Assembly (NCBI RefSeq): GCF_029543085.1
Contig: NZ_CP119967.1
Coordinates: 3,932,501-3,996,500 of the forward strand
Origin: Pseudomonas sp. A34-9
GTDB lineage: Bacteria; Pseudomonadota; Gammaproteobacteria; Pseudomonadales; Pseudomonadaceae
Length of the DNA: 64,000 nt
Reading direction: 5' to 3'
Shown here: one piece after another, positions 1 through 64,000 of the stretch
How the letters are laid out: each line of letters starts with the position of its first letter
How positions within the stretch are numbered: position 1 is the stretch's first letter
The notes under the pieces: model-generated
Told to the model about the DNA's origin: nothing
Database searches by the model: none
Seen by the model: only the letters and a program-made list of their open reading frames with translations
Position numbers and translations under genes: made by a program

Positions 1-1190
1 AGGTTGCGCGCCAGTCCGAGCATCGCCGAGACCACGCCGCGTTGATCCTGACGAACACCGGCCATCAATCCGGTATTGTTGGCCGCCTGAAACAACGCAT
101 AACTGATGGCGACCACGGTGATCGGCAACAAATACCCAAGTAGCCCCAGACTCATCGGCAACAGTGCCAACAAACCACAACCGCAGGCCATGGCGAACAA
201 TGCCCCCGGCACGATCCGCCGCGCACCGAAGCGATCCACCAGACGTCCCGCCGGCACACCGCCAAACGCAGATAACAACGGCCCAACCGATAACGCCAGG
301 CCGACCACGGCACTGCTTAGACCCAACCCACGACTCAGGTAAAACGGTCCCACCACCAGCGTGGTCATCATCACCGTTGTCACCAGCAAGGTCAGCGCCA
401 GGCTGCTGCTCAAGCGCCGCTCAGCGAACAGTGACAAACGAATCAGCGGCGCCTTGGCCTTCTTCTCGATCAGGAAGAACAACCCCGCGCCGCCCAGGCT
501 GGCCAGCAGTAACGGCAACATGAAACCTTCAAGTGTCATTGCCAGCGCATAGGCCGCCAGCGTGAACACCAGCGCCGCGCTGCCAGAGTAATCGAAGGCC
601 ACACGCGGTCCCGCTGCCCGATCCGCCGGCAGAAAGCGATACACCAGCCAGGCATTGAGCAACCCCAACGGCACGTTGAGCAGGAAAATCGCCTGCCAGC
701 CGACATGCGCCATCAACAGCCCACCCAGCGACGGTCCGAGGGTGGTGCCGGTGGCTGACATCGTCGCCAGCAACCCCATCGCACTGCCCGCCCGCGCCTT
801 CGGCACTGCATCGGCCACCAGTGCCACCGTCAAGGCGAACATGATCGCTGCGCCAACGCCTTGCACCGCCCGAGCGCCAATCAGCCAAGCCAGTCCCGGT
901 GCCAGCGCGCAGGCCAGCGAAGCGCTGGTGAAAATGCCGATCCCGATCAACAGCAATCGCCGCCGACCGAAACCATCGCCCAGACGCCCCACGCTGACAA
1001 TCAATGTGGTGATCGCCAGCAAGTAAGCGAGCACGATCCATTGCACCTGTTGAAACGTCGCCTCGAACGCCGTCGCCAGAATCGGCAAGCCTGCATTAGC
1101 AATGCTGGTGTCCAGCGACGGCATCAACATCGACAGGGCCAGACTGGTCAGTGCCCAGCGGGCGGGAGTGCTCAAGGGTTCTCGGGGCAT
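1..1190 (-). CDS. DHA2-family drug efflux MFS transporter (3' end outside window)
   Basis: The reading frame stays open from an ATG at 1190 to the window edge, giving about 396 visible residues; the C-terminus is missing. Residues 68-78 (GRLGDGFGRRR) form the MFS motif A loop. Residues 148-157 (GTTLGPSLGG) match the antiporter motif C of 14-helix DHA2 proteins (EmrB/QacA type). A membrane aspartate sits in helix 1 (LDTSIANAGLP). Such proteins expel hydrophobic drugs in exchange for protons across the inner membrane; the substrate cannot be read from sequence. It is transcribed away from the LysR gene starting at 1294, so the roughly 100-bp gap is a shared divergent promoter and LysR control of the pump is a fair inference. 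Confidence 0.88.
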   Translation of the reverse strand, partial: MPREPLSTPARWALTSLALSMLMPSLDTSIANAGLPILATAFEATFQQVQWIVLAYLLAITTLIVSVGRLGDGFGRRRLLLIGIGIFTSASLACALAPGLAWLIGARAVQGVGAAIMFALTVALVADAVPKARAGSAMGLLATMSATGTTLGPSLGGLLMAHVGWQAIFLLNVPLGLLNAWLVYRFLPADRAAGPRVAFDYSGSAALVFTLAAYALAMTLEGFMLPLLLASLGGAGLFFLIEKKAKAPLIRLSLFAERRLSSSLALTLLVTTVMMTTLVVGPFYLSRGLGLSSAVVGLALSVGPLLSAFGGVPAGRLVDRFGARRIVPGALFAMACGCGLLALLPMSLGLLGYLLPITVVAISYALFQAANNTGLMAGVRQDQRGVVSAMLGLARN

Positions 1191-1293
1191 GGGAGGCTCG
1201 CAGCGCAAAGGTGATCTGGCATAGCCTGAGCCTCGACAACACCCGGCGCAAGACGCATGCTTTGCACTCGATACCTGCATGGGACGCCATGTC

Positions 1294-2181
1294 ATGACTA
1301 CGCCGGACCTGAACCTGCTGATCACCCTCGACGTCTTGCTGCGCGAAGGCAGCGTCGCCCGCGCCGCCAAATGTCTGGGGCTGAGCCCATCGGCCATGAG
1401 CCGCGCCCTCGCCCGTCTGCGCGAAACCACGGGCGATCCGTTGCTGGTGCGCGCGGGGCGAGGTCTGGTGCCGACGCCCCGCGCACTGGAATTGCGCGAA
1501 CGGGTCAGTCATCTGGTGCAGGAAGCCGAGGCGGTTTTGCGCCCCGCCGAAGTGCTCGACCCGCGCCGGTTGCAACGCACCTTCACCCTGCGCAACACCG
1601 ACGGCTTTGTCGAAACCTTTGCCGCCACCCTGCTCGCGCGCATCGCCGAAGAAGCACCCGGCGTGCGCCTGCGTTTTGTGCAGAAAGCCGACAAGGACAG
1701 CACGCCGCTGCGCGAAGGTCGTGTCGATCTGGAAACCGGCGTGGTCGACGACAGCACCGACCCGACGCTGCACAGCCGCATCCTGTTTCAGGATCAATGG
1801 ATCGGTGTAGTGCGTGAGGGACATCCGTTGAGCGCGGGGAAAATCACTGGCAAGCGCTTTGCCGGCGGCCAGCACATTCTTATCTCAAGACGCGGGCGCA
1901 GCAGCGGCCCGGTCGACGAAGCGTTACTCGCGTGCGGACTGACGCGGGACATCGTTACCTCATTCGGTGGGTTCTCGGCGGCGCTGACGCTGGTGCGTGA
2001 ATCAGACCTGATCGCCACGGTCCCGCAGCGCCATACCAGCAAACTGCGCACGGGCCTGCACAGTTTCGCCCTGCCCTTCGTAATGCCGGACATCAGCGTG
2101 TCGATGCTCTGGCACCCGCGCATGGACGCTGACCCGGCGCATCGCTGGTTGCGCGAGTGTGTCCGGCAGGTCTGCGCTTAA
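1294..2181 (+). CDS. LysR-family transcriptional regulator
   Basis: This is a 295-residue regulator of normal LysR length. Residues 4-65 form the winged helix-turn-helix (LNLLITLDVLLREGSVARAA, then SPSAMSRALARLR), followed by a periplasmic-binding-like effector domain to the end. I place the start at ATG 1294 (MTTPDLN); an in-frame ATG at 1279 would add five residues. It is divergent from the DHA2 pump gene, the usual arrangement for a LysR protein controlling its neighbour. The last four bases overlap the stop of the convergent SleB-like gene. The inducer is unknown. Confidence 0.9.
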   Translation: MTTPDLNLLITLDVLLREGSVARAAKCLGLSPSAMSRALARLRETTGDPLLVRAGRGLVPTPRALELRERVSHLVQEAEAVLRPAEVLDPRRLQRTFTLRNTDGFVETFAATLLARIAEEAPGVRLRFVQKADKDSTPLREGRVDLETGVVDDSTDPTLHSRILFQDQWIGVVREGHPLSAGKITGKRFAGGQHILISRRGRSSGPVDEALLACGLTRDIVTSFGGFSAALTLVRESDLIATVPQRHTSKLRTGLHSFALPFVMPDISVSMLWHPRMDADPAHRWLRECVRQVCA

Positions 2182-2798
2182 CGCGCGTCGCCACCGGCCG
2201 GTTTGTAGAAGAGGAATTTCCCGGTTTCGGCAGTCTTGCGGTACTCCTTGGCCCAGCTCGGATGCACGTTGCGGTCATGGAAATACAGGGCGCCGTTGGT
2301 GCGATCCTTGAGTTGGCGGTTCAGCGCTTTGCCGGCGATTTGCTTGGCCAGCGCGTATTCGGCGTCTTCCTTGACCTGATCCGGCTTGCCATCGCACCAC
2401 CAGGAAAACTGGCAACTCTTGGTTTCCGAACCTTGTTTGACGACAGCGCACACCGTGTCGGGAAACCCTTCGTGGCCCAGGCGATTCATGACCACACTGG
2501 CCACGGCTTCCATTTCCGGGGTGTCCCTGCCCTTGGCTTCCCAATAGATACTGCGCGCAAGGCAGGTGATCGGATCGTCCAGCGGCGCAGCGCCGGCCGG
2601 GTCGACCGCTTGCGCTTCAGTCGGGGTAATGGCTTCGGATTTCGGCGCCGGTGCAGCGCTCACCTTGTCTGCCGCTTTCTCCTCCAGCACTTGGGCTTTC
2701 TCTTCAGCCTGCGCTTTGATCGGGGCCTGTTCGGTGGCCCAGGCTGAGCCTGCCAACAGGGTGAATAAGAGACAACCCGCCCAGCCTTTCAATCCCAT
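2178..2798 (-). CDS. Cell wall hydrolase, SleB family, secreted
   Basis: The 206-residue protein starts with a clear signal peptide (about residues 1-21, ending SAWA). An Ala/Glu/Lys-rich linker follows to about residue 75, then a Hydrolase_2 (SleB/CwlJ) domain. The domain shows ARSIYWEAKG with the conserved glutamate, VVMNRL, and the late YFHD motif. Family members cleave peptidoglycan in the periplasm, so a role in wall turnover is inferred. I chose ATG 2798 because it gives the signal peptide directly; upstream extension codes only low-quality sequence. It is divergent from the CAP gene at 2998. Confidence 0.85.
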   Translation of the reverse strand: MGLKGWAGCLLFTLLAGSAWATEQAPIKAQAEEKAQVLEEKAADKVSAAPAPKSEAITPTEAQAVDPAGAAPLDDPITCLARSIYWEAKGRDTPEMEAVASVVMNRLGHEGFPDTVCAVVKQGSETKSCQFSWWCDGKPDQVKEDAEYALAKQIAGKALNRQLKDRTNGALYFHDRNVHPSWAKEYRKTAETGKFLFYKPAGGDAR

Positions 2799-2997
2799 GT
2801 CTGTTCTTCCGGCAGCGCCCGATGCGGGCAAGGTGTTACGTCGGGGAGACACCCGGTTTCCGGGGCCTTCGGAGAGTGTAGACGGCAAATCCAGAGGCAA
2901 AGTTGCGCAGAAAAACGGCTGGATGAAGAAAAAAGACATTGCACTCACCGGGGGCGTTTCGCGCATCATAGGCGCATTCAGCTCAAGGGAGATTTCC

Positions 2998-3849
2998 ATG
3001 CGCTTCATGCCATCCGTTTTGCGTCTTGCCGCGTTGTCCGTGGGCGTTGTGTTTGCCATCCCGGCGCTGGCCGGCGATGAGTCGCAATTGATCGAATCGA
3101 TCAACAGCTACCGCAGCCAACCACAGCGTTGCGGTTCGCAGGCATCGAATGAACTGCCACCGCTGTCGGCGGATCCACGGCTGAGATTACGCGCCAGCGG
3201 TGCGGTCGACCTGCAGCAAGCCATGGCCAGCGCCAGTTATCCGATGGTCAATGTGCAGGCGATCACGCTCAACGGCCCGCGTGATGCAGCGTCGGCGATG
3301 CAGGCGATTCAGGAGAGTTTCTGTCAGGTGGTGCTCGATCCGCAGTTTGTCGACGTCGGTGTCAGCCGCGACGACCGCGACTGGCGCATCGTGCTGGCGC
3401 GGCCGCTGCTGTCGGCCAAATTGGGCGATGCGCAAAGTGAAGGACAGAAATTGCTGAGTGAACTGAACGTCGCTCGCAGTCAGGCACGTCAGTGTGGTGG
3501 TCAGGCTTTTGCCGCTGCCGCACCGCTGGCCTGGAACGCGGCGCTGGGCACGATCGCCCAGGATCACAGCCGCGACATGGCCAACAACAATTACTTCGAC
3601 CACAAGGACCGCGACGGCCGCACCCCGGGCGATCGCGCTGAACTCGCCGGTTACAGCGGGCAACAGGTCGGCGAAAACATCGCCGCCGGGCAAGACACCG
3701 TGCACAAAGTCGTCGAAGGCTGGCTCGCCAGCCCCGGCCACTGCGCCAACCTGATGAACCCGCAATACCAGGAACTCGGCGCCGCCTACGCCACCGACCC
3801 GAAAAGCAGCGCGGGGATCTACTGGACCGCGATGTTCGGCGCGCAGTAA
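2998..3849 (+). CDS. Secreted protein with two tandem CAP (SCP/PR-1) domains
   Basis: This 283-residue protein has a signal peptide (residues 1-25, ending PALA) and a clear C-terminal CAP domain at about 145-283. That domain carries conserved H190 (QDHSRDM), the FDH motif, E226 (GENIA) and H248 (SPGHCANLMNP). Residues 30-136 read as a degenerate first copy: LIESINSYRSQPQRCG aligns with LLSELNVARSQARQCG, then AVDLQQAMASASY with HSRDMANNNY, and DVGVSRDDRDWRIVLARP with the final strand region. The first copy lacks the histidine/glutamate set. A paralogue with the same architecture lies at 54040-54906. CAP proteins are secreted with varied roles; the function here is unknown. Confidence 0.85.
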   Translation: MRFMPSVLRLAALSVGVVFAIPALAGDESQLIESINSYRSQPQRCGSQASNELPPLSADPRLRLRASGAVDLQQAMASASYPMVNVQAITLNGPRDAASAMQAIQESFCQVVLDPQFVDVGVSRDDRDWRIVLARPLLSAKLGDAQSEGQKLLSELNVARSQARQCGGQAFAAAAPLAWNAALGTIAQDHSRDMANNNYFDHKDRDGRTPGDRAELAGYSGQQVGENIAAGQDTVHKVVEGWLASPGHCANLMNPQYQELGAAYATDPKSSAGIYWTAMFGAQ

Positions 3850-3887
3850 ACCGCTCTCAAGTTCATCACCCTCCCACAGGGTTCGGC

Positions 3888-4070
3888 GGTGTTTACACAT
3901 TCTCTGACTTGCACAAATCCCTGTAGGAGTGAGCCTGCTCGCGATGAGGCCAGTACATTCAACATCAACGTTGTCTGACCTGACGCCTTCTAGAGCAGGT
4001 TCACTCCTACAGGGTTCGGCAGTGTTTACACATTCTCTGACCAGCACAAATCCATGTAGGAGTGAGGCTG
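3888..4070. repeat. Duplicated REP-type palindromes
   Basis: Two inverted palindromic units (tgtaggagtgagcctgctcg at 3922 and its mirror near 3990-4013) lie between copies of a direct repeat of about 60 bp. The copies are at 3888-3936 and 4011-4070 and share ttcggc, gtgtttacacattctctga and gcacaaatcc. The second copy abuts the regulatory site at 4083. The rest of the 3850-4310 gap holds the two moaA-side operator copies listed separately; I see no gene in it. Confidence 0.8.
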
Positions 4071-4082
4071 TTACAAAACATT

Positions 4083-4124
4083 GTCTAATCGCTATTAATG
4101 ACCGCCTTATCGAAAGCATCTATC
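4083..4124 (-). promoter_or_regulatory. Composite LysR-type operator, leftward copy near moaA
   Basis: Read on the minus strand this is GATAGA-N5-TCGATA (4124-4108), 17 bp, then GATTAGAC (4090-4083). It has exactly the spacing of the copies before moaB, the LysR gene and fdhD. The dyad is a T-N11-A LysR box and TTAGAC resembles a -35 element. It points left, away from moaA, into REP repeats with no gene on that strand. It may be an orphaned divergent promoter or a second regulator-binding site. Confidence 0.6.
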
Positions 4125-4195
4125 ACGGCTAAAAACCCTTTATTTACGGGGTGTTGCGAAACTAACAAGGCAACTTTCGGCGAAAAACAATTCAT

Positions 4196-4259
4196 CATCG
4201 ACGGCATCAATCAGCTGTTCATTAACAGTGATTGGACGGTACTGAAAGTTAGCCATAAC
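4196..4259 (+). promoter_or_regulatory. Composite LysR-type operator and promoter of moaA
   Basis: A degenerate dyad CATCGA-N5-TCAATC (4196-4212) is followed after 17 bp by GATTGGAC (4230-4237). The TTGGAC part can serve as a -35, with CATAAC at 4254-4259 as a -10 (16-bp spacer). This puts a start near 4266 and leaves a leader of about 45 nt before moaA. The fuller stretch around GATTGGAC (AGTGATTGGACGGTACT) matches the moaB-side copy at 15 of 17 positions. Confidence 0.6.
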
Positions 4260-4310
4260 CTGCGCTGACCGAATCCCTTCAACCGGGGTTTTCATTCCTG
4301 CGAGGCTGTC

Positions 4311-5309
4311 ATGTCAGAGCGTGTCTTGATCGATGGTTACAACCGCCGCGTCGACTATCTGCGCATGTCGGTGACCGACCGCTGCGACTTCCGCTGCGTC
4401 TATTGCATGGCCGAAGACATGCAGTTTCTGCCAAGGCAAAAAATCCTCACGCTGGAAGAGATCTATCAACTGGCGCAGCGCTTTGTGGCGCTCGGGACAC
4501 GCAAGATTCGCCTCACCGGCGGCGAGCCGCTGATCCGTCCGGGCGTGGTCAAGTTGTGCGAGCAGATCGCCGCCCTGCCCGGCCTGCGCGAGCTGTGCAT
4601 GACCACCAATGGTTCGCAATTGGGCAAACTCGCCGCGCCGCTGTTCGACGCCGGGGTCAAACGCCTGAACATCAGCCTCGACAGCCTCGATGCGCAGCGC
4701 TTCAAACAGATGACCCGCACCGGCGATCTGGCGCAGGTGATCAACGGCATCGATGCCGCGCGCAAGGCCGGTTTTACCCGCACTAAACTCAATGTCGTGG
4801 TGATGCAGGGCCGCAATGATCAGGAGATCAACGATCTGGTCAGCTTCGCGATCGACCGCCAGCTCGACATCTCCTTCATCGAAGAGATGCCGTTGGGGAT
4901 TATCAGCGAACACAGTCGTGCCGAGTCGTTTTTCTCCAGCGCCCAGGTGCGCGAAAAGATTGCCGAACGCTACACCCTAATCGACTCGGCGGAATCGACT
5001 CAAGGTCCGTCGCGTTACTGGCGACTGGCCGAAGCGCCGGACATTCGTCTGGGGTTTATCTCGCCGCACAGTCACAACTTTTGTGGCACCTGCAACCGCG
5101 TACGGCTCACCGTTGAAGGGCGCCTGCTACTGTGTCTGGGTAACGAGCATTCGGTGGATCTGAAAGCGGTGCTGCGTGCGCATCCGGGGCAACCGCAGAG
5201 GCTTGAGAAAGCCATCATCGAGGCGATGAAACTCAAGCCCTATCGGCACAATTTCGAAGTCAACGACGATGTTCAGGTCGTACGTTTCATGAACATGACC
5301 GGCGGCTAG
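4311..5309 (+). CDS. moaA: GTP 3',8-cyclase MoaA (molybdenum cofactor step 1)
   Basis: MoaA is a radical SAM enzyme that, with MoaC, converts GTP to cyclic pyranopterin monophosphate in the cytoplasm. The 332-residue protein has the SAM-cluster motif C25-x3-C29-x2-C32, the LTGGEP motif at 68-73, and the C-terminal second 4Fe-4S motif C258-x2-C261-x13-C275. It ends in the diagnostic Gly-Gly tail required for catalysis. It stands apart from moaC/D/E (10.4 kb) but shares the composite operator motif with them. Length and motifs are complete and there is no sign of damage. Confidence 0.97.
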
Positions 5310-5344
5310 ACCGCCCCTATCAAGGGTTATCGGAACCGCACAGC

Positions 5345-6244
5345 ATGATCATCAGACCCAAGGTCAACCAGTTCGCCATTCTCTTCACCCTCAAGGGTTC
5401 GATCGCCAAGCGCATTGCCCTGCGCACGTTGATGGTCACCCTGCTCGCCTCAGCCATCGTGCTGGTGGAAATCCTCCATCCGAGCAACTTCACCAAGGTC
5501 AATGCCACGCCGTTTACGTTGCTGGGTTTGTCGCTGTCGATCTTCATGAATTTTCGCAACAACGCCTGTTATGACCGCTGGTACGAAGCGCGCAAGGCGT
5601 GGGGCGAGGTGATCGTGCATATTCGCTCGGTGATTCGCGAAACCCATGTGATTCGTGAGTCTGCGGAGCGCAAGCCGTTGCTGCTCAACCTGTGCGGCTT
5701 TGCCCATGCGCTGAACGCGCGGTTGCGCCGGGAAAGCGAAGCGGCGGCCAGCAGTGCCTGGATCACGCCGAAACACGATGCGCAGGTCCCGGACTACAGT
5801 GGGCGGATTCTGCAGCAGGTCGGCCAGCAGTGCTCCGACCTGCATCAAAATGGCGAGTTGAGCGAGTGGCGCTACATGCTGCTGGCTAACCACCTGACCA
5901 GCCTGACCCAGTCACAAGCGGTATGCGAACGGATCAAGAACACCCCGCTGCCCTTCCCCTACACCCTGCTGCTGCACCGCACGATCTACCTGTTCTGCCT
6001 CCTGCTGCCGTTCGCCATGGCCGAACCGCTGGGCTGGCTGACGCCGCTGTTCACGGCGATTGTCAGCTACACGTTCTTTGGTCTGGATGCGATTGCCGAT
6101 GAACTGGAAGACCCGTTTGGCCGCGATGAAAATGACCTGGCAACCGACTCGCTGGTGCGCACCATCGAGCGCGACATCCTCAGCGAACTGGGCGTGACCG
6201 ACCTGCCGCCGATGCTGATGCCGGTGGACTATGTGCTGAGTTGA
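5345..6244 (+). CDS. Bestrophin/UPF0187-family (YneE-like) channel protein
   Basis: The 299-residue membrane protein has the family layout. N-terminal hydrophobic segments (TLMVTLLASAIVLVEIL and LLGLSLSIFMNF) lead into the hallmark FRNNACYDRWYEARKAWGE. Further helices include TIYLFCLLLPFAM, and the conserved acidic DELEDPFGRDENDL stretch lies near the C-terminus. Bacterial homologues form pentameric ion channels in the inner membrane. It starts 36 bp after moaA on the same strand and may be co-transcribed, but nothing links it to cofactor synthesis biochemically. Confidence 0.85.
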   Translation: MIIRPKVNQFAILFTLKGSIAKRIALRTLMVTLLASAIVLVEILHPSNFTKVNATPFTLLGLSLSIFMNFRNNACYDRWYEARKAWGEVIVHIRSVIRETHVIRESAERKPLLLNLCGFAHALNARLRRESEAAASSAWITPKHDAQVPDYSGRILQQVGQQCSDLHQNGELSEWRYMLLANHLTSLTQSQAVCERIKNTPLPFPYTLLLHRTIYLFCLLLPFAMAEPLGWLTPLFTAIVSYTFFGLDAIADELEDPFGRDENDLATDSLVRTIERDILSELGVTDLPPMLMPVDYVLS

Positions 6245-6312
6245 GCCTTGGCTCTCCAAGCTCCCACAGGTTCTGTGTACATACTCAATATCAAGCATCA
6301 CCACAAATCAAA

Positions 6313-6402
6313 TGTAGGAGTGAGCCTGCTCGCGATGGCGCCGGTACAGTCCACATCTTCGTCGACTGACCCTCCGTCATCGCGAGCAGGCTCGCTCCTA
6401 CA
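6313..6402. repeat. REP palindrome pair
   Basis: Two inverted copies of the tgtaggagygagcctgctcg unit (6313-6340 and 6379-6402) with a short centre form a long imperfect hairpin between the convergent bestrophin and moeA genes. This is a typical intergenic 3' location for Pseudomonas REP pairs. Confidence 0.85.
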
Positions 6403-6461
6403 GGTTTTGCATTCACAGCCGAGTATTGATGAGCGCTCCCACGGTTTGATTGGTGGTGAGG

Positions 6462-7667
6462 TCAGAACAGTTCGCTGAAGGGAATAAAGCGCAGGGGATC
6501 ACCGAGGCTGTGGGTAGTGTTTTCCCGGATTTCCACCAGGCCATCGGCCCAGGTCGCGCCGAGCAGGACGCCGGAGCTCTGGTTCGGATAGAGCACCGCA
6601 CGCCCCGCCTCCAGCCTCACCCGCAGGTATTCACGGCGGCCGCCAGCCTTGTGCCAGTCGAAACCTGCATTGACCGTAAAACTCAGCGGCATGACGTCTT
6701 CGACACCTTGTATGCGCAGCAGATACGGCCGCGCCAACAAGCCAAACGTCACCAGGGCCGAGGTCGGATTACCCGGCAGACCAATCACCGGCACCGTGCC
6801 GAAATGGCCCACGGTCAGCGGTTTGCCAGGCTTGATCGCCAGTTTCCACAACAGCGGTTTGCCGCTGTCGCGCAGCACCTGACCGAGACAATCGGCATCA
6901 CCGGCAGACACGCCGCCCGTGGTCAGAATCAGATCAGCGCTCACTTGCAGTTGCTCGAGTTTAAGCCGCGTCTGAGCCGGGCGATCCGGGAGGATCCCGG
7001 CGTCGATCACCTCGCAGCCCAGCTCACGCAACCAGTGGCCGAGCAATACGCGGTTGCTGTTGTAGATGCTGCCGGGGCGCAACGGCTGACCCGGTTCGAC
7101 CAGTTCATCACCGGTCGACAGCAGCGCCACACGCGGGCGACGCACCACGTGCAGTTGCGCCAGCCCTTGCCCGGCGGCGACTGCCAGTTCGAACGGCCCA
7201 AGACGTTTGCCGGCCCGCAGCAGGATGTCGCCGACGCGATTTTCCTGACCTTGCGCGCGGATGTTCTGCCCCGCCTTCAGCGGCTGCAAGAAGCGCACGC
7301 GGCCGTCCTCCAGCACTTCGACGTTCTCCTGCATCTCGACACAAGTGGCGCCGGGTGGCAGCGGTGCGCCGGTAAAAATCCGTGCACAGGTGCCGGGCAG
7401 CAACGTGTCCGGCGCCAGCCCCGCGTAAACCTTTTGCGAGACCTTCAGCGGCTGTCGGTGCCGATCGGCGAGATTGAGCGCGTAACCGTCCATGGCGCTG
7501 TTCGGCCATGGCGGCAAGTCGAGTGTCGCCACCAGATCACTGGCCAGCACCCGCCCACGCGCATCGTCGAGCGCCAGCAGTTCGCTGTCGGCCAGGCATT
7601 GCTCATTGGCCATGCCGAGCAATTGGTCGAGGGCGTCCTCGACCGGCATCAACGCGGCCTTGCTCAT
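6462..7667 (-). CDS. moeA: Molybdopterin molybdenumtransferase MoeA
   Basis: MoeA inserts molybdate into adenylylated molybdopterin, the last core step of cofactor synthesis. The 401-residue protein shows the family signatures PPWPNSAMDGYAL (about 52-64), FTGAPLPPGA, RVALLSTGDEL, TTGGVSAGD, KPGKPLTVG and GLPGNPTSALVTF, with the small C-terminal domain intact. I use ATG 7667; longer frames read back into moaB. Its start overlaps the moaB stop by 4 bp, so the two are translationally coupled in the order moaB-moeA. Confidence 0.95.
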   Translation of the reverse strand: MSKAALMPVEDALDQLLGMANEQCLADSELLALDDARGRVLASDLVATLDLPPWPNSAMDGYALNLADRHRQPLKVSQKVYAGLAPDTLLPGTCARIFTGAPLPPGATCVEMQENVEVLEDGRVRFLQPLKAGQNIRAQGQENRVGDILLRAGKRLGPFELAVAAGQGLAQLHVVRRPRVALLSTGDELVEPGQPLRPGSIYNSNRVLLGHWLRELGCEVIDAGILPDRPAQTRLKLEQLQVSADLILTTGGVSAGDADCLGQVLRDSGKPLLWKLAIKPGKPLTVGHFGTVPVIGLPGNPTSALVTFGLLARPYLLRIQGVEDVMPLSFTVNAGFDWHKAGGRREYLRVRLEAGRAVLYPNQSSGVLLGATWADGLVEIRENTTHSLGDPLRFIPFSELF

Positions 7668-8203
7668 CCGCGTGGTCCGCAGGCTTGCACGGCTTTCAGG
7701 TGCGGGACGAAGTTGCACGGGCGATGACGGTTGTCCAGCTGCTCGGCAAGAATGCCTTCCCAGGCGGTGCGGCAAGCGCCGGTCGAACCCGGCAGGCAGC
7801 ACACCAGCGTGCCGTTCGACAGCCCGGCCAGCGCACGGCTTTGCACGGTGGACGTACCGATGTCCAAAATCGAAATCGCCCGGAACAGTTCACCAAACCC
7901 GTCGATCTGCTTATCAAACAAGCACGCCACCGCTTCCGGCGTACTGTCGCGACCGGTGAAACCAGTGCCGCCTGTGATCAGCACCACCTGAATGCCTTCG
8001 TCGGCGATCCAGTTCGCTACCTGAGCGCGGATCTTGTACAGATCGTCCTTGAGCAAGTTGCGCTCGCTCAACGTGTGGCCGGCTTCCAGCAAACGACTGA
8101 CCAGCAATTGGCCCGACGTATCGCTGGCGTAATCGCGAGTATCGCTGACCGTCAGCACGGCAATATTCAGGGGGACAAACAGGGCATCCGCTTTCACGCT
8201 CAT
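7664..8203 (-). CDS. moaB: Molybdenum cofactor biosynthesis protein MoaB
   Basis: MoaB/MogA-fold proteins bind molybdopterin and adenylylate it before molybdenum insertion. The 179-residue protein begins with a MoaB-like lead (FVPLNIAVLTVSDTR) and carries the substrate-site motifs ITGGTGFTGRD and LPGSTGACRTAW. The ATG at 8203 is preceded by the composite operator at 8267-8308, divergent from the LysR gene at 8493. It forms a two-gene operon with moeA through a 4-bp overlap. Confidence 0.94.
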   Translation of the reverse strand: MSVKADALFVPLNIAVLTVSDTRDYASDTSGQLLVSRLLEAGHTLSERNLLKDDLYKIRAQVANWIADEGIQVVLITGGTGFTGRDSTPEAVACLFDKQIDGFGELFRAISILDIGTSTVQSRALAGLSNGTLVCCLPGSTGACRTAWEGILAEQLDNRHRPCNFVPHLKAVQACGPRG

Positions 8204-8266
8204 GGCAGTTCTCCGGCAGCAGTCAATCAATATTGCCGAGCAGCCTAAGTGCCACTTATGAGTACT

Positions 8267-8308
8267 GTCTAATCACTCTGGCCAACCACATTATCGACCT
8301 GCTCTATC
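8267..8308 (-). promoter_or_regulatory. Composite LysR-type operator of moaB-moeA
   Basis: On the minus strand: GATAGA-N5-TCGATA (8308-8292), 17 bp, GATTAGAC (8274-8267), about 64 bp upstream of the moaB start. The dyad is nearly identical to the rightward copy at 8349-8365, differing only in the centre. The two composite sites are arranged back to back in the 289-bp moaB/LysR gap, as expected for a divergently acting regulator. Confidence 0.65.
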
Positions 8309-8348
8309 GGTGCCTTTGACGTCGTTCAAGGCCAGTAAAACCGGGCCT

Positions 8349-8390
8349 GATAGAGCTGATCGATAGTCCCTTAAACACTTCCGATTGGAC
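8349..8390 (+). promoter_or_regulatory. Composite LysR-type operator of the LysR gene
   Basis: GATAGA-N5-TCGATA (8349-8365), 17 bp, GATTGGAC (8383-8390). GAT-N11-ATA contains the LysR T-N11-A core. It lies about 100 bp before the GTG start at 8493, suggesting autoregulation. It is one of five copies in this cluster with identical 17-bp spacing. Confidence 0.65.
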
Positions 8391-8492
8391 GTATATCCGT
8401 TCAGATGAGATCGTCGCACCCTGCGCTTTTCGTGCGTCTCGCGCATCCGCGTCAATACTCAATCAAAAAATCCCCATCGAGCAGGTGCCATC

Positions 8493-9392
8493 GTGGACAT
8501 CAAACAACTCAAGTTCCTGATCGCGCTGGACGAAACCCGCCACTTCGGCCAGGCCGCCGCACGCTGCCACATCACCCAGCCGACGTTGTCGATGCGCCTG
8601 CGCAATCTGGAGGACGAGCTGGATCTGGTGCTGGTCAACCGTGGCCAGCGCTTTGAAGGTTTCACCCAGGCCGGCGAGCGCGTGCTGGCCTGGGCACGCA
8701 CTTTGCTCGCCGCTCATGACGGTTTGTTCGCCGAAGCGGCGGCGTGTCGGGGGCAACTGGTCGGTAGTTTGCGTTTGGGTCTGGTGCCGCTCAGTAGCTT
8801 CAACCCGGTCAATTACATTCAGGGTCTGTCGGGGACGTATCCGGAGTTGAAATTCAGCCTGTCGTCGCTGAGTTCCGACGAGATCATTGCCGGGCTGGGC
8901 AACAATCAGCTCGATCTGGGCGTGTGTTACCTCGATCACGTCAACCCGAGCTATTTCGAGTTTTTCGAGATTGGTGAAACCCGTGTCGGCCTGCTCTACG
9001 ACAACCGGCATTTCCATTTCGAAGGCTCGGAGATGAGCTGGGAAGACGCCGCCGAATTGCCGCTGGGGATGATCACCGCCGGTATGCATTACCGTAAATC
9101 CATCGACCTTAGCTTCCGCAGCCGTGGGCTCAGCCCGCAGCCGATCATGGAAAGCGATTCGACCTATCAGCTGTTGCAGGCGATTCACCAAGGTTTCTGC
9201 TGCGCGATCATGCCGCTGGACAGTGGCCTGGAAGAGCCGATCGAGCACCTGTCGTTCATGCAGTTGCCGGATGCCAGTGTGCTCGCGCCGCTGGGCCTGG
9301 TGATGCGCAAGACCGAACCGCGCTCGGCGATTGCCGAGAAGTGTTTTGCCGAGGCGCGGAGGTTGTTTGGGGTTGAGGTTTCTGCCGAGTAA
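8493..9392 (+). CDS. LysR-family regulator, candidate controller of the molybdenum cofactor genes
   Basis: The protein has 299 residues from a GTG start preceded by GAGCAGG. The N-terminal helix-turn-helix (MDIKQLKFLIALDETRHFGQ, then HITQPTLSMRLRNLEDEL) is of the CysB/OxyR-like subgroup. An effector-binding domain follows, with the usual SLRLGLVPLSSF entry strand. It sits between moaB-moeA (divergent) and fdhD-moaCDE. The composite T-N11-A/GATTrGAC motif precedes this gene and each of the three surrounding transcription units, so I infer it binds that motif. The ligand (molybdate, formate, cofactor precursor or other) is not visible. E. coli-type ModE is a different family. Confidence 0.9.
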   Translation: MDIKQLKFLIALDETRHFGQAAARCHITQPTLSMRLRNLEDELDLVLVNRGQRFEGFTQAGERVLAWARTLLAAHDGLFAEAAACRGQLVGSLRLGLVPLSSFNPVNYIQGLSGTYPELKFSLSSLSSDEIIAGLGNNQLDLGVCYLDHVNPSYFEFFEIGETRVGLLYDNRHFHFEGSEMSWEDAAELPLGMITAGMHYRKSIDLSFRSRGLSPQPIMESDSTYQLLQAIHQGFCCAIMPLDSGLEEPIEHLSFMQLPDASVLAPLGLVMRKTEPRSAIAEKCFAEARRLFGVEVSAE

Positions 9393-9411
9393 ATGATGTT
9401 GTCTGTCAGGC

Positions 9412-9480
9412 CGCCTTCGCGAGCAAGCTCGCTCCCACAGTTGAAATGCATTCCCCTGTGGGAGCGAGCTTGCTCGCGAA
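9412..9480. repeat. REP palindrome pair
   Basis: Inverted copies of gtgggagcgagcttgctcgc separated by a short spacer containing gaaatgcattcccc, between the LysR gene and the fdhD promoter. The same pair type recurs at 15217, 41341, 53809 and 57259. Confidence 0.85.
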
Positions 9481-9522
9481 GACGCCAGACCAGACAGCAA
9501 ATATCTTGGATCTAAAGGTGTT

Positions 9523-9564
9523 GATCGACCAAAGCAATCACCACATCGGAACAAGCGATTGGAC
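9523..9564 (+). promoter_or_regulatory. Composite LysR-type operator of fdhD-moaCDE
   Basis: GATCGA-N5-GCAATC (9523-9539), 17 bp, GATTGGAC (9557-9564), then fdhD at 9620. The dyad is the weakest copy, but the T-N11-A core (GAT-N11-ATC), the 17-bp spacing and the GATTGGAC block are all kept. Confidence 0.6.
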
Positions 9565-9619
9565 GCACTTTTAACGCCCCCGTAGCCTGAACACTCTTCA
9601 GCGCTTCGGGACTTTTCAG

Positions 9620-10465
9620 ATGCTCTGCCACGTCGAAACCCTCACAGAATCCACCACCGAACCCAACGCCCCGGCACCGCAACCGGCGCAAGTGGCATTT
9701 CGCGAATACCTGCCGAACGCCCCCCTCTCCCAAGTCGCCCTGGCCTCGGAAATCGCCCTGGCCATCACCTACAACGGTGTAAGCCAGGCGGTGATGATGG
9801 TCTCGCCCGGCAACCTCGAAGACTTCATCCGTGGCTTCAGCCTGAGCAACGCGATCATCGACAGCGTCGAGGAGATTTACGACATCCGCCTCACGCATTT
9901 CGACCAGGCCTGTCAGGCCGATGTGCAGATTTCCAGCCGGGCGTTCTGGGCCTTGAAGGATCATCGTCGGCAAATGACCGGCACCAGCGGTTGCGGCATC
10001 TGCGGCGTCGAAGCGCTGGAGCAGGCGCTGCCGCAACTGCAGATCCTGCAACCGTCACCATTGCCACCGGCAGCGCATTTCGACGGCATCCGTCAACGTA
10101 TCGAAGAGGTCCAGCAACTGGCGCGCAGCAGCGGTGCCCTGCACGCCGCGCTGTATTTCAACGGCGACGGTGAAGCGCTGTTGTGCCGCGAAGACATCGG
10201 CCGCCACAACGCTCTGGACAAGTTGATCGGTGCGATGCAATTCGACGCCATCGATGCCGCTGAAGGCTTTGTAGTCGTCACCAGCCGATGCAGCCTCGAA
10301 CTGATCCACAAAGCCGTGCGCGCCCGCCTGCGCACCCTCGTCAGTCTGTCAGCGCCTACCGCACTGACCGTGCGTTGGGCGCTCAAGCACCGGCTCAACC
10401 TGATCCACGTGCCGCACCGCAACGCCCCGCGAATTTACAGCCCGATCCAGGAGTTTTGCGCATGA
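9620..10465 (+). CDS. fdhD: Formate dehydrogenase accessory sulfurtransferase FdhD
   Basis: FdhD passes sulfur from IscS to the molybdenum cofactor so that formate dehydrogenase becomes active. The 281-residue protein has the family signature TSGCGICG with the sulfur-carrying pair C125 and C128. It also has the conserved ALITYNG-like opening ([10 protein letters not shown]), [16 protein letters not shown] and the RCSLELI region. It is the first gene of a tight operon: its stop overlaps the moaC start (ATGA). No formate dehydrogenase structural gene lies in the window. Confidence 0.95.
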
Positions 10466-10947
10466 GCCACACCCTCACCCACCTCGACGATCAGGGCCGC
10501 GCCAACATGGTCGACGTCAGCGACAAAGCGGCGACCCGTCGCGAAGCCAGCGCGCAAGCCTGGGTGCAGATGCGCCCGCAAACCTTGCAAATGATTCAGG
10601 CCAACGGTCACCCCAAAGGTGATGTCTTCGCCGTGGCGCGGATTGCCGGGATACAAGCGGCCAAGCGCACTCACGAACTCATTCCGCTGTGCCATGCGCT
10701 GTTGCTCAGTTCGATTCACCTCGAACTCAAGGTTTGCGAACCGGATCGCGTGCAGATCACCAGCACCTGCCGCCTCACCGGCCAGACCGGTGTCGAACTC
10801 GAAGCGCTGACCGCCGCCAGCGTCGCCGCGTTGACCATTTACGACATGTGCAAAGCCGTGGACCGGGCGATGGTCATCGGCGACATCCGCCTGCTCAGCA
10901 AACAGGGCGGTCGCTCGGGCCACTTTCAATGGGAGGACACGCAATGA
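10462..10947 (+). CDS. moaC: Cyclic pyranopterin monophosphate synthase MoaC
   Basis: MoaC converts the MoaA product to cyclic pyranopterin monophosphate. The 161-residue protein has the expected active-site blocks: [12 protein letters not shown] (18-29), [13 protein letters not shown] (68-80), GVELEALTA (110-118) and YDMCKAVDR (127-135) with K131. The start ATG overlaps the fdhD stop and the stop overlaps the moaD start, so translation is coupled on both sides. Confidence 0.96.
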
Positions 10948-11195
10948 TCCTGATCAACTACTTCGCCAGCTACCGTGATCGGCTCAATCTGGGCGGTGAA
11001 AAAATCCCGCTGACTGAGGCTTTGAGCTGCGTTGAAGATGTACGGCAAATGCTCATGGCGCGCGGCGAGTTGTGGCGCGAAGTGCTCGGCGCCGGCAACC
11101 TGATGTGCGCGGTGAATCAGGAGCTGTGTCAGCCGAATCAGGCGATTGAAGATTTCGATGAAATCGCCTTTTTTCCGCCCGTCACCGGGGGTTGA
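10944..11195 (+). CDS. moaD: Molybdopterin synthase small subunit MoaD
   Basis: The 83-residue ubiquitin-fold sulfur carrier ends in the required Gly-Gly tail (PPVTGG), which is thiocarboxylated and delivers sulfur to the pyranopterin within molybdopterin synthase. It starts inside the moaC stop (ATGA overlap) and is three bases from moaE. It is too short for confident recognition alone; position and the GG tail decide it. Confidence 0.93.
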
Positions 11196-11198
11196 TCG

Positions 11199-11660
11199 AT
11201 GGCTATTCGAGTCCAGTACAAAAGCTTCGATGTCGGCCAGTTGACTGCCGATCTGCACGCGCGCAATCCACGGGTGGGCGCGGTGGTGAATTTCATTGGT
11301 TATGTGCGTGATCTGAACATTGGCCAGCGCGTGAATGAACTGTTTCTTGAGCACTATCCGGGCATGACCGAAAAAGCCCTCGAACAGATTGCCGAAGAAG
11401 CTCGCGAGCGCTGGCCGCTGTTGGGCGTGGAGATTGTGCATCGGGTCGGTGCGTTGTCGGTGAGTGAGCCGATCGTGTTTGTCGGGGTCAGCAGTAAACA
11501 TCGGCACATGGCGTTCGAGGCCTGCGCGTTCATCATGGACGTGCTCAAGACCCGTGCGCCGTTCTGGAAGCGTGAGACCACGGCGCGAGGTTCGCATTGG
11601 GTCGAGGCCCGCGACAGCGACCAGAATGCCGCTTTGCGCTGGAGCCTGGCGCACGCCTGA
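11199..11660 (+). CDS. moaE: Molybdopterin synthase catalytic subunit MoaE
   Basis: The large subunit of molybdopterin synthase, 153 residues. It shows family blocks GAVVNFIGYVRD, LFLEHYPGMTEKAL, VEIVHRVGALSVSEPIVFVGVSS and KTRAPFWKRE with the active-site lysines. It is the last gene of the fdhD-moaC-moaD-moaE unit and is followed by a family-4 repeat. Confidence 0.96.
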   Translation: MAIRVQYKSFDVGQLTADLHARNPRVGAVVNFIGYVRDLNIGQRVNELFLEHYPGMTEKALEQIAEEARERWPLLGVEIVHRVGALSVSEPIVFVGVSSKHRHMAFEACAFIMDVLKTRAPFWKRETTARGSHWVEARDSDQNAALRWSLAHA

Positions 11661-11671
11661 AAAGCAAAAGC

Positions 11672-12027
11672 CCCTCACCCTAGCCCTCTCCCAAAGGGAG
11701 AGGGGACTGATTGGGGGATATTGCAGAAATACGCCGACGTGAAGGAGTTGTAGTGAATCCATAATCGATGGGATCTTTCCGGTCAGGGATAACGCCAGAC
11801 ACCTTGTTCGGCCCCTCTCCCCCAGGCGTTTGGCTGAAAACCACATCCATATTCGACCCGATCTTTCAGGTCGATGGATAACGCCAGACACCTCGGTCGG
11901 CCCCCCCTCTCCCTCAGGCGTCTGGCTGAAAACCAAATCCATAATCGACCCGATCTTTCAGGTCGATGGATAACGCCAGACACCTCGGTCGGCCCCCTCT
12001 CCCTCTGGGAGAGGGCTGGGGTGAGGG
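11672..12027. repeat. Family-4 intergenic element (multi-unit)
   Basis: Bounded by an inverted repeat: CCCTCACCCTAGCCCTCTCC at the left and GGGAGAGGGCTGGGGTGAGG at the right. The inside holds three partly degenerate copies of a unit containing atccataatcgacccgatct, caggtcgatggataacg and ccagacacctcggtcggccc. It fills almost the whole 420-bp moaE-chrA gap; the remaining 12028-12080 is the chrA leader. Related elements lie at 22240, 31489, 49333 and 63746. Confidence 0.8.
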
Positions 12028-12080
12028 TTCAAAGTCTGATTAGATAGCGACTCCGCCAGGATTCAACTCCGGAGTCACGC

Positions 12081-13424
12081 TTGAGCACAGCGCCGAAAAA
12101 CCTGCCCCGCCCCAATCCCGTCACCCTGCGCCAGGCCTGGCGCTTCTGGCTGAAACTCGGCTGCATCGGTTTCGGCGGGCCGGCCGGGCAGATCGCGATC
12201 ATGCATCAGGAACTGGTCGAGCGTCGGCGCTGGATTTCCGAAAAGCGTTTTCTGCACGCGCTCAACTACTGCATGTTGCTGCCCGGCCCCGAGGCTCAGC
12301 AACTGGCGACTTACATCGGCTGGCTGTTGCATCGCACCTGGGGCGGAGTCATCGCCGGAGCGCTGTTTGTCCTGCCGTCGCTGTTCATTCTGATCGCCTT
12401 GTCCTGGGTGTACATCGTTTTCGGGGACGTGCCGGCGGTGGCCGGGGTGTTTTACGGCATCAAACCGGCGATCACCGCGATTGTGCTGCATGCCGCGCAT
12501 CGCATCGGCTCGCGCGCGTTGAAAAACGCGTGGCTGTGGGCGATTGCCGGCGCCTCGTTCGTGGCGATTTTCGCCCTCAATGTGCCCTTTCCCTTGATCG
12601 TCCTCGGGGCAGCGCTCATTGGCTATCTGGGCGGACAATTCGCGCCGCAGCGGTTCAGCAGCGGCGGTGCACGCCATAGTGATAAATCCTTCGGCCCGGC
12701 GTTGATCGACGACGATACGCCCGCCCCCGAACATGCCCGCTTCAGCCTGGCGAAGTTGCTGCGTCTGCTAGCGGTCGGTGCGGCACTCTGGTGTTTGCCC
12801 ATGGCGTTGTTGACGGCGCTATTTGGCTGGGACGGCACGTTCACGCAAATGGCCTGGTTCTTCACCAAAGCCGCCCTGCTCACCTTTGGCGGCGCCTACG
12901 CGGTATTGCCTTACGTTTATCAGGGCGCCGTCGGGCATTACGGCTGGCTGACGCCGACGCAGATGATCGACGGCCTCGCGCTCGGTGAAACCACGCCGGG
13001 CCCGCTGATCATGGTGGTGGCGTTCGTCGGTTTCGTCGGCGCCTACGTGCAACCGGCCTTCGGTCCCGAGCATGCATTTGCTGCCGGGGCGCTTGCGGCA
13101 ACGCTGGTGACCTGGTTCACCTTCCTGCCCTCGTTTCTGTTCATTCTGGCCGGCGGGCCATTGGTGGAGTCGACGCACAACGAACTGAAGTTCACCGCAC
13201 CGCTGACGGCAATCACCGCCGCCGTGGTCGGGGTGATTGTGAATCTGGCGTGTTTCTTCGCTTACCACGTGTTCTGGCCGAATGGCTTTAACGGCGCGAT
13301 GGATGTTTTTTCAGTGGCGCTGGCCGTTGCGGCGGCATTGGCCTTGTTCGTGTTCAAGCGCGGTGTGATCAGTGTGTTGATCGTTTGCGCCCTCGCCGGG
13401 CTGGGCTTTGAGCTGATGCGCTGA
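12081..13424 (+). CDS. chrA: Chromate transporter, CHR family
   Basis: The 447-residue inner-membrane protein is built of two homologous CHR halves. The first has WLKLGCIGFGGPAGQIA (about 24-40) and the LPGPEAQQLA motif. The second has KAALLTFGGAYAVLPYV and TPGPLIMVV. This is the long-chain, two-domain form that expels chromate and can confer resistance. Translation appears to start at TTG 12081, with GGAG 7 bp upstream; no better ATG is available. It stands alone between a repeat and a structured leader. Confidence 0.92.
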   Translation: MSTAPKNLPRPNPVTLRQAWRFWLKLGCIGFGGPAGQIAIMHQELVERRRWISEKRFLHALNYCMLLPGPEAQQLATYIGWLLHRTWGGVIAGALFVLPSLFILIALSWVYIVFGDVPAVAGVFYGIKPAITAIVLHAAHRIGSRALKNAWLWAIAGASFVAIFALNVPFPLIVLGAALIGYLGGQFAPQRFSSGGARHSDKSFGPALIDDDTPAPEHARFSLAKLLRLLAVGAALWCLPMALLTALFGWDGTFTQMAWFFTKAALLTFGGAYAVLPYVYQGAVGHYGWLTPTQMIDGLALGETTPGPLIMVVAFVGFVGAYVQPAFGPEHAFAAGALAATLVTWFTFLPSFLFILAGGPLVESTHNELKFTAPLTAITAAVVGVIVNLACFFAYHVFWPNGFNGAMDVFSVALAVAAALALFVFKRGVISVLIVCALAGLGFELMR

Positions 13425-13487
13425 CACGTGGCCGGCGAATCTCCCGTTTACACGCCCGCGAATTCCCCCTTACTATCCGGGCACACC

Positions 13488-13533
13488 GGTCGGCGGGCAT
13501 CCCCCGCCACCGACGTTTTCCGCCAACGGAAAC
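13488..13533 (+). promoter_or_regulatory. Two-hairpin leader before tiny ORFs and the ligase gene
   Basis: Two consecutive stem-loops. Hairpin 1 (13488-13511) pairs GGT-(C)-GGCGGG with CCCGCCACC around a CATCC loop. Hairpin 2 (13515-13533) pairs TTTCCG with CGGAAA around CCAA, plus a G-C pair past a bulged T. The first tiny ORF starts 8 nt later. The 13425-13834 gap holds this structure, two coupled mini-ORFs and a 130-nt stretch with no recognised signal. I do not recognise a known riboswitch class. Confidence 0.45.
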
Positions 13534-13540
13534 ACGCGTT

Positions 13541-13618
13541 ATGAGTACGTCACTACAACAACCAGAATCGTTGAACGTCTCTGCCCTGCGCGCCCTCTCC
13601 CACAGGGGCGGCGTATGA
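13541..13618 (+). CDS. Possible 25-residue leader peptide
   Basis: ATG at 13541 opens a 25-codon frame (MSTSLQQPESLNV...SHRGGV) directly after two hairpins. Its TGA overlaps the ATG of a second small frame (ATGA). No homology can be judged at this length. The tight coupling and position ahead of a gamma-glutamyl ligase suggest a regulatory leader, but chance cannot be excluded. Confidence 0.3.
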   Translation: MSTSLQQPESLNVSALRALSHRGGV

Positions 13619-13704
13619 ACCGTATCGTCAATCTCCCCATGGCCCTGCGCCGTTCCAAGCTGCGTCACTCCGCACGCCCGCCGGATATCGCTCTGCCTGT
13701 CTGA
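13615..13704 (+). CDS. Possible 29-residue Arg-rich leader peptide
   Basis: A 29-codon frame (MNRIVNLPMALRRSKLRHSA...ALPV) whose ATG overlaps the stop of the preceding mini-ORF. Five arginines and one lysine make it strongly basic. It ends 130 bp before the glutamine-synthetase-like gene. Basic leader peptides can sense amines in other bacteria; that is analogy only. Confidence 0.3.
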   Translation: MNRIVNLPMALRRSKLRHSARPPDIALPV

Positions 13705-13834
13705 TCGCGCCCGTTAAAAAAGCCGCGACAGTCGCCTACCCCTTGATATCCCTGCCAGGACAGCCACGCCTGTTGTCGCGTCGTGTCCGGCCCGAATCTG
13801 CGCGCCTGTGCGGCGCCATCGTGAGTGATTGATT

Positions 13835-15199
13835 ATGAAATTCGCAGCCATCGAAGACGCACGCCTGTTCCTTGAACAGAACCCCGATATCGACATGATC
13901 GAGCTGTTTATCCTCGACGCCAACGGCGTGCCGCGCGGCAAGCTGTTGCACCGCGAAGAATTGCTCGCCGTGTATGCAAGCGGTCGGCCGCTGCCGAGCA
14001 CCATCCTGGGTTTGACCGTGCAAGGTGAAGACGTCGAAAACTCCGGTCTGGTCTGGGACGTCGGTGACATCGACTGCCGCGCCTATCCACTGGAAGGCAG
14101 CCTGGTGCGCCTGCCATGGCGCCAGATTCCGACCGCCGCCGTGCAGGTCAGCATGCACCCGACCGAGGGCATGCCGGCGAGCATCGCCGACCCCCGTCAC
14201 TTGCTGATCAAGGTCATCGACGGCCTCAAAGCCGAGGGTTATTACCCGGTGATGGCCTGCGAACTGGAGTTCTACCTGCTCGACGCCAAACGCGATCACA
14301 ACGGCCGACCGCAACCGGCACTGGACGCTGACGGTGGTCGACCGCGACACACGCAGGTTTACGGTTTGCGCGAGCTGGAACAGATTGAACCGTTCCTCGC
14401 CGACCTTTACAGCGCCTGTAAATTGCACGGCATTCCGGCGCGCACGGCGATCTCCGAATACGCGCCGGGCCAGGTCGAAATCACCCTTGAACACGGTGAT
14501 GCGCTGGAGGCGATGGATCAGGCGGTGCGCTACAAACGTCTGGTCAAAGCCGTGGCGCACAAGCACGGTATGCAGGCGACGTTCATGGCCAAGCCATTCG
14601 ATAACCTGGCCGGCACCGGCATGCACATGCACGTCAGTCTGGCGGATGGCGCGGGACGCAATCTGTTCGCTTCCGAAAACCCGGCCGGCACACCCCTGCT
14701 GCGCACGGCGATTGGCGGCATGCTCGCCTCCTTGCTCGATTCGTTGCTGCTGTTCTGCCCGAACGCCAACTCCTACCGGCGCTTTCAGGCCAACAGCTAT
14801 GCGCCGCTGGCGCCGACCTGGGGTGTCGACAACCGCACCGTGAGCCTGCGCGTACCGGGCGGCCCGGCCAACACCCGGCACATCGAACACCGCATTTGCG
14901 GCGCCGACGCCAACCCGTATCTGGCAGCGGCGGCGATCCTTGCCGGTATCCATCGCGGCATTCGCGAAGACCTCGATCCGGGGGCGCCGGTTGAAGGCAA
15001 TGGCTATGCGCAGGCCAAGGAATTGCTGCCGACCGATTGGCTGACGTCGCTGCAGGCGCTGGAGAATTCGGTGTGGGCACGGGATGCCTTGGGCCAGGAA
15101 TTTCTCGGGGTGTATCTGGCGGTGAAACGTGCCGAGTACCGGCAGTTCATGGCGGAGGTGGGTGAGCAGGATTGGCGCTGGTATCTCACCGAGGCTTAA
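13835..15199 (+). CDS. Gamma-glutamylpolyamine synthetase-like glutamine synthetase family protein
   Basis: The 454-residue type I glutamine-synthetase-fold ligase has LFILDANGVPRGK, ELEFYLLD with the catalytic glutamate pair, EYAPGQVEITLEHGDAL, KPFDNLAGTGMHMHVSL (metal and glutamate site), NSYRRFQ and IEHRICGADANPYLAAA. The family glutamylates amines such as putrescine (PuuA/SpuI) rather than ammonia. It pairs with a PuuB-like oxidase at 15349, giving a second set separate from the puu cluster at 28-34 kb. I choose ATG 13835; an in-frame TTG sits 6 bp upstream. The exact amine is not predictable. Confidence 0.87.
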   Translation: MKFAAIEDARLFLEQNPDIDMIELFILDANGVPRGKLLHREELLAVYASGRPLPSTILGLTVQGEDVENSGLVWDVGDIDCRAYPLEGSLVRLPWRQIPTAAVQVSMHPTEGMPASIADPRHLLIKVIDGLKAEGYYPVMACELEFYLLDAKRDHNGRPQPALDADGGRPRHTQVYGLRELEQIEPFLADLYSACKLHGIPARTAISEYAPGQVEITLEHGDALEAMDQAVRYKRLVKAVAHKHGMQATFMAKPFDNLAGTGMHMHVSLADGAGRNLFASENPAGTPLLRTAIGGMLASLLDSLLLFCPNANSYRRFQANSYAPLAPTWGVDNRTVSLRVPGGPANTRHIEHRICGADANPYLAAAAILAGIHRGIREDLDPGAPVEGNGYAQAKELLPTDWLTSLQALENSVWARDALGQEFLGVYLAVKRAEYRQFMAEVGEQDWRWYLTEA

Positions 15200-15216
15200 C
15201 GATCGGACACCGAACC

Positions 15217-15308
15217 TGTGGGAGCGAGCTTGCTCGCGAAGGCGTCGTCACATTCAACATTTTGGCTGACTGACACGCCGCTTTCGCGAGCAAGCTCGCT
15301 CCCACAGG
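15217..15308. repeat. REP palindrome pair
   Basis: Inverted ctgtgggagcgagcttgctc units at both ends with about 40 bp between, in the short gap between the ligase and oxidase genes. It could act as an mRNA stem within this two-gene unit. Confidence 0.85.
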
Positions 15309-15348
15309 GGATTGCATTCCGACTCCCGAATTTTGTGTGGACACTGAC

Positions 15349-16632
15349 ATGACCGAACGCTGCAATTCCTATTACACCGCCACCCTCAACCAGGACACCG
15401 ACTACCCGATCCTGCAAGGCCGGCACAGCGTCGACGTGGTGATCATCGGCGGCGGTTTCACTGGCGTCGCCACCGCCGTCGAACTCGCGGAAAAAGGCCT
15501 GAAAGTCGCCATCGTCGAAAGCCACAAGATCGGCTGGGGCGCCACCGGGCGCAATGGCGGCCAAGTCACCGGCAGCCTTTCCGGCGACGGCGCAATGCGC
15601 AAACAGATGCGCCCGACACTCGGCGATGAGGTCGATGACTTCATCTGGCACCTGCGTTGGCGTGGGCATGAAATCATCCAGCAACGGGTCGAGAAGTACG
15701 GCATTCAATGCGACCTAAAACACGGCCACTTGCACGCCGCGTACAAGCCCAGCCATATGACTGACTTGCGCAAGGATTATGAAGAAGCCGTACGGCGCGG
15801 ATTAGGTGATGAAGTCAGTCTGCTCGACCGCAGCCAGGTGCGCGACCTGCTGCAAAGCGACCTCTACCACGGCGCGATCAAGAACACCCGCAACATGCAT
15901 CTGCACCCGCTCAACCTGTGCATCGGTGAGGCGCGGGCGGCGGAAAGCCTGGGCGCACTGATCTTCGAAAACAGCGAAGTGCTGGAGATCATTCATGGCG
16001 CTACGCCGGGCGTGCGCACGGCTCACGGCCAGATCGACGCCAGGCAGGTGATGCTCGCCGGCGACGTCTATCACAAGCTCGAACCGGGTCAGCTCAAGGG
16101 CAAGATCTTCCCGGCCATGGGCGGTATCGTCACCACCGCGCCGCTGGGCGATCTGGCCAGACAGATCAACCCTGAAGACTTGGCGGTGTATGACTGCCGC
16201 TTCGTCCTCGACTACTACCGCCTCACCGCCGATGGCCGCCTGTTGTTCGGCGGCGGTGCCAACTACAGCGGCAAGGATTCACGGGACATCGCCGCCGAAC
16301 TGCGCCCGTGCATAGAGCAAACCTTCCCGGCGCTCAAAGGTGTGCAGATCGATTACCAGTGGAGTTGCGCGATGGGCATCGTCATCAACCGCATCCCGCA
16401 ACTGGGCAAGCTTTCGGACAACGTCTGGTATTGCCAGGGCTACTCGGGGCACGGCATCGCGACGACGCACATCATGGGCGAAATCATGAGCCGGGCGATC
16501 ACCGGGCAAATGGAACAGTTCGATACCTTTGCCGCGTGCCAGCACATTCGCGTGCCGATGGGGGATTTGCTGGGTAACCCGCTGCTGGCTGCCGGGATGT
16601 GGTACTACCAGATGCTTGAGCGACTTCGCTGA
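15349..16632 (+). CDS. FAD-dependent oxidoreductase, gamma-glutamylputrescine oxidase-like (PuuB family)
   Basis: A 427-residue DAO-family flavoprotein. The dinucleotide-binding motif VVIIGGGFTGVATAVELA is followed by GWGATGRNGGQVTGS and the late LLFGGGANYSG and YSGHGIATTHIMGEI motifs. PuuB-type enzymes oxidise the gamma-glutamylated amine to an aldehyde. Its partner is the ligase upstream. The paralogue at 28602-29885 has the same length and motif order. I use ATG 15349; an in-frame GTG at 15337 would add four residues. Confidence 0.87.
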   Translation: MTERCNSYYTATLNQDTDYPILQGRHSVDVVIIGGGFTGVATAVELAEKGLKVAIVESHKIGWGATGRNGGQVTGSLSGDGAMRKQMRPTLGDEVDDFIWHLRWRGHEIIQQRVEKYGIQCDLKHGHLHAAYKPSHMTDLRKDYEEAVRRGLGDEVSLLDRSQVRDLLQSDLYHGAIKNTRNMHLHPLNLCIGEARAAESLGALIFENSEVLEIIHGATPGVRTAHGQIDARQVMLAGDVYHKLEPGQLKGKIFPAMGGIVTTAPLGDLARQINPEDLAVYDCRFVLDYYRLTADGRLLFGGGANYSGKDSRDIAAELRPCIEQTFPALKGVQIDYQWSCAMGIVINRIPQLGKLSDNVWYCQGYSGHGIATTHIMGEIMSRAITGQMEQFDTFAACQHIRVPMGDLLGNPLLAAGMWYYQMLERLR

Positions 16633-16645
16633 CACACCCTCCACG

Positions 16646-16730
16646 TGTAGGAGCTGCCGAAGGCTGCGATCTTTTGATCTTGTTTTAAAAAATCAAAATC
16701 AAAAGATCGCAGCCTTCGGCAGCTCCTACA
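16646..16730. repeat. Family-2 long hairpin (gcgatcttttgatc type)
   Basis: Near-perfect inverted repeat: tgtaggagctgccgaaggct and its complement frame an A/T-rich loop flanked by gatcttttgat/atcaaaagatc. It lies between convergent genes, where it could terminate or block read-through in both directions. A single REP half-unit follows at 16757-16784. Relatives are at 23505, 34281, 37391, 39704, 50535 and 60945, with a shorter one at 55862. Confidence 0.85.
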
Positions 16731-16806
16731 GGGTCATCGGTTCACTGAAGATTCATTGTGGGAGTGAGCCTGCTCGCGATGAGGCCCTCAGCTCCACCAC
16801 ATAAAC

Positions 16807-17592
16807 TCAATCCGACAGCTGCTCGACCACAATCCCCAACCGCCGGTAATCCTCGACACTCCCCGACGCCACATGCTGCTCGGTAATCAGCGTATGCAGG
16901 CGAGTGCACGGCGCCACCACAAACGGCTCCACCGCCCCCAGCTTGTCCGCTGTGGTCACCGCAATCACCCGCGCCGCGCCCTCCAGCATCGACTGCTTCA
17001 CCGGTACCTCGTCGAAATGCAGCGAGGTGATGCCCACTTCCGGATGAATCGCACAGACGCCGGTAATCGCCAGATCCGCCCTGATCCCGGCCAATAACCG
17101 CAGAGCCTCATGCCCACCCGCCGCCATCGTTCGCGGGTTCAATTGCCCACCGGCAAGAATCACTTTCACACCCTTGAACTCGGACAAGGCAATCGCCGTC
17201 ATCGGTGAAGCGGTAACCGCCGTGATGCTGATATCGGCACGCAACGAGCGCGCCACCTGCAACGTCGTCGAGCCGGAATCGAACAGCACAATCTGACCGT
17301 CCTCAACCGCCTGCGCCGCCCGTTGCGCCAGGCGAATTTTCACCTCATCCGTCTCGTCCAGCCGGGTGAAGTAATCCTTGCCGGAATCTTTCGGGCGCGG
17401 CAACGCCCCACCGTGCACGCGTTGCACCAGCCCGGCGTTGTCCAGTTCAGCGAGGTCACGGCGGATGGTGTCTTCGGACACCGCAAAATGTTGGCTCAAT
17501 TCGGAGGCCATGACTTTGCCATCACGTTCGAGGAGTAAAAGGATTTTCTGTCGGCGCAGAGATGGCAGTTCGGCCGCGGAGTGATCGTGCAT
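16807..17592 (-). CDS. DeoR/GlpR-family transcriptional regulator
   Basis: The 261-residue repressor has an N-terminal DeoR helix-turn-helix at about residues 13-65 (RRQKILLLLERDGKVMASEL, SEDTIRRDLAELDNAGLVQRVHGGAL). A C-terminal sugar-phosphate-type sensor domain follows, containing LFDSGSTTLQVARSL and GVCAIHPEVGITS. Relatives sense phosphorylated sugars or similar ligands. No sugar operon adjoins it, so its target is unclear. Dyads at 17626-17698 upstream of its start are candidate self-regulatory sites. Confidence 0.9.
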   Translation of the reverse strand: MHDHSAAELPSLRRQKILLLLERDGKVMASELSQHFAVSEDTIRRDLAELDNAGLVQRVHGGALPRPKDSGKDYFTRLDETDEVKIRLAQRAAQAVEDGQIVLFDSGSTTLQVARSLRADISITAVTASPMTAIALSEFKGVKVILAGGQLNPRTMAAGGHEALRLLAGIRADLAITGVCAIHPEVGITSLHFDEVPVKQSMLEGAARVIAVTTADKLGAVEPFVVAPCTRLHTLITEQHVASGSVEDYRRLGIVVEQLSD

Positions 17593-17625
17593 GGTTGTGC
17601 CTGTTTGTGCTTGTAGTTGCAGGTT

Positions 17626-17698
17626 TTTGCGAGACTAGCGAAAGCCCCGCGTAAACACAAACCGACCGGGTATCAATTGTTTCGATCTTTGGAATCGA
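17626..17698 (-). promoter_or_regulatory. Candidate operators upstream of the DeoR gene
   Basis: Two imperfect dyads: tttgcgagactagcgaaag (17626-17644) and tcgat-N7-atcga (17682-17698). Their TTTnCG/CGnAAA half-sites resemble the TTTCG repeats bound by some GlpR/DeoR proteins. They lie 34-106 bp upstream of the regulator start. The rest of the 17593-17906 gap holds one possible 22-codon ORF. Confidence 0.3.
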
Positions 17699-17771
17699 CA
17701 AGGCGAATTTTTTCTTGGCTTTCAACCTGTTCAGAATGACCACACTTCCAAAGGCTCAGGATGAACAGCTC

Positions 17772-17840
17772 ATGAATCTCAATTTTGCGTTTGCGTGCAT
17801 GATCGTCGTGTCGTTTGCGATCGCCCTGGGTCACGCCTGA
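17772..17840 (+). CDS. Possible 22-residue hydrophobic small protein
   Basis: ATG 17772 opens MNLNFAFACMIVVSFAIALGHA, almost entirely one membrane-spanning segment. AGGA lies about 10 bp upstream. A four-codon frame (MNSS) starting at 17761 ends in its ATG (ATGA overlap). Single-helix proteins of this size do exist in bacteria but chance ORFs are common; conservation would decide. Confidence 0.3.
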   Translation: MNLNFAFACMIVVSFAIALGHA

Positions 17841-17906
17841 TCAAAAACCAATCCCTTGGAAACGAACACCGCAACAGATTTGATATTCGCCCCCTGCACT
17901 CTGCGT

Positions 17907-18425
17907 TCAATCCGCCACTACCCGTGCCTTGCGCACAAACAACGCATGGGCCTTGTCCCAGAAGTTGCCGCCCAGCACAAAAAAACTGCCGACAAACAAC
18001 AAATCCCCGAGCAGTTGCAGCTGCCACAGATTAGGCCGCAACCCTGGCCAGAAGTTATCGAAATACGGTTCCAGAAAGGACGTCAGTAACGGCAGGCAGA
18101 ACATCACCACTCCCACCCGATGCCGCAGCGGCGAGACTTCGGCGACAGGCGTCGGCAGCATCCCCGAGACATGCCGGCCAATGGTGCGCTTGAGCTCGGC
18201 AAACCCGGCCTTGCCCATCACCGCAATCACCAGCAGCAACAACACCTTGTTGCTGATAAACAACACACCGGTCAGCGCCGCCACTTTCGAACCGGGGACG
18301 TCGAGGGCGGCAGCCAGCGGCACCATCAGCCACGAACCGAGCATCAGGCAGATGATCGCCACACCGACCTTGAAGCGCCAGGTCGCGGGCGTCGGCGCTG
18401 TGACCGGATCTTGGGCAGTGTCCAT
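17907..18425 (-). CDS. Small four-helix membrane protein (transporter-suffix-domain type)
   Basis: From ATG 18425 the protein has 172 residues and about four hydrophobic segments (FKVGVAIICLMLGSWLMVPLA, VLLLLVIAVMGKAG, VGVVMFCLPLLTSFL, LLGDLLFVGSFFVLGG). It resembles the small proteins annotated as transporter suffix domain-containing, whose name comes from fusion to transporters elsewhere; that match is from memory and function is unknown. It is divergent from the efflux operon starting at 18546, so a link to efflux is possible but unproven. Confidence 0.65.
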   Translation of the reverse strand: MDTAQDPVTAPTPATWRFKVGVAIICLMLGSWLMVPLAAALDVPGSKVAALTGVLFISNKVLLLLVIAVMGKAGFAELKRTIGRHVSGMLPTPVAEVSPLRHRVGVVMFCLPLLTSFLEPYFDNFWPGLRPNLWQLQLLGDLLFVGSFFVLGGNFWDKAHALFVRKARVVAD

Positions 18426-18545
18426 GATTTCATACCTGTGTGGGTGGAGGTTCGGTGCCTCAAAAGCGTAGCAGTAGATTTGCCCGAACAAGCGGCAATC
18501 CGCCGTCTATGCTCCACTGATATTTGCGGGCCAGGAACCTACGCA

Positions 18546-20099
18546 ATGCTTCCCACAACCGCCCTGCTGACGCGGCCCGGTCATCTGCTTTTGCTCGGCG
18601 CGCTGAGCTTCAGTGGTTGCGTGCGTCTTGGGCCGGATTTCCAGCCACCGGCAGAAGTCTGGAGCAAGCAATGGAACAGCGCGGCACTGGAGCAGGCCAG
18701 CGCGCGCGCCGCCCAACCGGATCTGCGCCAGTGGTGGCAGGTGTTCGCCGACCCCGTACTGGACCGTTTGATCGCCGAGGCTGATGCGCATAACAGCAGC
18801 CTGAAAATCGCCGGGCTGCGGGTACTCGAAGCCCGCGCGCAATTGGGCATCGCCGAGAGCGGTCGCTACCCGCAACTGCAACAGGTCAGCGTCGACAGCC
18901 TGTATGTCGACCGCCATCAGTCTGGCGGCAATAACCCACAGGACCTGCACTTCTGGCAACACAGCGCGGCGTTCGATGTTGGCTGGGAACTGGATTTCTG
19001 GGGCCGCTTCAGCCGTGCCATCGAATCCTCCGATGCGCAATATTTCGCCGCCCAGGCCAATTACGAAGATGCCCTCGTGCTGCTGCGCGCGCAGGTCGCC
19101 GACACCTATTTCTCCCTGCGTACCACCGAAGCACGGCTGCGCGTCGCGCGGGAAAACGCCGTCCAGCAGAAACGCAATTTCGAGATCACCGAAAAGCTCT
19201 TCACCAGTGGCCAGAGCGCCGAACTCGATCTGCAACAGGCGAAGACCCAATACCTCGGCACGCTGAGCAGCCTCCCCGCGTTCGAAGATCAATTGCTGCG
19301 CACACGCAACGCCCTGGCGGTGCTGGTCGGGCAGCCGCCCGGTGGCGCGGCGCTGCCGGCCGAACAGACCGGGCTGGTTCCCTTGGTGGAACGCGCGGTG
19401 CTGCAAGACGTCCCGGCCAATCTGCTGCTGCGTCGTCCGGACGTGCGCGCGGCGGAACTGAATGTCGCCGCACAATCGGCGCTGGTCGGCGTGGCCGAGA
19501 CCGATCTGTATCCGTCGCTGACCTTGCTTGGCAGCATCGTCTGGTCCAGCGACACCCTCGGCGCGACACCGCGCAGCCTCGACCTGATCGGCGGCCCGAG
19601 CCTGCGCTGGAACATCTTCGATTACGGGCGTATCCGCAATAACGTGCGGGTGCAGGACGCCCGCTTGCAGCAATTGATCGAAGCCTACCGCGACAAGGTT
19701 CGCCAGGCCGCGCGCGAGGCTGACGACGCCGCCAGCGGTTTGAGCAAAGCGCTGGAGCGCGAACGTATTTTGCGCGAAGCCGAAGGTGCGGCGAGGCGTT
19801 CGCTGGTGTTGGCGAACACGCAATACCGCGAGGGCTATTCGGACTTTCAGCGCGTGCTCGACGCGCAACGCGCACTGCTGGAATTGCAGGACAACTATCT
19901 GGTCAGCCGCAGCAATGCCGTGAGCAATCTGATCGCCCTATACAAGGCGCTCGGTGGCGGTTGGCAGAGCAGCGCGCCGCCGATCGACGAGCCGACCCGA
20001 CAGCAGATGCAGCAACGCACCGACTGGGGCGATTTGCTCAGCGCACCACCCGCCCGGCCCGCGTATCCCATTCCTTCGCAGGTAAGCCGCCATGACTGA
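18546..20099 (+). CDS. Outer membrane efflux lipoprotein (NodT/OprM family)
   Basis: The 517-residue outer-membrane channel of a tripartite pump. A lipoprotein signal ends at LSFSGC with the lipidated C25. Two OEP domains follow, with family blocks FDVGWELDFWGRFSRAIESS, RPDVRAAELNVAAQSALVGVAETDLYPSLTL and LRWNIFDYGRIRNNV. I start at ATG 18546 because it gives the signal peptide; longer frames are not coding-like. Its end overlaps the HlyD gene by 8 bp, and a DUF2955 membrane protein completes the operon. Confidence 0.92.
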   Translation: MLPTTALLTRPGHLLLLGALSFSGCVRLGPDFQPPAEVWSKQWNSAALEQASARAAQPDLRQWWQVFADPVLDRLIAEADAHNSSLKIAGLRVLEARAQLGIAESGRYPQLQQVSVDSLYVDRHQSGGNNPQDLHFWQHSAAFDVGWELDFWGRFSRAIESSDAQYFAAQANYEDALVLLRAQVADTYFSLRTTEARLRVARENAVQQKRNFEITEKLFTSGQSAELDLQQAKTQYLGTLSSLPAFEDQLLRTRNALAVLVGQPPGGAALPAEQTGLVPLVERAVLQDVPANLLLRRPDVRAAELNVAAQSALVGVAETDLYPSLTLLGSIVWSSDTLGATPRSLDLIGGPSLRWNIFDYGRIRNNVRVQDARLQQLIEAYRDKVRQAAREADDAASGLSKALERERILREAEGAARRSLVLANTQYREGYSDFQRVLDAQRALLELQDNYLVSRSNAVSNLIALYKALGGGWQSSAPPIDEPTRQQMQQRTDWGDLLSAPPARPAYPIPSQVSRHD

Positions 20100-21198
20100 C
20101 AACGTGACGCCCGCTCCCACTGATCCGGCGAAAAAAGGCATGCGCTGGGTGCTGCTGTTGATCGTGCTGAGCCTGGCTTGGTATCTGCTCGCCGATCGCT
20201 ACACGCCTTACACCCAGCAAGCGCGGGTCGGCGCGTTCGTGATTCCGGTGGCAGCGGAGGTTGCCGGGCGAGTGATCCGCGTCAACGTGCGCAACAATCA
20301 GGACGTCAAGGCTGGCGACACGCTCTTCGAACTCGATCCGCAGCCACTGCAAATTGCCGTAGACCGAGCCAGAGCCGATCTCGAATCGACCCGCCGCCAG
20401 GTCGGCGCCAGCACCGCCGGCATCGCCTCGGCTCAAGCTTCATTACGCGCCGCGCAAGCCAATGAACTCAAGGCGCGCCAGGACAATCAACGGCTTGAAG
20501 GCTTGTACAGACAGGATCCCGGAACTGTCTCGGTACGGCTGCTGGAAGTGTCCCGAGCCAACCGCGAGCAAGCGGTCGCCCAAGTCGCCGCCGCCCGCGC
20601 CGAAGTGCAACGCGCGCAAGAGCAGGAAGGCGGCAACACCGACACTAACGCGCAGTTGCGCAGCGCCGCGTCGGCTCTGGCCAAGGCCGAACTGGATCTG
20701 GCCAACACCCGCATCGGCGCGCGGTCGGCCGGGTTGATCACCGACCTGCGCACGGACATCGGTCAGTTCACCGCCGCCGGCAGCCCGGTCATGACCCTGA
20801 TCGCGATTCATGACGTGTGGATCAGCGCCGACCTCACCGAAAACAATCTCGGCCGCATCCAGCCCGGAACTCCGGTGGCCATCGTCCTCGACGCGTTGCC
20901 CGGCGAAGTGCTCAATGGCCGGGTGCGCAGCGTCGGTTATGGCGTCAGCGTCGGCCAGCCCCCGGCCCCCGGCACCCTGCCAAGCATCCAGAACAGCCGC
21001 GACTGGTTGCGCCCGGCACAACGTTTCCCGGTGATCATCGAGTTCACGGAAGAAGCGAAGAAGCGCCTGTTCGATAGCCGCGCGATCCGCGCCGGCGGTC
21101 AGGCTGAAGTCATGGCTTTTCCCAGCGAAGGCAATCCGCTCAATCCATTGGGGCGGCTGTTCGTCGGTTTGATGAGCTGGCTGTCGTATGCCTACTGA
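20092..21198 (+). CDS. HlyD/EmrA-family membrane fusion protein
   Basis: The 368-residue periplasmic adaptor has one N-terminal membrane helix (about 18-36), a split lipoyl domain (GRVIRVNVRNNQDVKAGDTL and ARSAGLITDLRTDIGQFTAAG) and a long alpha-helical hairpin rich in Ala, Gln and Glu (about 85-200). It bridges the inner-membrane component (next gene, overlap 11 bp) to the OprM-like channel. The order channel-adaptor-pump forms one operon. Confidence 0.92.
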   Translation: MTDNVTPAPTDPAKKGMRWVLLLIVLSLAWYLLADRYTPYTQQARVGAFVIPVAAEVAGRVIRVNVRNNQDVKAGDTLFELDPQPLQIAVDRARADLESTRRQVGASTAGIASAQASLRAAQANELKARQDNQRLEGLYRQDPGTVSVRLLEVSRANREQAVAQVAAARAEVQRAQEQEGGNTDTNAQLRSAASALAKAELDLANTRIGARSAGLITDLRTDIGQFTAAGSPVMTLIAIHDVWISADLTENNLGRIQPGTPVAIVLDALPGEVLNGRVRSVGYGVSVGQPPAPGTLPSIQNSRDWLRPAQRFPVIIEFTEEAKKRLFDSRAIRAGGQAEVMAFPSEGNPLNPLGRLFVGLMSWLSYAY

Positions 21199-22213
21199 GC
21201 GCAGCATCCCGGCGCAACGGGCCTTGCGCCTGGCGTTCGGTACGGCGCTGTGCACCGCCGCCAGTTATGCACTGGCGCTGCCGCTGGCGTTTATCTCGCC
21301 AGTGCTGGCGGTGTTATTGCTGGCCAGCCTGCCCCGCCCGTTGCCGCTCAAAGGCGCGCTGGTGCTGGCGTTGGTCGCTGCGTTGACCACCAGTCTTGGC
21401 CTGCTGCTGGTGCCGTTGCTGCGCTATTACCCGGTGAGCGGCGTGTTATTGATCGGCCTTGGCTTGTTTGTGGTGTTTCGCTTCGGCCTGCACGGTGGCA
21501 ACCCGTTGATCGTGACGTTTCTGGTGATCGGCATGACCATGATTTCCGCCGCCGGGTTTACCGAATTCGATCTGGCGATGGCGGTGATCGGTGCGCTGAT
21601 CAAAGGTCTGTTGCTGGCAGTCGCCGTGGTCGGTATCAGTCACGCACTGTTTCCGGAGCGGCCCGATAGCCCCGCGCCCCCCAAACCCGCCGCGATGCCT
21701 GCCGAAGAAGTCCCGCGCGTGGCCCTGCGCGCCACGCTGATCGTGCTGCCGACGTTTTTGCTGGCCTTGAGCGATCCGGCGACCTATATGCCGATCATCC
21801 TCAAAGCGGTCAGCCTCGGCCAACAAAGCTCCACCAGCCACACCCATCACGCCGGGCGCGAACTGCTCGGTTCGACCTTGCTCGCCGGTGTGCTGGCGGT
21901 GCTGCTCTGGTGTGGCTTGAGCCTGTTCGTGCACCTGTGGATGTTCTTTCTGTGGATGCTGCTGTTTGGCCTGTGGGTGGCACGCAAGCTCTATCGCCTC
22001 AGCCCGACGCGGTTCAGTCCGGGTTTCTGGCTCAACACCCTGGTGACGATGATCATCCTGCTCGGCCAATCGGTGCAGGACAGCGCGGCGGGCAAAGATG
22101 TCTACACCGCGTTCGCCGTGCGTATGGGCCTGTTCATTCTGGTGACGCTGTACAGCGCGGTGATGATGCATTTGCTTGCAGCGCCCTCACCAAGGCGTCA
22201 CAGCGTGAGCTGA
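21188..22213 (+). CDS. DUF2955/FUSC-type inner-membrane efflux component
   Basis: The 341-residue protein has many hydrophobic segments arranged as two blocks: residues about 10-155, and about 180-335 after a Pro-rich loop (ERPDSPAPPKPAAMPAEEVP). Such proteins accompany HlyD adaptors and OprM channels and are related in layout to the AaeB/FUSC aromatic-acid exporters. Substrate unknown. Start overlaps the adaptor stop by 11 bp. Confidence 0.82.
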   Translation: MPTERSIPAQRALRLAFGTALCTAASYALALPLAFISPVLAVLLLASLPRPLPLKGALVLALVAALTTSLGLLLVPLLRYYPVSGVLLIGLGLFVVFRFGLHGGNPLIVTFLVIGMTMISAAGFTEFDLAMAVIGALIKGLLLAVAVVGISHALFPERPDSPAPPKPAAMPAEEVPRVALRATLIVLPTFLLALSDPATYMPIILKAVSLGQQSSTSHTHHAGRELLGSTLLAGVLAVLLWCGLSLFVHLWMFFLWMLLFGLWVARKLYRLSPTRFSPGFWLNTLVTMIILLGQSVQDSAAGKDVYTAFAVRMGLFILVTLYSAVMMHLLAAPSPRRHSVS

Positions 22214-22239
22214 TAGCCGCGGCAGTGGGCGGTGGTGCG

Positions 22240-22396
22240 CCCTCACCCTAACCCTCTCCCAGAGGGAGAGGGGACTGACCGAGGTGTTTTTTCCAGCTAC
22301 GCCGACCTGGTATATCGAGCCGAACTCAAGTTTTGAACAGCCCGCGATCGGCTCACTTCCCCCTCGCCCCCCTGGGGGAGAGGGCTGGGGTGAGGG
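22240..22396. repeat. Family-4 intergenic element (single short copy)
   Basis: Starts CCCTCACCCTAACCCTCTCC and ends GGGAGAGGGCTGGGGTGAGG. The centre (ttttttccagctacgccgacctggtatatc...) differs from the longer copies and lacks the ccataatcgac block. It separates the convergent efflux operon and AbrB-family gene. Confidence 0.75.
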
Positions 22397-22444
22397 GATG
22401 GATCTAACTGACACGCCGCAACATGCTGGCATCAGTGGCTCCGG

Positions 22445-23464
22445 TCAGGCTTGTTCGCGCACCCGCCGCACCTGCACCAACAACGCCGGCGCAAAATGCA
22501 GCAGCACCATCCGGCTCAAATGATGCGTGAGGATAAATACCACATTCAGTCCGCCACCAAACGCGACAATCGCAATCGTCTCGATCGCGCCCGGCATGTA
22601 CGCCAACCATAGCGACAACGCATCACTGCCCAAGCAACGCGCCGCCACCTCAGCAAATACCGCTGCGACCACGATCATCAAACCGACCGAGACCAACGCC
22701 GTGCGGCCATGTCGCCCCAGTTCCGCGAAGCCGAGGCCCTGGAACCGTGAACCGATCCGCACGCCGAGAATCAGCGCCGCCAGATTCAGGCTCCAGTCCG
22801 GCATGTGAAAACCGTGCAGCCATCCCGACTTCACAAACACCGCCGTGATGATGATCGCCGTGAGCATGAACGGCGCCGGGACGCCGATCACCAGCAGCAC
22901 GCGTCCGAGCAGCACGCTCAGCGCGATCACCGAAAGAGCGGTCAATGCCATGCCGGTGGTCAAAGGATCACCATCGGCAACCGCGATCACCGCTTGGCCG
23001 GGAATCAGGAAACTCACCAACACGGTGATCAGCAGCAACCGCATCAGGTGCACGATGATGACCTTGCTCGATGCCTTTTCCGACTCCAGCAAATCAAACA
23101 CCGCCGCCAGTGCGCCAGGATAAACCGCCAACAGCGCATCGGTGCGGTTCCAGCCTGCGCCGCGCGTCAACCACCACCCGGCCAACGCGATCTGCACCGT
23201 CAGGCAGATCAGCAACACGCCGAGGCTCGGCAACATCGTTGGCGCCGTCTCGCTGTCCCACGCTTCGAACATCAGCCCGGTGGCGATGCCCAGCGTGACT
23301 TGGATGTAGCCCAGCCCATAAGGAGTTGCCGGCGCGATGCCGGTTTTACTGGCGAACAAAGCGGTGACAACAATCGACCCCAACAGCAGGCCATGGGGCA
23401 CGCCTTCGAACTGCAATAGCGCGCCGAAACCGGCAGCAATCAACAAACAGAGAATGGATTTCAT
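22445..23464 (-). CDS. AbrB-family (putative ammonia monooxygenase-like) membrane transporter
   Basis: The 339-residue polytopic membrane protein is made of two AbrB repeats (about 5-155 and 180-335). It shows the family patterns HGLLLGSIVVTAL, GYIQVTLGIATGL, YPGALAAVFDL in half 1 and LAYMPGAIETIAIVAFGGGLN in half 2. These proteins are distinct from AbrB DNA-binding proteins; transport function is inferred from topology. It stands downstream of an HD gene on the same strand with a family-2 hairpin between. Confidence 0.82.
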   Translation of the reverse strand: MKSILCLLIAAGFGALLQFEGVPHGLLLGSIVVTALFASKTGIAPATPYGLGYIQVTLGIATGLMFEAWDSETAPTMLPSLGVLLICLTVQIALAGWWLTRGAGWNRTDALLAVYPGALAAVFDLLESEKASSKVIIVHLMRLLLITVLVSFLIPGQAVIAVADGDPLTTGMALTALSVIALSVLLGRVLLVIGVPAPFMLTAIIITAVFVKSGWLHGFHMPDWSLNLAALILGVRIGSRFQGLGFAELGRHGRTALVSVGLMIVVAAVFAEVAARCLGSDALSLWLAYMPGAIETIAIVAFGGGLNVVFILTHHLSRMVLLHFAPALLVQVRRVREQA

Positions 23465-23504
23465 AGTCGCCTTCCTGGCTATTCAACTGACACATCACAA
23501 CCTG

Positions 23505-23589
23505 TGTAGGAGCTGCCGAAGGCTGCGAACTGTTGATCTTGATCTTAAAAAACAAAGTCAAAAGATCGCAGCCTTCGGCAGCGCCTACA
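23505..23589. repeat. Family-2 long hairpin
   Basis: Inverted repeat of the gcgatcttttgatc type with an imperfect left arm (gcgaactgttgatc), between two same-strand genes (HD upstream, AbrB downstream). It is a likely transcript-end stem for the HD gene. Confidence 0.8.
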
Positions 23590-23605
23590 TTGGATGTATT
23601 CGTTT

Positions 23606-24028
23606 TTATGCGCGTAACCGGCCAATCGCGCGACGATATTTTTCGATTCGTTCGAGATCTTCCCAACTTGGCGAGGCGATTCGTGACAGGTCGCTGTTCT
23701 CTTCCAGATCCGCCAGCTTGACCACCCGACCGATCGGGTTTTGTGCGGCGCGGTCGACGAAATCTTCATAGGATTCGCCGGGCACTTTGGTCACCGACGC
23801 AATCGCCGTCAGTACCTCTTCGCTGAAGCCTTCGTTGCGCAAGTCATCGAGGCTGACAGCGCAATCCTCGACCACGTCGTGCAGCACGGCGACGATGCGC
23901 TCTTCCAGCGTGCTCATGCGCAACATGACTTTCAGCGGATGCAGGATGTACGGCGCACCGCCCTTGTCGACCTGCCCGGCATGGGCCGTGGCGGCGATGG
24001 CGATAGCGCGTTCGAGGGTCTGGGTCAT
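23606..24028 (-). CDS. HD-domain phosphohydrolase (small SpoT-like)
   Basis: The 140-residue protein matches the stand-alone HD hydrolases related to the (p)ppGpp hydrolase half of SpoT. It has ATAHAGQVDKGGAPYILHPLKVM (metal histidines, about 12-35), VLHDVVEDCAVSLDDL with the HD pair and VKLADLEEN. Such proteins hydrolyse nucleotides including alarmones or NADPH; the true substrate is not predictable. It lies 15 bp downstream of the Nudix-like gene and may be co-transcribed. Confidence 0.85.
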   Translation of the reverse strand: MTQTLERAIAIAATAHAGQVDKGGAPYILHPLKVMLRMSTLEERIVAVLHDVVEDCAVSLDDLRNEGFSEEVLTAIASVTKVPGESYEDFVDRAAQNPIGRVVKLADLEENSDLSRIASPSWEDLERIEKYRRAIGRLRA

Positions 24029-24043
24029 GGGAATCTCCGAGGA

Positions 24044-24433
24044 TTAAACACCGTAGCGGCCGCCGACATGGATATTGCGTTTGAGCCAGTTGCCGATTGC
24101 CTTCAGGCGTCCGACTGGCTTGGCTACCGCGCAATGACGCTGAAGAATCAGTGTCACCAATGTGCCCTGATCGGCTTCTGGATGGGCGTCGATCAACTCG
24201 GCAACCCACGCGCAATCAGCCCTCTGCAGATGTTCACGCCACTCACCGGGCCAGGCGTCCAGCTCATCCAGCGCCAACCACCGGGCACCGCCATGTTCCA
24301 TGTGCCCGCCAGACATCGACTGCTCGAAACAGAAAGGCGTGTCTGGCTTTGCAGGATCAATGTGAAAGAGATAGATGTCGTGGAATGGATGCTGCGAGGG
24401 GGGCGCATTGTTGCGGCTGCCGATTTCGATCAT
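24044..24433 (-). CDS. Nudix-hydrolase-like protein lacking the Nudix box (possible remnant)
   Basis: The 129-residue frame from ATG 24433 carries the C-terminal hallmark of Nudix proteins (MEHGGARWLALDEL, after HPFHDIYLFHI). The glycine/glutamate Nudix box (GX5EX7REXXEE) that should precede it is absent. Upstream sequence in the same frame is not Nudix-like, so this is either a 5'-truncated gene or an unusual short member. It probably lacks hydrolase activity. It is divergent from the small secreted protein gene at 24600. Confidence 0.55.
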   Translation of the reverse strand: MIEIGSRNNAPPSQHPFHDIYLFHIDPAKPDTPFCFEQSMSGGHMEHGGARWLALDELDAWPGEWREHLQRADCAWVAELIDAHPEADQGTLVTLILQRHCAVAKPVGRLKAIGNWLKRNIHVGGRYGV

Positions 24434-24599
24434 GGGCAATGTTCCAATCCTTGGGCGCTGAATGTTTCCGATTGTTTCGCAGTGTACGCCACGGGAGCAA
24501 ATCAAAAACCCGATGGAACCTCCCTCCTCTGCGCCGTCTCGAAACCTTAAAGCGCCAGAATCTTCGATCAGACACGGCGCCCTTGAAGAGGAAACCCCG

Positions 24600-25031
24600 A
24601 TGAACATTCGCTTCCTGCTTCTGCTCGCCACCTTCGCCGTCATTCCCACCTGTGTCATGGCCGAAGGCTGCGACGTCGAAACCCGCTCCTCCAGCGCCTC
24701 CGTGCCCACCGTCTCAGGCCACAGTTGCTACGAATACGAGGGCGTGCCCGTCAACGCAATCGATTGGTCATGCAGCAACGAAAGCAAAGACATGGTCAAC
24801 GCCGTCAAGAAAAAGGTCCAACAGTGCGACGACCATTACCAAGCCACCTGCATCGCCACCCTCACCCAGGAATCCTTGGCCAATCCGCACTCCACCAGCA
24901 AGGATAAAAACGCCAAGGCGCTGAACATCCCGGAAGGTGCGCAAGTGACCACGTATTACTACGGTACGGAGGATCTGGGGCAGGCGAAGATTGATTGTGA
25001 AAGTGGTGGGGGGCGCTGGAAGTCGAAGTAA
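24600..25031 (+). CDS. Small secreted cysteine-containing protein, unknown function
   Basis: The 143-residue protein has a signal peptide (about residues 1-20, ending VMA). The mature part contains seven cysteines (GCDVET, SCYEYE, WSCSNE, QQCDDH, ATCIAT, IDCESG region), suggesting periplasmic disulfides. GAAGAGG precedes ATG 24600. I do not recognise a family. It is followed by a strong terminator at 25063. Confidence 0.7.
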   Translation: MNIRFLLLLATFAVIPTCVMAEGCDVETRSSSASVPTVSGHSCYEYEGVPVNAIDWSCSNESKDMVNAVKKKVQQCDDHYQATCIATLTQESLANPHSTSKDKNAKALNIPEGAQVTTYYYGTEDLGQAKIDCESGGGRWKSK

Positions 25032-25062
25032 TCGTTTGATACCGCGTTGGCGATAGGCAAAG

Positions 25063-25094
25063 AAAAGCCCGGCTCAAAAGACCGGGCTTTTTTT
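25063..25094 (+). terminator. Rho-independent terminator, probably bidirectional
   Basis: AAAGCCCGG, a 9-nt loop, CCGGGCTTT and a T run, 32 bp after the stop at 25031. The A run on the other arm would serve the convergent gene ending at 25110. Confidence 0.88.
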
Positions 25095-25109
25095 AGTGCG
25101 CAATATCCG

Positions 25110-25394
25110 TTAACCACCGCCGTTACCGCCACTGCTGCTACCGGTCGGTTGACCCGCAGGGCTGGGCTTGGAAGCAGAAGGCACCGGCCCATTGTCGGTC
25201 TTGCCACCATCACCACCCTTGGGCAGCGAATTGGCATCCGGGTCGGCATTGGTGGCTGGAGACGCCGGATCACGTGTCTGGCTAGTGCCGTCGTTGGCTG
25301 TCGGGGTAGATGTTTCGCCGGCAGCGATCGCATACAGCGAACTGCCGGAAAGCAACGCCGCGAGGGTTAACACCGCGATTTTATGGTTCAGCAT
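25110..25394 (-). CDS. Small secreted low-complexity protein
   Basis: The 94-residue protein has a signal peptide (about 1-25, ending IAAG) and a mature part made almost entirely of Thr, Ser, Pro, Asn, Asp and Gly, ending in Gly-rich GGNGGG. No fold or family is recognised. Disordered secreted proteins of this kind are common in Pseudomonas and rarely characterised. Confidence 0.65.
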   Translation of the reverse strand: MLNHKIAVLTLAALLSGSSLYAIAAGETSTPTANDGTSQTRDPASPATNADPDANSLPKGGDGGKTDNGPVPSASKPSPAGQPTGSSSGGNGGG

Positions 25395-25598
25395 GGTGGC
25401 TTTTCCTTTGCTGGGTGGGTTACAGCATTGGAAGAGGCTGTGCGAAGAAGGTGCGGTGTGTCGGACGAATGGTTATCGCCCAAAAGGCGCGCGCAATTTC
25501 GACACCGGGACACGAAGCGGCTTTAAAATCGGACATAACTTTGTTGCCACTTCAGAACATTCACTTCCCGACTTCCGCTGCTCCTGTAAGACCTGTCT

Positions 25599-25672
25599 GA
25601 GTTTCAAAAACACTGAAACTCTGCCTCTCGGCCATGGGCTTATTTGACGGTTACTCTGCAGACAAGACTAAT
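25599..25672 (+). promoter_or_regulatory. Candidate hcp promoter with upstream dyad
   Basis: GAGTTTCA-N7-TGAAACTC (25599-25621) is a perfect 8-bp-arm dyad. Downstream, TTGACG (25644-25649) and ACTAAT (25667-25672) with a 17-bp spacer form a plausible sigma70 promoter; the hcp start is 24 bp further on, after GCGGAG. The dyad could be an operator or a weak stem. Nothing else is seen in the 25395-25695 gap. Confidence 0.45.
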
Positions 25673-25695
25673 CTTTTTGGCAAAGCGGAGTAGCC

Positions 25696-26196
25696 ATGGC
25701 CAATCACAGTTACATGACTATCACAGGAAACCGACAGGGACTAATCTCCGGCGGATGTTCCGACACTAGTTCAATCGGCAACAAATGCCAGCTGGGCCAC
25801 CAGGATGAAATCATGGTGCTGGCCTACTCACACAACATGACCACCGGCAATAACGGTGGCGTTGGCGCCGACCGAGGCCAACACCTGCCAATCATGATCA
25901 CCAAGAACATCGACAAATCCTCCCCCCTCCTGTCCGCCGCACTTCACGAACGCGAAGTGCTGGAATGCACAATATTTTTCTATCGAACCTCGCCCGCCGG
26001 CACTCAAGATAAATATTTCAAAATCCACATAACTGGCGCCAAAGTCGCCCATATCAACCTTCAAGTACCCCACGCCATTCACCTCAATGACGCACAACCA
26101 CAGGAACTGGTTTCGTTCACTTATCGCGAAATCAGTTGGACGCATATTCAAGCGGGTACGTGCGGCTACAGCAGCTGGGGAAATAACGATGAATGA
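25696..26196 (+). CDS. hcp: Hcp-family type VI secretion protein
   Basis: The 166-residue Hcp tube protein opens MANHSYMTITGNRQGLISGG and shows the family blocks IGNKCQLGHQDEIMVLAYSHNM, HLPIMITKNIDKSSPLL, CTIFFYRTS and SFTYREISWTHIQAGT. Hcp forms hexameric rings in the T6SS tube and carries small effectors in its lumen. In related Hcp-ET proteins the chain continues past SSWG into a toxin; here it stops soon after (SSWGNNDE). The next gene overlaps it by 8 bp. No other T6SS gene lies in the window, so this is an orphan hcp island. Confidence 0.9.
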   Translation: MANHSYMTITGNRQGLISGGCSDTSSIGNKCQLGHQDEIMVLAYSHNMTTGNNGGVGADRGQHLPIMITKNIDKSSPLLSAALHEREVLECTIFFYRTSPAGTQDKYFKIHITGAKVAHINLQVPHAIHLNDAQPQELVSFTYREISWTHIQAGTCGYSSWGNNDE

Positions 26197-26977
26197 GGAC
26201 TCATGCGACATTAACGACGTTACCCGCGCCGCGTCGGACTTGGTCGCTTTCGGCTGCCAGATTGGCGCCACGCAGTTGTACGACAGTTTCAGCCAGCTCA
26301 GGTTTGGCGAGATCGTGTCGTCTTATGCGAATGAGATTATTCGGGCGGTGGATGAAGGTGTTATTAGTGCGAAGCAAGGATTGCAAATACTAAGAAATGA
26401 ATACTCAGAGCTTTCTACCAAGTCGATGTTTTATTTTCAGAATGGTGTGAGTATTGCTGCAGGAAGCTTGCAACTTCAGGCTGGCGCTTTAGTAATTTCA
26501 GCTAGCCGAGGGAGGGACAGCGTCAAGGGCGCTGCCCTAGTGGCTCATGGCATCAACAACATTTACGAGGGGGTGGGGAACATCTACGTCGGCCCTGAAA
26601 AACCAAGTATTTTGGGGCCTATAAGGATGGCTTATCAGAAAATTTTCGGCCTTGAAAATGGTAACCTGGCCTATTACACCTTCGACTTCTACCTATCTAT
26701 TAACGGAATGATGAACCTTGTTCGAAAGCCTGACACGGTACAGCTTTTCAATAAAGACCCGATAAACTACGAGCGCGGCTACAAACAAATGGGATCGCTC
26801 GCACTAACACTCGAAGCTTTTGCAGACAGCTCCACACTGAGTACGATTATAAAGGAATCAATTCCTGCAAAATTATCAGCTGATAGATTTATCAACGACG
26901 AGAGCAAAATGAACGTTGAAAAAAACTCAAATAACAAAACACCCCAAGAAACAAAAAAAACAGTCCTCCAGCCATAA
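26189..26977 (+). CDS. Probable Hcp-linked cargo effector (DUF4225-like)
   Basis: The 262-residue protein starts at ATG 26189 inside the last codons of hcp. The centre (about 85-145) is hydrophobic and glycine-rich, with GVSIAAGSLQLQAGALVIS and GAALVAHGINNIYEG; the latter block recalls DUF4225 proteins found beside Hcp genes (from memory, not searched). The C-terminal 30 residues are Lys/Asn/Gln-rich. A membrane-acting toxin delivered by Hcp is my inference. Base composition turns visibly A+T-rich from about 26380, a sign of transfer. Its 3' end overlaps a convergent membrane-protein gene by 86 bp. Confidence 0.6.
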   Translation: MNEDSCDINDVTRAASDLVAFGCQIGATQLYDSFSQLRFGEIVSSYANEIIRAVDEGVISAKQGLQILRNEYSELSTKSMFYFQNGVSIAAGSLQLQAGALVISASRGRDSVKGAALVAHGINNIYEGVGNIYVGPEKPSILGPIRMAYQKIFGLENGNLAYYTFDFYLSINGMMNLVRKPDTVQLFNKDPINYERGYKQMGSLALTLEAFADSSTLSTIIKESIPAKLSADRFINDESKMNVEKNSNNKTPQETKKTVLQP

Positions 26978-27416
26978 CCCAATAAGAGACATCAACAAAA
27001 AAATCAAATTCCATTAAAAAAGGAGTAAAAATGAAGGTCGCGGTTATAGACACAACACCTATCTGTACCCATGCAACTCGTAAACTATAATATTTTTCCT
27101 CAATCATCTCGCCACGGAGCACGTTACGAAGTCGCGGCAGATTATATACAAAATCAAACACCATAAAAAATAAATAAACACCCCAGAACACTACCCAAAG
27201 CAACCCTCCCTCGAGATCGAAGAAATGACGAATACCACTCACAATCATTACCGCCCAGAAACCAGCAGAACCGGCAACGAGACAGAAAGCACTAAAATAA
27301 TACCGAAGGTCATCCAGCTTCATTAATTCACTCAAAAAACGTTCAAGACCACTTTCCAGTCTCGAAAAATTGAACAACCAAGCAATGTAAACATGCCGGT
27401 AAAATCGCAACGCCAT
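26892..27416 (-). CDS. Four-helix membrane protein, possible immunity protein
   Basis: From ATG 27416 (an in-frame start at 27437 is possible) the protein has 174 residues with about four hydrophobic segments: YFSAFCLVAGSAGFWAVMIV, LLWVVFWGVYLFFMVF, WVQIGVVSITATFIFTPFL and YWVMAGGLFFLFLGVFCYL. No family is recognised. A membrane protein next to a membrane-acting effector fits an immunity role, but the convergent orientation with 3' overlap is atypical for immunity genes. The gene is A+T-rich compared with its surroundings. Confidence 0.6.
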   Translation of the reverse strand: MALRFYRHVYIAWLFNFSRLESGLERFLSELMKLDDLRYYFSAFCLVAGSAGFWAVMIVSGIRHFFDLEGGLLWVVFWGVYLFFMVFDFVYNLPRLRNVLRGEMIEEKYYSLRVAWVQIGVVSITATFIFTPFLMEFDFFVDVSYWVMAGGLFFLFLGVFCYLSFFQRSFCSRR

Positions 27417-27494
27417 TAACTTTGCACCATCACGCACTCATTCAGAATTTTCGTACAAATAAAAACCATCATTCCTACAAACTTTTCTTTATTC

Positions 27495-27531
27495 AAAAAA
27501 AATCCGACACTTTCAAAAAAGATGTCGGATT
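27495..27531 (-). terminator. Rho-independent terminator of the PuuR-like gene
   Basis: On the minus strand AATCCGACA pairs with TGTCGGATT around a 13-nt loop and is followed by a run of T. It lies 34 bp past the stop of the regulator gene at 27565. Confidence 0.85.
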
Positions 27532-27564
27532 TGTTTGCAGCGAATGTGTTACGTGAAGCACCAA

Positions 27565-28113
27565 TCAAAAATTCGCCGGCGTATTCGCACTAATAATCTC
27601 AGCCTCATCCGCCCCGATATTCCGGAACTTATGCGGCAGCGTCGTCGGGAAGTAATACCCATCCCCCGCATTCAAAACACTCACCGAACCATCAACGGTC
27701 AACTCCACCGTGCCACGGGTGACAAGCCCGCACTCCTCGCCCTCGGCGTGAACGATCGGCTCTTCCCCGGAACTCGCGCCCGGTGCGTATTGCTCGCGCA
27801 GCAGGCGCATCTGGCGGCTGGGTACGGAGGCGCCGATCAGCAGCAGGCGCAGGCCGTGGCGGCCGAGGTCGGGTTGTTCGTTGGCGCGGAAGACGTATTG
27901 GTGTTCGCGCGGGGGTTGGTCGAAGGTGAAGAAGTCGGCCAGGGACATCGGTATGCCTTCGAGCAGCTTTTTCAGGGAGCTGACGGAGGGGCTGACGCGA
28001 TTCTGTTCGATCAGGGAGATGGTGGCATTGGTCACGCCGCTACGCCGGGCCAGCTCGCGCTGGGAGAGTTTGTAGCTTTCGCGTACTAGTTTGAGTCGAG
28101 AACCCGTATCCAT
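27565..28113 (-). CDS. puuR: XRE-cupin transcriptional regulator, PuuR-like
   Basis: The 182-residue protein has an N-terminal Cro/C1 helix-turn-helix (about 5-60, SRLKLVRESYKLSQRELARRSG then TNATISLIEQNRVSPSVSSL) and a C-terminal cupin (about 105-180, GTVELTVDGSV, AGDGYYFPTTLPHKFRNIG). This is the architecture of PuuR, the putrescine-responsive repressor of the puu genes in E. coli. Location next to PuuB-, PuuC-, PuuA- and PuuD-like genes supports that identity. ATG 28113 is chosen because the region upstream is not coding-like. Confidence 0.85.
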   Translation of the reverse strand: MDTGSRLKLVRESYKLSQRELARRSGVTNATISLIEQNRVSPSVSSLKKLLEGIPMSLADFFTFDQPPREHQYVFRANEQPDLGRHGLRLLLIGASVPSRQMRLLREQYAPGASSGEEPIVHAEGEECGLVTRGTVELTVDGSVSVLNAGDGYYFPTTLPHKFRNIGADEAEIISANTPANF

Positions 28114-28301
28114 GACAGCCTTATGTGAGTAGTACTTAAGGGTAATGGGGGTGGGTGGCGGGTGCCGCGCGAGGCGCGGATCACGTTGCTCCCGTGTCCC
28201 GGAACCGTGAAAGGCGGCTATTAAATCACGTTTGCCGGTGTTGCTCAGCAGGTTCGATGGACGGTGGGGTAAAAGTCCTTCTTGCCTTGTTAAAGCAGGC
28301 A

Positions 28302-28535
28302 CTGTGGGAGCGAGCCTGCTCGCGAAAGCGGAGTGTCAGACGACGGGGATGGTGGCTGACATGGCCTCTTCGCGAGCAGGCTCGCTCCCACAGTTGGATC
28401 TCTTTTGTGTCAGTTGATTTTGTGGCGGTTGTCAGGCCGTCATCGCTGGCAAGCCAGCTCCCACAGGGTTTGTGGTGTTTCTGTTGGAGCGATGACGCCT
28501 TCGCTGGCCTCATCGCGAGCAGGCTCACTCGTACA
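28302..28535. repeat. Cluster of REP palindromes
   Basis: A full inverted pair (28302-28395, ctgtgggagcgagcctgctc and mirror) is followed by a divergent pair (28440-28535) with cgtcatcgctggcaagccag and cgcgagcaggctcactcgta arms. These fill most of the 28114-28601 gap between the PuuR-like and PuuB-like genes; nothing else is recognised there apart from the regulator's upstream region. Confidence 0.8.
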
Positions 28536-28601
28536 GTTGGAGCTTTGGGGTGTCAGGTAAAAAACCGGCGGGGTCTTGGGGACCGCCGCCGGGGAGGTAA
28601 C

Positions 28602-29885
28602 TTAGATGCCGAAACGGTCGCGCAGCGAGTAGTACACGGCGCCGAGGGCGGTCAGTGGCGCCGAGAACGTGCGGCCGCCGATCATTGGCATGTGCGGCAG
28701 CGAGGCAAAGGCGTCGAAACGTTCGGCGTCGCCGCGGATCATTTCCGAGATCAGTTTGCCGGCCAGGTGCGAGCAGGTGACGCCATGACCGCTGTAGCCT
28801 TGCATGTAATAGGCGTTTTTCTCGATACGGCCGAATTGCGGCATGCGTGACATGGTCAGCAGGAAGTTGCCGGTCCAGCGGTAGTCGATTTTCACGTCCT
28901 TGAGCTGCGGGAAGGTCTTGAGGATCTTCGGGCGAATCAGTTGTTCGATGTCGTCCGGTTCACGCGCGCCGTAGACCACGCCGCCGCCGTAGAGCAGACG
29001 GTTGTCGGCAGTCAGACGGTAGTAATCCAGCAGATAGTTGCAGTCTTCGACGCAGTAGTTGTTGGTGATCAGGCTGCGCGCCTGTTTCTCGGTCAACGGT
29101 TCGGTGACGACGATCTGCGAGCCGCACGGCATGCTTTTCGCGGTCACGCGGTTATCCAGACCTTGTGGCAGATAAGCGTTACCGGCGATCAGCAGGTACT
29201 TGGCGCGAACCTGACCTTTGGCGGTACGCACGATGTTCGGCTCACCGTATTTGATTTCCACGGCAGCAGACTGCTCGTAGATCTTGCCGCCCAAACGCGT
29301 GATCGCAGCCGCCTCACCGAGCGCCAGGTTCAGTGGGTGAACGTGGCCGCCCTGCATGTCCAACAGGCCACCGACGTAAGCATCGGAACCGACTTCACGA
29401 CGGATGTCCGCTGCGTCGAGCATCTTCAGATTGCGGTTACCGTAACGTTCCCAGCCACGCTTCTGCTCGGCCAGTCCGTTGAGTTGTTTTTTGTTCATCG
29501 CTGCGAAGATACCGCCCGGGCGGTAGTCGCATTTGATGTCGTATTCCTTGATGCGCGAACGGATGATGTCGGCGCCTTCGAAGATCATGCTGCCGAGGAT
29601 TTCCGCAGTCTTGTCGCCATAACGCTCTTCGATCACGTCGACGTCGCGGCTGTACGAGTTGACCAGTTGACCGCCGTTGCGACCGCTGGCGCCGTAGCCG
29701 ACTTTCGCCGCTTCCAGCACCGTCACTTTGTAGCCGGCCTCGGTGAGGAACAGCGCCGAGGACAGGCCGGTGTAACCGGCGCCGATGATGCAGACATCGC
29801 AGTCCACCGCTTCTTCCAGAACCGGAAAGTCGATGACTTCGTTGCGGGTGGCGGCGTAGTAGCTGTTTACGTGTTGCTGTTTCAT
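28602..29885 (-). CDS. puuB: Gamma-glutamylputrescine oxidase (PuuB-like FAD oxidoreductase)
   Basis: A 427-residue flavoprotein of the DAO fold with VCIIGAGYTGLSSALFL, the GYGASGRNGGQLVNSY loop, LLYGGGVVYGAREP and YMQGYSGHGVTCSHLAG. PuuB oxidises gamma-glutamylputrescine to gamma-glutamyl-aminobutyraldehyde with release of ammonia and peroxide. The start at ATG 29885 (MKQQHVNSYYA) aligns with the paralogue at 15349. It follows the PuuC-like gene by 49 bp on the same strand. Confidence 0.9.
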   Translation of the reverse strand: MKQQHVNSYYAATRNEVIDFPVLEEAVDCDVCIIGAGYTGLSSALFLTEAGYKVTVLEAAKVGYGASGRNGGQLVNSYSRDVDVIEERYGDKTAEILGSMIFEGADIIRSRIKEYDIKCDYRPGGIFAAMNKKQLNGLAEQKRGWERYGNRNLKMLDAADIRREVGSDAYVGGLLDMQGGHVHPLNLALGEAAAITRLGGKIYEQSAAVEIKYGEPNIVRTAKGQVRAKYLLIAGNAYLPQGLDNRVTAKSMPCGSQIVVTEPLTEKQARSLITNNYCVEDCNYLLDYYRLTADNRLLYGGGVVYGAREPDDIEQLIRPKILKTFPQLKDVKIDYRWTGNFLLTMSRMPQFGRIEKNAYYMQGYSGHGVTCSHLAGKLISEMIRGDAERFDAFASLPHMPMIGGRTFSAPLTALGAVYYSLRDRFGI

Positions 29886-29934
29886 ACGTTTCTCCGAGGG
29901 TCGCCAATAGAAGGCGACCACCGCTGTAATAGAG

Positions 29935-31425
29935 TCAGAGCTTGATCCAGGTCGCTTTCAGCTCGGTGTACTTGTCGAACGCGTGCAGCGATTTGTCGCG
30001 ACCGTTGCCCGACTGTTTAAAGCCACCGAACGGCGCGGTCATGTCGCCGCCGTCGTACTGGTTGACCCATACGCTGCCGGCGCGCAGGCCACGGGCGAAG
30101 GTGTGCGCCTTGCTCAGGTTGCTGGTCCAGACACCGGCGGCGAGGCCGAAGATGCTGTCGTTGGCGATCTGCAACGCTTCTTCAGCGGTGTCGAAAGTGA
30201 TCAGCGACAGCACCGGGCCGAAGATTTCTTCGCGGGCGATGGTCATCGCGTTGGTCACGCCGTCGAAGAGCGCCGGTTGCACATAGAGGCCACCGGTTTC
30301 TTCAAGGGTGCGTTGGCCGCCGGCGATCAGCTCGGCGCCCTGCTCGCGACCGATGCTGATGTAGCGCAGCACGTTGTCGAGTTGACGCTGATCGACCACG
30401 GCGCCAACGGTGGTGGCCGGGTCGAGTGCGTGGCCTGGTTTCCACGCTTGCAGCGCTTCCACCAGCAGTGGAATGAATTGCTCGCGGATCGAACGCTCGA
30501 CCAGCAAACGCGAGCCGGCGGTGCACACTTCGCCCTGGTTGAAGGCAATGGCGCCGGCCGCAGCTTGTGCTGCCGCGCGCAAATCCGGTGCGTCGGCAAA
30601 CACCACGTTCGGACTCTTGCCCCCTGCTTCGAGCCAGACGCGTTTCATGTTGCTTTGGCCGGCATAGATCATCAGTTGCTTGGCAATCGCCGTGGAGCCG
30701 GTGAAGGCCAGCACGTCGACATCCATGTGCAACGCCAACGCCTTGCCGACGGTGTGACCGAAGCCTGGCAGGACGTTGAACACGCCTTTCGGAATACCGG
30801 CATCCAGCGCGAGCTGGGCGATGCGGATCGCGGTCAGCGGCGACTTTTCCGAAGGTTTGAGAATGAACGAGTTGCCGGCTGCCAACGCCGGGGCAAATTT
30901 CCAGCTGGCCATGATCAACGGGAAATTCCACGGCACGATGGCCGCAACGACGCCGGAAGGCTCGCGGGTAATGAGGCCGAGTTGATCGTGCGGCGTGGCG
31001 GCCACTTCGTCGTAGATCTTGTCGATGGCTTCGGCACTCCAGCGGATCGCGTTGGCGGTCGCCGGAATGTCGATGCTCATCGAATCGCTGATCGGTTTAC
31101 CCATGTCGAGGGTTTCCAGCAGCGCCAGTTCTTCCTGGTTCTGCAGGATCAGATCGGCGAAGCGAATCAGAATGCGCTTGCGCTCGGCCGGGGCTTTTTT
31201 CGCCCAGATGCCGGATTCGAAAGACTGGCGCGCGACTTCAACGGCGAGGTTGGCGTCGGCTTCATCGGTGCTGGCCACGGAGGCGAGGAAACGGCCGTCG
31301 ACGGGGCTCAGGCATTCGAAGGTGTCGCCACTGATTGCCGGGCGGTATTCACCATTGATGAACGCGCGGGATTCGATGGTCAGGGACTGGAAGCGTTGTT
31401 CCCAGTCGTTGCGGGTCGTTGTCAT
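29935..31425 (-). CDS. puuC: Gamma-glutamyl-gamma-aminobutyraldehyde dehydrogenase (PuuC-like)
   Basis: The 496-residue aldehyde dehydrogenase has the NAD site IVPWNFPLIM and FTGSTAIAKQL, the catalytic base in LEAGGKSPN and the catalytic cysteine in FNQGEVCTAGSR (about C302). It oxidises the aldehyde made by PuuB to gamma-glutamyl-GABA. The position between PuuA- and PuuB-like genes assigns the substrate; the sequence alone would only say aldehyde dehydrogenase. Confidence 0.92.
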   Translation of the reverse strand: MTTTRNDWEQRFQSLTIESRAFINGEYRPAISGDTFECLSPVDGRFLASVASTDEADANLAVEVARQSFESGIWAKKAPAERKRILIRFADLILQNQEELALLETLDMGKPISDSMSIDIPATANAIRWSAEAIDKIYDEVAATPHDQLGLITREPSGVVAAIVPWNFPLIMASWKFAPALAAGNSFILKPSEKSPLTAIRIAQLALDAGIPKGVFNVLPGFGHTVGKALALHMDVDVLAFTGSTAIAKQLMIYAGQSNMKRVWLEAGGKSPNVVFADAPDLRAAAQAAAGAIAFNQGEVCTAGSRLLVERSIREQFIPLLVEALQAWKPGHALDPATTVGAVVDQRQLDNVLRYISIGREQGAELIAGGQRTLEETGGLYVQPALFDGVTNAMTIAREEIFGPVLSLITFDTAEEALQIANDSIFGLAAGVWTSNLSKAHTFARGLRAGSVWVNQYDGGDMTAPFGGFKQSGNGRDKSLHAFDKYTELKATWIKL

Positions 31426-31488
31426 TGTTGTGGCTCGACAAGGGGGAATTGGGGGTGTCGGGGTGTTGTGCTTGGTTTGAGATGGCTG

Positions 31489-31663
31489 CCCTCACCCTAG
31501 CCCTCTCCCGGAGGGAGAGGGGACCGATTGGGGGATGCTCAGAATCTCCGCCGACCTGAAACATCTTGCCGAATCCATAATCAACTGGATCGTTCAGGTC
31601 GCCGGATATCCACAAACAACTCGGTCAGTCCCCTCTCCCTCCGGGAGAGGGTTAGGGTGAGGG
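31489..31663. repeat. Family-4 intergenic element (single unit)
   Basis: Ends CCCTCACCCTAGCCCTCTCC and GGGAGAGGGTTAGGGTGAGG as an inverted repeat. The centre contains tccataatcaactggatcgt and caggtcgccggatat. It lies between the PuuA-like gene and the PuuC-like gene on the same strand, so it would be transcribed within the mRNA if they are co-transcribed. Confidence 0.8.
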
Positions 31664-31692
31664 GCTCTTCAGCTTTTGAGGGCCCAAGCCAA

Positions 31693-33069
31693 TCACACCG
31701 TATGCAGATACCAGTTGTACTCAAGGTCAGAGATCGAGTTCTCGAACTCGGCCAGCTCGCTTTCCTTGCACGCGACAAACACGTCGATGTACATCGGATC
31801 GATGTAGCGGGCCATAACTTCGCTGTCGTCCAGCTCGCGCAGTGCGTCGCGCAGGTTGTTCGGCAGGCTCTGTTCGTTCTGCTCGTAGCTGTTGCCTTCC
31901 ACCGGGGCACCCGGCTCGATCTGATTGGTCAGACCGTGGTGAATACCGGCCAGCACCGAAGCCATCAACAGATACGGGTTGGCATCCGCACCGGCGACAC
32001 GATGTTCGATGCGCACGGAGTCCGGCGAACCGGTCGGTACGCGCACGGCCACGGTGCGATTGTCGATGCCCCAGCTCGGCGAGTTCGGTACGTAGAACTG
32101 CGCGCCGAAACGGCGGTACGAGTTGACGTTCGGGCAGAGGAACGCCATTTGCGCAGGCAGGGTCTCCAGCACACCGCCGATCGCGTGACGCAGTGCGGCG
32201 TTCTGCTCGGGATCCTCGCTGGCGAAGATGTTGTTGCCTTCTTTGTCCAGGATCGAAATGTGCACGTGCAGACCGTTGCCCGCCTGGCCCGGGTACGGCT
32301 TGGCCATGAAGGTGGTGTCCATCTCGTGGTCGTAGGCGATGTTCTTCACCAGACGCTTGAGCAGGACGGCGTAGTCGCACGCCTTGATCGGGTCGGAGAC
32401 GTGATGCAGGTTGACTTCGAACTGCGCCGGGGCGCTTTCCTTGACGATCGCGTCAGCCGGGATGCCCTGCTCTTTCGCGCCTTCGAGGATGTCTTGCAGA
32501 CAGTCGACGTATTCGTCGAGGTCGTCGATCAGGTAAACCTGAGTCGACACTGGACGCTTGCCGGAAACCGGCGAACGTGGCGACTGCGGACGACCATTCA
32601 CGTTGTCCTGGTCGATCAGATAGAACTCGAGTTCGAACGCCGCGCAGATCGTCAGACCGAGGTCGTCGAATTTGCGCACTACGTTGGCCAGCACTTCACG
32701 CGGGTCAGCGAAGAACGGCTGGCCTTCGATCTCGTGCATGGTCATGAGTAGTTGTGCGGTTGGGCGCTTCTGCCACGGCTCGATGCTCAGGGTGCCGGGG
32801 ATCGGGTAGCAGATGCGGTCAGCGTCGCCGATGTCCAGGCCCAGGCCGGTGCTTTCCACCGTGGAGCCGTTGATGTCGAGCGCGAAAAGCGAGGCCGGCA
32901 GGTTGATGCCTTTCTCATAAACCTTATGAAGACTGGTGCGTTCGATGCGCTTACCGCGCACCACACCGTTCATATCCGCAATCAGAAGGTCGACGTACAA
33001 AACCTCAGGATATTTCTTAAGGAATGCGTTTGCTTCGTTGAGTTGAACGGTACGCAGAGGGACCGACAT
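31693..33069 (-). CDS. puuA: Gamma-glutamylputrescine synthetase (PuuA-like)
   Basis: The 458-residue glutamine-synthetase-fold ligase has MNGVVRGKRI, AFELEFYLID with the metal glutamates, ESAPAQFEVNLHHVSD, KPYPGQAGNGLHVHISI, NSYRRFG and IEHRVAGADANPYL. It ATP-dependently couples glutamate to putrescine, opening the pathway. It is divergent from the PuuD-like gene with a 282-bp promoter gap. It differs clearly from the GS-like gene at 13835. Confidence 0.92.
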   Translation of the reverse strand: MSVPLRTVQLNEANAFLKKYPEVLYVDLLIADMNGVVRGKRIERTSLHKVYEKGINLPASLFALDINGSTVESTGLGLDIGDADRICYPIPGTLSIEPWQKRPTAQLLMTMHEIEGQPFFADPREVLANVVRKFDDLGLTICAAFELEFYLIDQDNVNGRPQSPRSPVSGKRPVSTQVYLIDDLDEYVDCLQDILEGAKEQGIPADAIVKESAPAQFEVNLHHVSDPIKACDYAVLLKRLVKNIAYDHEMDTTFMAKPYPGQAGNGLHVHISILDKEGNNIFASEDPEQNAALRHAIGGVLETLPAQMAFLCPNVNSYRRFGAQFYVPNSPSWGIDNRTVAVRVPTGSPDSVRIEHRVAGADANPYLLMASVLAGIHHGLTNQIEPGAPVEGNSYEQNEQSLPNNLRDALRELDDSEVMARYIDPMYIDVFVACKESELAEFENSISDLEYNWYLHTV

Positions 33070-33086
33070 GATGCACCTATTTAGCT

Positions 33087-33297
33087 GTTAATTATTATGT
33101 TCACTGCCCTTTCACGCAGCCAGTCAACCCGAACGGCAAAGTGAAGTCAATAGCGAACAGATGGCCGCTCAGAGTTTATTTTTCGGGCTTTTTTTAACAC
33201 TTGCGTGCCAATACAGGCGCCACAGCCCAGAGAATCATGAAGATAGGATGAACGGCGTTTAGAATTTTTTACATGGCAGTTGTTAATTAAAATCAAC
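33087..33297. promoter_or_regulatory. AT-rich dyads in the puuA/puuD divergent promoter
   Basis: Two related sequences, GTTAATTATTATGTTCAC (33087-33104) and GTTAATTAAAATCAAC (33282-33297), each an imperfect dyad beginning GTTAATTA. One lies close to each divergent start. They are candidate sites for the nearby PuuR-like repressor. No gene is seen in 33070-33351. Confidence 0.35.
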
Positions 33298-33351
33298 GAG
33301 GCTAAGCTCCGGAAAAGCTCGTTCAAGTGTCAAACTTCGAGGTGAATAAAA

Positions 33352-34113
33352 ATGGCATTCAAGCCATTGATCGGCGTTACTGCGTGCGTCAAACAGATCG
33401 GCCTGCACCCCTATCACATCAGCGGCGACAAGTACGTACGTGCTGTCAGCGTTGGCGCTAACGGGCTGCCAGTGGTCATTCCTTCCCTTGGCAAGCTGAC
33501 CGAAATCGAAGACCTGCTCGGTCAACTCGACGGTCTGTTGCTGACCGGCTCGCCCTCGAACGTGGAACCCTTCCACTATCAAGGCCCGGCCAGCGCCCCC
33601 GGCACGGATCACGATCCGGCGCGGGACGCCACTACCCTTCCTTTATTGCGTGCAGCCATCGCGGCGGGCGTTCCGGTCCTCGGCATTTGCCGTGGCTTCC
33701 AGGAAATGAACGTGGCGTTCGGCGGCAGCCTGCATCAAAAGGTGCATGAGCTGCCGGGCATGCTCGATCACCGTGAGGCCAACAGTCCGGACGTGGCCGT
33801 GCAGTACGCAGCGGCCCATGCGGTGAGCGTGCTCGCTGGCGGTGTGTTCGAAGCGCTGGGGTTGCCGGGCGAGTTCCCGGTCAACTCGATTCACAGCCAG
33901 GGCATCGACCGCCTCGCCCCCGGCCTGCGTGCCGAAGCGGTGGCGCCGGACGGCTTGATCGAGGCGGTCTCGGTCGAGCACAGCCCGACCTTCGCCCTCG
34001 GCGTGCAATGGCACCCGGAATGGCAAGTGCTGGATAACCCGAACTACCTGAAGATTTTCCAGGCATTCGGCGAGGCTTGCCGGCAGCGGGCGGCGCGGCG
34101 CAACCAGCGCTGA
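33352..34113 (+). CDS. puuD: Gamma-glutamyl-GABA hydrolase (PuuD-like, class I amidotransferase fold)
   Basis: The 253-residue peptidase C26 protein has the nucleophile C113 in VLGICRGFQEMNVAFGG and the partner pair H221 and E223 in GVQWHPEW. LLLTGSPSNVEP forms the oxyanion region. It hydrolyses gamma-glutamyl-GABA to glutamate and GABA, the last Puu step. The start ATG follows GAGGTGAATAAAA. Confidence 0.93.
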   Translation: MAFKPLIGVTACVKQIGLHPYHISGDKYVRAVSVGANGLPVVIPSLGKLTEIEDLLGQLDGLLLTGSPSNVEPFHYQGPASAPGTDHDPARDATTLPLLRAAIAAGVPVLGICRGFQEMNVAFGGSLHQKVHELPGMLDHREANSPDVAVQYAAAHAVSVLAGGVFEALGLPGEFPVNSIHSQGIDRLAPGLRAEAVAPDGLIEAVSVEHSPTFALGVQWHPEWQVLDNPNYLKIFQAFGEACRQRAARRNQR

Positions 34114-34280
34114 CCCAACCCAGGAATACGTAACGATTTACTGCCCCCACGGGGTCGGCGGCTGTGCGTGTGCGCATCCGTCATCCGTGAAAACAACAAA
34201 CCGCAATAACAACAAGTACGACCCAGGCAGCCAGGACGGCGGCGCCGAACAAGACAGGACAACCCGCTGCAACGCGATTT

Positions 34281-34370
34281 CCTGTAGGAGCTGCCGAAGG
34301 CTGCGATCTTTTGATGTTGATTGTAAAAAACAAGATCAAAAGATCGCAGCCTTCGGCAGCTCCTACAGGG
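34281..34370. repeat. Family-2 long hairpin
   Basis: Complete inverted repeat of the ctgccgaaggctgcgatctt type after puuD and before potG. It fills part of the 34114-34461 gap; the rest (34114-34280) shows no convincing gene. Confidence 0.85.
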
Positions 34371-34461
34371 CGATGTGTGAGGGGGATGGTTGTCCCTGGC
34401 TTGCAATCCACTTAAGCCCGGCCACATTGGCCGCGCGACTGAAACCTGTTGGGAGTTTCAC

Positions 34462-35604
34462 ATGGCAAACGCCTCCAGCACTTACAGGAAGGCACTTGAA
34501 GGTCATCAGCAACCGAAAAAGGTGCTGGTGAAAGTCGATCGTGTCACCAAGAAGTTCGACGAAACCGTGGCAGTGGACGATGTGTCCCTGGAGATCCATC
34601 AGGGCGAAATCTTCGCGCTGCTCGGTGGCTCCGGTTCGGGCAAATCGACCCTGCTGCGCATGCTCGCCGGTTTCGAGCGCCCGACTGAAGGGCGGATTCT
34701 GCTCGACGGCGTGGACATCACTGACATGCCGCCGTACGAGCGGCCGATCAACATGATGTTCCAGTCCTACGCGCTGTTCCCACACATGACCGTTGCGCAG
34801 AACATCGCCTTCGGCTTGAAGCAGGACCGTTTGCCCGCCAGCGAAATCGATGCCCGCGTCGATGAAATGCTGCGCCTTGTACACATGACCCAATACGCCA
34901 AACGCCGCCCGCACCAGTTGTCCGGCGGCCAGCGCCAGCGCGTCGCCCTCGCCCGTTCGCTGGCCAAGCGTCCGAAGCTGTTGCTGCTCGATGAACCGAT
35001 GGGCGCGCTGGATAAAAAGCTGCGTTCGCAGATGCAGCTTGAGCTGGTACAGATCATCGAACGCGTGGGCGTGACCTGCGTGATGGTGACCCACGACCAG
35101 GAAGAGGCCATGACCATGGCCGAGCGCATCGCGATCATGCACTTGGGCTGGATCGCCCAGATCGGCAGCCCGGTCGACATCTACGAAGCACCGGTCAGCC
35201 GCATGGTCTGCGAATTCATCGGCAACGTGAACGCCTTTGACGGCACCGTGGTGGAAGACCTTGAAGGTCACGCGATCATCCACAGCCCGGACTTGCAGCA
35301 GAAGATCTACGTCGGTCACGGCGTCAGCACTTCGGTGCAGGACAAGTCGATCACCTACGCGATCCGCCCGGAAAAAATGCTCGTCAGCACCATCAAGCCG
35401 GAAGTCCGCTACAACTGGTCCGAAGGCAAGGTGCATGACATCGCCTACCTCGGCGGTCACTCGGTGTTCTACGTCGAACTGCCGGGCGGCAAAATCGTCC
35501 AGTCGTTCATGGCCAACGCCGAACGCCGTGGCGCACGTCCGACCTGGGACGACAAGGTCTACGTGTGGTGGGAAGACGATAGCGGCGTGGTACTGCGCTC
35601 ATGA
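34462..35604 (+). CDS. potG: Polyamine ABC transporter ATPase PotG-like
   Basis: The 380-residue ATPase has Walker A GGSGSGKST (about 52-60), Q-loop MMFQSYALFP, signature LSGGQRQRVALAR, Walker B LLLLDEPMGALD and switch MVTHDQEEA, followed by a TOBE domain. It powers uptake of putrescine or related polyamines. The gene order potG-potH-potI-potF differs from E. coli potFGHI, with the binding protein last. ATG 34462 follows GGGAG. Confidence 0.92.
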   Translation: MANASSTYRKALEGHQQPKKVLVKVDRVTKKFDETVAVDDVSLEIHQGEIFALLGGSGSGKSTLLRMLAGFERPTEGRILLDGVDITDMPPYERPINMMFQSYALFPHMTVAQNIAFGLKQDRLPASEIDARVDEMLRLVHMTQYAKRRPHQLSGGQRQRVALARSLAKRPKLLLLDEPMGALDKKLRSQMQLELVQIIERVGVTCVMVTHDQEEAMTMAERIAIMHLGWIAQIGSPVDIYEAPVSRMVCEFIGNVNAFDGTVVEDLEGHAIIHSPDLQQKIYVGHGVSTSVQDKSITYAIRPEKMLVSTIKPEVRYNWSEGKVHDIAYLGGHSVFYVELPGGKIVQSFMANAERRGARPTWDDKVYVWWEDDSGVVLRS

Positions 35605-36515
35605 GAACCTTCAATCAACAATTCCTGCGCCTGGTGCCCAGCGGGCGAAAACTGGTGATCGGCATTCCGTTCATCTGGCTGTTCCTGTTCTTCATGCTGC
35701 CGTTCTTCCTGGTGATGAAGATCAGCTTCTCGGAAGCCGCGCTGTCGATCCCGCCGTACTCGGAGATCTACATCTACGCCGAACAGAAATTCCAGCTGAT
35801 GCTGAATATCGGCAACTACACCATGCTTGGCGAAGACGAGCTTTACCTGTCGGCCTACCTCGGTTCGCTGAAGGTCGCCGCGCTGAGCACGATGATGTGC
35901 CTGGTGATCGGCTTCCCGATGGCCTATGCGATCACCAAGGCGAGCAAGGAAGCGCAAAACGTCCTGCTGCTGTTGATCATGATGCCGACCTGGACTGCGA
36001 TCCTGATCCGCGTTTACGCGTGGATGGGCATTCTCAGCAACAACGGTCTGCTCAATGCGTTTCTGATGTGGACGGGGCTGACCGATCACCCGATCGAGAT
36101 CCTCAACACCAACACCGCCGTTTATATAGGTGTGGTTTACGCCTACTTGCCGTTCATGGTGTTGCCGCTGTACGCCAACCTCGTCAAGCACGATGGCAGC
36201 CTGCTGGAAGCCGCGCAGGATCTGGGTTCGAGCAACTTCAACAACTTCTGGAAAATCACCGTGCCGCTGGCCAAGAACGGCATCATCGCCGGCTGCATGC
36301 TGGTGTTCATTCCGGTGGTCGGTGAATTCGTGATTCCGGAACTGTTGGGTGGCCCGGAGACCCTGATGATCGGTCGCGTGCTGTGGCAAGAGTTCTTCAA
36401 TAACCGCGACTGGCCGGTGGCGTCTGCCCTGGCGGTGGTGATGCTGTTGATCCTGATTGTGCCGATTCTGCTGTTCAACCGCAGCCAGGCCAAAGAGATG
36501 GAGGCACGGGGATGA
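35601..36515 (+). CDS. potH: Polyamine ABC transporter permease PotH-like
   Basis: The 304-residue permease has about six membrane helices and the EAAxxxG coupling loop read as EAAQDLGSSNFNNFWKITVP. It starts within the potG stop (ATGA overlap) and its own stop overlaps potI by 4 bp, so translation is coupled along the operon. Confidence 0.92.
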   Translation: MRTFNQQFLRLVPSGRKLVIGIPFIWLFLFFMLPFFLVMKISFSEAALSIPPYSEIYIYAEQKFQLMLNIGNYTMLGEDELYLSAYLGSLKVAALSTMMCLVIGFPMAYAITKASKEAQNVLLLLIMMPTWTAILIRVYAWMGILSNNGLLNAFLMWTGLTDHPIEILNTNTAVYIGVVYAYLPFMVLPLYANLVKHDGSLLEAAQDLGSSNFNNFWKITVPLAKNGIIAGCMLVFIPVVGEFVIPELLGGPETLMIGRVLWQEFFNNRDWPVASALAVVMLLILIVPILLFNRSQAKEMEARG

Positions 36516-37387
36516 AACGCTTCGGATTTTCCAAGTTCATGTTGATCTTCGGTCTGATGTTCATTTATCTGCCGATGCTGATTCTGGTGATCTACTCGTT
36601 CAACGCCTCCAAACTGGTGACGGTGTGGGGCGGCTGGTCGGTGAAGTGGTACGTCGGCCTGCTCGACAACACGCAACTGATGGGCTCGGTGGTGCGCTCG
36701 CTGGAAATCGCCTGCTACACCGCGATTGCTGCCGTAGCGTTGGGCACCCTCGCCGCTTTCGTGCTGACGCGCGTTACGCGTTTTAAAGGTCGCACGCTGT
36801 TTGGTGGCCTGGTCACCGCGCCGCTGGTGATGCCTGAGGTGATCACCGGACTGTCGCTGTTGCTGCTGTTCGTGGCCATGGCGCAGCTGATCGGCTGGCC
36901 GCAGGAGCGTGGCATCGTCACGATCTGGATCGCCCACACCACGTTTTGTGCAGCCTATGTCGCGGTGGTAGTCTCCGCCCGCCTGCGTGAGCTGGACCTG
37001 TCGATCGAAGAAGCGGCGATGGATCTGGGCGCGAAGCCGTTCAAGGTGTTTTTCCTGATCACCATTCCAATGATCGCACCGTCACTGGCAGCGGGCGGGA
37101 TGATGTCGTTTGCCTTGTCGCTGGATGACCTGGTGTTGGCGAGCTTCGTTTCCGGGCCGGGTTCGACCACCTTGCCGATGGAGGTGTTCTCGGCGGTGCG
37201 TCTGGGCGTGAAGCCTGAGATCAACGCCGTGGCCAGCCTGATTCTGCTGGCGGTGTCGCTGGTGACCTTCCTGGTCTGGTACTTCGGCCGAAAGGCAGAA
37301 GCCAACCGCAAGCGTGCGATTCAGGAAGCGATGGACCAGACGGCAAACGAGTCGTGGCAACAGCCGCAACGCGCCGCCACCGCATAA
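36512..37387 (+). CDS. potI: Polyamine ABC transporter permease PotI-like
   Basis: The 291-residue partner permease has about six helices and the coupling loop [42 protein letters not shown] is typical of PotI/PotC. It is followed by a family-2 hairpin and then potF. Confidence 0.92.
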
Positions 37388-37390
37388 CCC

Positions 37391-37483
37391 TGTAGGAGCT
37401 GCGGAACGCTGCGATCTTTTGATCTGGATCTTCAGAAGCAAGATCAAAAGATCGCAGCCTCGTTTCACTCGACAGCTCCTACA
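37391..37483. repeat. Family-2 long hairpin between potI and potF
   Basis: The left arm tgtaggagctgcggaacgct pairs with a right arm containing cgcagcctcgtttcactcga, a variant form with a mismatched outer arm. It sits inside the operon, where it could stabilise upstream mRNA or limit read-through so that potF is expressed separately. Confidence 0.8.
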
Positions 37484-37547
37484 TGAGCTGTGTTGGTCGA
37501 TCAGGTTTTGCTTTGTGTTTTTGAATAAGAAGAATGGAGTTGTACCG

Positions 37548-38645
37548 ATGAAAATGTTTGGCAGGACTCTGCTGACACTGTCCTTAATGGGCGCAATGGT
37601 CATGGGCGCCCAGGCCAACGACAAGGTGCTGCGTGTTTACAACTGGTCCGATTACATCGCGCCGGACACCGTCAAGAAGTTCGAAGACGAAACCGGCATC
37701 CGCGTGACCTATGACGTCTTCGACAGCAACGAGACCCTTGAGGCGCGCTTGCTGGCGGGCAAATCCGGTTACGACCTGGTCGTGCCGTCGAACAGTTTCC
37801 TGGCCAAGCAGATCAAGGCCGGCGTGTATCAGACGCTGGACAAGTCGAAGCTGCCGAACTGGAAGAATCTCAACCCGGTGCTGCTGAAAAACGCCGCCGC
37901 CAGTGATCCGGACAACGCCCACGCGTTCCCGTACATGTGGGGCTCGATCGGCATCGGTTTCAATCCGGCCAAGGTCAAGGAAGTGCTCGGCGCCAACGCC
38001 CCGACCAATTCCTGGGACTTGCTGTTCAAGCCGGAAAACGCTGAAAAACTCAAAGCCTGCGGTATCAGTTTCCTCGATTCGCCGACCGAAATGATCCCGG
38101 CCGCCCTGCACTACCTTGGCTACCCGGTGAACGACAAGGACACCGCGCACATCAAGGAAGCCGAGGCGCTGTTCATGAAAATCCGCCCGAACGTGGCGTA
38201 CTTCCATTCCTCGAAATACATCTCCGACCTGGCCAACGGCAATATCTGCGTGGCGGTCGGTTACTCCGGTGACGTGCTGCAGGCCAAGGCCCGTGCGGTG
38301 GAATCAGGCAACAACGTGGTGATCGACTACAGCATTCCCAAGGAAGGCGCCGGCAGCTTCTACGACATGGTCGCGATCCCGCGCGATGCCGCCAACGTCG
38401 AGAACGCTTACCTGTTCATGGACTTCCTGATGCGCCCGGACATCATCGCCGAGATCACCAACAGCAACGGCTACAGCAACGCCAACGCCGCGGCTACTCC
38501 ACTGGTGGATGAAGCGATCCGCAACGACCCGGGCTCGTACCCGTCGCAAGCGGTGATGGCAACGTTGTATGCGGTGCCGGATCAGCCGATTGCCACGCAG
38601 CGAATCATGACCCGTGGCTGGACCCGGGTGAAACTCGGTAAGTAA
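37548..38645 (+). CDS. potF: Polyamine-binding periplasmic protein PotF-like
   Basis: The 365-residue extracellular solute-binding protein has a signal peptide (about 1-23, ending AQA). The mature protein opens [20 protein letters not shown], a signature of PotF/SpuD proteins. Further family blocks are [20 protein letters not shown] and [17 protein letters not shown]. It delivers polyamine to PotGHI. Ligand choice (putrescine versus spermidine) cannot be fixed from sequence here. Confidence 0.92.
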
Positions 38646-38650
38646 GCCGA

Positions 38651-38738
38651 TGATCGTTCCCATGCTCCGCGTGGGAACGCAGCCCGGGACGCTCTGCGTC
38701 ACAAGAGGCATTCCCACGCAGAGCGTGGGAACGATCAG
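38651..38738. repeat. Family-3 intergenic palindrome (cgctctgcgtgggaac type)
   Basis: gttcccatgctccgcgtggg at the left is mirrored by cccacgcagagcgtgggaac at the right around a centre with gacgctctgcgtcacaag. A known style of Pseudomonas intergenic repeat, seen once in this window, just after potF. Confidence 0.75.
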
Positions 38739-38839
38739 TGTGCAAGACATTACAGATTTCCCGTTCACGCAGCGCCTTACCACCGCTGCACCCTGCTATG
38801 AACGGCCTCACCTGGCTCCCTCGGCTCAGGTGAATTCTC

Positions 38840-38863
38840 AGGCGCCCTCGGGCGCCTTTTTTT
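38840..38863 (+). terminator. Rho-independent terminator after the pot operon
   Basis: AGGCGCCC, a two-base loop, GGGCGCCT and seven T. It lies about 195 bp beyond potF and abuts the convergent thpR gene. Confidence 0.85.
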
Positions 38864-38868
38864 CGCGC

Positions 38869-39390
38869 TCAAATCAGCGGCCAATCTTGCAGAACCCGAT
38901 AGCGGCCCTTGTGCGATTCGAACAGGGCGAAGCGTTCGGCACGCAGGAAAAACTCCGGCGGCGTAGCGGATTCCGGCTCCGGCGCACGGTAGTCTCTAGC
39001 CAGCGTCAGATGCGGGCGAAACTCGCGGGGTGTCTCTTCAAAGCCAAACGGCAACATCGCCTGCTCCAGCGCGTAGACCAATCGCAGCAACGCCTGCGGA
39101 GCCTGCTCCGGCGCCAGTGACAACACCCCGGCGCGATGCCAGACCTGCAAACGATCCAGCGCGATCTTCAATGGCTCACCCGGCGTGCGCACTTGCCCGG
39201 CCGCCTCGCAGACTTCATTGATCTGCGCCAGTGGCACAGCGCCAAGAAACAACAGCGTCAGGTGGAAATTGTCCGCCGGCACCGGCTTACCGGTTCGCAA
39301 ACCCAACTCCCCGCGCCACTGAGCGATCGCCTTGCGTTGCGCCGGCGGGCAATCGAGGGCGAAAAACAGTCGATTCGCTTCATCGGTCAT
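38869..39390 (-). CDS. thpR: RNA 2',3'-cyclic phosphodiesterase ThpR
   Basis: The 173-residue 2H-superfamily protein carries the two HxTx motifs: HLTLLFLG (about 43-50) and HLTLARD (about 126-132). It opens RLFFALDCP as expected. ThpR opens 2',3'-cyclic phosphates on RNA and can ligate 2'-5' ends in vitro. It is a stand-alone gene convergent with the pot operon. Confidence 0.93.
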   Translation of the reverse strand: MTDEANRLFFALDCPPAQRKAIAQWRGELGLRTGKPVPADNFHLTLLFLGAVPLAQINEVCEAAGQVRTPGEPLKIALDRLQVWHRAGVLSLAPEQAPQALLRLVYALEQAMLPFGFEETPREFRPHLTLARDYRAPEPESATPPEFFLRAERFALFESHKGRYRVLQDWPLI

Positions 39391-39497
39391 GGCCCTGCTC
39401 CCCTGTCCATCGTTATTCGCCGAATTCTACACAGCCTGATCAGACGACTCGTGACAGGAAGCTATAGTTCAAGGATTGCCATCAACCGGAGGTCGCC

Positions 39498-39692
39498 ATG
39501 CGCGAGATCCTCAGCAAAGAACCATGGTGGGCGCGACCGCCGCATCCCGGGCAGGATGAAAAGGAGCTGGAATGGGGCTGGCTGGTGCATTACAGCGAGG
39601 GTGAGCCGCGTTTCGAATTCGTCCGCGAACGCCCCACCGACGAGCAGATCCGCGACCGCAAAAGCTGCCGCATCACCCCCTCGGCCGAGTGA
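39498..39692 (+). CDS. Small conserved-looking protein, unknown function
   Basis: The 64-residue soluble protein (MREILSKEPWWARPPHPGQD...) is rich in Trp, Glu, Arg and Pro. A GGAGG sequence sits just upstream of ATG 39498. No signal or membrane segment and no recognised family. It is divergent from thpR and followed by a family-2 hairpin. Confidence 0.6.
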   Translation: MREILSKEPWWARPPHPGQDEKELEWGWLVHYSEGEPRFEFVRERPTDEQIRDRKSCRITPSAE

Positions 39693-39703
39693 CCCCGGAC
39701 ACC

Positions 39704-39796
39704 TGTAGGAGCTGCGGCACGCTGCGATCTTTTGATCTTGTTGTTTAACAAGCCAGATCAAAAGATCGCAGCCTCGTTTCACTCGACAGCTCCTAC
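39704..39796. repeat. Family-2 long hairpin
   Basis: Variant form with outer arms tgtaggagctgcggcacgct and agcctcgtttcactcgacag, between two convergent genes; likely a bidirectional transcript end. Confidence 0.82.
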
Positions 39797-39813
39797 GGGG
39801 ATTTGTGTGGGGT

Positions 39814-40167
39814 TCAGGATTCAAGGATGTTTTTGAAGCCGCCAAAGATCATGCGTTGGCCATCGAATCCCATCGGGTTGACGTCCGGTTGCATGCGCGG
39901 GTCGTCCATCATTTTCGCCATGCCGGCATCGCGGGTGGCTTTGTCTGGCCAGATCAGCCAGCCGGCCGACACCGTCTCGCCGTCCTTGAGTTTGACCGCC
40001 ATCGGGAATGAGGTGACTTTGCCCTCCGGCACGTCATCGCCCCAGCACTGAACCACGTCTTTCGCCCCGTATTCCTTGAACAGCTTTGCGGCGATCTCAC
40101 AGTGTTTTTTGTACTGGTCGCGATTGGCGTTCGGCACAGGTGCGACAAAAATATCGATGTAAGCCAT
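39814..40167 (-). CDS. DUF1428-family protein
   Basis: The 117-residue dimeric alpha-beta barrel-type protein opens MAYIDIFVAPVPNANRDQYK and has VQCWGDDVPEGKVTSFPMAV, GWLIWPDKATRDAGM and MIFGGFKNILE, all typical of DUF1428. Function is not known. Its start lies 2 bp from the stop of the lipoprotein gene upstream, so they may form one transcript. Confidence 0.88.
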   Translation of the reverse strand: MAYIDIFVAPVPNANRDQYKKHCEIAAKLFKEYGAKDVVQCWGDDVPEGKVTSFPMAVKLKDGETVSAGWLIWPDKATRDAGMAKMMDDPRMQPDVNPMGFDGQRMIFGGFKNILES

Positions 40168-40169
40168 GA

Positions 40170-41252
40170 TCACTCTCCTTGCACGTTGGGTTTGACCTGC
40201 TGATTGGTCGATTGCGGCGGCTGCCATTCGACAGGATTCACGCCCAAGCCGACCGACGGCTCATCGCCCCCACCCAGATTGCGCTCAACCTGCCCGGCCA
40301 TGTGCAACGTGCCGGCCATGACGCCGGTGGTCGGGTTTTGCACCAGTTTCATCCAGGCCTTGTCGAAGGTGCTGCCCAGACTGCTGCGGATCAGCGCTTC
40401 ACTGTCGGGGCGGTCATTGGCCTGAATGATCGCGCGAATGCCGGCCACACCGACCGAAATCAGTCCGCCAGCCAGTTTCCCGGCCGCTGCTGCCACGGCG
40501 CTGGCAGCCCCACGCGGGGCCATCTCCGCTTCCATCCGCTGACTGGCGCGCCTGGCCACCGGGGCCATGCCGGCATCCGTCGAGGCAATGCCCTTGGCGC
40601 CGCCCTCGGTGTGGATCTTGTCGATCAGCGCGGCGTAGGCCGGCAGCGTGTTCAGCGGCTCGGTACTGATGACCTGATACAGCGAAGCATCGCGCGCCGG
40701 CGGCGGGCCCAGCGCGATGGCCGGGACTTTCTGCAAATGCCCGTTGAGCTGACCAACGGGCACACCATGGCGCCGGGCGATAAGCGGCATCTGCTGCGCC
40801 ATCAACTGCGCATAGAACGCCGTGGCCTGGCCGAGAATCGCATCCGGATCGATCTCCACCGCGACCGGCGCCAGCACCCTTTCCTGATATTGCTCAAGTA
40901 GATACGCCGCCAGCCGTTTGGCCGACGCGTCCTGCTCACCACCGGCATTGATCGTGTACCAACTGACCTTCATCGACAGCCATTCCTGGGTCCAGTAGCT
41001 GCTGAACCACGGGATGAAATTTTCTTCAGTTTGCTGATAGACGCGAGTGCGCCAATGTTCCATCGAACCACGGGCAAATAGCTTTACTTGCTCGGTGGAC
41101 TGCTGCGAAGCGCTGACGATTTCGCGGTCGATCTGCTGCCAGGTCGCCGGCGACACTACGACGGCCTGCGGCGCTGACACCGGGGCCCGCGCCGAAGTGG
41201 CGCAGCCGGCCAGCAACAACAGTGCGGCGACGAGCAGCGCACGCGGGTTCAC
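40170..41252 (-). CDS. Lipoprotein of unknown function
   Basis: From GTG 41252 the 360-residue protein has a compact lipoprotein signal with lipobox LLAGC (C16). The mature part is helical, Ala/Gln-rich, with a Gly/Ala-rich hydrophobic patch (AVAAAAGKLAGGLISVGVAGI, about 262-282) that could associate with membrane. A TTG at 41270 would add six residues but has no ribosome site, whereas AAGGA lies 10 bp before the GTG. No family recognised. Confidence 0.72.
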   Translation of the reverse strand: MNPRALLVAALLLLAGCATSARAPVSAPQAVVVSPATWQQIDREIVSASQQSTEQVKLFARGSMEHWRTRVYQQTEENFIPWFSSYWTQEWLSMKVSWYTINAGGEQDASAKRLAAYLLEQYQERVLAPVAVEIDPDAILGQATAFYAQLMAQQMPLIARRHGVPVGQLNGHLQKVPAIALGPPPARDASLYQVISTEPLNTLPAYAALIDKIHTEGGAKGIASTDAGMAPVARRASQRMEAEMAPRGAASAVAAAAGKLAGGLISVGVAGIRAIIQANDRPDSEALIRSSLGSTFDKAWMKLVQNPTTGVMAGTLHMAGQVERNLGGGDEPSVGLGVNPVEWQPPQSTNQQVKPNVQGE

Positions 41253-41340
41253 GATGGAGGTTTCCTTCAAATTGGGAGGATGCAGATTTGAGTATAGGTG
41301 TGGGTATTGGGCCGTTTGTCCGGTTGTGGCTGAACTGGCG

Positions 41341-41412
41341 CCTTCGCGAGCAGGCTCGCTCCTACAGGGGAATGCATTTCAAATCGTAGGAGTGAGCCTG
41401 CTCGCGATGAGG
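41341..41412. repeat. REP palindrome pair
   Basis: Inverted cgcgagcaggctcgctccta units around ggggaatgcatttcaaat, in the gap between a lipoprotein gene and the small ORF at 41540. The neighbouring 41413-41539 stretch shows only that ORF's leader. Confidence 0.85.
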
Positions 41413-41539
41413 CCTGCAAACCCACCACAAACCCGAACCATCACTGCCATCGATATTCACCATCGCCACGATTGCCTTCCGCCCATCGCCCATCAAAGGC
41501 ACGATTAAGCCATCCGAAACACAACGAGGAGTTCACAGC

Positions 41540-41815
41540 ATGATTCACACCCACGTCACACTGTCCGTGAGTTTCCCGGTGTTCGGCAGCAACTATTACG
41601 ACCAGCACGTTGTGTCGCACAAAGCGCAGGCATTGGTGTTCAACGAAGATTTCGAAGATCTGTTAATGCCTGCTGCATCCAATCACTTCAGCAATGAAGT
41701 GGTCGGCATCAACGATCAGTTCCGTTTTCTGAGCGACATTCTCGCCACCCATTTGCTGGACATCGAGGCCTCCGTGCCTGCGCGATCCAGCGTCCGGGCG
41801 AGCGCTCACTTTTAA
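41540..41815 (+). CDS. Small protein of unknown function
   Basis: The 91-residue protein opens MIHTHVTLSVSFPVFGSNYY and is acidic and soluble-looking, with no signal peptide. ACGAGGAG precedes the ATG and a strong terminator follows at 41831, so it behaves like a real monocistronic gene. I do not recognise the family. Confidence 0.6.
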   Translation: MIHTHVTLSVSFPVFGSNYYDQHVVSHKAQALVFNEDFEDLLMPAASNHFSNEVVGINDQFRFLSDILATHLLDIEASVPARSSVRASAHF

Positions 41816-41830
41816 TTGCAACACGCACAA

Positions 41831-41868
41831 AAAAAGCCCACTGGCCATTTCGGCGCAGTGGGCTTTTT
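41831..41868. terminator. Bidirectional Rho-independent terminator
   Basis: AAAAAGCCCACTG and CAGTGGGCTTTTT form a perfect 13-bp stem with a 12-nt loop. A runs and T runs on either side let it serve both the gene ending at 41815 and the convergent one ending at 41888. Confidence 0.92.
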
Positions 41869-41887
41869 CACATCAGGGTTGCCTCGT

Positions 41888-42958
41888 TCAGCGCTTCCAG
41901 CAATCGGCGTAACGCGAGCAGACGTTGTACTGCGCATCCATTTTGGCCATGCGGTCGAGATGGCGCAGGACGGCTTCGCCCATGACTTCCTTGGACGACT
42001 GGAAGTAGTACTTGATCATGTCGGTTTCCATGTCGGTCGGCGCTGCGTTGCCACGCTTGCCGGAAGTACCGTCGACGGCAGACCATTCTTTCAAGCGCTT
42101 GTCGTCGATACTGCGCAGGCGCTTGCGATACTCGTCGCTGGAACGGGTGATCGCCTCGTCGGCAATCGTCGAACTCTCATGGTTGAATTCGGCCAGATTC
42201 TGCCGGTACAGCGTCCAGTAATCGTCTGGCAGTTCAAAGCCCATTTTCGCCTTGCGCTCGCTGACCAGTGAATCGAGCTTTTCCGGCGTAAACGTCGTCG
42301 AGTCCCGCTTCTTCGCGTCGGACTTCAACACCACGAATAGGCTGCCATCGACGATACGGTCGATCATGACCGTCCGTTCCGGGGTATCCGGCAGCAGCGC
42401 TGGCGGCTTGGGAAAGATCGGGTTGCGCCCGGCACACGCCGCCAGCCCCTCGCGCTTCATCGGGATCGGCGTGCGCACGTCCTTGCCATCGATGCGCTGC
42501 ACACGCTGCATCAGCGTCGAACACTGGCGGCCCTTGAGGTCGAAGGTCAGCTCGTATTCTGTATCGCGCTGAGGTTTGAAACTGAAACCCGCACCGCACA
42601 CGGCATAACCGGTCTGGGTGTTGACCTTCAGGTACATTTCCTTGTCGGGCGGCAGTTTGATTTCCAGGTAGCTCTTGGCCTTTGCCGGGGGCGCCACACT
42701 CATGCCGACCCGGCGCGTGCTGTCGACGATGAACAGGTTGTTGAGCAAGCCGGTGGTCTGGCCATCGCAATGCTCTGCATCGTAGTAATCCACCGAAGCG
42801 TTATCGGTGCTGGCGACAAAACGCAGCTTGGCGGCATCAGGTTCGGCCGAATCCTGATAGGTGCCCAGTTGGGTGCATCCCGACAGCAGCAGGCCCGACA
42901 GAACGGCACTGATAACAACGGGTGTTCGGCGCAACAGCAAAGCCACAGACATGATCAT
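41888..42958 (-). CDS. Lipoprotein of unknown function
   Basis: The 356-residue protein has a lipoprotein signal ending LLLSGC (C28). The mature part includes a beta-rich region (about 60-165) with several cysteines (HCDGQ, AVCGAG, RQCSTL, ACAGR) and a helical C-terminal half rich in Lys/Asp/Arg. DDYWTLYRQNLAEFNHES is a notable conserved-looking block. No family recognised. An alternative start two codons downstream is equally possible. Confidence 0.7.
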   Translation of the reverse strand: MIMSVALLLRRTPVVISAVLSGLLLSGCTQLGTYQDSAEPDAAKLRFVASTDNASVDYYDAEHCDGQTTGLLNNLFIVDSTRRVGMSVAPPAKAKSYLEIKLPPDKEMYLKVNTQTGYAVCGAGFSFKPQRDTEYELTFDLKGRQCSTLMQRVQRIDGKDVRTPIPMKREGLAACAGRNPIFPKPPALLPDTPERTVMIDRIVDGSLFVVLKSDAKKRDSTTFTPEKLDSLVSERKAKMGFELPDDYWTLYRQNLAEFNHESSTIADEAITRSSDEYRKRLRSIDDKRLKEWSAVDGTSGKRGNAAPTDMETDMIKYYFQSSKEVMGEAVLRHLDRMAKMDAQYNVCSRYADCWKR

Positions 42959-43065
42959 CCTTGGGGAGAAGGGGCAAAAAAACGGCGATGCTACTGAATT
43001 GCCATCATTGCGTCCACTCCCCGCGTCTGCGCGACTGTTGTGCTAATCGGACGCGCAGAACTCAG

Positions 43066-43269
43066 TCAATCATCATCGCGATCACGGTAGTAGCGACGGC
43101 CATCGCGGCGATCATCGCGATCATCCCAGCGCCGGTCATGGTCGTAGTTGCGGCCATGATCGCGGTCGTAATGTCGACCATGGCGGTGGTCATCATCAAA
43201 ATCCGCGACACAGCCACCGAGCATTACGGCGGCGGTCACGGTCAGCAACATCGTTGTAGCGCGCTTCAT
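43066..43269 (-). CDS. Small Asp/His/Arg-rich lipoprotein
   Basis: The 67-residue protein has a lipoprotein signal ending MLGGC (C20). The rest is almost all Asp, His, Arg and Tyr (DDDHRHGRHYDRDHGRNYDH...). Such charged repeats can bind metal or form disordered envelope linkers; neither is shown. It overlaps no other real gene. Confidence 0.65.
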   Translation of the reverse strand: MKRATTMLLTVTAAVMLGGCVADFDDDHRHGRHYDRDHGRNYDHDRRWDDRDDRRDGRRYYRDRDDD

Positions 43270-43512
43270 TCAATACTTCCCTAAAACCAAGGTCTTGACG
43301 ACGGAATCGGCCACGCTGCCCGCACTTTCAGGACGCGGTGCGCGCAGCCGCAGATACGACCGGGCAAAACGCCGTTGATTCAGTGGCCACTATCGACCGT
43401 TTGTCGCCCTGCCCGCACAGCCCAAACGGCGGCGAAATGCCACCTATACTTCTTGCAACCAAGCCCCACGCAATGGATCTGCGCCCTCAATAACAACAAG
43501 CAGAGGTGCACC

Positions 43513-45267
43513 ATGGTCTGGCAGCAAATCTACGACCCGTTCGGTAACCCGGTGATCTCCACGCTCATGGCCGCCGTGCCGGTGGTGGTGATGCTCGCGG
43601 CACTGGCGTTCTTCCACATCAAGGCGCACCTGGCGGCGCTGCTGGCGCTGGCGTCCGCCCTGCTGATTTCGATTTTCGCCTTCGGCATGCCAGCGAATAT
43701 GGCCGGTTCGGCTGCATTATTCGGCGCGGCGAATGGCTTGCTGCCGATCGGCTGGATCGTCCTCAACATCATCTTTCTGCATCGCCTGACCACCGAGAAC
43801 GGCTCGTTCAAAGTGCTGCAGGATTCCCTTGCGCGCATCACCGATGACCGTCGTTTGCAGTTGCTGCTGATCGCGTTCTGCTTCGGCGCGTTTTTCGAAG
43901 GCGCGGCGGGGTTCGGTACGCCGGTGGCGGTAACCGGGGCAATTCTGATCGGGCTGGGGTTTTCGCCGTTGGCCGCGTCGGGCCTGGCGTTGATCGCCAA
44001 CACCGCGCCCGTGGCTTTCGGCGCATTGGGCACACCGATCATCACCCTGGCCAAAGTCACCGGGCTGGATGAAATGGAGCTGTCGATGATGGTCGGGCGG
44101 CAGTTACCGTTCTTCTCGGTGCTGGTGCCGTTCTGGCTGATCTGGGCGTTCGCCGGGTGGCGCAAGATGCTGGAGATCTGGCCGGCGATTCTGGTGGCCG
44201 GGGTGAGTTTCGCCGTGCCGCAGTTTCTGGTGTCTAACTACCACGGGCCGATGCTGGTGGATGTGATTGCCGCGCTGATTTCCATGGCTTGTCTGACGTT
44301 GTTTTTGAAGGTGTGGAAGCCGACGACCATTCACACTTCGGCGGCGCTTTCAGGGCGCGTCGACAACTCCCGGGTCGAAGAAGAAAAAGTCACTGCCAGC
44401 GCCGCGTTCAGTGATCAGGCGCGCCCGGCGGTGATGCGCGCGTGGATGCCGTGGATCATTCTCACGGTGTTCGTGTTTGCCTGGGGCACCCAAGGCTTCA
44501 AGAACATCTTCGATGTGCGCCCGGCGATCGATCCGGTCACGCACTCGGCCAAGCTCGACCCCACCGGCAAACCGCTGAATGAAGCCAATCCGATTTTTGC
44601 GCCTGCGGTGACCTTCACCACCCTGCACCTGCAAATCGAAAAAGTGCCGCCGGTGGTGGCTGCGCCGAAAGCCGAGGAAGCGGTGTACAAATTCACCTGG
44701 TTCACCGCCACCGGTAGCGGAATTCTGCTGGCGGCGATTGTCGGTGGCTTGCTGATGGGCTACTCGATTCCGCAACTGATCAAGCAATACCTGCGCACGT
44801 TGTGGGTCGTGCGGTTTTCGCTGATTACCATTGCGGCGATGCTCGCGCTGGGATTTCTCACGCGCTATTCAGGGCTCGACGCGACCATGGGTCTGGCGTT
44901 TGCGGCGACGGGGATTTTCTATCCGATGTTCGGCACGCTGCTCGGTTGGTTGGGTGTGGCATTGACCGGTTCCGATACTGCATCGAATGTGCTGTTTGGC
45001 GGTCTGCAGCGGGTCACATCGGAACAGCTCGGGATCAGCCCGATCCTGATGGCGGCGGCGAACAGTTCGGGCGGGGTGATGGGCAAAATGGTCGATGCGC
45101 AATCGATCGTGGTCGCCTCCACCGCGACCCGCTGGTATGGGCATGAGGGCGAGATTCTGCGCTACGTGTTCTTCCACTCGATTGTGCTGGCGATCCTGGT
45201 CGGCGGGCTGGTGACACTGCAGGCGTATGTGGCGCCGTTTACCTCAATGGTGGTGGGCGGGCATTGA
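43513..45267 (+). CDS. lldP: L-lactate permease LldP family
   Basis: The 584-residue transporter has 12-14 hydrophobic helices and LldP blocks LPIGWIVLNIIFLHRLT, FCFGAFFEGAAGFGTPVAVTGAIL, ALGTPIITLAKVTGL and GSDTASNVLFGGLQRVTSEQLGISPILMAAANSSGGVMGKMV. It imports lactate (or glycolate) with protons. I start at ATG 43513 after AGAGG. The lactate dehydrogenase genes often found beside it are absent here. Confidence 0.93.
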   Translation: MVWQQIYDPFGNPVISTLMAAVPVVVMLAALAFFHIKAHLAALLALASALLISIFAFGMPANMAGSAALFGAANGLLPIGWIVLNIIFLHRLTTENGSFKVLQDSLARITDDRRLQLLLIAFCFGAFFEGAAGFGTPVAVTGAILIGLGFSPLAASGLALIANTAPVAFGALGTPIITLAKVTGLDEMELSMMVGRQLPFFSVLVPFWLIWAFAGWRKMLEIWPAILVAGVSFAVPQFLVSNYHGPMLVDVIAALISMACLTLFLKVWKPTTIHTSAALSGRVDNSRVEEEKVTASAAFSDQARPAVMRAWMPWIILTVFVFAWGTQGFKNIFDVRPAIDPVTHSAKLDPTGKPLNEANPIFAPAVTFTTLHLQIEKVPPVVAAPKAEEAVYKFTWFTATGSGILLAAIVGGLLMGYSIPQLIKQYLRTLWVVRFSLITIAAMLALGFLTRYSGLDATMGLAFAATGIFYPMFGTLLGWLGVALTGSDTASNVLFGGLQRVTSEQLGISPILMAAANSSGGVMGKMVDAQSIVVASTATRWYGHEGEILRYVFFHSIVLAILVGGLVTLQAYVAPFTSMVVGGH

Positions 45268-45278
45268 GTGTCGCCCCC

Positions 45279-45368
45279 CTGTAGGAGCGAGCCTGCTCGC
45301 GATAGCGGTAGACCTGTGAACGAAGTGGCGACTGACACAGCGCTATCGCGAGCAGGCGAAGGCCTACA
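45279..45368. repeat. REP palindrome pair
   Basis: cctgtaggagcgagcctgct at the left, with a mirrored but eroded right arm (tatcgcgagcaggcgaaggc), between lldP and the aldehyde oxidase operon. The rest of 45268-45548 is leader sequence with no recognised site. Confidence 0.8.
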
Positions 45369-45548
45369 AGGGTTCAGCGCCTTATAGAAGATTGATGAGC
45401 TACCCTCATAACTCTATAGCGAAAATCCGCAAAAACCTTTTCCTCTTTCCGGCAGTCACTCCTTAACGAGACCGGCGATGACGCTGGCTGCCCGTTTGGG
45501 CCATTCGCAACCCTGCTGCCCTGATGAAGAAAGAAAAGGAATCGAACC

Positions 45549-46172
45549 ATGACGATTTCCCGACGCGGATTTCTGATCCTAGGCGCCGTCACCGCGACGG
45601 CGTTCGCAATGCCGCCGTTTATCAGCCTCAAGGCCTACGCGGCCAACCTGGAGCAACCGGCCATGAGCAAAGTGACGATCAACGTCAACGGCAAGCCGCG
45701 TGAATTGGACGTCGACACCCGCACCACCCTGCTCGATGCCCTGCGCGAACACTTGCACCTGACCGGCAGTAAAAAAGGCTGCGACCACGGCCAGTGCGGC
45801 GCCTGCACGGTGATCGCCGATGGTCGACGCATCAACTCTTGCCTGACCCTCGCGGTAATGCACGAAGGCAGCGCGATCACCACCATCGAAGGCCTCGGCA
45901 TGCCCGACAATCTGCATCCGATGCAAGCCGCGTTCATCAAGCACGACGGCTACCAGTGCGGCTATTGCACGCCCGGACAAATCTGTTCGGCAGTGGCGGT
46001 CATCAAAGAAATCCGCGACGGCATTCCCAGCCACGCCAGCGCCAGTTTGACCGAGCCACCGCAACTGATCGCCGCCGAGTTTAAGGAACGCATGAGCGGC
46101 AATATCTGCCGCTGCGGTGCCTACTCCAACATCATTGAAGCCATTACCGAAATCGCGGAGGTGCCGGCATGA
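45549..46172 (+). CDS. paoA: Periplasmic aldehyde oxidase [2Fe-2S] subunit (PaoA/YagT-like)
   Basis: The 207-residue protein begins with a Tat signal ([17 protein letters not shown]). The first plant-type cluster motif is C78-x4-C83-x2-C86-x11-C98. The second is C137-x2-C140 with C187-x-C189. It passes electrons within a molybdenum hydroxylase of the xanthine oxidase family exported folded to the periplasm. AAAGGAA precedes the start; the stop overlaps the next start (ATGA). Confidence 0.93.
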
Positions 46173-47125
46173 GACCGTTCAATTACAGCCGCGCCGACTC
46201 CCCCGCCGCAGCCGCCGCACAAGCTGCGCAAGTTGAAGGCGCGCGGTTTATCGCTGGCGGTACCAACCTGCTCGATTTGATGAAACTCGACATCGAAACG
46301 CCGCGGCACTTGATCGACGTCAATCACCTCGGGCTGGATCAGATCGAGGCCACGCCTGAGGGCGGCTTGCGCATTGGCGCGCTGGTACGCAACACCGATC
46401 TGGCCGCCGACGCGCGCGTCAGAAAAGACTATGGCCTGCTCTCCCGCGCCCTGCTCGCCGGGGCGTCAGGCCAGTTGCGCAACATGGCGACCACCGCCGG
46501 CAACCTGCTGCAACGCACGCGCTGCCCGTACTTCTACGACACCAATCAAGCCTGCAACAAACGCCAACCCGGCAGCGGCTGCGCAGCGATTGCCGGGGTC
46601 AGTCGGCAACTGGGCATTATCGGTGTGAGCGACGCGTGCATTGCCACCCACCCCAGTGACATGGCGATTGCCATGCGTGCGCTCGATGCGCAGATTGAAA
46701 CGGTGAAACCCGACGGCAGAACCCGCAGCATCGCCATGGCCGACTTTCATCAGTTGCCAGGCACCACGCCGAACATCGAAACCAGCCTGACGCCCGGCGA
46801 ATTCATCACCGCCGTAACATTGCCCGCACCGCTCGGCGGCACCCACATTTATCACAAGGTGCGTGATCGCTCCTCCTATGCGTTCGCGCTGGTCTCGGTC
46901 GGTCTGATCCTGCAAAAGGACGGCAGTGCACGCATCGCCGTCGGCGGAATCGCGCCGAAACCATGGCGGGTCGAAGCCGCCGAAGCGCTGCTGCCCAAAG
47001 GCGTCAAAGCCGTCAGCGAACGCCTGCTCGACGGCGCCACGCCGACCCACGACAACCAATTCAAACTGACCCTGGTCGAGCGCACGCTCGGCTCGGTATT
47101 GGCGCAAGCGAGGGAAGAAGCATGA
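46169..47125 (+). CDS. paoB: Aldehyde oxidase FAD subunit (PaoB/YagS-like)
   Basis: The 318-residue FAD-binding subunit has [21 protein letters not shown] (FAD site), [12 protein letters not shown] and the four cysteines C119, C129, C138 and C157. These mark the extra 4Fe-4S cluster special to PaoB. Overlaps both neighbours by 4 bp, so the three subunits are co-translated. Confidence 0.92.
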
Positions 47126-49317
47126 AATTCGACACGCCCGCCGCCACCAACCCGATCGACCAACTAAAAGTTATCGGCCAGCCCACCGACCGCGTCGAAG
47201 GCAAACTGAAAACCTGCGGCCAGGCGCCGTACGCCTACGAACAACATGAGGCGGTGGCCAATCAGGCTTATGGTTTTATGGTCGGTTCGGCCATTGCCAA
47301 GGGCCGCATTAGCAACATCGATCTGCAAGCAGCCAAAGCCGCGCCCGGCGTCCTGGCGATCGTTACCGCGGCCAACGCCGGCAAGCTCGGCAAGGGTAAA
47401 TACAACGCCGCACATCTGCTGGCAGGGCCCGAGGTGCAGCACTATCACCAAGCCGTGGCATTGGTCGTTGCCGAGACCTTTGAACAGGCGCGCGCCGCTG
47501 CGCAAATGGTCAAGGTCGATTATGTCGCGGCCAAAGGCGAGTTCGATCTGGCCAGCGTGCGCGACAAAGGCGTCGAGCCGAAAGAGGAACTGCCCGACGT
47601 CAAACACGGCGATTTTGCTGCAGCGTTTACCGCCGCTCCGGTGCAGTTCGACCAGACCTACACCACCCCGGATCAGTCGCACGCGATGATGGAACCGCAC
47701 ACAACATTAGCCGCGTGGAAAGGCGATCAACTGACCTTGTGGACGTCCAACCAGATGATCGCCTGGAGCGTCGGCGACATCGCCACCACCCTCGGTCTTC
47801 CAAAAGAAAAAGTCCGGCTGATCTCGCCATACATTGGCGGTGGTTTTGGCGGCAAGTTGTTTATCCGCGCCGACGCAATCCTCGCCGCTCTCGGTGCGCG
47901 GATGGCTGGCAGACCGGTAAAAGTCGCCCTCGCCCGCCCGCAGATCGCCAACAACACCACCCATCGCCCGGCAACCATTCAGCGCATCCGCATGGGTGCG
48001 ACGGCGGATGGCAAACTCACCGCCATCGCTCACGAAGGCTGGTCAGGCAACCTTGAGGACGGCAAGGTCGAGGTCGCGGCGCAACCGAGTCAGTTGCTCT
48101 ACGCCGGCGAAAATCGTTTGGTCAGCATGCGTCTGGCGCCGCTGGATCTACCCGAAGGCAACGCCATGCGTGCTCCGGGTGAAACACCCGGGTTGATGGC
48201 GCTGGAAATCGCCATGGATGAAATGGCCGAGCAGCTCAAGCTTGATCCGATCCAGTTCCGCATCCTCAATGACACCCAGGTCGACCCGGTGAAAACCGAG
48301 CGGCCGTTCTCGCAGCGGCGTTTGATCGAATGCCTGCAAACCGGCGCCGATAAATTCGGCTGGGACCAGCGCAATGCCAAACCCGGTAGCCGCCGCGAGG
48401 GCCGCTGGCTGATCGGCATGGGCGTGGCGGCGGCGATTCGCAACAACCTGCTGGTCAAGTCGGGCGCACGGGTGCGGCTGGAGCGCGACGGCAAGGTCAC
48501 GGTGGAAACCGACATGACCGACATCGGTACCGGCAGTTACACGATCATTGCGCAGACAGCGGCCGAGATGATGGGCGTCAGCATCGACGACGTAGTGGTG
48601 CGGCTGGGCGATTCCAGCTTCCCGGTATCAGCGGGCTCCGGTGGCCAGTTCGGCGCCAACTGCTCGACGGCCGGGGTGTATGCGGCCTGCATAAAGCTGC
48701 GCGAGGCAGTCACCACCAAACTGGGCATGGCCGGCGAAGCAGAGTTCGTCGACGGTCAAGTTCGAGCCGGCGGCAAAACCCTGCCCCTGCGCAATGCCGC
48801 GCATGACGGTGTCGTGCAAGCGGAGGACAGCATCGAGTTCGCCGACCTTGCCGAGCAGTATCAGCAATCGACATTTGGTGCGCACTTCGTTGAAGTCGCG
48901 GTGGATGCAGCGACTGGCGAAGTTCGCGTGCGGCGCATGCTCGCCGTGTGTGCAGCCGGACGAATTCTCAATCCGAAAACTGCACGCAGTCAGGTGATCG
49001 GAGCAATGACCATGGGGGTTGGCGCGGCGTTGATGGAGGAATTGGCGGTAGACAAAAAGCTTGGTTTCTTCGTCAACCATGATCTGGCGGGATACGAAGT
49101 GCCGGTGCATGCCGACATTCCGCATCAGGAGGTGATTTTCCTCGATGAGACCGACCCGATTTCTTCGCCGATGAAGGCCAAGGGTGTCGGTGAGCTGGGG
49201 ATTTGCGGAGTCAGTGCGGCGCTGGCGAATGCGATTTACAACGCCACCGGGGCAAGGGTGCGCGAGTATCCGATTACGCTGGACAAGATCTTGTCGTCGT
49301 TGCCGGAGATGATCTGA
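47122..49317 (+). CDS. paoC: Aldehyde oxidase molybdenum subunit (PaoC/YagR-like)
   Basis: The 731-residue subunit binds the molybdenum cofactor (cytosine dinucleotide form in E. coli). It has [37 protein letters not shown] and the catalytic glutamate region [15 protein letters not shown] near the C-terminus. I start at ATG 47122 overlapping the PaoB stop. The usual fourth gene for a PaoD/XdhC insertion chaperone does not follow; a repeat array does. Confidence 0.93.
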
Positions 49318-49332
49318 AGTCGCCTGAAAAGC

Positions 49333-50028
49333 CCCTCACCCTAGCCCTCTCCCAAAGGGAGAGGGGACCGATTGGGGGATATTCAGGCGCTACACCGACT
49401 TGAACGTCCTGGTGTGAATCCATAATCGACAGAGCCATTTCAGGTCGATGTATGACGCAAGACACTTCGGTCGGCCCACTCTCCCTCCGGGAGAGGGCTG
49501 GGGTGAGGGAAATCAGGGAACTTCACCGACTTGAACGTCCTGGTGTGAATCCATAATCGACACAGCACCTTCAGGTCGATGTATGACGCAAGACACCTCG
49601 GTCGGCCCCCTCCCTCCGAGATGCTGGGGTGAGGGAAATCAGGGAATTTCACCGACCTGAAAGTGTTGCTGTGAATCCATAATCGACACAGCCATTACAG
49701 GTCGATGCATGACGCAAGACACCTCGGTCGGCCCCCTCTCCCTCCGGGAGATGGCTGGGGTGAGGGAAATCAGGGAATTTCACCGACCTGAAAGTGTTGC
49801 TGTGAATCCGTAATCGACACAGCCATTTCAGGTCGATGTATGACGCAAGACACTTCGGTCGGCCCACTCTCCCTCCGGGAGAGGGCTGGGGTGAGGGAAA
49901 TCAGGGAACTTCACCGACTTGAACGTTCTGGTGTGAATCCATAATCGACACAGCCATTTCAGGTCGATGCATGACGCAAGACACCTCGGTCGGCCCCCTC
50001 TCCCCCCGGGAGAGGGCTGGGGTGAGGG
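49333..50028. repeat. Tandem array of five family-4 units (period about 131 bp)
   Basis: Unit 1 spans 49333-49509 and begins with the long CCCTCACCCTAGCCCTCTCC end. Units 2-5 are 49510-49635, 49636-49766, 49767-49897 and 49898-50028 (126, 131, 131, 131 bp). Each has aaatcagggaa, tcaccgac, gaatccataatcgacacagc, caggtcgatg, tgacgcaagacac, tcggtcggcc and ends ggctggggtgaggg. Minor base changes distinguish the units. Small minus-strand ORFs inside are repeat artefacts. It occupies the 49318-50035 gap entirely. Confidence 0.9.
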
Positions 50029-50035
50029 AAAGGCT

Positions 50036-50512
50036 TCACTCGGTGGGCGAATACTGCTCGGCACTCACCTGCTCCATCCACTCCACCACCTTACCCTCCA
50101 GCACCTCAGCGATAGCGATATGCGTCATCGCCGTAGTCGGCGCCGCCCCATGCCAATGCTTGGCCCCCGGCGCAATCCACACCATATCGCCAGGGCGAAT
50201 CTCACGAACCGGCTGCCCCCACTCCTGGACAAAACCGGAACCGGCCGTGACGATCAAGGTCTGTCCTAACGGATGCGTATGCCACGCGGTACGCGCACCC
50301 GGCTCAAACGTTACCGTCGCACCGCTGACCCGCGCCTCATCAGTGCCCTTGAACGGCGCATCGACACGGACCGTGCCAGTGAACCAGTCCGCCGGGCCCT
50401 TGGCTGAAGGTTGCGAGCCATTGGGCGTGACCATCACACTCGGGGTTTCATTGGCCTGCACCTCAGCTGCCAGCAGGGAAAGGGTCAACGCAGAAGCGGC
50501 AATCGGGTTCAT
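50036..50512 (-). CDS. Secreted cupin-domain protein
   Basis: The 158-residue protein has a signal peptide (about 1-20, ending VQA) and one cupin domain (about 50-150) with [38 protein letters not shown] as the two metal motifs. Similar small cupins are often annotated as mandelonitrile-lyase-like, a label I would not rely on. It is divergent from a LysR gene that may control it. Confidence 0.82.
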
Positions 50513-50534
50513 GACTTTCTCCGAACAGATGAAT

Positions 50535-51583
<1,049 letters not shown>

Positions 51584-51590
51584 TGGCTTG

Positions 51591-51794
51591 TCATTTTTTA
51601 TAACAACCCGCAGCGCCCCAAAACGCCTTGGCTAACGTCGCCGCCTCTTTCGTAGAATTCGCCGTCACGGTTGCAAATTGTCCACGCTGCGCTCCCATAC
51701 ACACATATTTTTCATTAAGCGCATAGGCCGCGCAGACAATGAGCACGAGGCAAACCCCGGTAAAACAGGCGAATCGACGGTTTTGCACATCCAT
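51591..51794 (-). CDS. Small single-pass membrane or secreted protein, unknown
   Basis: The 67-residue protein has one hydrophobic N-terminal segment (FACFTGVCLVLIVCAAYAL, about 8-26) and a short C-terminal part with two cysteines. It ends 8 bp from the convergent LysR gene. Whether the segment is cleaved is unclear. No family recognised. Confidence 0.55.
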   Translation of the reverse strand: MDVQNRRFACFTGVCLVLIVCAAYALNEKYVCMGAQRGQFATVTANSTKEAATLAKAFWGAAGCYKK

Positions 51795-51941
51795 GATGAT
51801 TCTTCTTGGGCGGAGCAGGAGTCATCATGATTGCGTGCGAACAAAACCCTTCCAACTGTCAGATCTGACAGTCTTTAATACCCTTTTGAAATTAAAACGC
51901 TCAGTCCTCGACGCAAACAGAAGATCCCCGCGCCAACTCGC

Positions 51942-52886
51942 TCAACCTGCCAACGCAATCAACTGATGCCGCTGCGCATCGGTGAGCATCGGCCCGAACC
52001 CGGCCCTGGCGTTATCAGCCATGTAACGCGGATTACCCGTGCCCGGGATCACGCAAGTCACCGCCGAATGCGAGAGCAAAAACTTCAACGCCAGTTGCGG
52101 CCAGCTGTTGACCTGCACATCCGACACCCAGCCCGGCAGCGGTTTGCCTTTGAGTCGGGCAAGCAAACCGCCACCGCCAAATGGCCGATTGCAAATCACC
52201 GCCACCCCGCGCTCGCGGCACAGCGGCAGGATGCGTTTCTCCACGCCACGGTCATCGAGGGCGTAGTTGATTTGCAGAAAATCCAGGGGTTCGGCCTTCA
52301 GCACTGCTTCGACTTCCTCGTAGGCCGAGGGCGTGTAATGGGTGATGCCGATGTAACGGATGCGCCCCTGCTCTTTCCATTCACGCAGGGTCGGCAGATG
52401 GGTTTGCCAGTCGAGCAGGTTGTGGATCTGCATCAGGTCGATGCGTTCGGTACGCAGCAGGCTGAACGATTGCTCCATCTGCGCGATGCCTTCCTCGCGC
52501 CCGCGCGTCCACACCTTGGTTGCCAGAAATGCCGGCGACCGTGGTTCATGGATCGACAGCAGCTCACCGGTGGTTTCCTCTGCCCGGCCATACATCGGTG
52601 AACTGTCGACCAGCGTGCCGCCCTTGCTGAACAGTTCATCAAGCACCGCCGGCAATTGCCGGTAGGCCGGATCGCCGGGGGCGACGTCGAAACCGCGATA
52701 GGTGCCCAGGCCGACGATCGGCAGCGCCTCGGCGCTGGATGGGATGACGCGGGTCTGCATGGCGTGGCCTCCGGTGGTCGCGGGCGTGGTGGTTGTGGCC
52801 AACGCCCGATCAAAGGTGAAGACCGCCGAAACCCCGGCAGCCAGCGTGAGCAATCGGCGACGGGAGTAACCCTCAGTGTGGCTCAT
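51942..52886 (-). CDS. Tat-exported aldo/keto reductase
   Basis: The 314-residue protein opens with a twin-arginine signal (SRRRLLTLAAGVSAVFTF). The aldo/keto reductase barrel follows, with GTYRGFDV, GTLVDSSPMYGRAEETTG (catalytic D and Y), LATKVWTRG and the late VTCVIPGTGNPRYMADN cofactor loop. A periplasmic aldo/keto reductase with its own Tat signal is less common than the cytosolic type. It is divergent from the hydrolase gene at 52999. Substrate unknown. Confidence 0.87.
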   Translation of the reverse strand: MSHTEGYSRRRLLTLAAGVSAVFTFDRALATTTTPATTGGHAMQTRVIPSSAEALPIVGLGTYRGFDVAPGDPAYRQLPAVLDELFSKGGTLVDSSPMYGRAEETTGELLSIHEPRSPAFLATKVWTRGREEGIAQMEQSFSLLRTERIDLMQIHNLLDWQTHLPTLREWKEQGRIRYIGITHYTPSAYEEVEAVLKAEPLDFLQINYALDDRGVEKRILPLCRERGVAVICNRPFGGGGLLARLKGKPLPGWVSDVQVNSWPQLALKFLLSHSAVTCVIPGTGNPRYMADNARAGFGPMLTDAQRHQLIALAG

Positions 52887-52998
52887 GCTGGTTCCCCTGC
52901 TGCGTGGATCTGTTGCCGGTTGTGTGTATGAGCGGCCCGGTTGCAGGGCTGGACTACACTGCGACAGCCAACTTTCACACACCGTTAAAAGTAGCCGA

Positions 52999-53769
52999 AT
53001 GTCCCGAACCCTGATGTCACTCGTCGCATTGATCGTTGTCGTGTACCTGGTGCTGTGCACGGCGCTGTTCTTTTTTCAGCGCTCGCTGATCTATTTTCCC
53101 CAGCCCAATGCCATCAACTTCGCTGATTCACGGATGACCCTGTCGATGCCGGATGCACAGATTTCGGTGGTCACCCGCGAGCGCGTCGGGTCACGGGCGC
53201 TGATCTATTTCGGCGGCAATGCCGAGGACGTGTCGCGCAATCTGCCGGAGTTTGCCGAGGCGTTTCCTGATTACGCGGTGTATCTGCTCAACTACCGCGG
53301 CTTCGGTAGCAGCGGCGGCTCACCGTCGGAAGCGGCGATTGCCGAGGATGCGCTGGCGCTGTTCGATCAGGTCTACGCCAGTCATCCGCAGGTGGCCGTG
53401 GTCGGGCGCAGTCTCGGTTCCGGCGTGGCGGTGCGTCTGGCCAGTCAGCGACCCGTGCAACAGCTGATTCTGGTGACGCCTTACAACAGCCTGGAAGAAA
53501 TCGCCGCGCGGCAGTATCCGTGGGTGCCGGTGCAGTGGTTGCTCAAGGACCGTTTCGAATCCGGCAAATACGCCGCGCATATCCGCGTGCCGACGTTGTT
53601 GCTCGCGGCCAGTGATGACGAAGTGATCCCCCGCGCCAGCACGCAGCGCTTGCTGGAGAACTTCCCGCAAGGCGTGGCGATGCTCAGGGTGGTGCCGGAT
53701 TCGGGGCATAACTCAATTTCCGAGCGAGCGCAGTATTTGCAGTGGATGGGGGATGTGTTGAATCGCTGA
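52999..53769 (+). CDS. Membrane-anchored alpha/beta hydrolase
   Basis: The 256-residue protein has an N-terminal membrane helix (about 5-25) and then an alpha/beta hydrolase domain with LLNYRGFGSSGGSP, the nucleophile elbow VVGRSLGSGVA, the acid region ASDDEVIP and the catalytic histidine in DSGHNSIS. It resembles YfhR/BEM46-type hydrolases facing the periplasm. ATG 52999 gives a clean N-in anchor; earlier starts are not coding-like. Confidence 0.88.
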   Translation: MSRTLMSLVALIVVVYLVLCTALFFFQRSLIYFPQPNAINFADSRMTLSMPDAQISVVTRERVGSRALIYFGGNAEDVSRNLPEFAEAFPDYAVYLLNYRGFGSSGGSPSEAAIAEDALALFDQVYASHPQVAVVGRSLGSGVAVRLASQRPVQQLILVTPYNSLEEIAARQYPWVPVQWLLKDRFESGKYAAHIRVPTLLLAASDDEVIPRASTQRLLENFPQGVAMLRVVPDSGHNSISERAQYLQWMGDVLNR

Positions 53770-53808
53770 TGTTGTTTGCCATTGATTGTTGTGCTGTTGC
53801 TATTGGCC

Positions 53809-53880
53809 CCATCGCGAGCAGGCTCACGCCTACATTTGAAATGCGTTCCCCTGTAGGAGTGAGCCTGCTCGCGATGGCGT
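53809..53880. repeat. REP palindrome pair
   Basis: Inverted atcgcgagcaggctcacgcc and ggagtgagcctgctcgcgat around a gaaatgcgttcccc centre, downstream of the hydrolase gene. Confidence 0.85.
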
Positions 53881-54039
53881 CATCCGGCGCAACATAGCGG
53901 CCTGCTTGCTCTCACCCTTCGTCGCCCCGCGATAAAAGCGCCGCCCCTTGAACCAAGTCCAAAAAGCCCAGTCCTACCCGCGCCGCATTCTGCGGTTCAC
54001 TCAACTTTTGCGCTGTCCTTCTTCAGAGCTGCCCGTCTC

Positions 54040-54906
54040 ATGCGCCACGCCGTTCGCTCGTCTCGCTTCGTTTCGCTGTGCCTGCTGATCCTTTCGCCGC
54101 TGTTCGCTGCAAACGCCCATGCCGGTGCGGAGCGACAACTGGTGGCCGCCATCAATGACTATCGCGCCCATCCGCAGCGCTGTGACCGGCGCCCGGCGCA
54201 GCGCCTGGCGCCGTTGGTGTTGAAGTCGAACCTGGCCTTGCCGATCGGTTACCGCTACGCCGGCGGCATGCGTGAAGCGTTGAAGGCGTCCGGCTATTCC
54301 GCCGTGACGGTACGCAGTATTCGTGTGGTCGGCGCCGAGGATGCCGAAGAGGCCTTCGACCTGCTGCAAAACGATCACTGTGCCGCGCTGCTGGAAGCGA
54401 GCTATGCCGATATCGGCGTCAGCCGTTCGCGCAATGAATGGCAAGTGGTGTTGGCGCAACCGGTGCTCGACAGCCATGTCGGCGACAATCGCAGCGTGGG
54501 CAAGGCGCTGCTCGCCGAGGTCAACGCCGCACGCGCCCGGCCACGAATGTGCGGACGCCAGCGATTCGCCGCCGCCCGATCGTTGAGCTGGAACGCCGCG
54601 CTGGCCGCCGCCGCGCAGGGGCACAGCAAAGCCATGGCCTACGGCAACTATTTCGCCCACCAGGATCCCGACGGCGACCTGCCCGCCGATCGCGCCCGTG
54701 CGGCGGGATATCGTGGCCGGCAAATCGGCGAAAACATTGCCGCCGGGCAAAGTTCGCCGGGCAGGGCCATGGCCGGATGGCTCGCCAGTCCCGGACATTG
54801 CGCCAACCTGATGAACCCGATGTTTACCCAGGTCGGTGCCGGGTTTGCCAGTGAGGCGCGCAGTGATGAAGGGGTTTACTGGACGATGGTGTTTGGCGCG
54901 CAGTGA
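54040..54906 (+). CDS. Secreted tandem-CAP protein (paralogue of 2998-3849)
   Basis: The 288-residue protein has a signal peptide (about 1-28) and the same two-part layout as the CAP protein at 2998. A degenerate first repeat (about 33-140, LVAAINDYRAHPQRCD to NEWQVVLAQP) is followed by an intact CAP domain (about 150-288) with H195, E231 (GENIAAG) and H253 (SPGHCANLMNP). Long shared blocks (GWLASPGHCANLMNP, GENIAAGQ) mark the pair as paralogues. Its last 31 bp overlap the convergent DHH gene. Confidence 0.85.
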   Translation: MRHAVRSSRFVSLCLLILSPLFAANAHAGAERQLVAAINDYRAHPQRCDRRPAQRLAPLVLKSNLALPIGYRYAGGMREALKASGYSAVTVRSIRVVGAEDAEEAFDLLQNDHCAALLEASYADIGVSRSRNEWQVVLAQPVLDSHVGDNRSVGKALLAEVNAARARPRMCGRQRFAAARSLSWNAALAAAAQGHSKAMAYGNYFAHQDPDGDLPADRARAAGYRGRQIGENIAAGQSSPGRAMAGWLASPGHCANLMNPMFTQVGAGFASEARSDEGVYWTMVFGAQ

Positions 54907-55817
54907 CTGGCCGTGTCGAGTCCCCGTTTCAGCCATTCCTTGCGCAGCATTGATGGCGACACAACGGCCACTCCGGCCTGCCAGTCGAGTGGCCATAAAT
55001 GATTGAGCTTTTGTTGGCTGACATCGGAGGGGGCCAGCAAGCAGCTTTTACTGTCGCGAACGCTGATGACATTGAGCAGGCAGTCATCGCCCTGCTCCGC
55101 CATCCAGCGCTTGATGGTCAGGCGGTGGTTTTTTAGCAACGCGTCGGCGTCCCACAGCGTCATTTGCGCGAACACCTGGGGCAGATGGCTTTCGGGTTTC
55201 ATCCGTTTCAAATCAGCCGCCAACGCTGCAGCGAGATTTGCTTCGATGCTCGCCTGACATTCAAGAAAATACTGTTGCGGCCAATCGACGCTCAGCTTTG
55301 CTCGGCAGGCGAGTTCGCCATACGCGGCGATATCGGCTGCGGTGGTCATTTGCCCGGTGAAATTCAGGGTGTTGTCGAGAATCGCTGTCGCCAGTAATGC
55401 AGCGCTTTGTACGCTGATCTGCATCAGCAAACCGCTCGCCTGCCAACGCTGAAATACCTGAGTGGCGGCAGCCCCGATCGGGCGAATATCGGCGGCTGGC
55501 CCAAGTCTCTGCGCCCAGTAACGCTCGTACCCCGGATGATGATCGATGACCTCTACCACTCGTTTCAGCACCACCAACGGGTCGAAGTGGTGATAGTCCG
55601 AGACATCGACCAGGACAAATTCATCGTCCGGCGTCGGCGGGTAATCGTCAAAAGCCGCGGCCCAGCCAAGCACACTTTTCGACACGCTGGCGTTGGGTTG
55701 CGCGCTGCTGATGGCACGGGCGGGAATGCCTTGCAGGTTGAGCAATTCTGCATAGGCGATACAGCAGGCGTAGGCGTCAATGTCCAGATAGGACGCGCCG
55801 GAGGTGATGATTTTCAT
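54876..55817 (-). CDS. DHH-family phosphoesterase
   Basis: The 313-residue protein has the DHH motifs: LDIDAYACCIAYAELL (acidic pair D12, D14), VLVDVSDYHHF (D71) and the signature VIDHHPGYE (D92-H93-H94). This matches manganese-dependent pyrophosphatase/PPX-like DHH enzymes; the C-terminal part ends STAS-free with a DHHA2-like CLLAPSD and SMLRKEWLKRGL. The substrate could be a nucleotide or pyrophosphate. I place the start at ATG 55817. It overlaps the CAP gene 3' end by 31 bp. Confidence 0.82.
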   Translation of the reverse strand: MKIITSGASYLDIDAYACCIAYAELLNLQGIPARAISSAQPNASVSKSVLGWAAAFDDYPPTPDDEFVLVDVSDYHHFDPLVVLKRVVEVIDHHPGYERYWAQRLGPAADIRPIGAAATQVFQRWQASGLLMQISVQSAALLATAILDNTLNFTGQMTTAADIAAYGELACRAKLSVDWPQQYFLECQASIEANLAAALAADLKRMKPESHLPQVFAQMTLWDADALLKNHRLTIKRWMAEQGDDCLLNVISVRDSKSCLLAPSDVSQQKLNHLWPLDWQAGVAVVSPSMLRKEWLKRGLDTASHCAPNTIVQ

Positions 55818-55861
55818 GGGCCGGCAACATCGCACAGGTGTGTGACGTTTGGGTGACAGAA

Positions 55862-55917
55862 AAAGATCGCCGCCTCGTTTCACTCGACAGCGCCTGCAAG
55901 GCGGCGATCTTTTGATC
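55862..55917. repeat. Short family-2 hairpin
   Basis: aaagatcgccgcctcgtttc and aaggcggcgatcttttgatc arms; a shortened copy. It lies between two same-strand genes. Confidence 0.7.
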
Positions 55918-55918
55918 T

Positions 55919-57202
55919 TCAAGCCGCGCGCTGTGCTCCCGCCACCATCGCCGAAGCTGCCAGCATCGCGCGCAACAACACTGCACACCCGGCTGCCAGA
56001 TCGTCCGGCGCGGCGTTCTCGATTTCGTTATGACTGATGCCGCCCTCGCACGGCACAAAAATCATCCCGGCCGGGCCGAGTTCGGCGAGGAAAATCGCGT
56101 CATGCCCGGCGCCGCTGACGATGTCCATATTCGACAAACCAAGCCCTTTCGCCGCGCCGCGCACCGCTTCCACACAACCTTTTTCGAAGTACAACGGCGG
56201 GAAGTCGGCTGTCGGGGTCAGTTCATAGGTCAGTCCGTGTTCTTCACAGGTGGCCTCGATGACTTGCTTCACCTCGGCAATCATCGAGTCCAGACGCGCC
56301 GGTTCCAGATGACGGAAGTCGAGGGTCATGCGCACTTCCCCGGGGATGACGTTGCGCGAACCGGGATAGGCCTGCAGGCAGCCGACGGTGCCGCAGGCAT
56401 GCGGCTGGTGGCCAAGGGCGGCGCGGTTGACGGCGCCGACGATCACTGAGGCGCCGACCAACGCGTCTTTACGCAGGTGCATCGGCGTCGGGCCGGCATG
56501 CGCTTCGACGCCGCGCAGCTTGAGGTCAAACCACTTCTGCCCCAACGCACCGAGCACCACGCCGATGGTTTTCTGTTCGTCTTCGAGGATCGGGCCTTGC
56601 TCGATGTGTGCTTCGAAATACGCACCGACTTTATGCCCGCTGACTTTGCGCGGGCCAGCGTAGCCAATGGCGTTGAGCGCGTCACCGACGGTGACGCCGT
56701 CGGCATCGACTTTGGCGAGGGTTTCTTCGAGGGTGAATTTCTCGGCAAACACGCCAGACCCCATCATGCACGGGGCGAACCGCGAGCCCTCTTCGTTGGT
56801 CCAGACCACCACTTCCAGCGGCGCTTCGGTTTCCACTTTGAGGTCGTTGAGGGTACGCAGGACTTCGACGCCGGCCAGTACGCCAAAACAGCCGTCGAAC
56901 TTGCCGCCGGTGGGTTGCGTATCGATGTGGCTGCCGGTCATCACCGGCGGCAGGTCGGGATTGCGCCCGGGGCGACGGGCGAAGATGTTACCGACGGCAT
57001 CGACCGTGACGCTGCACCCCGCGTCCTTGCACCATTGCACGAAGAGGTCGCGGGCCTGGCGGTCGAGGTCGGTCAGGGCCAGGCGACAGACCCCGCCCTT
57101 GACCGTGGCGCCGAGCCTGGCCAACTCCATGAGCGAGGCCCACAAGCGGTCGCGGTTGATGTGCTGATGGGTCGATTGCAGAACGTCTACGGCTGCGTTC
57201 AT
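55919..57202 (-). CDS. Zn-dependent M20 amidohydrolase (beta-ureidopropionase / N-carbamoyl amidase type)
   Basis: The 427-residue metalloenzyme has TGSHIDTQPTGGKFDGCFG (metal His/Asp), WTNEEGSRFAPCM (metal/catalytic Glu pair), EAHIEQGPILE, AHAGPTPM and SGAGHDAIFLAELGPAGMIFVPC. This family (HyuC, PydC, AllC) hydrolyses N-carbamoyl compounds. Next to dihydropyrimidinase and PreTA, it most likely cleaves N-carbamoyl-beta-alanine to beta-alanine, ammonia and carbon dioxide. Confidence 0.9.
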   Translation of the reverse strand: MNAAVDVLQSTHQHINRDRLWASLMELARLGATVKGGVCRLALTDLDRQARDLFVQWCKDAGCSVTVDAVGNIFARRPGRNPDLPPVMTGSHIDTQPTGGKFDGCFGVLAGVEVLRTLNDLKVETEAPLEVVVWTNEEGSRFAPCMMGSGVFAEKFTLEETLAKVDADGVTVGDALNAIGYAGPRKVSGHKVGAYFEAHIEQGPILEDEQKTIGVVLGALGQKWFDLKLRGVEAHAGPTPMHLRKDALVGASVIVGAVNRAALGHQPHACGTVGCLQAYPGSRNVIPGEVRMTLDFRHLEPARLDSMIAEVKQVIEATCEEHGLTYELTPTADFPPLYFEKGCVEAVRGAAKGLGLSNMDIVSGAGHDAIFLAELGPAGMIFVPCEGGISHNEIENAAPDDLAAGCAVLLRAMLAASAMVAGAQRAA

Positions 57203-57258
57203 GGGGATCTCCTCAGGCTGCTTTTCTTATGGATATTGCTGTGGTGTCTGGTAGATCG

Positions 57259-57330
57259 CATTCGCGAGCAGGCTCGCTCCCACAGGGGAAATGCATTCCA
57301 AATGTGGGAGCGAGCCTGCTCGCGAAGAGG
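57259..57330. repeat. REP palindrome pair
   Basis: Inverted ttcgcgagcaggctcgctcc and ggagcgagcctgctcgcgaa around ggggaaatgcattccaaat, in the gap between the amidohydrolase and the permease genes. Confidence 0.85.
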
Positions 57331-57337
57331 CCATCCG

Positions 57338-58822
57338 CTACACCGCTGATTTCACGACAGAAGGCTGCGCACGCATCACGCACACCCCGTAATAAATCAA
57401 TCCGCCCAACGCCGAGCCGGTGAACCAGCCATAGCTGTAGAACCAGCTGAACGCATCGCTGCCCAGCGACAGCAAGGTCAGCACCACCGGCACGCCAAAG
57501 GCGAGAAACCCGGCCCAATTCCACGCCGGATAGACGTCGTCGCGGTACAACCCGGCCAGGTCCAGTTGCTGTTTCTTGATCAGGAAATAGTCCACCACCA
57601 TGATCCCGGCAATCGGCCCGAGCAGGCTCGAATAGCCCAGCAGCCAATTGGAATACACGGTTTCCAGACTGACATCGGAAACGATCAAACCGAGCTTTTT
57701 CAGCAGCTCATGGCCCATCAGCGCCAGCCCGACAAACCCGGTCAGCAACACCGCCTTGGTGCGGTTGATTACCTTGGGTGCGATGTTCTGGAAGTCGTTG
57801 GTCGGCGAGACAATGTTTGCAGCGGTGTTGGTCGACAGCGTGGCGATGATGATCAGTGCCATGGCCACCGCGACCCACACCGGGCTCTGGATATGACCGA
57901 TCAGGCTGACCGGATCGGAGACGGTGACGCCGACCAGTTTCACAGACGCCGCAGTCATGATCACGCCCAGCGAGGCGAACAGAAACATGGTCAGCGGCAA
58001 GCCGAAAATCTGCCCGAGGATCTGATCTTTCTGGCTCTTGGCGTAACGGCTGAAGTCGGGAATGTTCAGCGACAACGTGGCCCAGAAACCGACCATCGCC
58101 GTCAGCCCGGCGGCGAAGTAACTGACCACGCTGGCGCCTTCCGGACGTTTGGCTGGAATTGCCAGCAGCTCGGTCATCGACACATTGGGCATCGCCCACA
58201 CAAGCAAGCCAATGCCGACGGCCACCAGCAACGGCGCGGACAGGGTTTCCAGCCACTTGATCGACTCGGCACCGCGAATCACCACCCACAGATTCAGCGC
58301 CCAGAAGATCATGAAACCGATCACCTCTCCCGTACCGCCGAGGGATTTCCAGCCATCGAAAATCGAGCCGAGAAACAGGTGAATCGCCAGGCCGCCAAAC
58401 ATCGTCTGGATACCGAACCAGCCACACGCGACCAACGCCCGAATCAGACACGGCACGTTGGAACCGAGAATGCCGAACGAGGAGCGCAGCAACACCGGAA
58501 ACGGAATGCCGTACTTGGTGCCGGGAAAGGCGTTAAGCGTGAGTGGAATCAGCACGATGAGGTTGGCGAACAGAATCGCCAGCAGCGCTTCACCGACGGT
58601 CAAGCCAAAGTACGCGGTGAGTACGCCGCCGAGGGTGTAGGTCGGCACGCAGATCGACATGCCGACCCACAGCGCGGTGATGTGCCATTTGTTCCAGGTT
58701 CGTTCGCGCACCTTGGTCGGTGCCATGTCGTGGTTGTAACGGGGACTGTCGAGGACGTCGCTGCCGGCTTCAAGCTCGAACAAGCCGTCGCGCTCGGTCA
58801 CTTGCGATCTGATCTGTTGCAT
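57338..58822 (-). CDS. NCS1-family nucleobase/hydantoin permease
   Basis: The 494-residue transporter has the NCS1 landmarks: PRYNHDMAPTKVRERTW at the N-terminus, WNKWHITALWVGMSICVPTYTLGG, FPVLLRSSFGILGSNVPCLIRALVACGWFGIQT and SLNIPDFSRYAKSQ (all diagnostic). It imports cytosine, uracil, hydantoin or similar with a cation. Position in the reductive pyrimidine cluster argues for uracil/thymine or dihydropyrimidine. I start at ATG 58822 (MQQIRSQVT); the longer frame is not conserved-looking. Confidence 0.9.
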   Translation of the reverse strand: MQQIRSQVTERDGLFELEAGSDVLDSPRYNHDMAPTKVRERTWNKWHITALWVGMSICVPTYTLGGVLTAYFGLTVGEALLAILFANLIVLIPLTLNAFPGTKYGIPFPVLLRSSFGILGSNVPCLIRALVACGWFGIQTMFGGLAIHLFLGSIFDGWKSLGGTGEVIGFMIFWALNLWVVIRGAESIKWLETLSAPLLVAVGIGLLVWAMPNVSMTELLAIPAKRPEGASVVSYFAAGLTAMVGFWATLSLNIPDFSRYAKSQKDQILGQIFGLPLTMFLFASLGVIMTAASVKLVGVTVSDPVSLIGHIQSPVWVAVAMALIIIATLSTNTAANIVSPTNDFQNIAPKVINRTKAVLLTGFVGLALMGHELLKKLGLIVSDVSLETVYSNWLLGYSSLLGPIAGIMVVDYFLIKKQQLDLAGLYRDDVYPAWNWAGFLAFGVPVVLTLLSLGSDAFSWFYSYGWFTGSALGGLIYYGVCVMRAQPSVVKSAV

Positions 58823-59228
58823 GGCCGCTCCACTGTTCTTCTGATTATTTTTTTGCTCATCAGGCGGCTGCACCCGAGGGTGCGAACCGGACGATGGCCG
58901 GAGGAACTGACAACTTTCGTGCACCGGCCACGGTGTCAGCGGCGGCATCAATAAACGTGCCGGGTGCCCCGCTTGCGCATCGGGCTGTGCATCTGACGCT
59001 TTGCAACTTTCTGATATTCATCAGTTTTAATTATTCACCGGATGAGTTCGCGAAGACTTGTCCGGGTGCTCAGGCTAAACACTTGGCAAGTTGTCCGAAC
59101 AGACAGGACTCAATCTGGTGCACTGCATTTATTTTCATCGTGAGCGAGCAACCGCAGCTCAACTTCAAGCGGCTGATTTCACATAGGAAATCTTGCTCAT
59201 ATTTCCATCCTGTCAAGTGCGTCAAAAT

Positions 59229-59254
59229 GGTGAACGGCCTCACCATTTTGGTGA
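59229..59254. promoter_or_regulatory. Inverted TCACC/GGTGA repeat cluster
   Basis: GGTGA-N6-TCACC-N5-GGTGA: three half-sites within an 11-bp-arm inverted repeat (CAAAATGGTGA at 59223-59233 and TCACCATTTTG at 59240-59250). It sits in the permease/hydantoinase divergent gap. Such arrays of alternating half-sites are typical operators. Confidence 0.5.
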
Positions 59255-59317
59255 TTAACGGTTTTTATCGTTATTTTTCATACACTTAAAAAAGCAATAA
59301 GCTTATAAAAAATAATC

Positions 59318-60886
<1,569 letters not shown>

Positions 60887-60901
60887 AATCCAGGCCTTCG
60901 G

Positions 60902-61029
60902 CCTTCGCGAGCAGGCTCGCTCCCACATTTGCAATGCATACCTTTGTAGGAGCTGCCGAAGGCTGCGATCTTTTGATCTTGATCTTAAAAAACAAAATCA
61001 AAAGATCGCAGCCTTCGGCAGCTCCTACA
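60902..61029. repeat. REP half-unit followed by family-2 hairpin
   Basis: A single ttcgcgagcaggctcgctcc unit (60902-60929) and a complete family-2 hairpin (60945-61029) between hydA and preT. The hairpin ends 36 bp before the preT start, inside the presumed operon. Confidence 0.85.
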
Positions 61030-61065
61030 CGGGGATTTGGCCAATGCCCGATAGAGGCAGTTACC

Positions 61066-62448
61066 GTGAGGCACAAAACCGTGATCGAGACCCTGAACCA
61101 TCTCCCCCACCCGCACGAAAGCGCGGCCGCCCTCGCCGGGCATTTCACCGATCTGGCGCCGCCGCTCAATCACCGCCAGGCGCATCTGGAAGCCTCGCGC
61201 TGCCTGTATTGCTACGACGCGCCGTGCGTCAATGCGTGCCCTAGCGAGATCGATATCCCCTCTTTCATCCGCAATATTCACCAGGACAACGTGCCCGGCG
61301 CCGCGCAGAAAATCCTCTCGGCCAACATCCTCGGCGGCAGTTGTGCCCGAGTCTGCCCGACCGAAATCCTCTGCCAGCAAGCCTGCGTGCGCAACAACGC
61401 CCACGAATGCGCGCCAGTGTTGATCGGCCTGCTGCAACGCTACGCCGTCGACAACGCACATTTCAGCGAGCACCCGTTCCAGCGCGCCGCCGCCACTGGC
61501 AAACGCATCGCCGTGGTCGGTGCCGGACCGGCCGGGTTATCCTGCGCCCACCGCAGCGCCATGCACGGTCACGACGTGGTGATTTTCGAAGCGCGGGAGA
61601 AGGCTGGCGGTCTCAACGAATACGGGATCGCCAAGTACAAACTGGTCGACGACTACGCGCAGAAGGAGCTGGATTTCCTTCTGCAAATCGGCGGCATCGA
61701 GATTCGTCATGGGCAAAAGCTGGGTGAGAATCTGACCCTCAGTGAACTGCATCAACAGTTCGACGCGGTGTTCCTCGGCCTCGGGCTCAATGCCAGCAAG
61801 CAACTCGGCTTGCCTCACGAAGATGCCCCGGGCCTGCTCGCCGCCACCGACTACATCCGCGAACTGCGTCAGGCCGAAGACCTGACTGAACTGCCGTTGG
61901 CCGAACGCTGCATCGTCCTCGGTGCCGGCAACACGGCAATCGACATGGCGGTGCAAATGGCTCGTCTCGGTGCTCATGATGTGAATCTTGTGTATCGCCG
62001 TGGCGCCGCGGACATGGGCGCCACCGGTCATGAACAAGACATCGCCAAAGCCAATCAGGTGCGCCTGCTGACCTGGGCGCAACCGGAAGAAGTGCTGCTC
62101 GACGATCAGGGTCATGTGCGCGGCATGCGCTTCGCTCGCACCGACCTGGTCGACGGTCGCCTGCAAACCACCGGCGAAACCTTCGAACTGGCGGCCGATG
62201 CGATCTTCAAAGCCATCGGCCAGGCCTTCGACGGCAGCGCCCTCGCCGACCCGTTGGCCCGCGAACTCAAGCGTCAGGGCGAACGCATTTACGTCGATGA
62301 AAATCTGCGCACCAGCATCCCCGGCGTGTATGCCGGCGGCGACTGCACCAGCCTCGATCAGGACCTCACCGTGCAAGCGGTGCAGCACGGCAAACGCGCC
62401 GCCGAGGCAATCAACGCTCAACTGATGCTCAACGTGGAGGCTGCGTAA
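61066..62448 (+). CDS. preT: NAD-dependent dihydropyrimidine dehydrogenase subunit PreT
   Basis: From GTG 61066 (AGAGG upstream) the 460-residue flavoprotein has an N-terminal Cys-rich domain (RCLYCYDAPCVNACPSEIDI, SCARVCPTEILCQQAC). It also has an FAD site (IAVVGAGPAGLSCAHRSA) and an NAD site (CIVLGAGNTAIDMAVQMARLG), ending with VYAGGDC. It takes electrons from NADH for PreA. A second GTG at 61081 is possible. Immediately followed by preA. Confidence 0.93.
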   Translation: MRHKTVIETLNHLPHPHESAAALAGHFTDLAPPLNHRQAHLEASRCLYCYDAPCVNACPSEIDIPSFIRNIHQDNVPGAAQKILSANILGGSCARVCPTEILCQQACVRNNAHECAPVLIGLLQRYAVDNAHFSEHPFQRAAATGKRIAVVGAGPAGLSCAHRSAMHGHDVVIFEAREKAGGLNEYGIAKYKLVDDYAQKELDFLLQIGGIEIRHGQKLGENLTLSELHQQFDAVFLGLGLNASKQLGLPHEDAPGLLAATDYIRELRQAEDLTELPLAERCIVLGAGNTAIDMAVQMARLGAHDVNLVYRRGAADMGATGHEQDIAKANQVRLLTWAQPEEVLLDDQGHVRGMRFARTDLVDGRLQTTGETFELAADAIFKAIGQAFDGSALADPLARELKRQGERIYVDENLRTSIPGVYAGGDCTSLDQDLTVQAVQHGKRAAEAINAQLMLNVEAA

Positions 62449-63723
62449 ATGGCCGATCTGTCGATTGTCTTCGCTGGCATCAAAGCGCCGAATCCGTTCT
62501 GGCTGGCTTCCGCGCCACCGACCGACAAGGCTTACAACGTGGTCCGTGCCTTTGAAGCGGGCTGGGGTGGCGTGGTCTGGAAAACCCTCGGCGAGGACCC
62601 GGCGGCGGTCAACGTGTCGTCGCGTTACTCGGCGCATTACGGCAACAACCGTGAAGTGCTCGGCATCAACAATATCGAGTTGATCACCGACCGTTCGCTG
62701 GAGATCAACCTGCGCGAAATCACTCAGGTGAAGAAGGACTGGCCGGATCGCGCGCTGATCGTTTCGCTGATGGTGCCGTGCGTCGAGGAATCGTGGAAAC
62801 ACATTCTGCCGCTGGTGGAGGCCACGGGCGCTGATGGCATCGAGCTGAATTTCGGCTGTCCTCACGGCATGCCTGAACGTGGCATGGGCGCGGCGGTCGG
62901 TCAGGTGCCGGAGTACGTCGAGCAAGTCACGCGCTGGTGCAAGACTTACTGCTCGCTGCCGGTGATCGTCAAACTGACGCCGAACATCACTGACATCCGT
63001 GTCGCCGCTCGCGCGGCTCATCGTGGTGGCGCCGATGCGGTGTCGTTGATCAATACGATCAACTCGATCACCAGCGTCGATCTGGAACACATGGTCGCCC
63101 TGCCCACCGTCGGCAGCAAAAGCACGCACGGTGGCTACTGCGGCTCGGCGGTGAAGCCGATCGCGCTGAACATGGTCGCCGAGATTGCCCGCGACCCCCA
63201 GACCCAGGGATTGCCGATCTGTGGCATTGGCGGCATTGGCAGTTGGCGTGATGCGGCGGAATTCATGGCGCTGGGCAGCGGCGCGGTGCAGGTGTGCACG
63301 GCGGCGATGCTGCATGGGTTTCGCATTGTCGAGGAGATGAAGGACGGTCTGTCGCGGTGGATGGACAGTCAGGGCTACGCCAGCATCGCCGAGTTTTCCG
63401 GGCGTGCGGTGGGCAACACCACGGACTGGAAGTACCTCGACATCAACTATCAGGTGATCGCGAAAATTGACCAGGAGGCATGCATTGGTTGCGGACGTTG
63501 CCACATTGCTTGCGAGGACACGTCACACCAGGCGATCAGCAGTCTCAAACAGGCGGACGGGACGCATAAATATGAAGTGATCGATGACGAGTGTGTGGGT
63601 TGTAATCTGTGCCAGATCACTTGTCCGGTGGCGGACTGCATCGAGATGGTGCCGATGGAGACTGGGAAGCCGTTTCTGGACTGGAATCATGATCCGCGCA
63701 ATCCGTATCACGTTGCGGTCTGA
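62449..63723 (+). CDS. preA: Dihydropyrimidine dehydrogenase subunit PreA
   Basis: The 424-residue catalytic subunit has a FMN barrel (FAGIKAPNPFWLASAPPTDK, ELNFGCPHGMPERGMGAAVGQ with the catalytic Cys region, GGIGSWRDAAEFMALG) and two C-terminal 4Fe-4S motifs (CIGCGRCHIAC and CVGCNLCQITCPVADC). With PreT it reduces uracil and thymine to the 5,6-dihydro forms. Its ATG directly follows the preT stop. Confidence 0.95.
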   Translation: MADLSIVFAGIKAPNPFWLASAPPTDKAYNVVRAFEAGWGGVVWKTLGEDPAAVNVSSRYSAHYGNNREVLGINNIELITDRSLEINLREITQVKKDWPDRALIVSLMVPCVEESWKHILPLVEATGADGIELNFGCPHGMPERGMGAAVGQVPEYVEQVTRWCKTYCSLPVIVKLTPNITDIRVAARAAHRGGADAVSLINTINSITSVDLEHMVALPTVGSKSTHGGYCGSAVKPIALNMVAEIARDPQTQGLPICGIGGIGSWRDAAEFMALGSGAVQVCTAAMLHGFRIVEEMKDGLSRWMDSQGYASIAEFSGRAVGNTTDWKYLDINYQVIAKIDQEACIGCGRCHIACEDTSHQAISSLKQADGTHKYEVIDDECVGCNLCQITCPVADCIEMVPMETGKPFLDWNHDPRNPYHVAV

Positions 63724-63745
63724 ATAGGGGGCTGATCCTGAACGG

Positions 63746-64000
63746 CCCTCACCCTAACCCTCTCCCAAAGGGAGAGGGGACTGATTGGGGAATATTTCAG
63801 AAATCCACCGACCTGAACGATTTGCTTTGAATCCGCAATCGATACATGCACAGGCGCGAACTGCCTTGAATCCATAATCGATACATGCACAGGCAAGAGC
63901 TGCTTTGAATCCATAATCGACTGGATCTTTCAGGTCGATGTACCTCGCAAGACACCTCGGTCGGCCCCCTCTCCCTCTGGGAGAGGGCTGGGCGGGCGGC
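63746..64000. repeat. Family-4 intergenic element (continues past window)
   Basis: Begins CCCTCACCCTAACCCTCTCC and contains three copies of the ccataatcgatacatgcaca / ccataatcgac block. It runs to the window end in ctctgggagagggctggg, so the right-hand end is outside or degenerate. Confidence 0.8.

Follow-up and report, generated by a model that had tools for sequence, protein, structure and literature searches.

The 64,000-nucleotide stretch of Pseudomonas sp. A34-9 DNA analyzed here as a whole (contig NZ_CP119967.1; "the window") carries five copies of a composite motif, a dyad followed at a fixed distance by GATTRGAC, and these raise the question of which protein acts at them and what the genes behind them have in common. 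The original prediction saw a molybdenum-cofactor regulon under the LysR-type protein encoded in the cluster. The analysis points with good confidence to operator-promoters, one of them a relic, of a LysR-type activator controlling a formate regulon.

The five sites lie where the original prediction placed them, on the strands it gave (Table 1), and in each the dyad is separated from GATTRGAC by exactly 17 bp. The pattern proposed for them, GATMGA-N5-TCRATM-N17-GATTRGAC, is exact at 4083-4124 (minus), 8267-8308 (minus) and 8349-8390 (plus), but two copies are one base off; 4196-4237 starts with CATCGA, and 9523-9564 has GCAATC in place of TCRATM. Comparison upholds both the LysR-type T-N11-A form of the dyad and the assignment of TTRGAC as a probable overlapping -35. 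Each copy is a 42-bp unit in which the dyad is followed 21 bp further on by a second T-N11-A box, then by the TTRGAC -35, with a -10-like element; a T-N11-A site and an activation box near the putative -35, as looked for in a LysR operator, are thus both present.

Using the window and 80 loci picked by their LysR protein rather than by the motif, and permitting gaps of 5-30 bp, a gap of 17 was found in 110/110 exact copies and in 235 of 237 copies with at most one mismatch, the remaining two having a gap of 8; the loci are related by phylogeny, and these counts are not independent events. The T of the second box (column 24), absent from the original prediction, is a T in 200/200 distinct gap-17 copies at the motif-independent loci. 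With pattern-selected loci added, the gap is 17 in 173/173 exact copies and 331/334 with at most one mismatch, and T24 is found in all 294 assigned distinct sites. A first LysR dimer would occupy the strong dyad, GATMGA-N5-TCRATM, as the recognition site, and a second the weaker box, in the same T-N11-A register two helical turns (21 bp) downstream and abutting the -35. The promoter would be activator-dependent, with an 18-19 bp spacer to the presumed -10, and the constant gap would reflect the geometry of the LysR dimers together with RNA polymerase.

Table 1. Operator-promoters and genes of the cluster (positions in the window)
Feature	Position	Strand	Details
Vestigial operator of apparently lost FdhF/YdeP-type formate dehydrogenase	4083..4124	-	dyad, second box, -35 intact; -10 replaced; no gene downstream
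Repeat-containing spacer in place of relatives' formate dehydrogenase gene	3858..4070	.	comparison with relatives
moaA-bestrophin operator-promoter (predicted)	4196..4237	+	-35 TTGGAC 4232-4237; -10 TAACCT 4256-4261
moaA	4311..5309	+	TIGR02666
Bacterial bestrophin (anion-channel family), second gene of moaA unit	5345..6244	+	PF25539, 332 bits
moeA, 3' of moaB in moaB-moeA unit	6462..7685	-	best MoeA-type match 350 vs 440 bits, below cut-off
moaB	7664..8203	-	TIGR02667
moaB-moeA operator-promoter (predicted)	8267..8308	-	-35 at 8267-8272; -10 TAGGCT 8242-8247, minus strand
lysR operator-promoter (predicted)	8349..8390	+	dyad 8349-8365; second box T8372..A8384; -35 TTGGAC 8385-8390; -10 GATCGT about 8409-8414
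LysR1, LysR-type regulator gene, GTG start; proposed formate-responsive activator	8493..9392	+	NCBIfam LysR-type matches
fdhD-moaC-moaD-moaE operator-promoter (predicted)	9523..9564	+	-35 TTGGAC 9559-9564; -10 TAGCCT 9583-9588
fdhD, formate dehydrogenase sulfurtransferase	9620..10465	+	TIGR00129
moaC, moaD, moaE	10465..11660	+	profile matches; moaD models slightly under cut-off

That each copy precedes a unit of the cluster holds for those before moaA, moaB-moeA, the LysR gene and fdhD-moaCDE, but the site at 4083-4124 points left, at no gene. As an element of moaA it has been rejected: it faces away from moaA and resembles a formate-dehydrogenase promoter. Its -10 position reads ACTCCT (4058-4063) where a relative, L012, has TATCCT, and homology with five relatives that bear the dehydrogenase ends at 4070. 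Among 56 moaA neighbourhoods, a moaA-divergent dehydrogenase and a site facing it go together, with both in 46, neither in 9, and this window, which has the site but not the enzyme gene, the one exception. The site looks like what remains of a promoter whose formate dehydrogenase gene has been lost; one of two dehydrogenase genes would have disappeared from this genome, its operator staying behind. REP-like repeats are common in the window, where they adjoin this site and also precede the one at 9523.

The exact pattern is found in 271 of 398 Pseudomonas genomes, with none in any row of the reversed control. In a set of 95 genomes there are 71 exact sites in 44 genomes, none in the 36 other genera and none in the reversed control; by our own reading of the neighbourhoods a regulon gene lies downstream of 70 of these sites, and the 71st is the relic. 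Co-occurrence with this LysR, as the original prediction proposed to check, is also seen, all 44 genomes carrying the LysR protein at E <= 1e-90. The two Pseudomonas genomes of this set without it (G013, G028) have no exact site, and neither have 13 of the 57 that do carry it; the LysR neighbourhoods of 10 of these 13 hold a site with one or two mismatches in nine cases and none at <=3 mismatches in one (G001). The A34-9 genome has a sixth site, at 340858-340899 (minus), unlinked to the window; it stands before fdhD2 and a formate dehydrogenase of the FdhF/YdeP type (FDH2, the sole close copy here of the missing enzyme) beside a paralogous regulator, LysR2. The other matches in the scan are one in a reading frame, two with 2 mismatches (2296697, 3020968) and one with 3 (5303039).

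Counting a site if it lies within 400 bp before the gene, the 80 named loci have one at FDH1 in 46/46 cases, moaB in 61/61, moaA in 52/56, LysR1 in 55/78 and fdhD1 in 25/32. No moeA gene has a site of its own (0/52), and none precedes moaE (0/34) or chrA (0/30). The moaA genes without a site at <=3 mismatches are those of L056 (a second copy), L085, L087 and L088. In four of the 23 LysR1 cases without a site it lies some 800 bp upstream, and in 9 of the 80 loci LysR1 has none inside the fetched flank. Most loci examined for LysR2 show the arrangement LysR2-site-fdhD2-FDH2, and in one genome a site precedes mobA. The enzymes belong to the FdhF/YdeP type, with FDH1 of L012 (920 bits) and FDH2 of A34-9 (953) well above the TIGR01701 cut-off of 582. 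Comparison of genomes supports the original prediction that moaA, moaB-moeA, the LysR gene and fdhD-moaCDE are regulated together. For formate oxidation by such enzymes the regulon would provide the dehydrogenase(s) and FdhD, the cofactor genes moaA, moaB-moeA and moaCDE (with mobA in one genome), either bestrophin or an FNT of the FocA type as channel, and also its own regulator.

Across lineages, the recurring genes are formate dehydrogenases and, in some, formate/anion channels, so that molybdenum cofactor does not stand as the theme. Distant LysR homologues adjoin formate dehydrogenases of several unrelated classes. A homologue at 44-45% identity (G1066) has a site that fully fits the relaxed core before fdhD-FDH; one from Paraburkholderia (31-33%) comes with an operator-like site, at 3 mismatches, in front of an NAD formate dehydrogenase that belongs to the molybdenum-free 2-hydroxyacid-dehydrogenase family. 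A Markov null over 0.58 Mb from three plasmid-collection loci gave no site at <=3 mismatches. Of two distant homologues beside an FdhF/YdeP enzyme, L235 has no site at <=5 mismatches and the best at Klebsiella L250 has 5. The best at Azospirillum L253 also has 5, and L255 has none. In P. putida RNA-seq, formate raises PP_0256, fdhD PP_0257, PP_4596, moaA and moaB-II, according to the available text of PMC10308882; we equate these with regulon loci by gene order and family, KT2440 not having been identified among the genomes compared. Taken together, the dehydrogenase, channel, mobA and bestrophin targets, the molybdenum-free case and the P. putida induction make it most likely that this is a regulon for formate into which cofactor synthesis has been drawn; the cofactor genes look like a subset recruited to meet the cofactor requirement of the Pseudomonas enzymes.

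Formate itself is the most likely signal. It is unlikely, though it is the best of the alternatives, that the regulator responds to some related signal, be it formaldehyde, low pH or a small anion (cyanate, azide or bicarbonate, for example), formate being an indirect inducer. The best NCBIfam model for LysR1, covering nearly its full length, is that of CynR, a cyanate-responsive LysR regulator, though at 110.8 bits it is far under the cut-off of 277 and no cyn genes are among the named window neighbours; a Salmonella plasmid homologue has a site before cydAB. E. coli YdeP has been linked with acid stress, and formaldehyde is reported to induce FdhD (as cited in PMC10308882, available text), where it is also reported that the 240 mM formate used alters respiration and, per the authors, pH. 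Against this, what the lineages share as neighbours is unrelated classes of formate dehydrogenase, with FNT channels in Pseudomonas, and formate alone induces PP_0256 and PP_4596 even without the Fdo and Fmd enzymes (PMC10308882, available text).

A regulator that senses molybdate, the cofactor or the demand for it, and mainly tunes cofactor synthesis with formate dehydrogenase as one client, is improbable. Cofactor or fdhD genes do follow three window sites and mobA one elsewhere, but the most constant targets are the dehydrogenases, sites also precede FNT and bestrophin genes and an enzyme of a molybdenum-free family, and the genome scan, judged by the six sites and the match in a reading frame, shows no further cofactor site. 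ModE-type regulation touches molybdenum-related genes through a protein family other than LysR; of the 44 NCBIfam models that match LysR1 the best 25 are all LysR-type, and none of these is for ModE with its helix-turn-helix and molybdate-binding domain; the evidence here also points to a different signal.

LysR1 has the N-terminal helix-turn-helix and effector domain of its family, and its PDB matches include OxyR, BenM, CatM and other LysR-type chains. LysR2 (340919-341785), which would be the regulator in most Pseudomonas genomes seen, is 64% identical to it, sharing 59 of 64 residues in the DNA-binding region (2-65) and 127 of 230 beyond. We infer that LysR1 binds the 42-bp sites. That another factor does so, with LysR merely a neighbour, has little probability: the T-N11-A form, the co-occurrence of sites and LysR, the sites found beside LysR genes with identities as low as 31-45% in several cases, though not in every one, and conservation between the paralogues in just the DNA-binding region argue for LysR. 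Chance or a repeat artefact, for which the REP-like repeats near two of the sites might speak, can be dismissed given the gene specificity, the reversed controls and 100 dinucleotide shuffles of the window, which, as the original prediction held, make chance improbable (mean 0.04 matches at <=3 mismatches, no shuffle with five).

Under the formate regulon, the bestrophin may serve as a channel for formate (or formate/bicarbonate) that can stand in for FNT channels of the FocA type and be replaced by them, a suggestion we put forward tentatively. Bestrophins standing alone (no moaA within about 1.5 kb) occur in 10 of 58 motif-independent relatives, all 10 with an operator at <=3 mismatches just upstream; adding three genomes chosen for other reasons, the operator precedes 12 of 13, the single exception being G486, a genome in which an FNT channel is what the operator drives. 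Sites lie before FNT channels in 5 genomes, four of which lack bestrophin, weak evidence because 35 of the 65 genomes searched lack it. The FNT channels of G049 and G749 pass the PF01226 cut-off; that of G049 also passes TIGR00790 (244.6 vs 232.3 bits) and falls below the formate-specific FocA model (171 vs 290). In a Klebsiella record, a bestrophin homologue adjoins an FdhF/YdeP gene and a LysR homologue.

A formate-linked regulator is not without parallel. Oh and Bowien (1999) reportedly name FdsR in their title as regulator of the fds operon. FdsR/PH16_RS03165 of Cupriavidus necator gives formate-inducible expression with a Km of 130 uM (PMC7057948, whose available text does not state its family), and Methylosinus fdsR is labelled LysR family (PMC3615186, available text). 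FdsR acts on the fds operon, whereas LysR1 and LysR2 go with separate promoters that serve FdhF/YdeP enzymes, cofactor synthesis, FdhD and channels; the C. necator protein is compared here by description rather than by sequence. Among nine fds loci, a LysR 41% identical to LysR1 lies upstream of the operon in G238 and one 34% identical lies beside it in G295, with no LysR match at E <= 1e-5 in the other seven. LysR1 is not encoded next to fdsGBACD: PF11390 (FdsD) has no match in its genome, and its neighbours are cofactor and FdhF/YdeP genes. LysR regulators in general share the pair of T-N11-A boxes, one of them at the -35, and the adjacent or divergent regulator gene; here each of several promoters, the regulator's own included, has the complete unit with its 17-bp geometry. 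In E. coli, the LysR protein YgfI (DhfA) is reported as important for formate utilization, but its targets are dhaKLM and hyc/hyb, with no link to the 42-bp operator in the available text (PMC9068703). The P. putida response involves the same kinds of genes but, in the available text, names no regulator for them, and "LysR" does not occur in the main text (PMC10308882).

If this reading is right, a likely regulator could be named, with its operator and signal, for how Pseudomonas, a genus of use in one-carbon biotechnology, responds to formate, and the joint rise of cofactor synthesis, FdhD and the dehydrogenases would be accounted for. In the window, a gene also seems to have been lost while its promoter stayed. 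The regulon would, in addition, offer a candidate formate sensor and suggest a substrate for bacterial bestrophins.

All five copies of the operator GATmGA-N5-TCrATm-N17-GATTrGAC have been confirmed in the window where the original prediction placed them, three exact to the pattern and two off by one base. Window shuffles (n = 100) gave a mean of 0.04 pattern occurrences at up to 3 mismatches; these shuffles, together with genome scans carrying a reversed-pattern control, rule out chance or a repeat artefact as the origin of the motif. CynR and ModE were ruled out as the regulator's family by NCBIfam model matches. A scan of the organism's own genome (6.54 Mb; allowing 2 mismatches to the pattern, or 3 to a version with T at column 24) returned the five window sites, a sixth site, three poorer matches, and one match that was rejected as a regulon site since it falls where a 945-aa reading frame ends and no regulon gene is present. 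The sixth site lies directly after a second LysR gene (LysR2, 64% identical to the window's LysR1), upstream of fdhD2 and a 911-codon frame encoding an FdhF/YdeP-family oxidoreductase (FDH2). REP-like inverted repeats adjoin several of the window units.

Positions of operator copies and of features discussed with them
Feature	Location	Strand	Remark
Operator copy, apparent relic	window 4083-4124	minus	faces left, away from moaA
Operator copy	window 4196-4237		
Operator copy	window 8267-8308	minus	
Operator copy	window 8349-8390		
Operator copy	window 9523-9564		
LysR1 gene	window 8493-9392		
Bestrophin gene	window 5345-6244		
REP-like repeats	window 3858-4070		in place of the apparently lost formate dehydrogenase
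REP-like repeats	window 6300-6420		
REP-like repeats	window 9415-9500		
Sixth operator copy	own genome 340858-340899	minus	
Rejected match	own genome 3117945		
Poorer match	own genome 2296697		2 mismatches
Poorer match	own genome 3020968		2 mismatches
Poorer match	own genome 5303039		3 mismatches
Second bestrophin-like gene	G000:C1:3429750-3430466		own genome; 33% identical
cydAB operator	L251:9713-9754		Salmonella IncHI2 conjugative plasmid; LysR homologue 57%
Match lacking T24	L092:1526		opposite a real site
Opposed sites with seemingly common dyad	L234:8663-8729		non-Pseudomonas
Opposed sites with seemingly common dyad	L252:9500-9566		non-Pseudomonas

The dyad and the spacing stand as first described; missing from that description was a T at column 24, inside the 17-bp spacer, which was seen by aligning distinct sites. 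All 135 distinct exact sites have it, as do all 294 distinct gene-assigned sites at up to 3 mismatches and all 200 distinct copies from loci not chosen by motif, and it played no part in selecting any of the aligned sites; the 294-site set omits 17 matches without an assignable gene within 450 bp, 16 of which also have T24. A gap count from the larger site set is biased, because many of its loci were fetched with the 17-bp pattern. Gap and T24 were counted again for the window together with 80 loci picked by LysR protein alone; with gaps of 5-30 bp allowed, all 110 exact copies and 235 of 237 copies at up to 1 mismatch have a 17-bp gap. T24 together with A36 makes up a further T-N11-A box (a motif treated in PMC5002191), exactly 21 bp or two helical turns past the first (T3, A15) and continuing into TTRGAC. 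By hand count on the consensus lines, a -10-like element follows 18 or 19 bp beyond TTRGAC, reading TAGCCT for moaA and fdhD1 (the window fdhD), TAGTCT for fdhD2, TAG.CT for moaB and GATCGT for lysR. LysR regulators in general pair a recognition site with an activation site placed at -35, and the layout of this operator, as aligned, is that of a putative recognition site and a putative activation site at -35.

The 80 named Pseudomonas loci are the best 80 of more found by LysR protein, and they overlap and are related by descent, so that the following counts, of sites within 400 bp upstream of a gene, have to be read accordingly: FDH1, the FdhF/YdeP-type formate dehydrogenase divergent from moaA, 46/46; moaB, 61/61; moaA, 52/56; fdhD1, 25/32; LysR1, 55/78; bestrophin, 2/53; moaC, 3/38; moaD, 2/42; and moeA (0/52), moaE (0/34) and chrA (0/30), none. 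Being frequent before the first five and rare or absent before the rest, the sites mark the first genes of units. Nine of the 80 loci have no site. L047, L062, L065, L066, L067, L068, L072, L075 and L076 keep LysR1 without a site at up to 3 mismatches in the fetched flank, where no molybdenum cofactor genes were detected either.

Of the five window sites, originally placed before moaA, moaB-moeA, the LysR gene and fdhD-moaCDE, the leftmost looks like the relic operator of a lost formate dehydrogenase. A reading of it as part of a paired moaA control region was rejected because it faces away and because such sites track the presence of the dehydrogenase. Among 56 moaA neighbourhoods (55 from the named loci plus the window; restricted to moaA matches above 75% identity and flanks of 1.5 kb or more), 46 have a formate dehydrogenase gene divergent from moaA, every one with a facing site, and nine have neither gene nor facing site; the window is the sole case with a facing site yet without the gene. 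Its alignment to five dehydrogenase-bearing relatives ends at position 4070, beyond which L012 goes on into a TATCCT -10 and then the dehydrogenase gene. In the window, ACTCCT and DNA rich in repeats are found there. Besides FDH2, no close copy of the lost type of dehydrogenase was found in the organism's own genome.

Scanning of this and other Pseudomonas genomes, as had been proposed, bore out the association with regulon genes. The exact pattern occurs 71 times in 95 related genomes, in 44 genomes that are all Pseudomonas (59 sampled, own included), and is absent from all 36 genomes of other genera in that scan; by our own reading 70 of the 71 precede FDH, fdhD, moaA, moaB, lysR, bestrophin or FNT genes, the last one being the window relic. 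A larger draw has an exact site in 271 of 398 Pseudomonas genomes, with the reversed-pattern control at 0 throughout; only chosen sites, among the matches listed, were looked at individually there. Co-occurrence with LysR, also proposed as a check, holds in one direction: within the 95-genome set all 44 site-bearing genomes contain LysR at E <= 1e-90, and G013 and G028 lack both LysR and exact site. The converse fails in 13 genomes with LysR and no exact site. Neighbourhoods were examined in ten of these (leaving out G027, G036 and G039): nine have a site at 1 or 2 mismatches (G004, G014, G017, G024, G025, G041, G042, G044, G056), and G001 has none at up to 3.

LysR1 and LysR2 are identical at 59 of 64 residues over positions 2-65 and at 127 of 230 in the remainder. 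Two copies are present in 10 of 57 LysR-bearing genomes; most of the others have only the LysR2-like form, whose gene adjoins its site and fdhD2-FDH2 in the LysR neighbourhoods fetched. The simplest reading is that the two regulators use a common operator, with possible cross-regulation.

Some targets are unusual. In G049, G020, G486, G749 and G787 a site stands before a formate/nitrite channel gene, and moaA comes next (family assigned by Pfam for G049 and G749; the G020 frame judged by eye only), and one site in G605 precedes mobA. Bestrophin stands alone, moaA being absent from about 1.5 kb around it, in 10 of 58 relatives not chosen by motif, in all ten with a site at up to 3 mismatches just upstream; adding the site-chosen G796 and G735 makes this 12 of 13, G486 being without. 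These contexts cover 30 of 33 bestrophin matches, and the search added seven genomes for their sites (G486, G749, G787, G796, G726, G735, G605). The bestrophin gene often accompanies the regulon, either within the moaA unit or separately behind an operator of its own (G004, G011, G017, G030, G032, G039, G043, G047, G051, G052 and others). Strict mutual exclusion of bestrophin and FNT genes was rejected, as G486 carries both.

Of the genomes outside Pseudomonas but within the order and family, the six other than G882 were all fetched. Around the distant LysR homologues examined, sites at 0-2 mismatches to a relaxed core precede fdhD-FDH in G1066, G1078, G929 and G854 and FDH in G238; G1118 has the enzyme and no site, and none was found in G863, whose contig ends near the gene. 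Six of the 46 matching records of the plasmid collection were inspected. Bestrophin, FdhF/YdeP and LysR are consecutive in a Klebsiella record, which lacks a good site. On a Salmonella plasmid that carries LysR, cydAB and FdhF/YdeP, a 2-mismatch site lies ahead of cydAB. In a Proteus record FDH adjoins LysR; of two sites there, the one at 2 mismatches is upstream on the opposite strand and the one at 4 faces the FDH gene. A Markov null of 0.58 Mb from these three loci gave no sites at up to 3 mismatches and three at 4. In Paraburkholderia, LysR and a 3-mismatch site are followed by an NAD formate dehydrogenase that belongs to the 2-hydroxyacid dehydrogenase family, a type that has no molybdenum. 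The genes fdhF and hyf are present in one Azospirillum record, without a good site; in another (L255), tblastn places fdhD-like and formate-dehydrogenase-like stretches beside LysR, in unannotated DNA where the site scan found none. In G238 a LysR 41% identical lies upstream of an fds operon, and the DNA that separates them contains a weak site at 4 mismatches; 7 of 9 fds loci fetched have no LysR match. In two non-Pseudomonas loci (L234, L252) a palindromic dyad is seemingly common to a strong site and a weak one that oppose each other.

For P. putida, passages of PMC10308882 report that formate raised PP_0256, fdhD (PP_0257) and PP_4596, as well as moaA (log2 2.4) and moaB-II (log2 4.3), and that PP_0256 and PP_4596 were up also in a strain without the Fdo and Fmd enzymes. 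Judged by gene order and the FdhF/YdeP description in that paper, these are probably the loci described here; the word "LysR" is absent from its main text. A LysR serving formate oxidation is of a known kind, since C. necator has a formate-inducible FdsR system (PMC7057948) and the fdsR gene of another organism carries a LysR label (PMC3615186). Within the open-licence PMC literature, a scope that excludes most subscription journals, neither a LysR regulator for these genes nor a single-operator regulon over dehydrogenases, FdhD, cofactor synthesis and channels in Pseudomonas was found.

Co-regulation, as originally proposed, is well supported by comparison across loci and genomes; that LysR binds the sites, which ligand it senses and in which direction it controls the genes is what we infer. 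The theme proposed with it, molybdenum cofactor, fits less well: given the unusual targets, the distant LysR homologues and the P. putida expression, the regulon is better described as one of formate oxidation.
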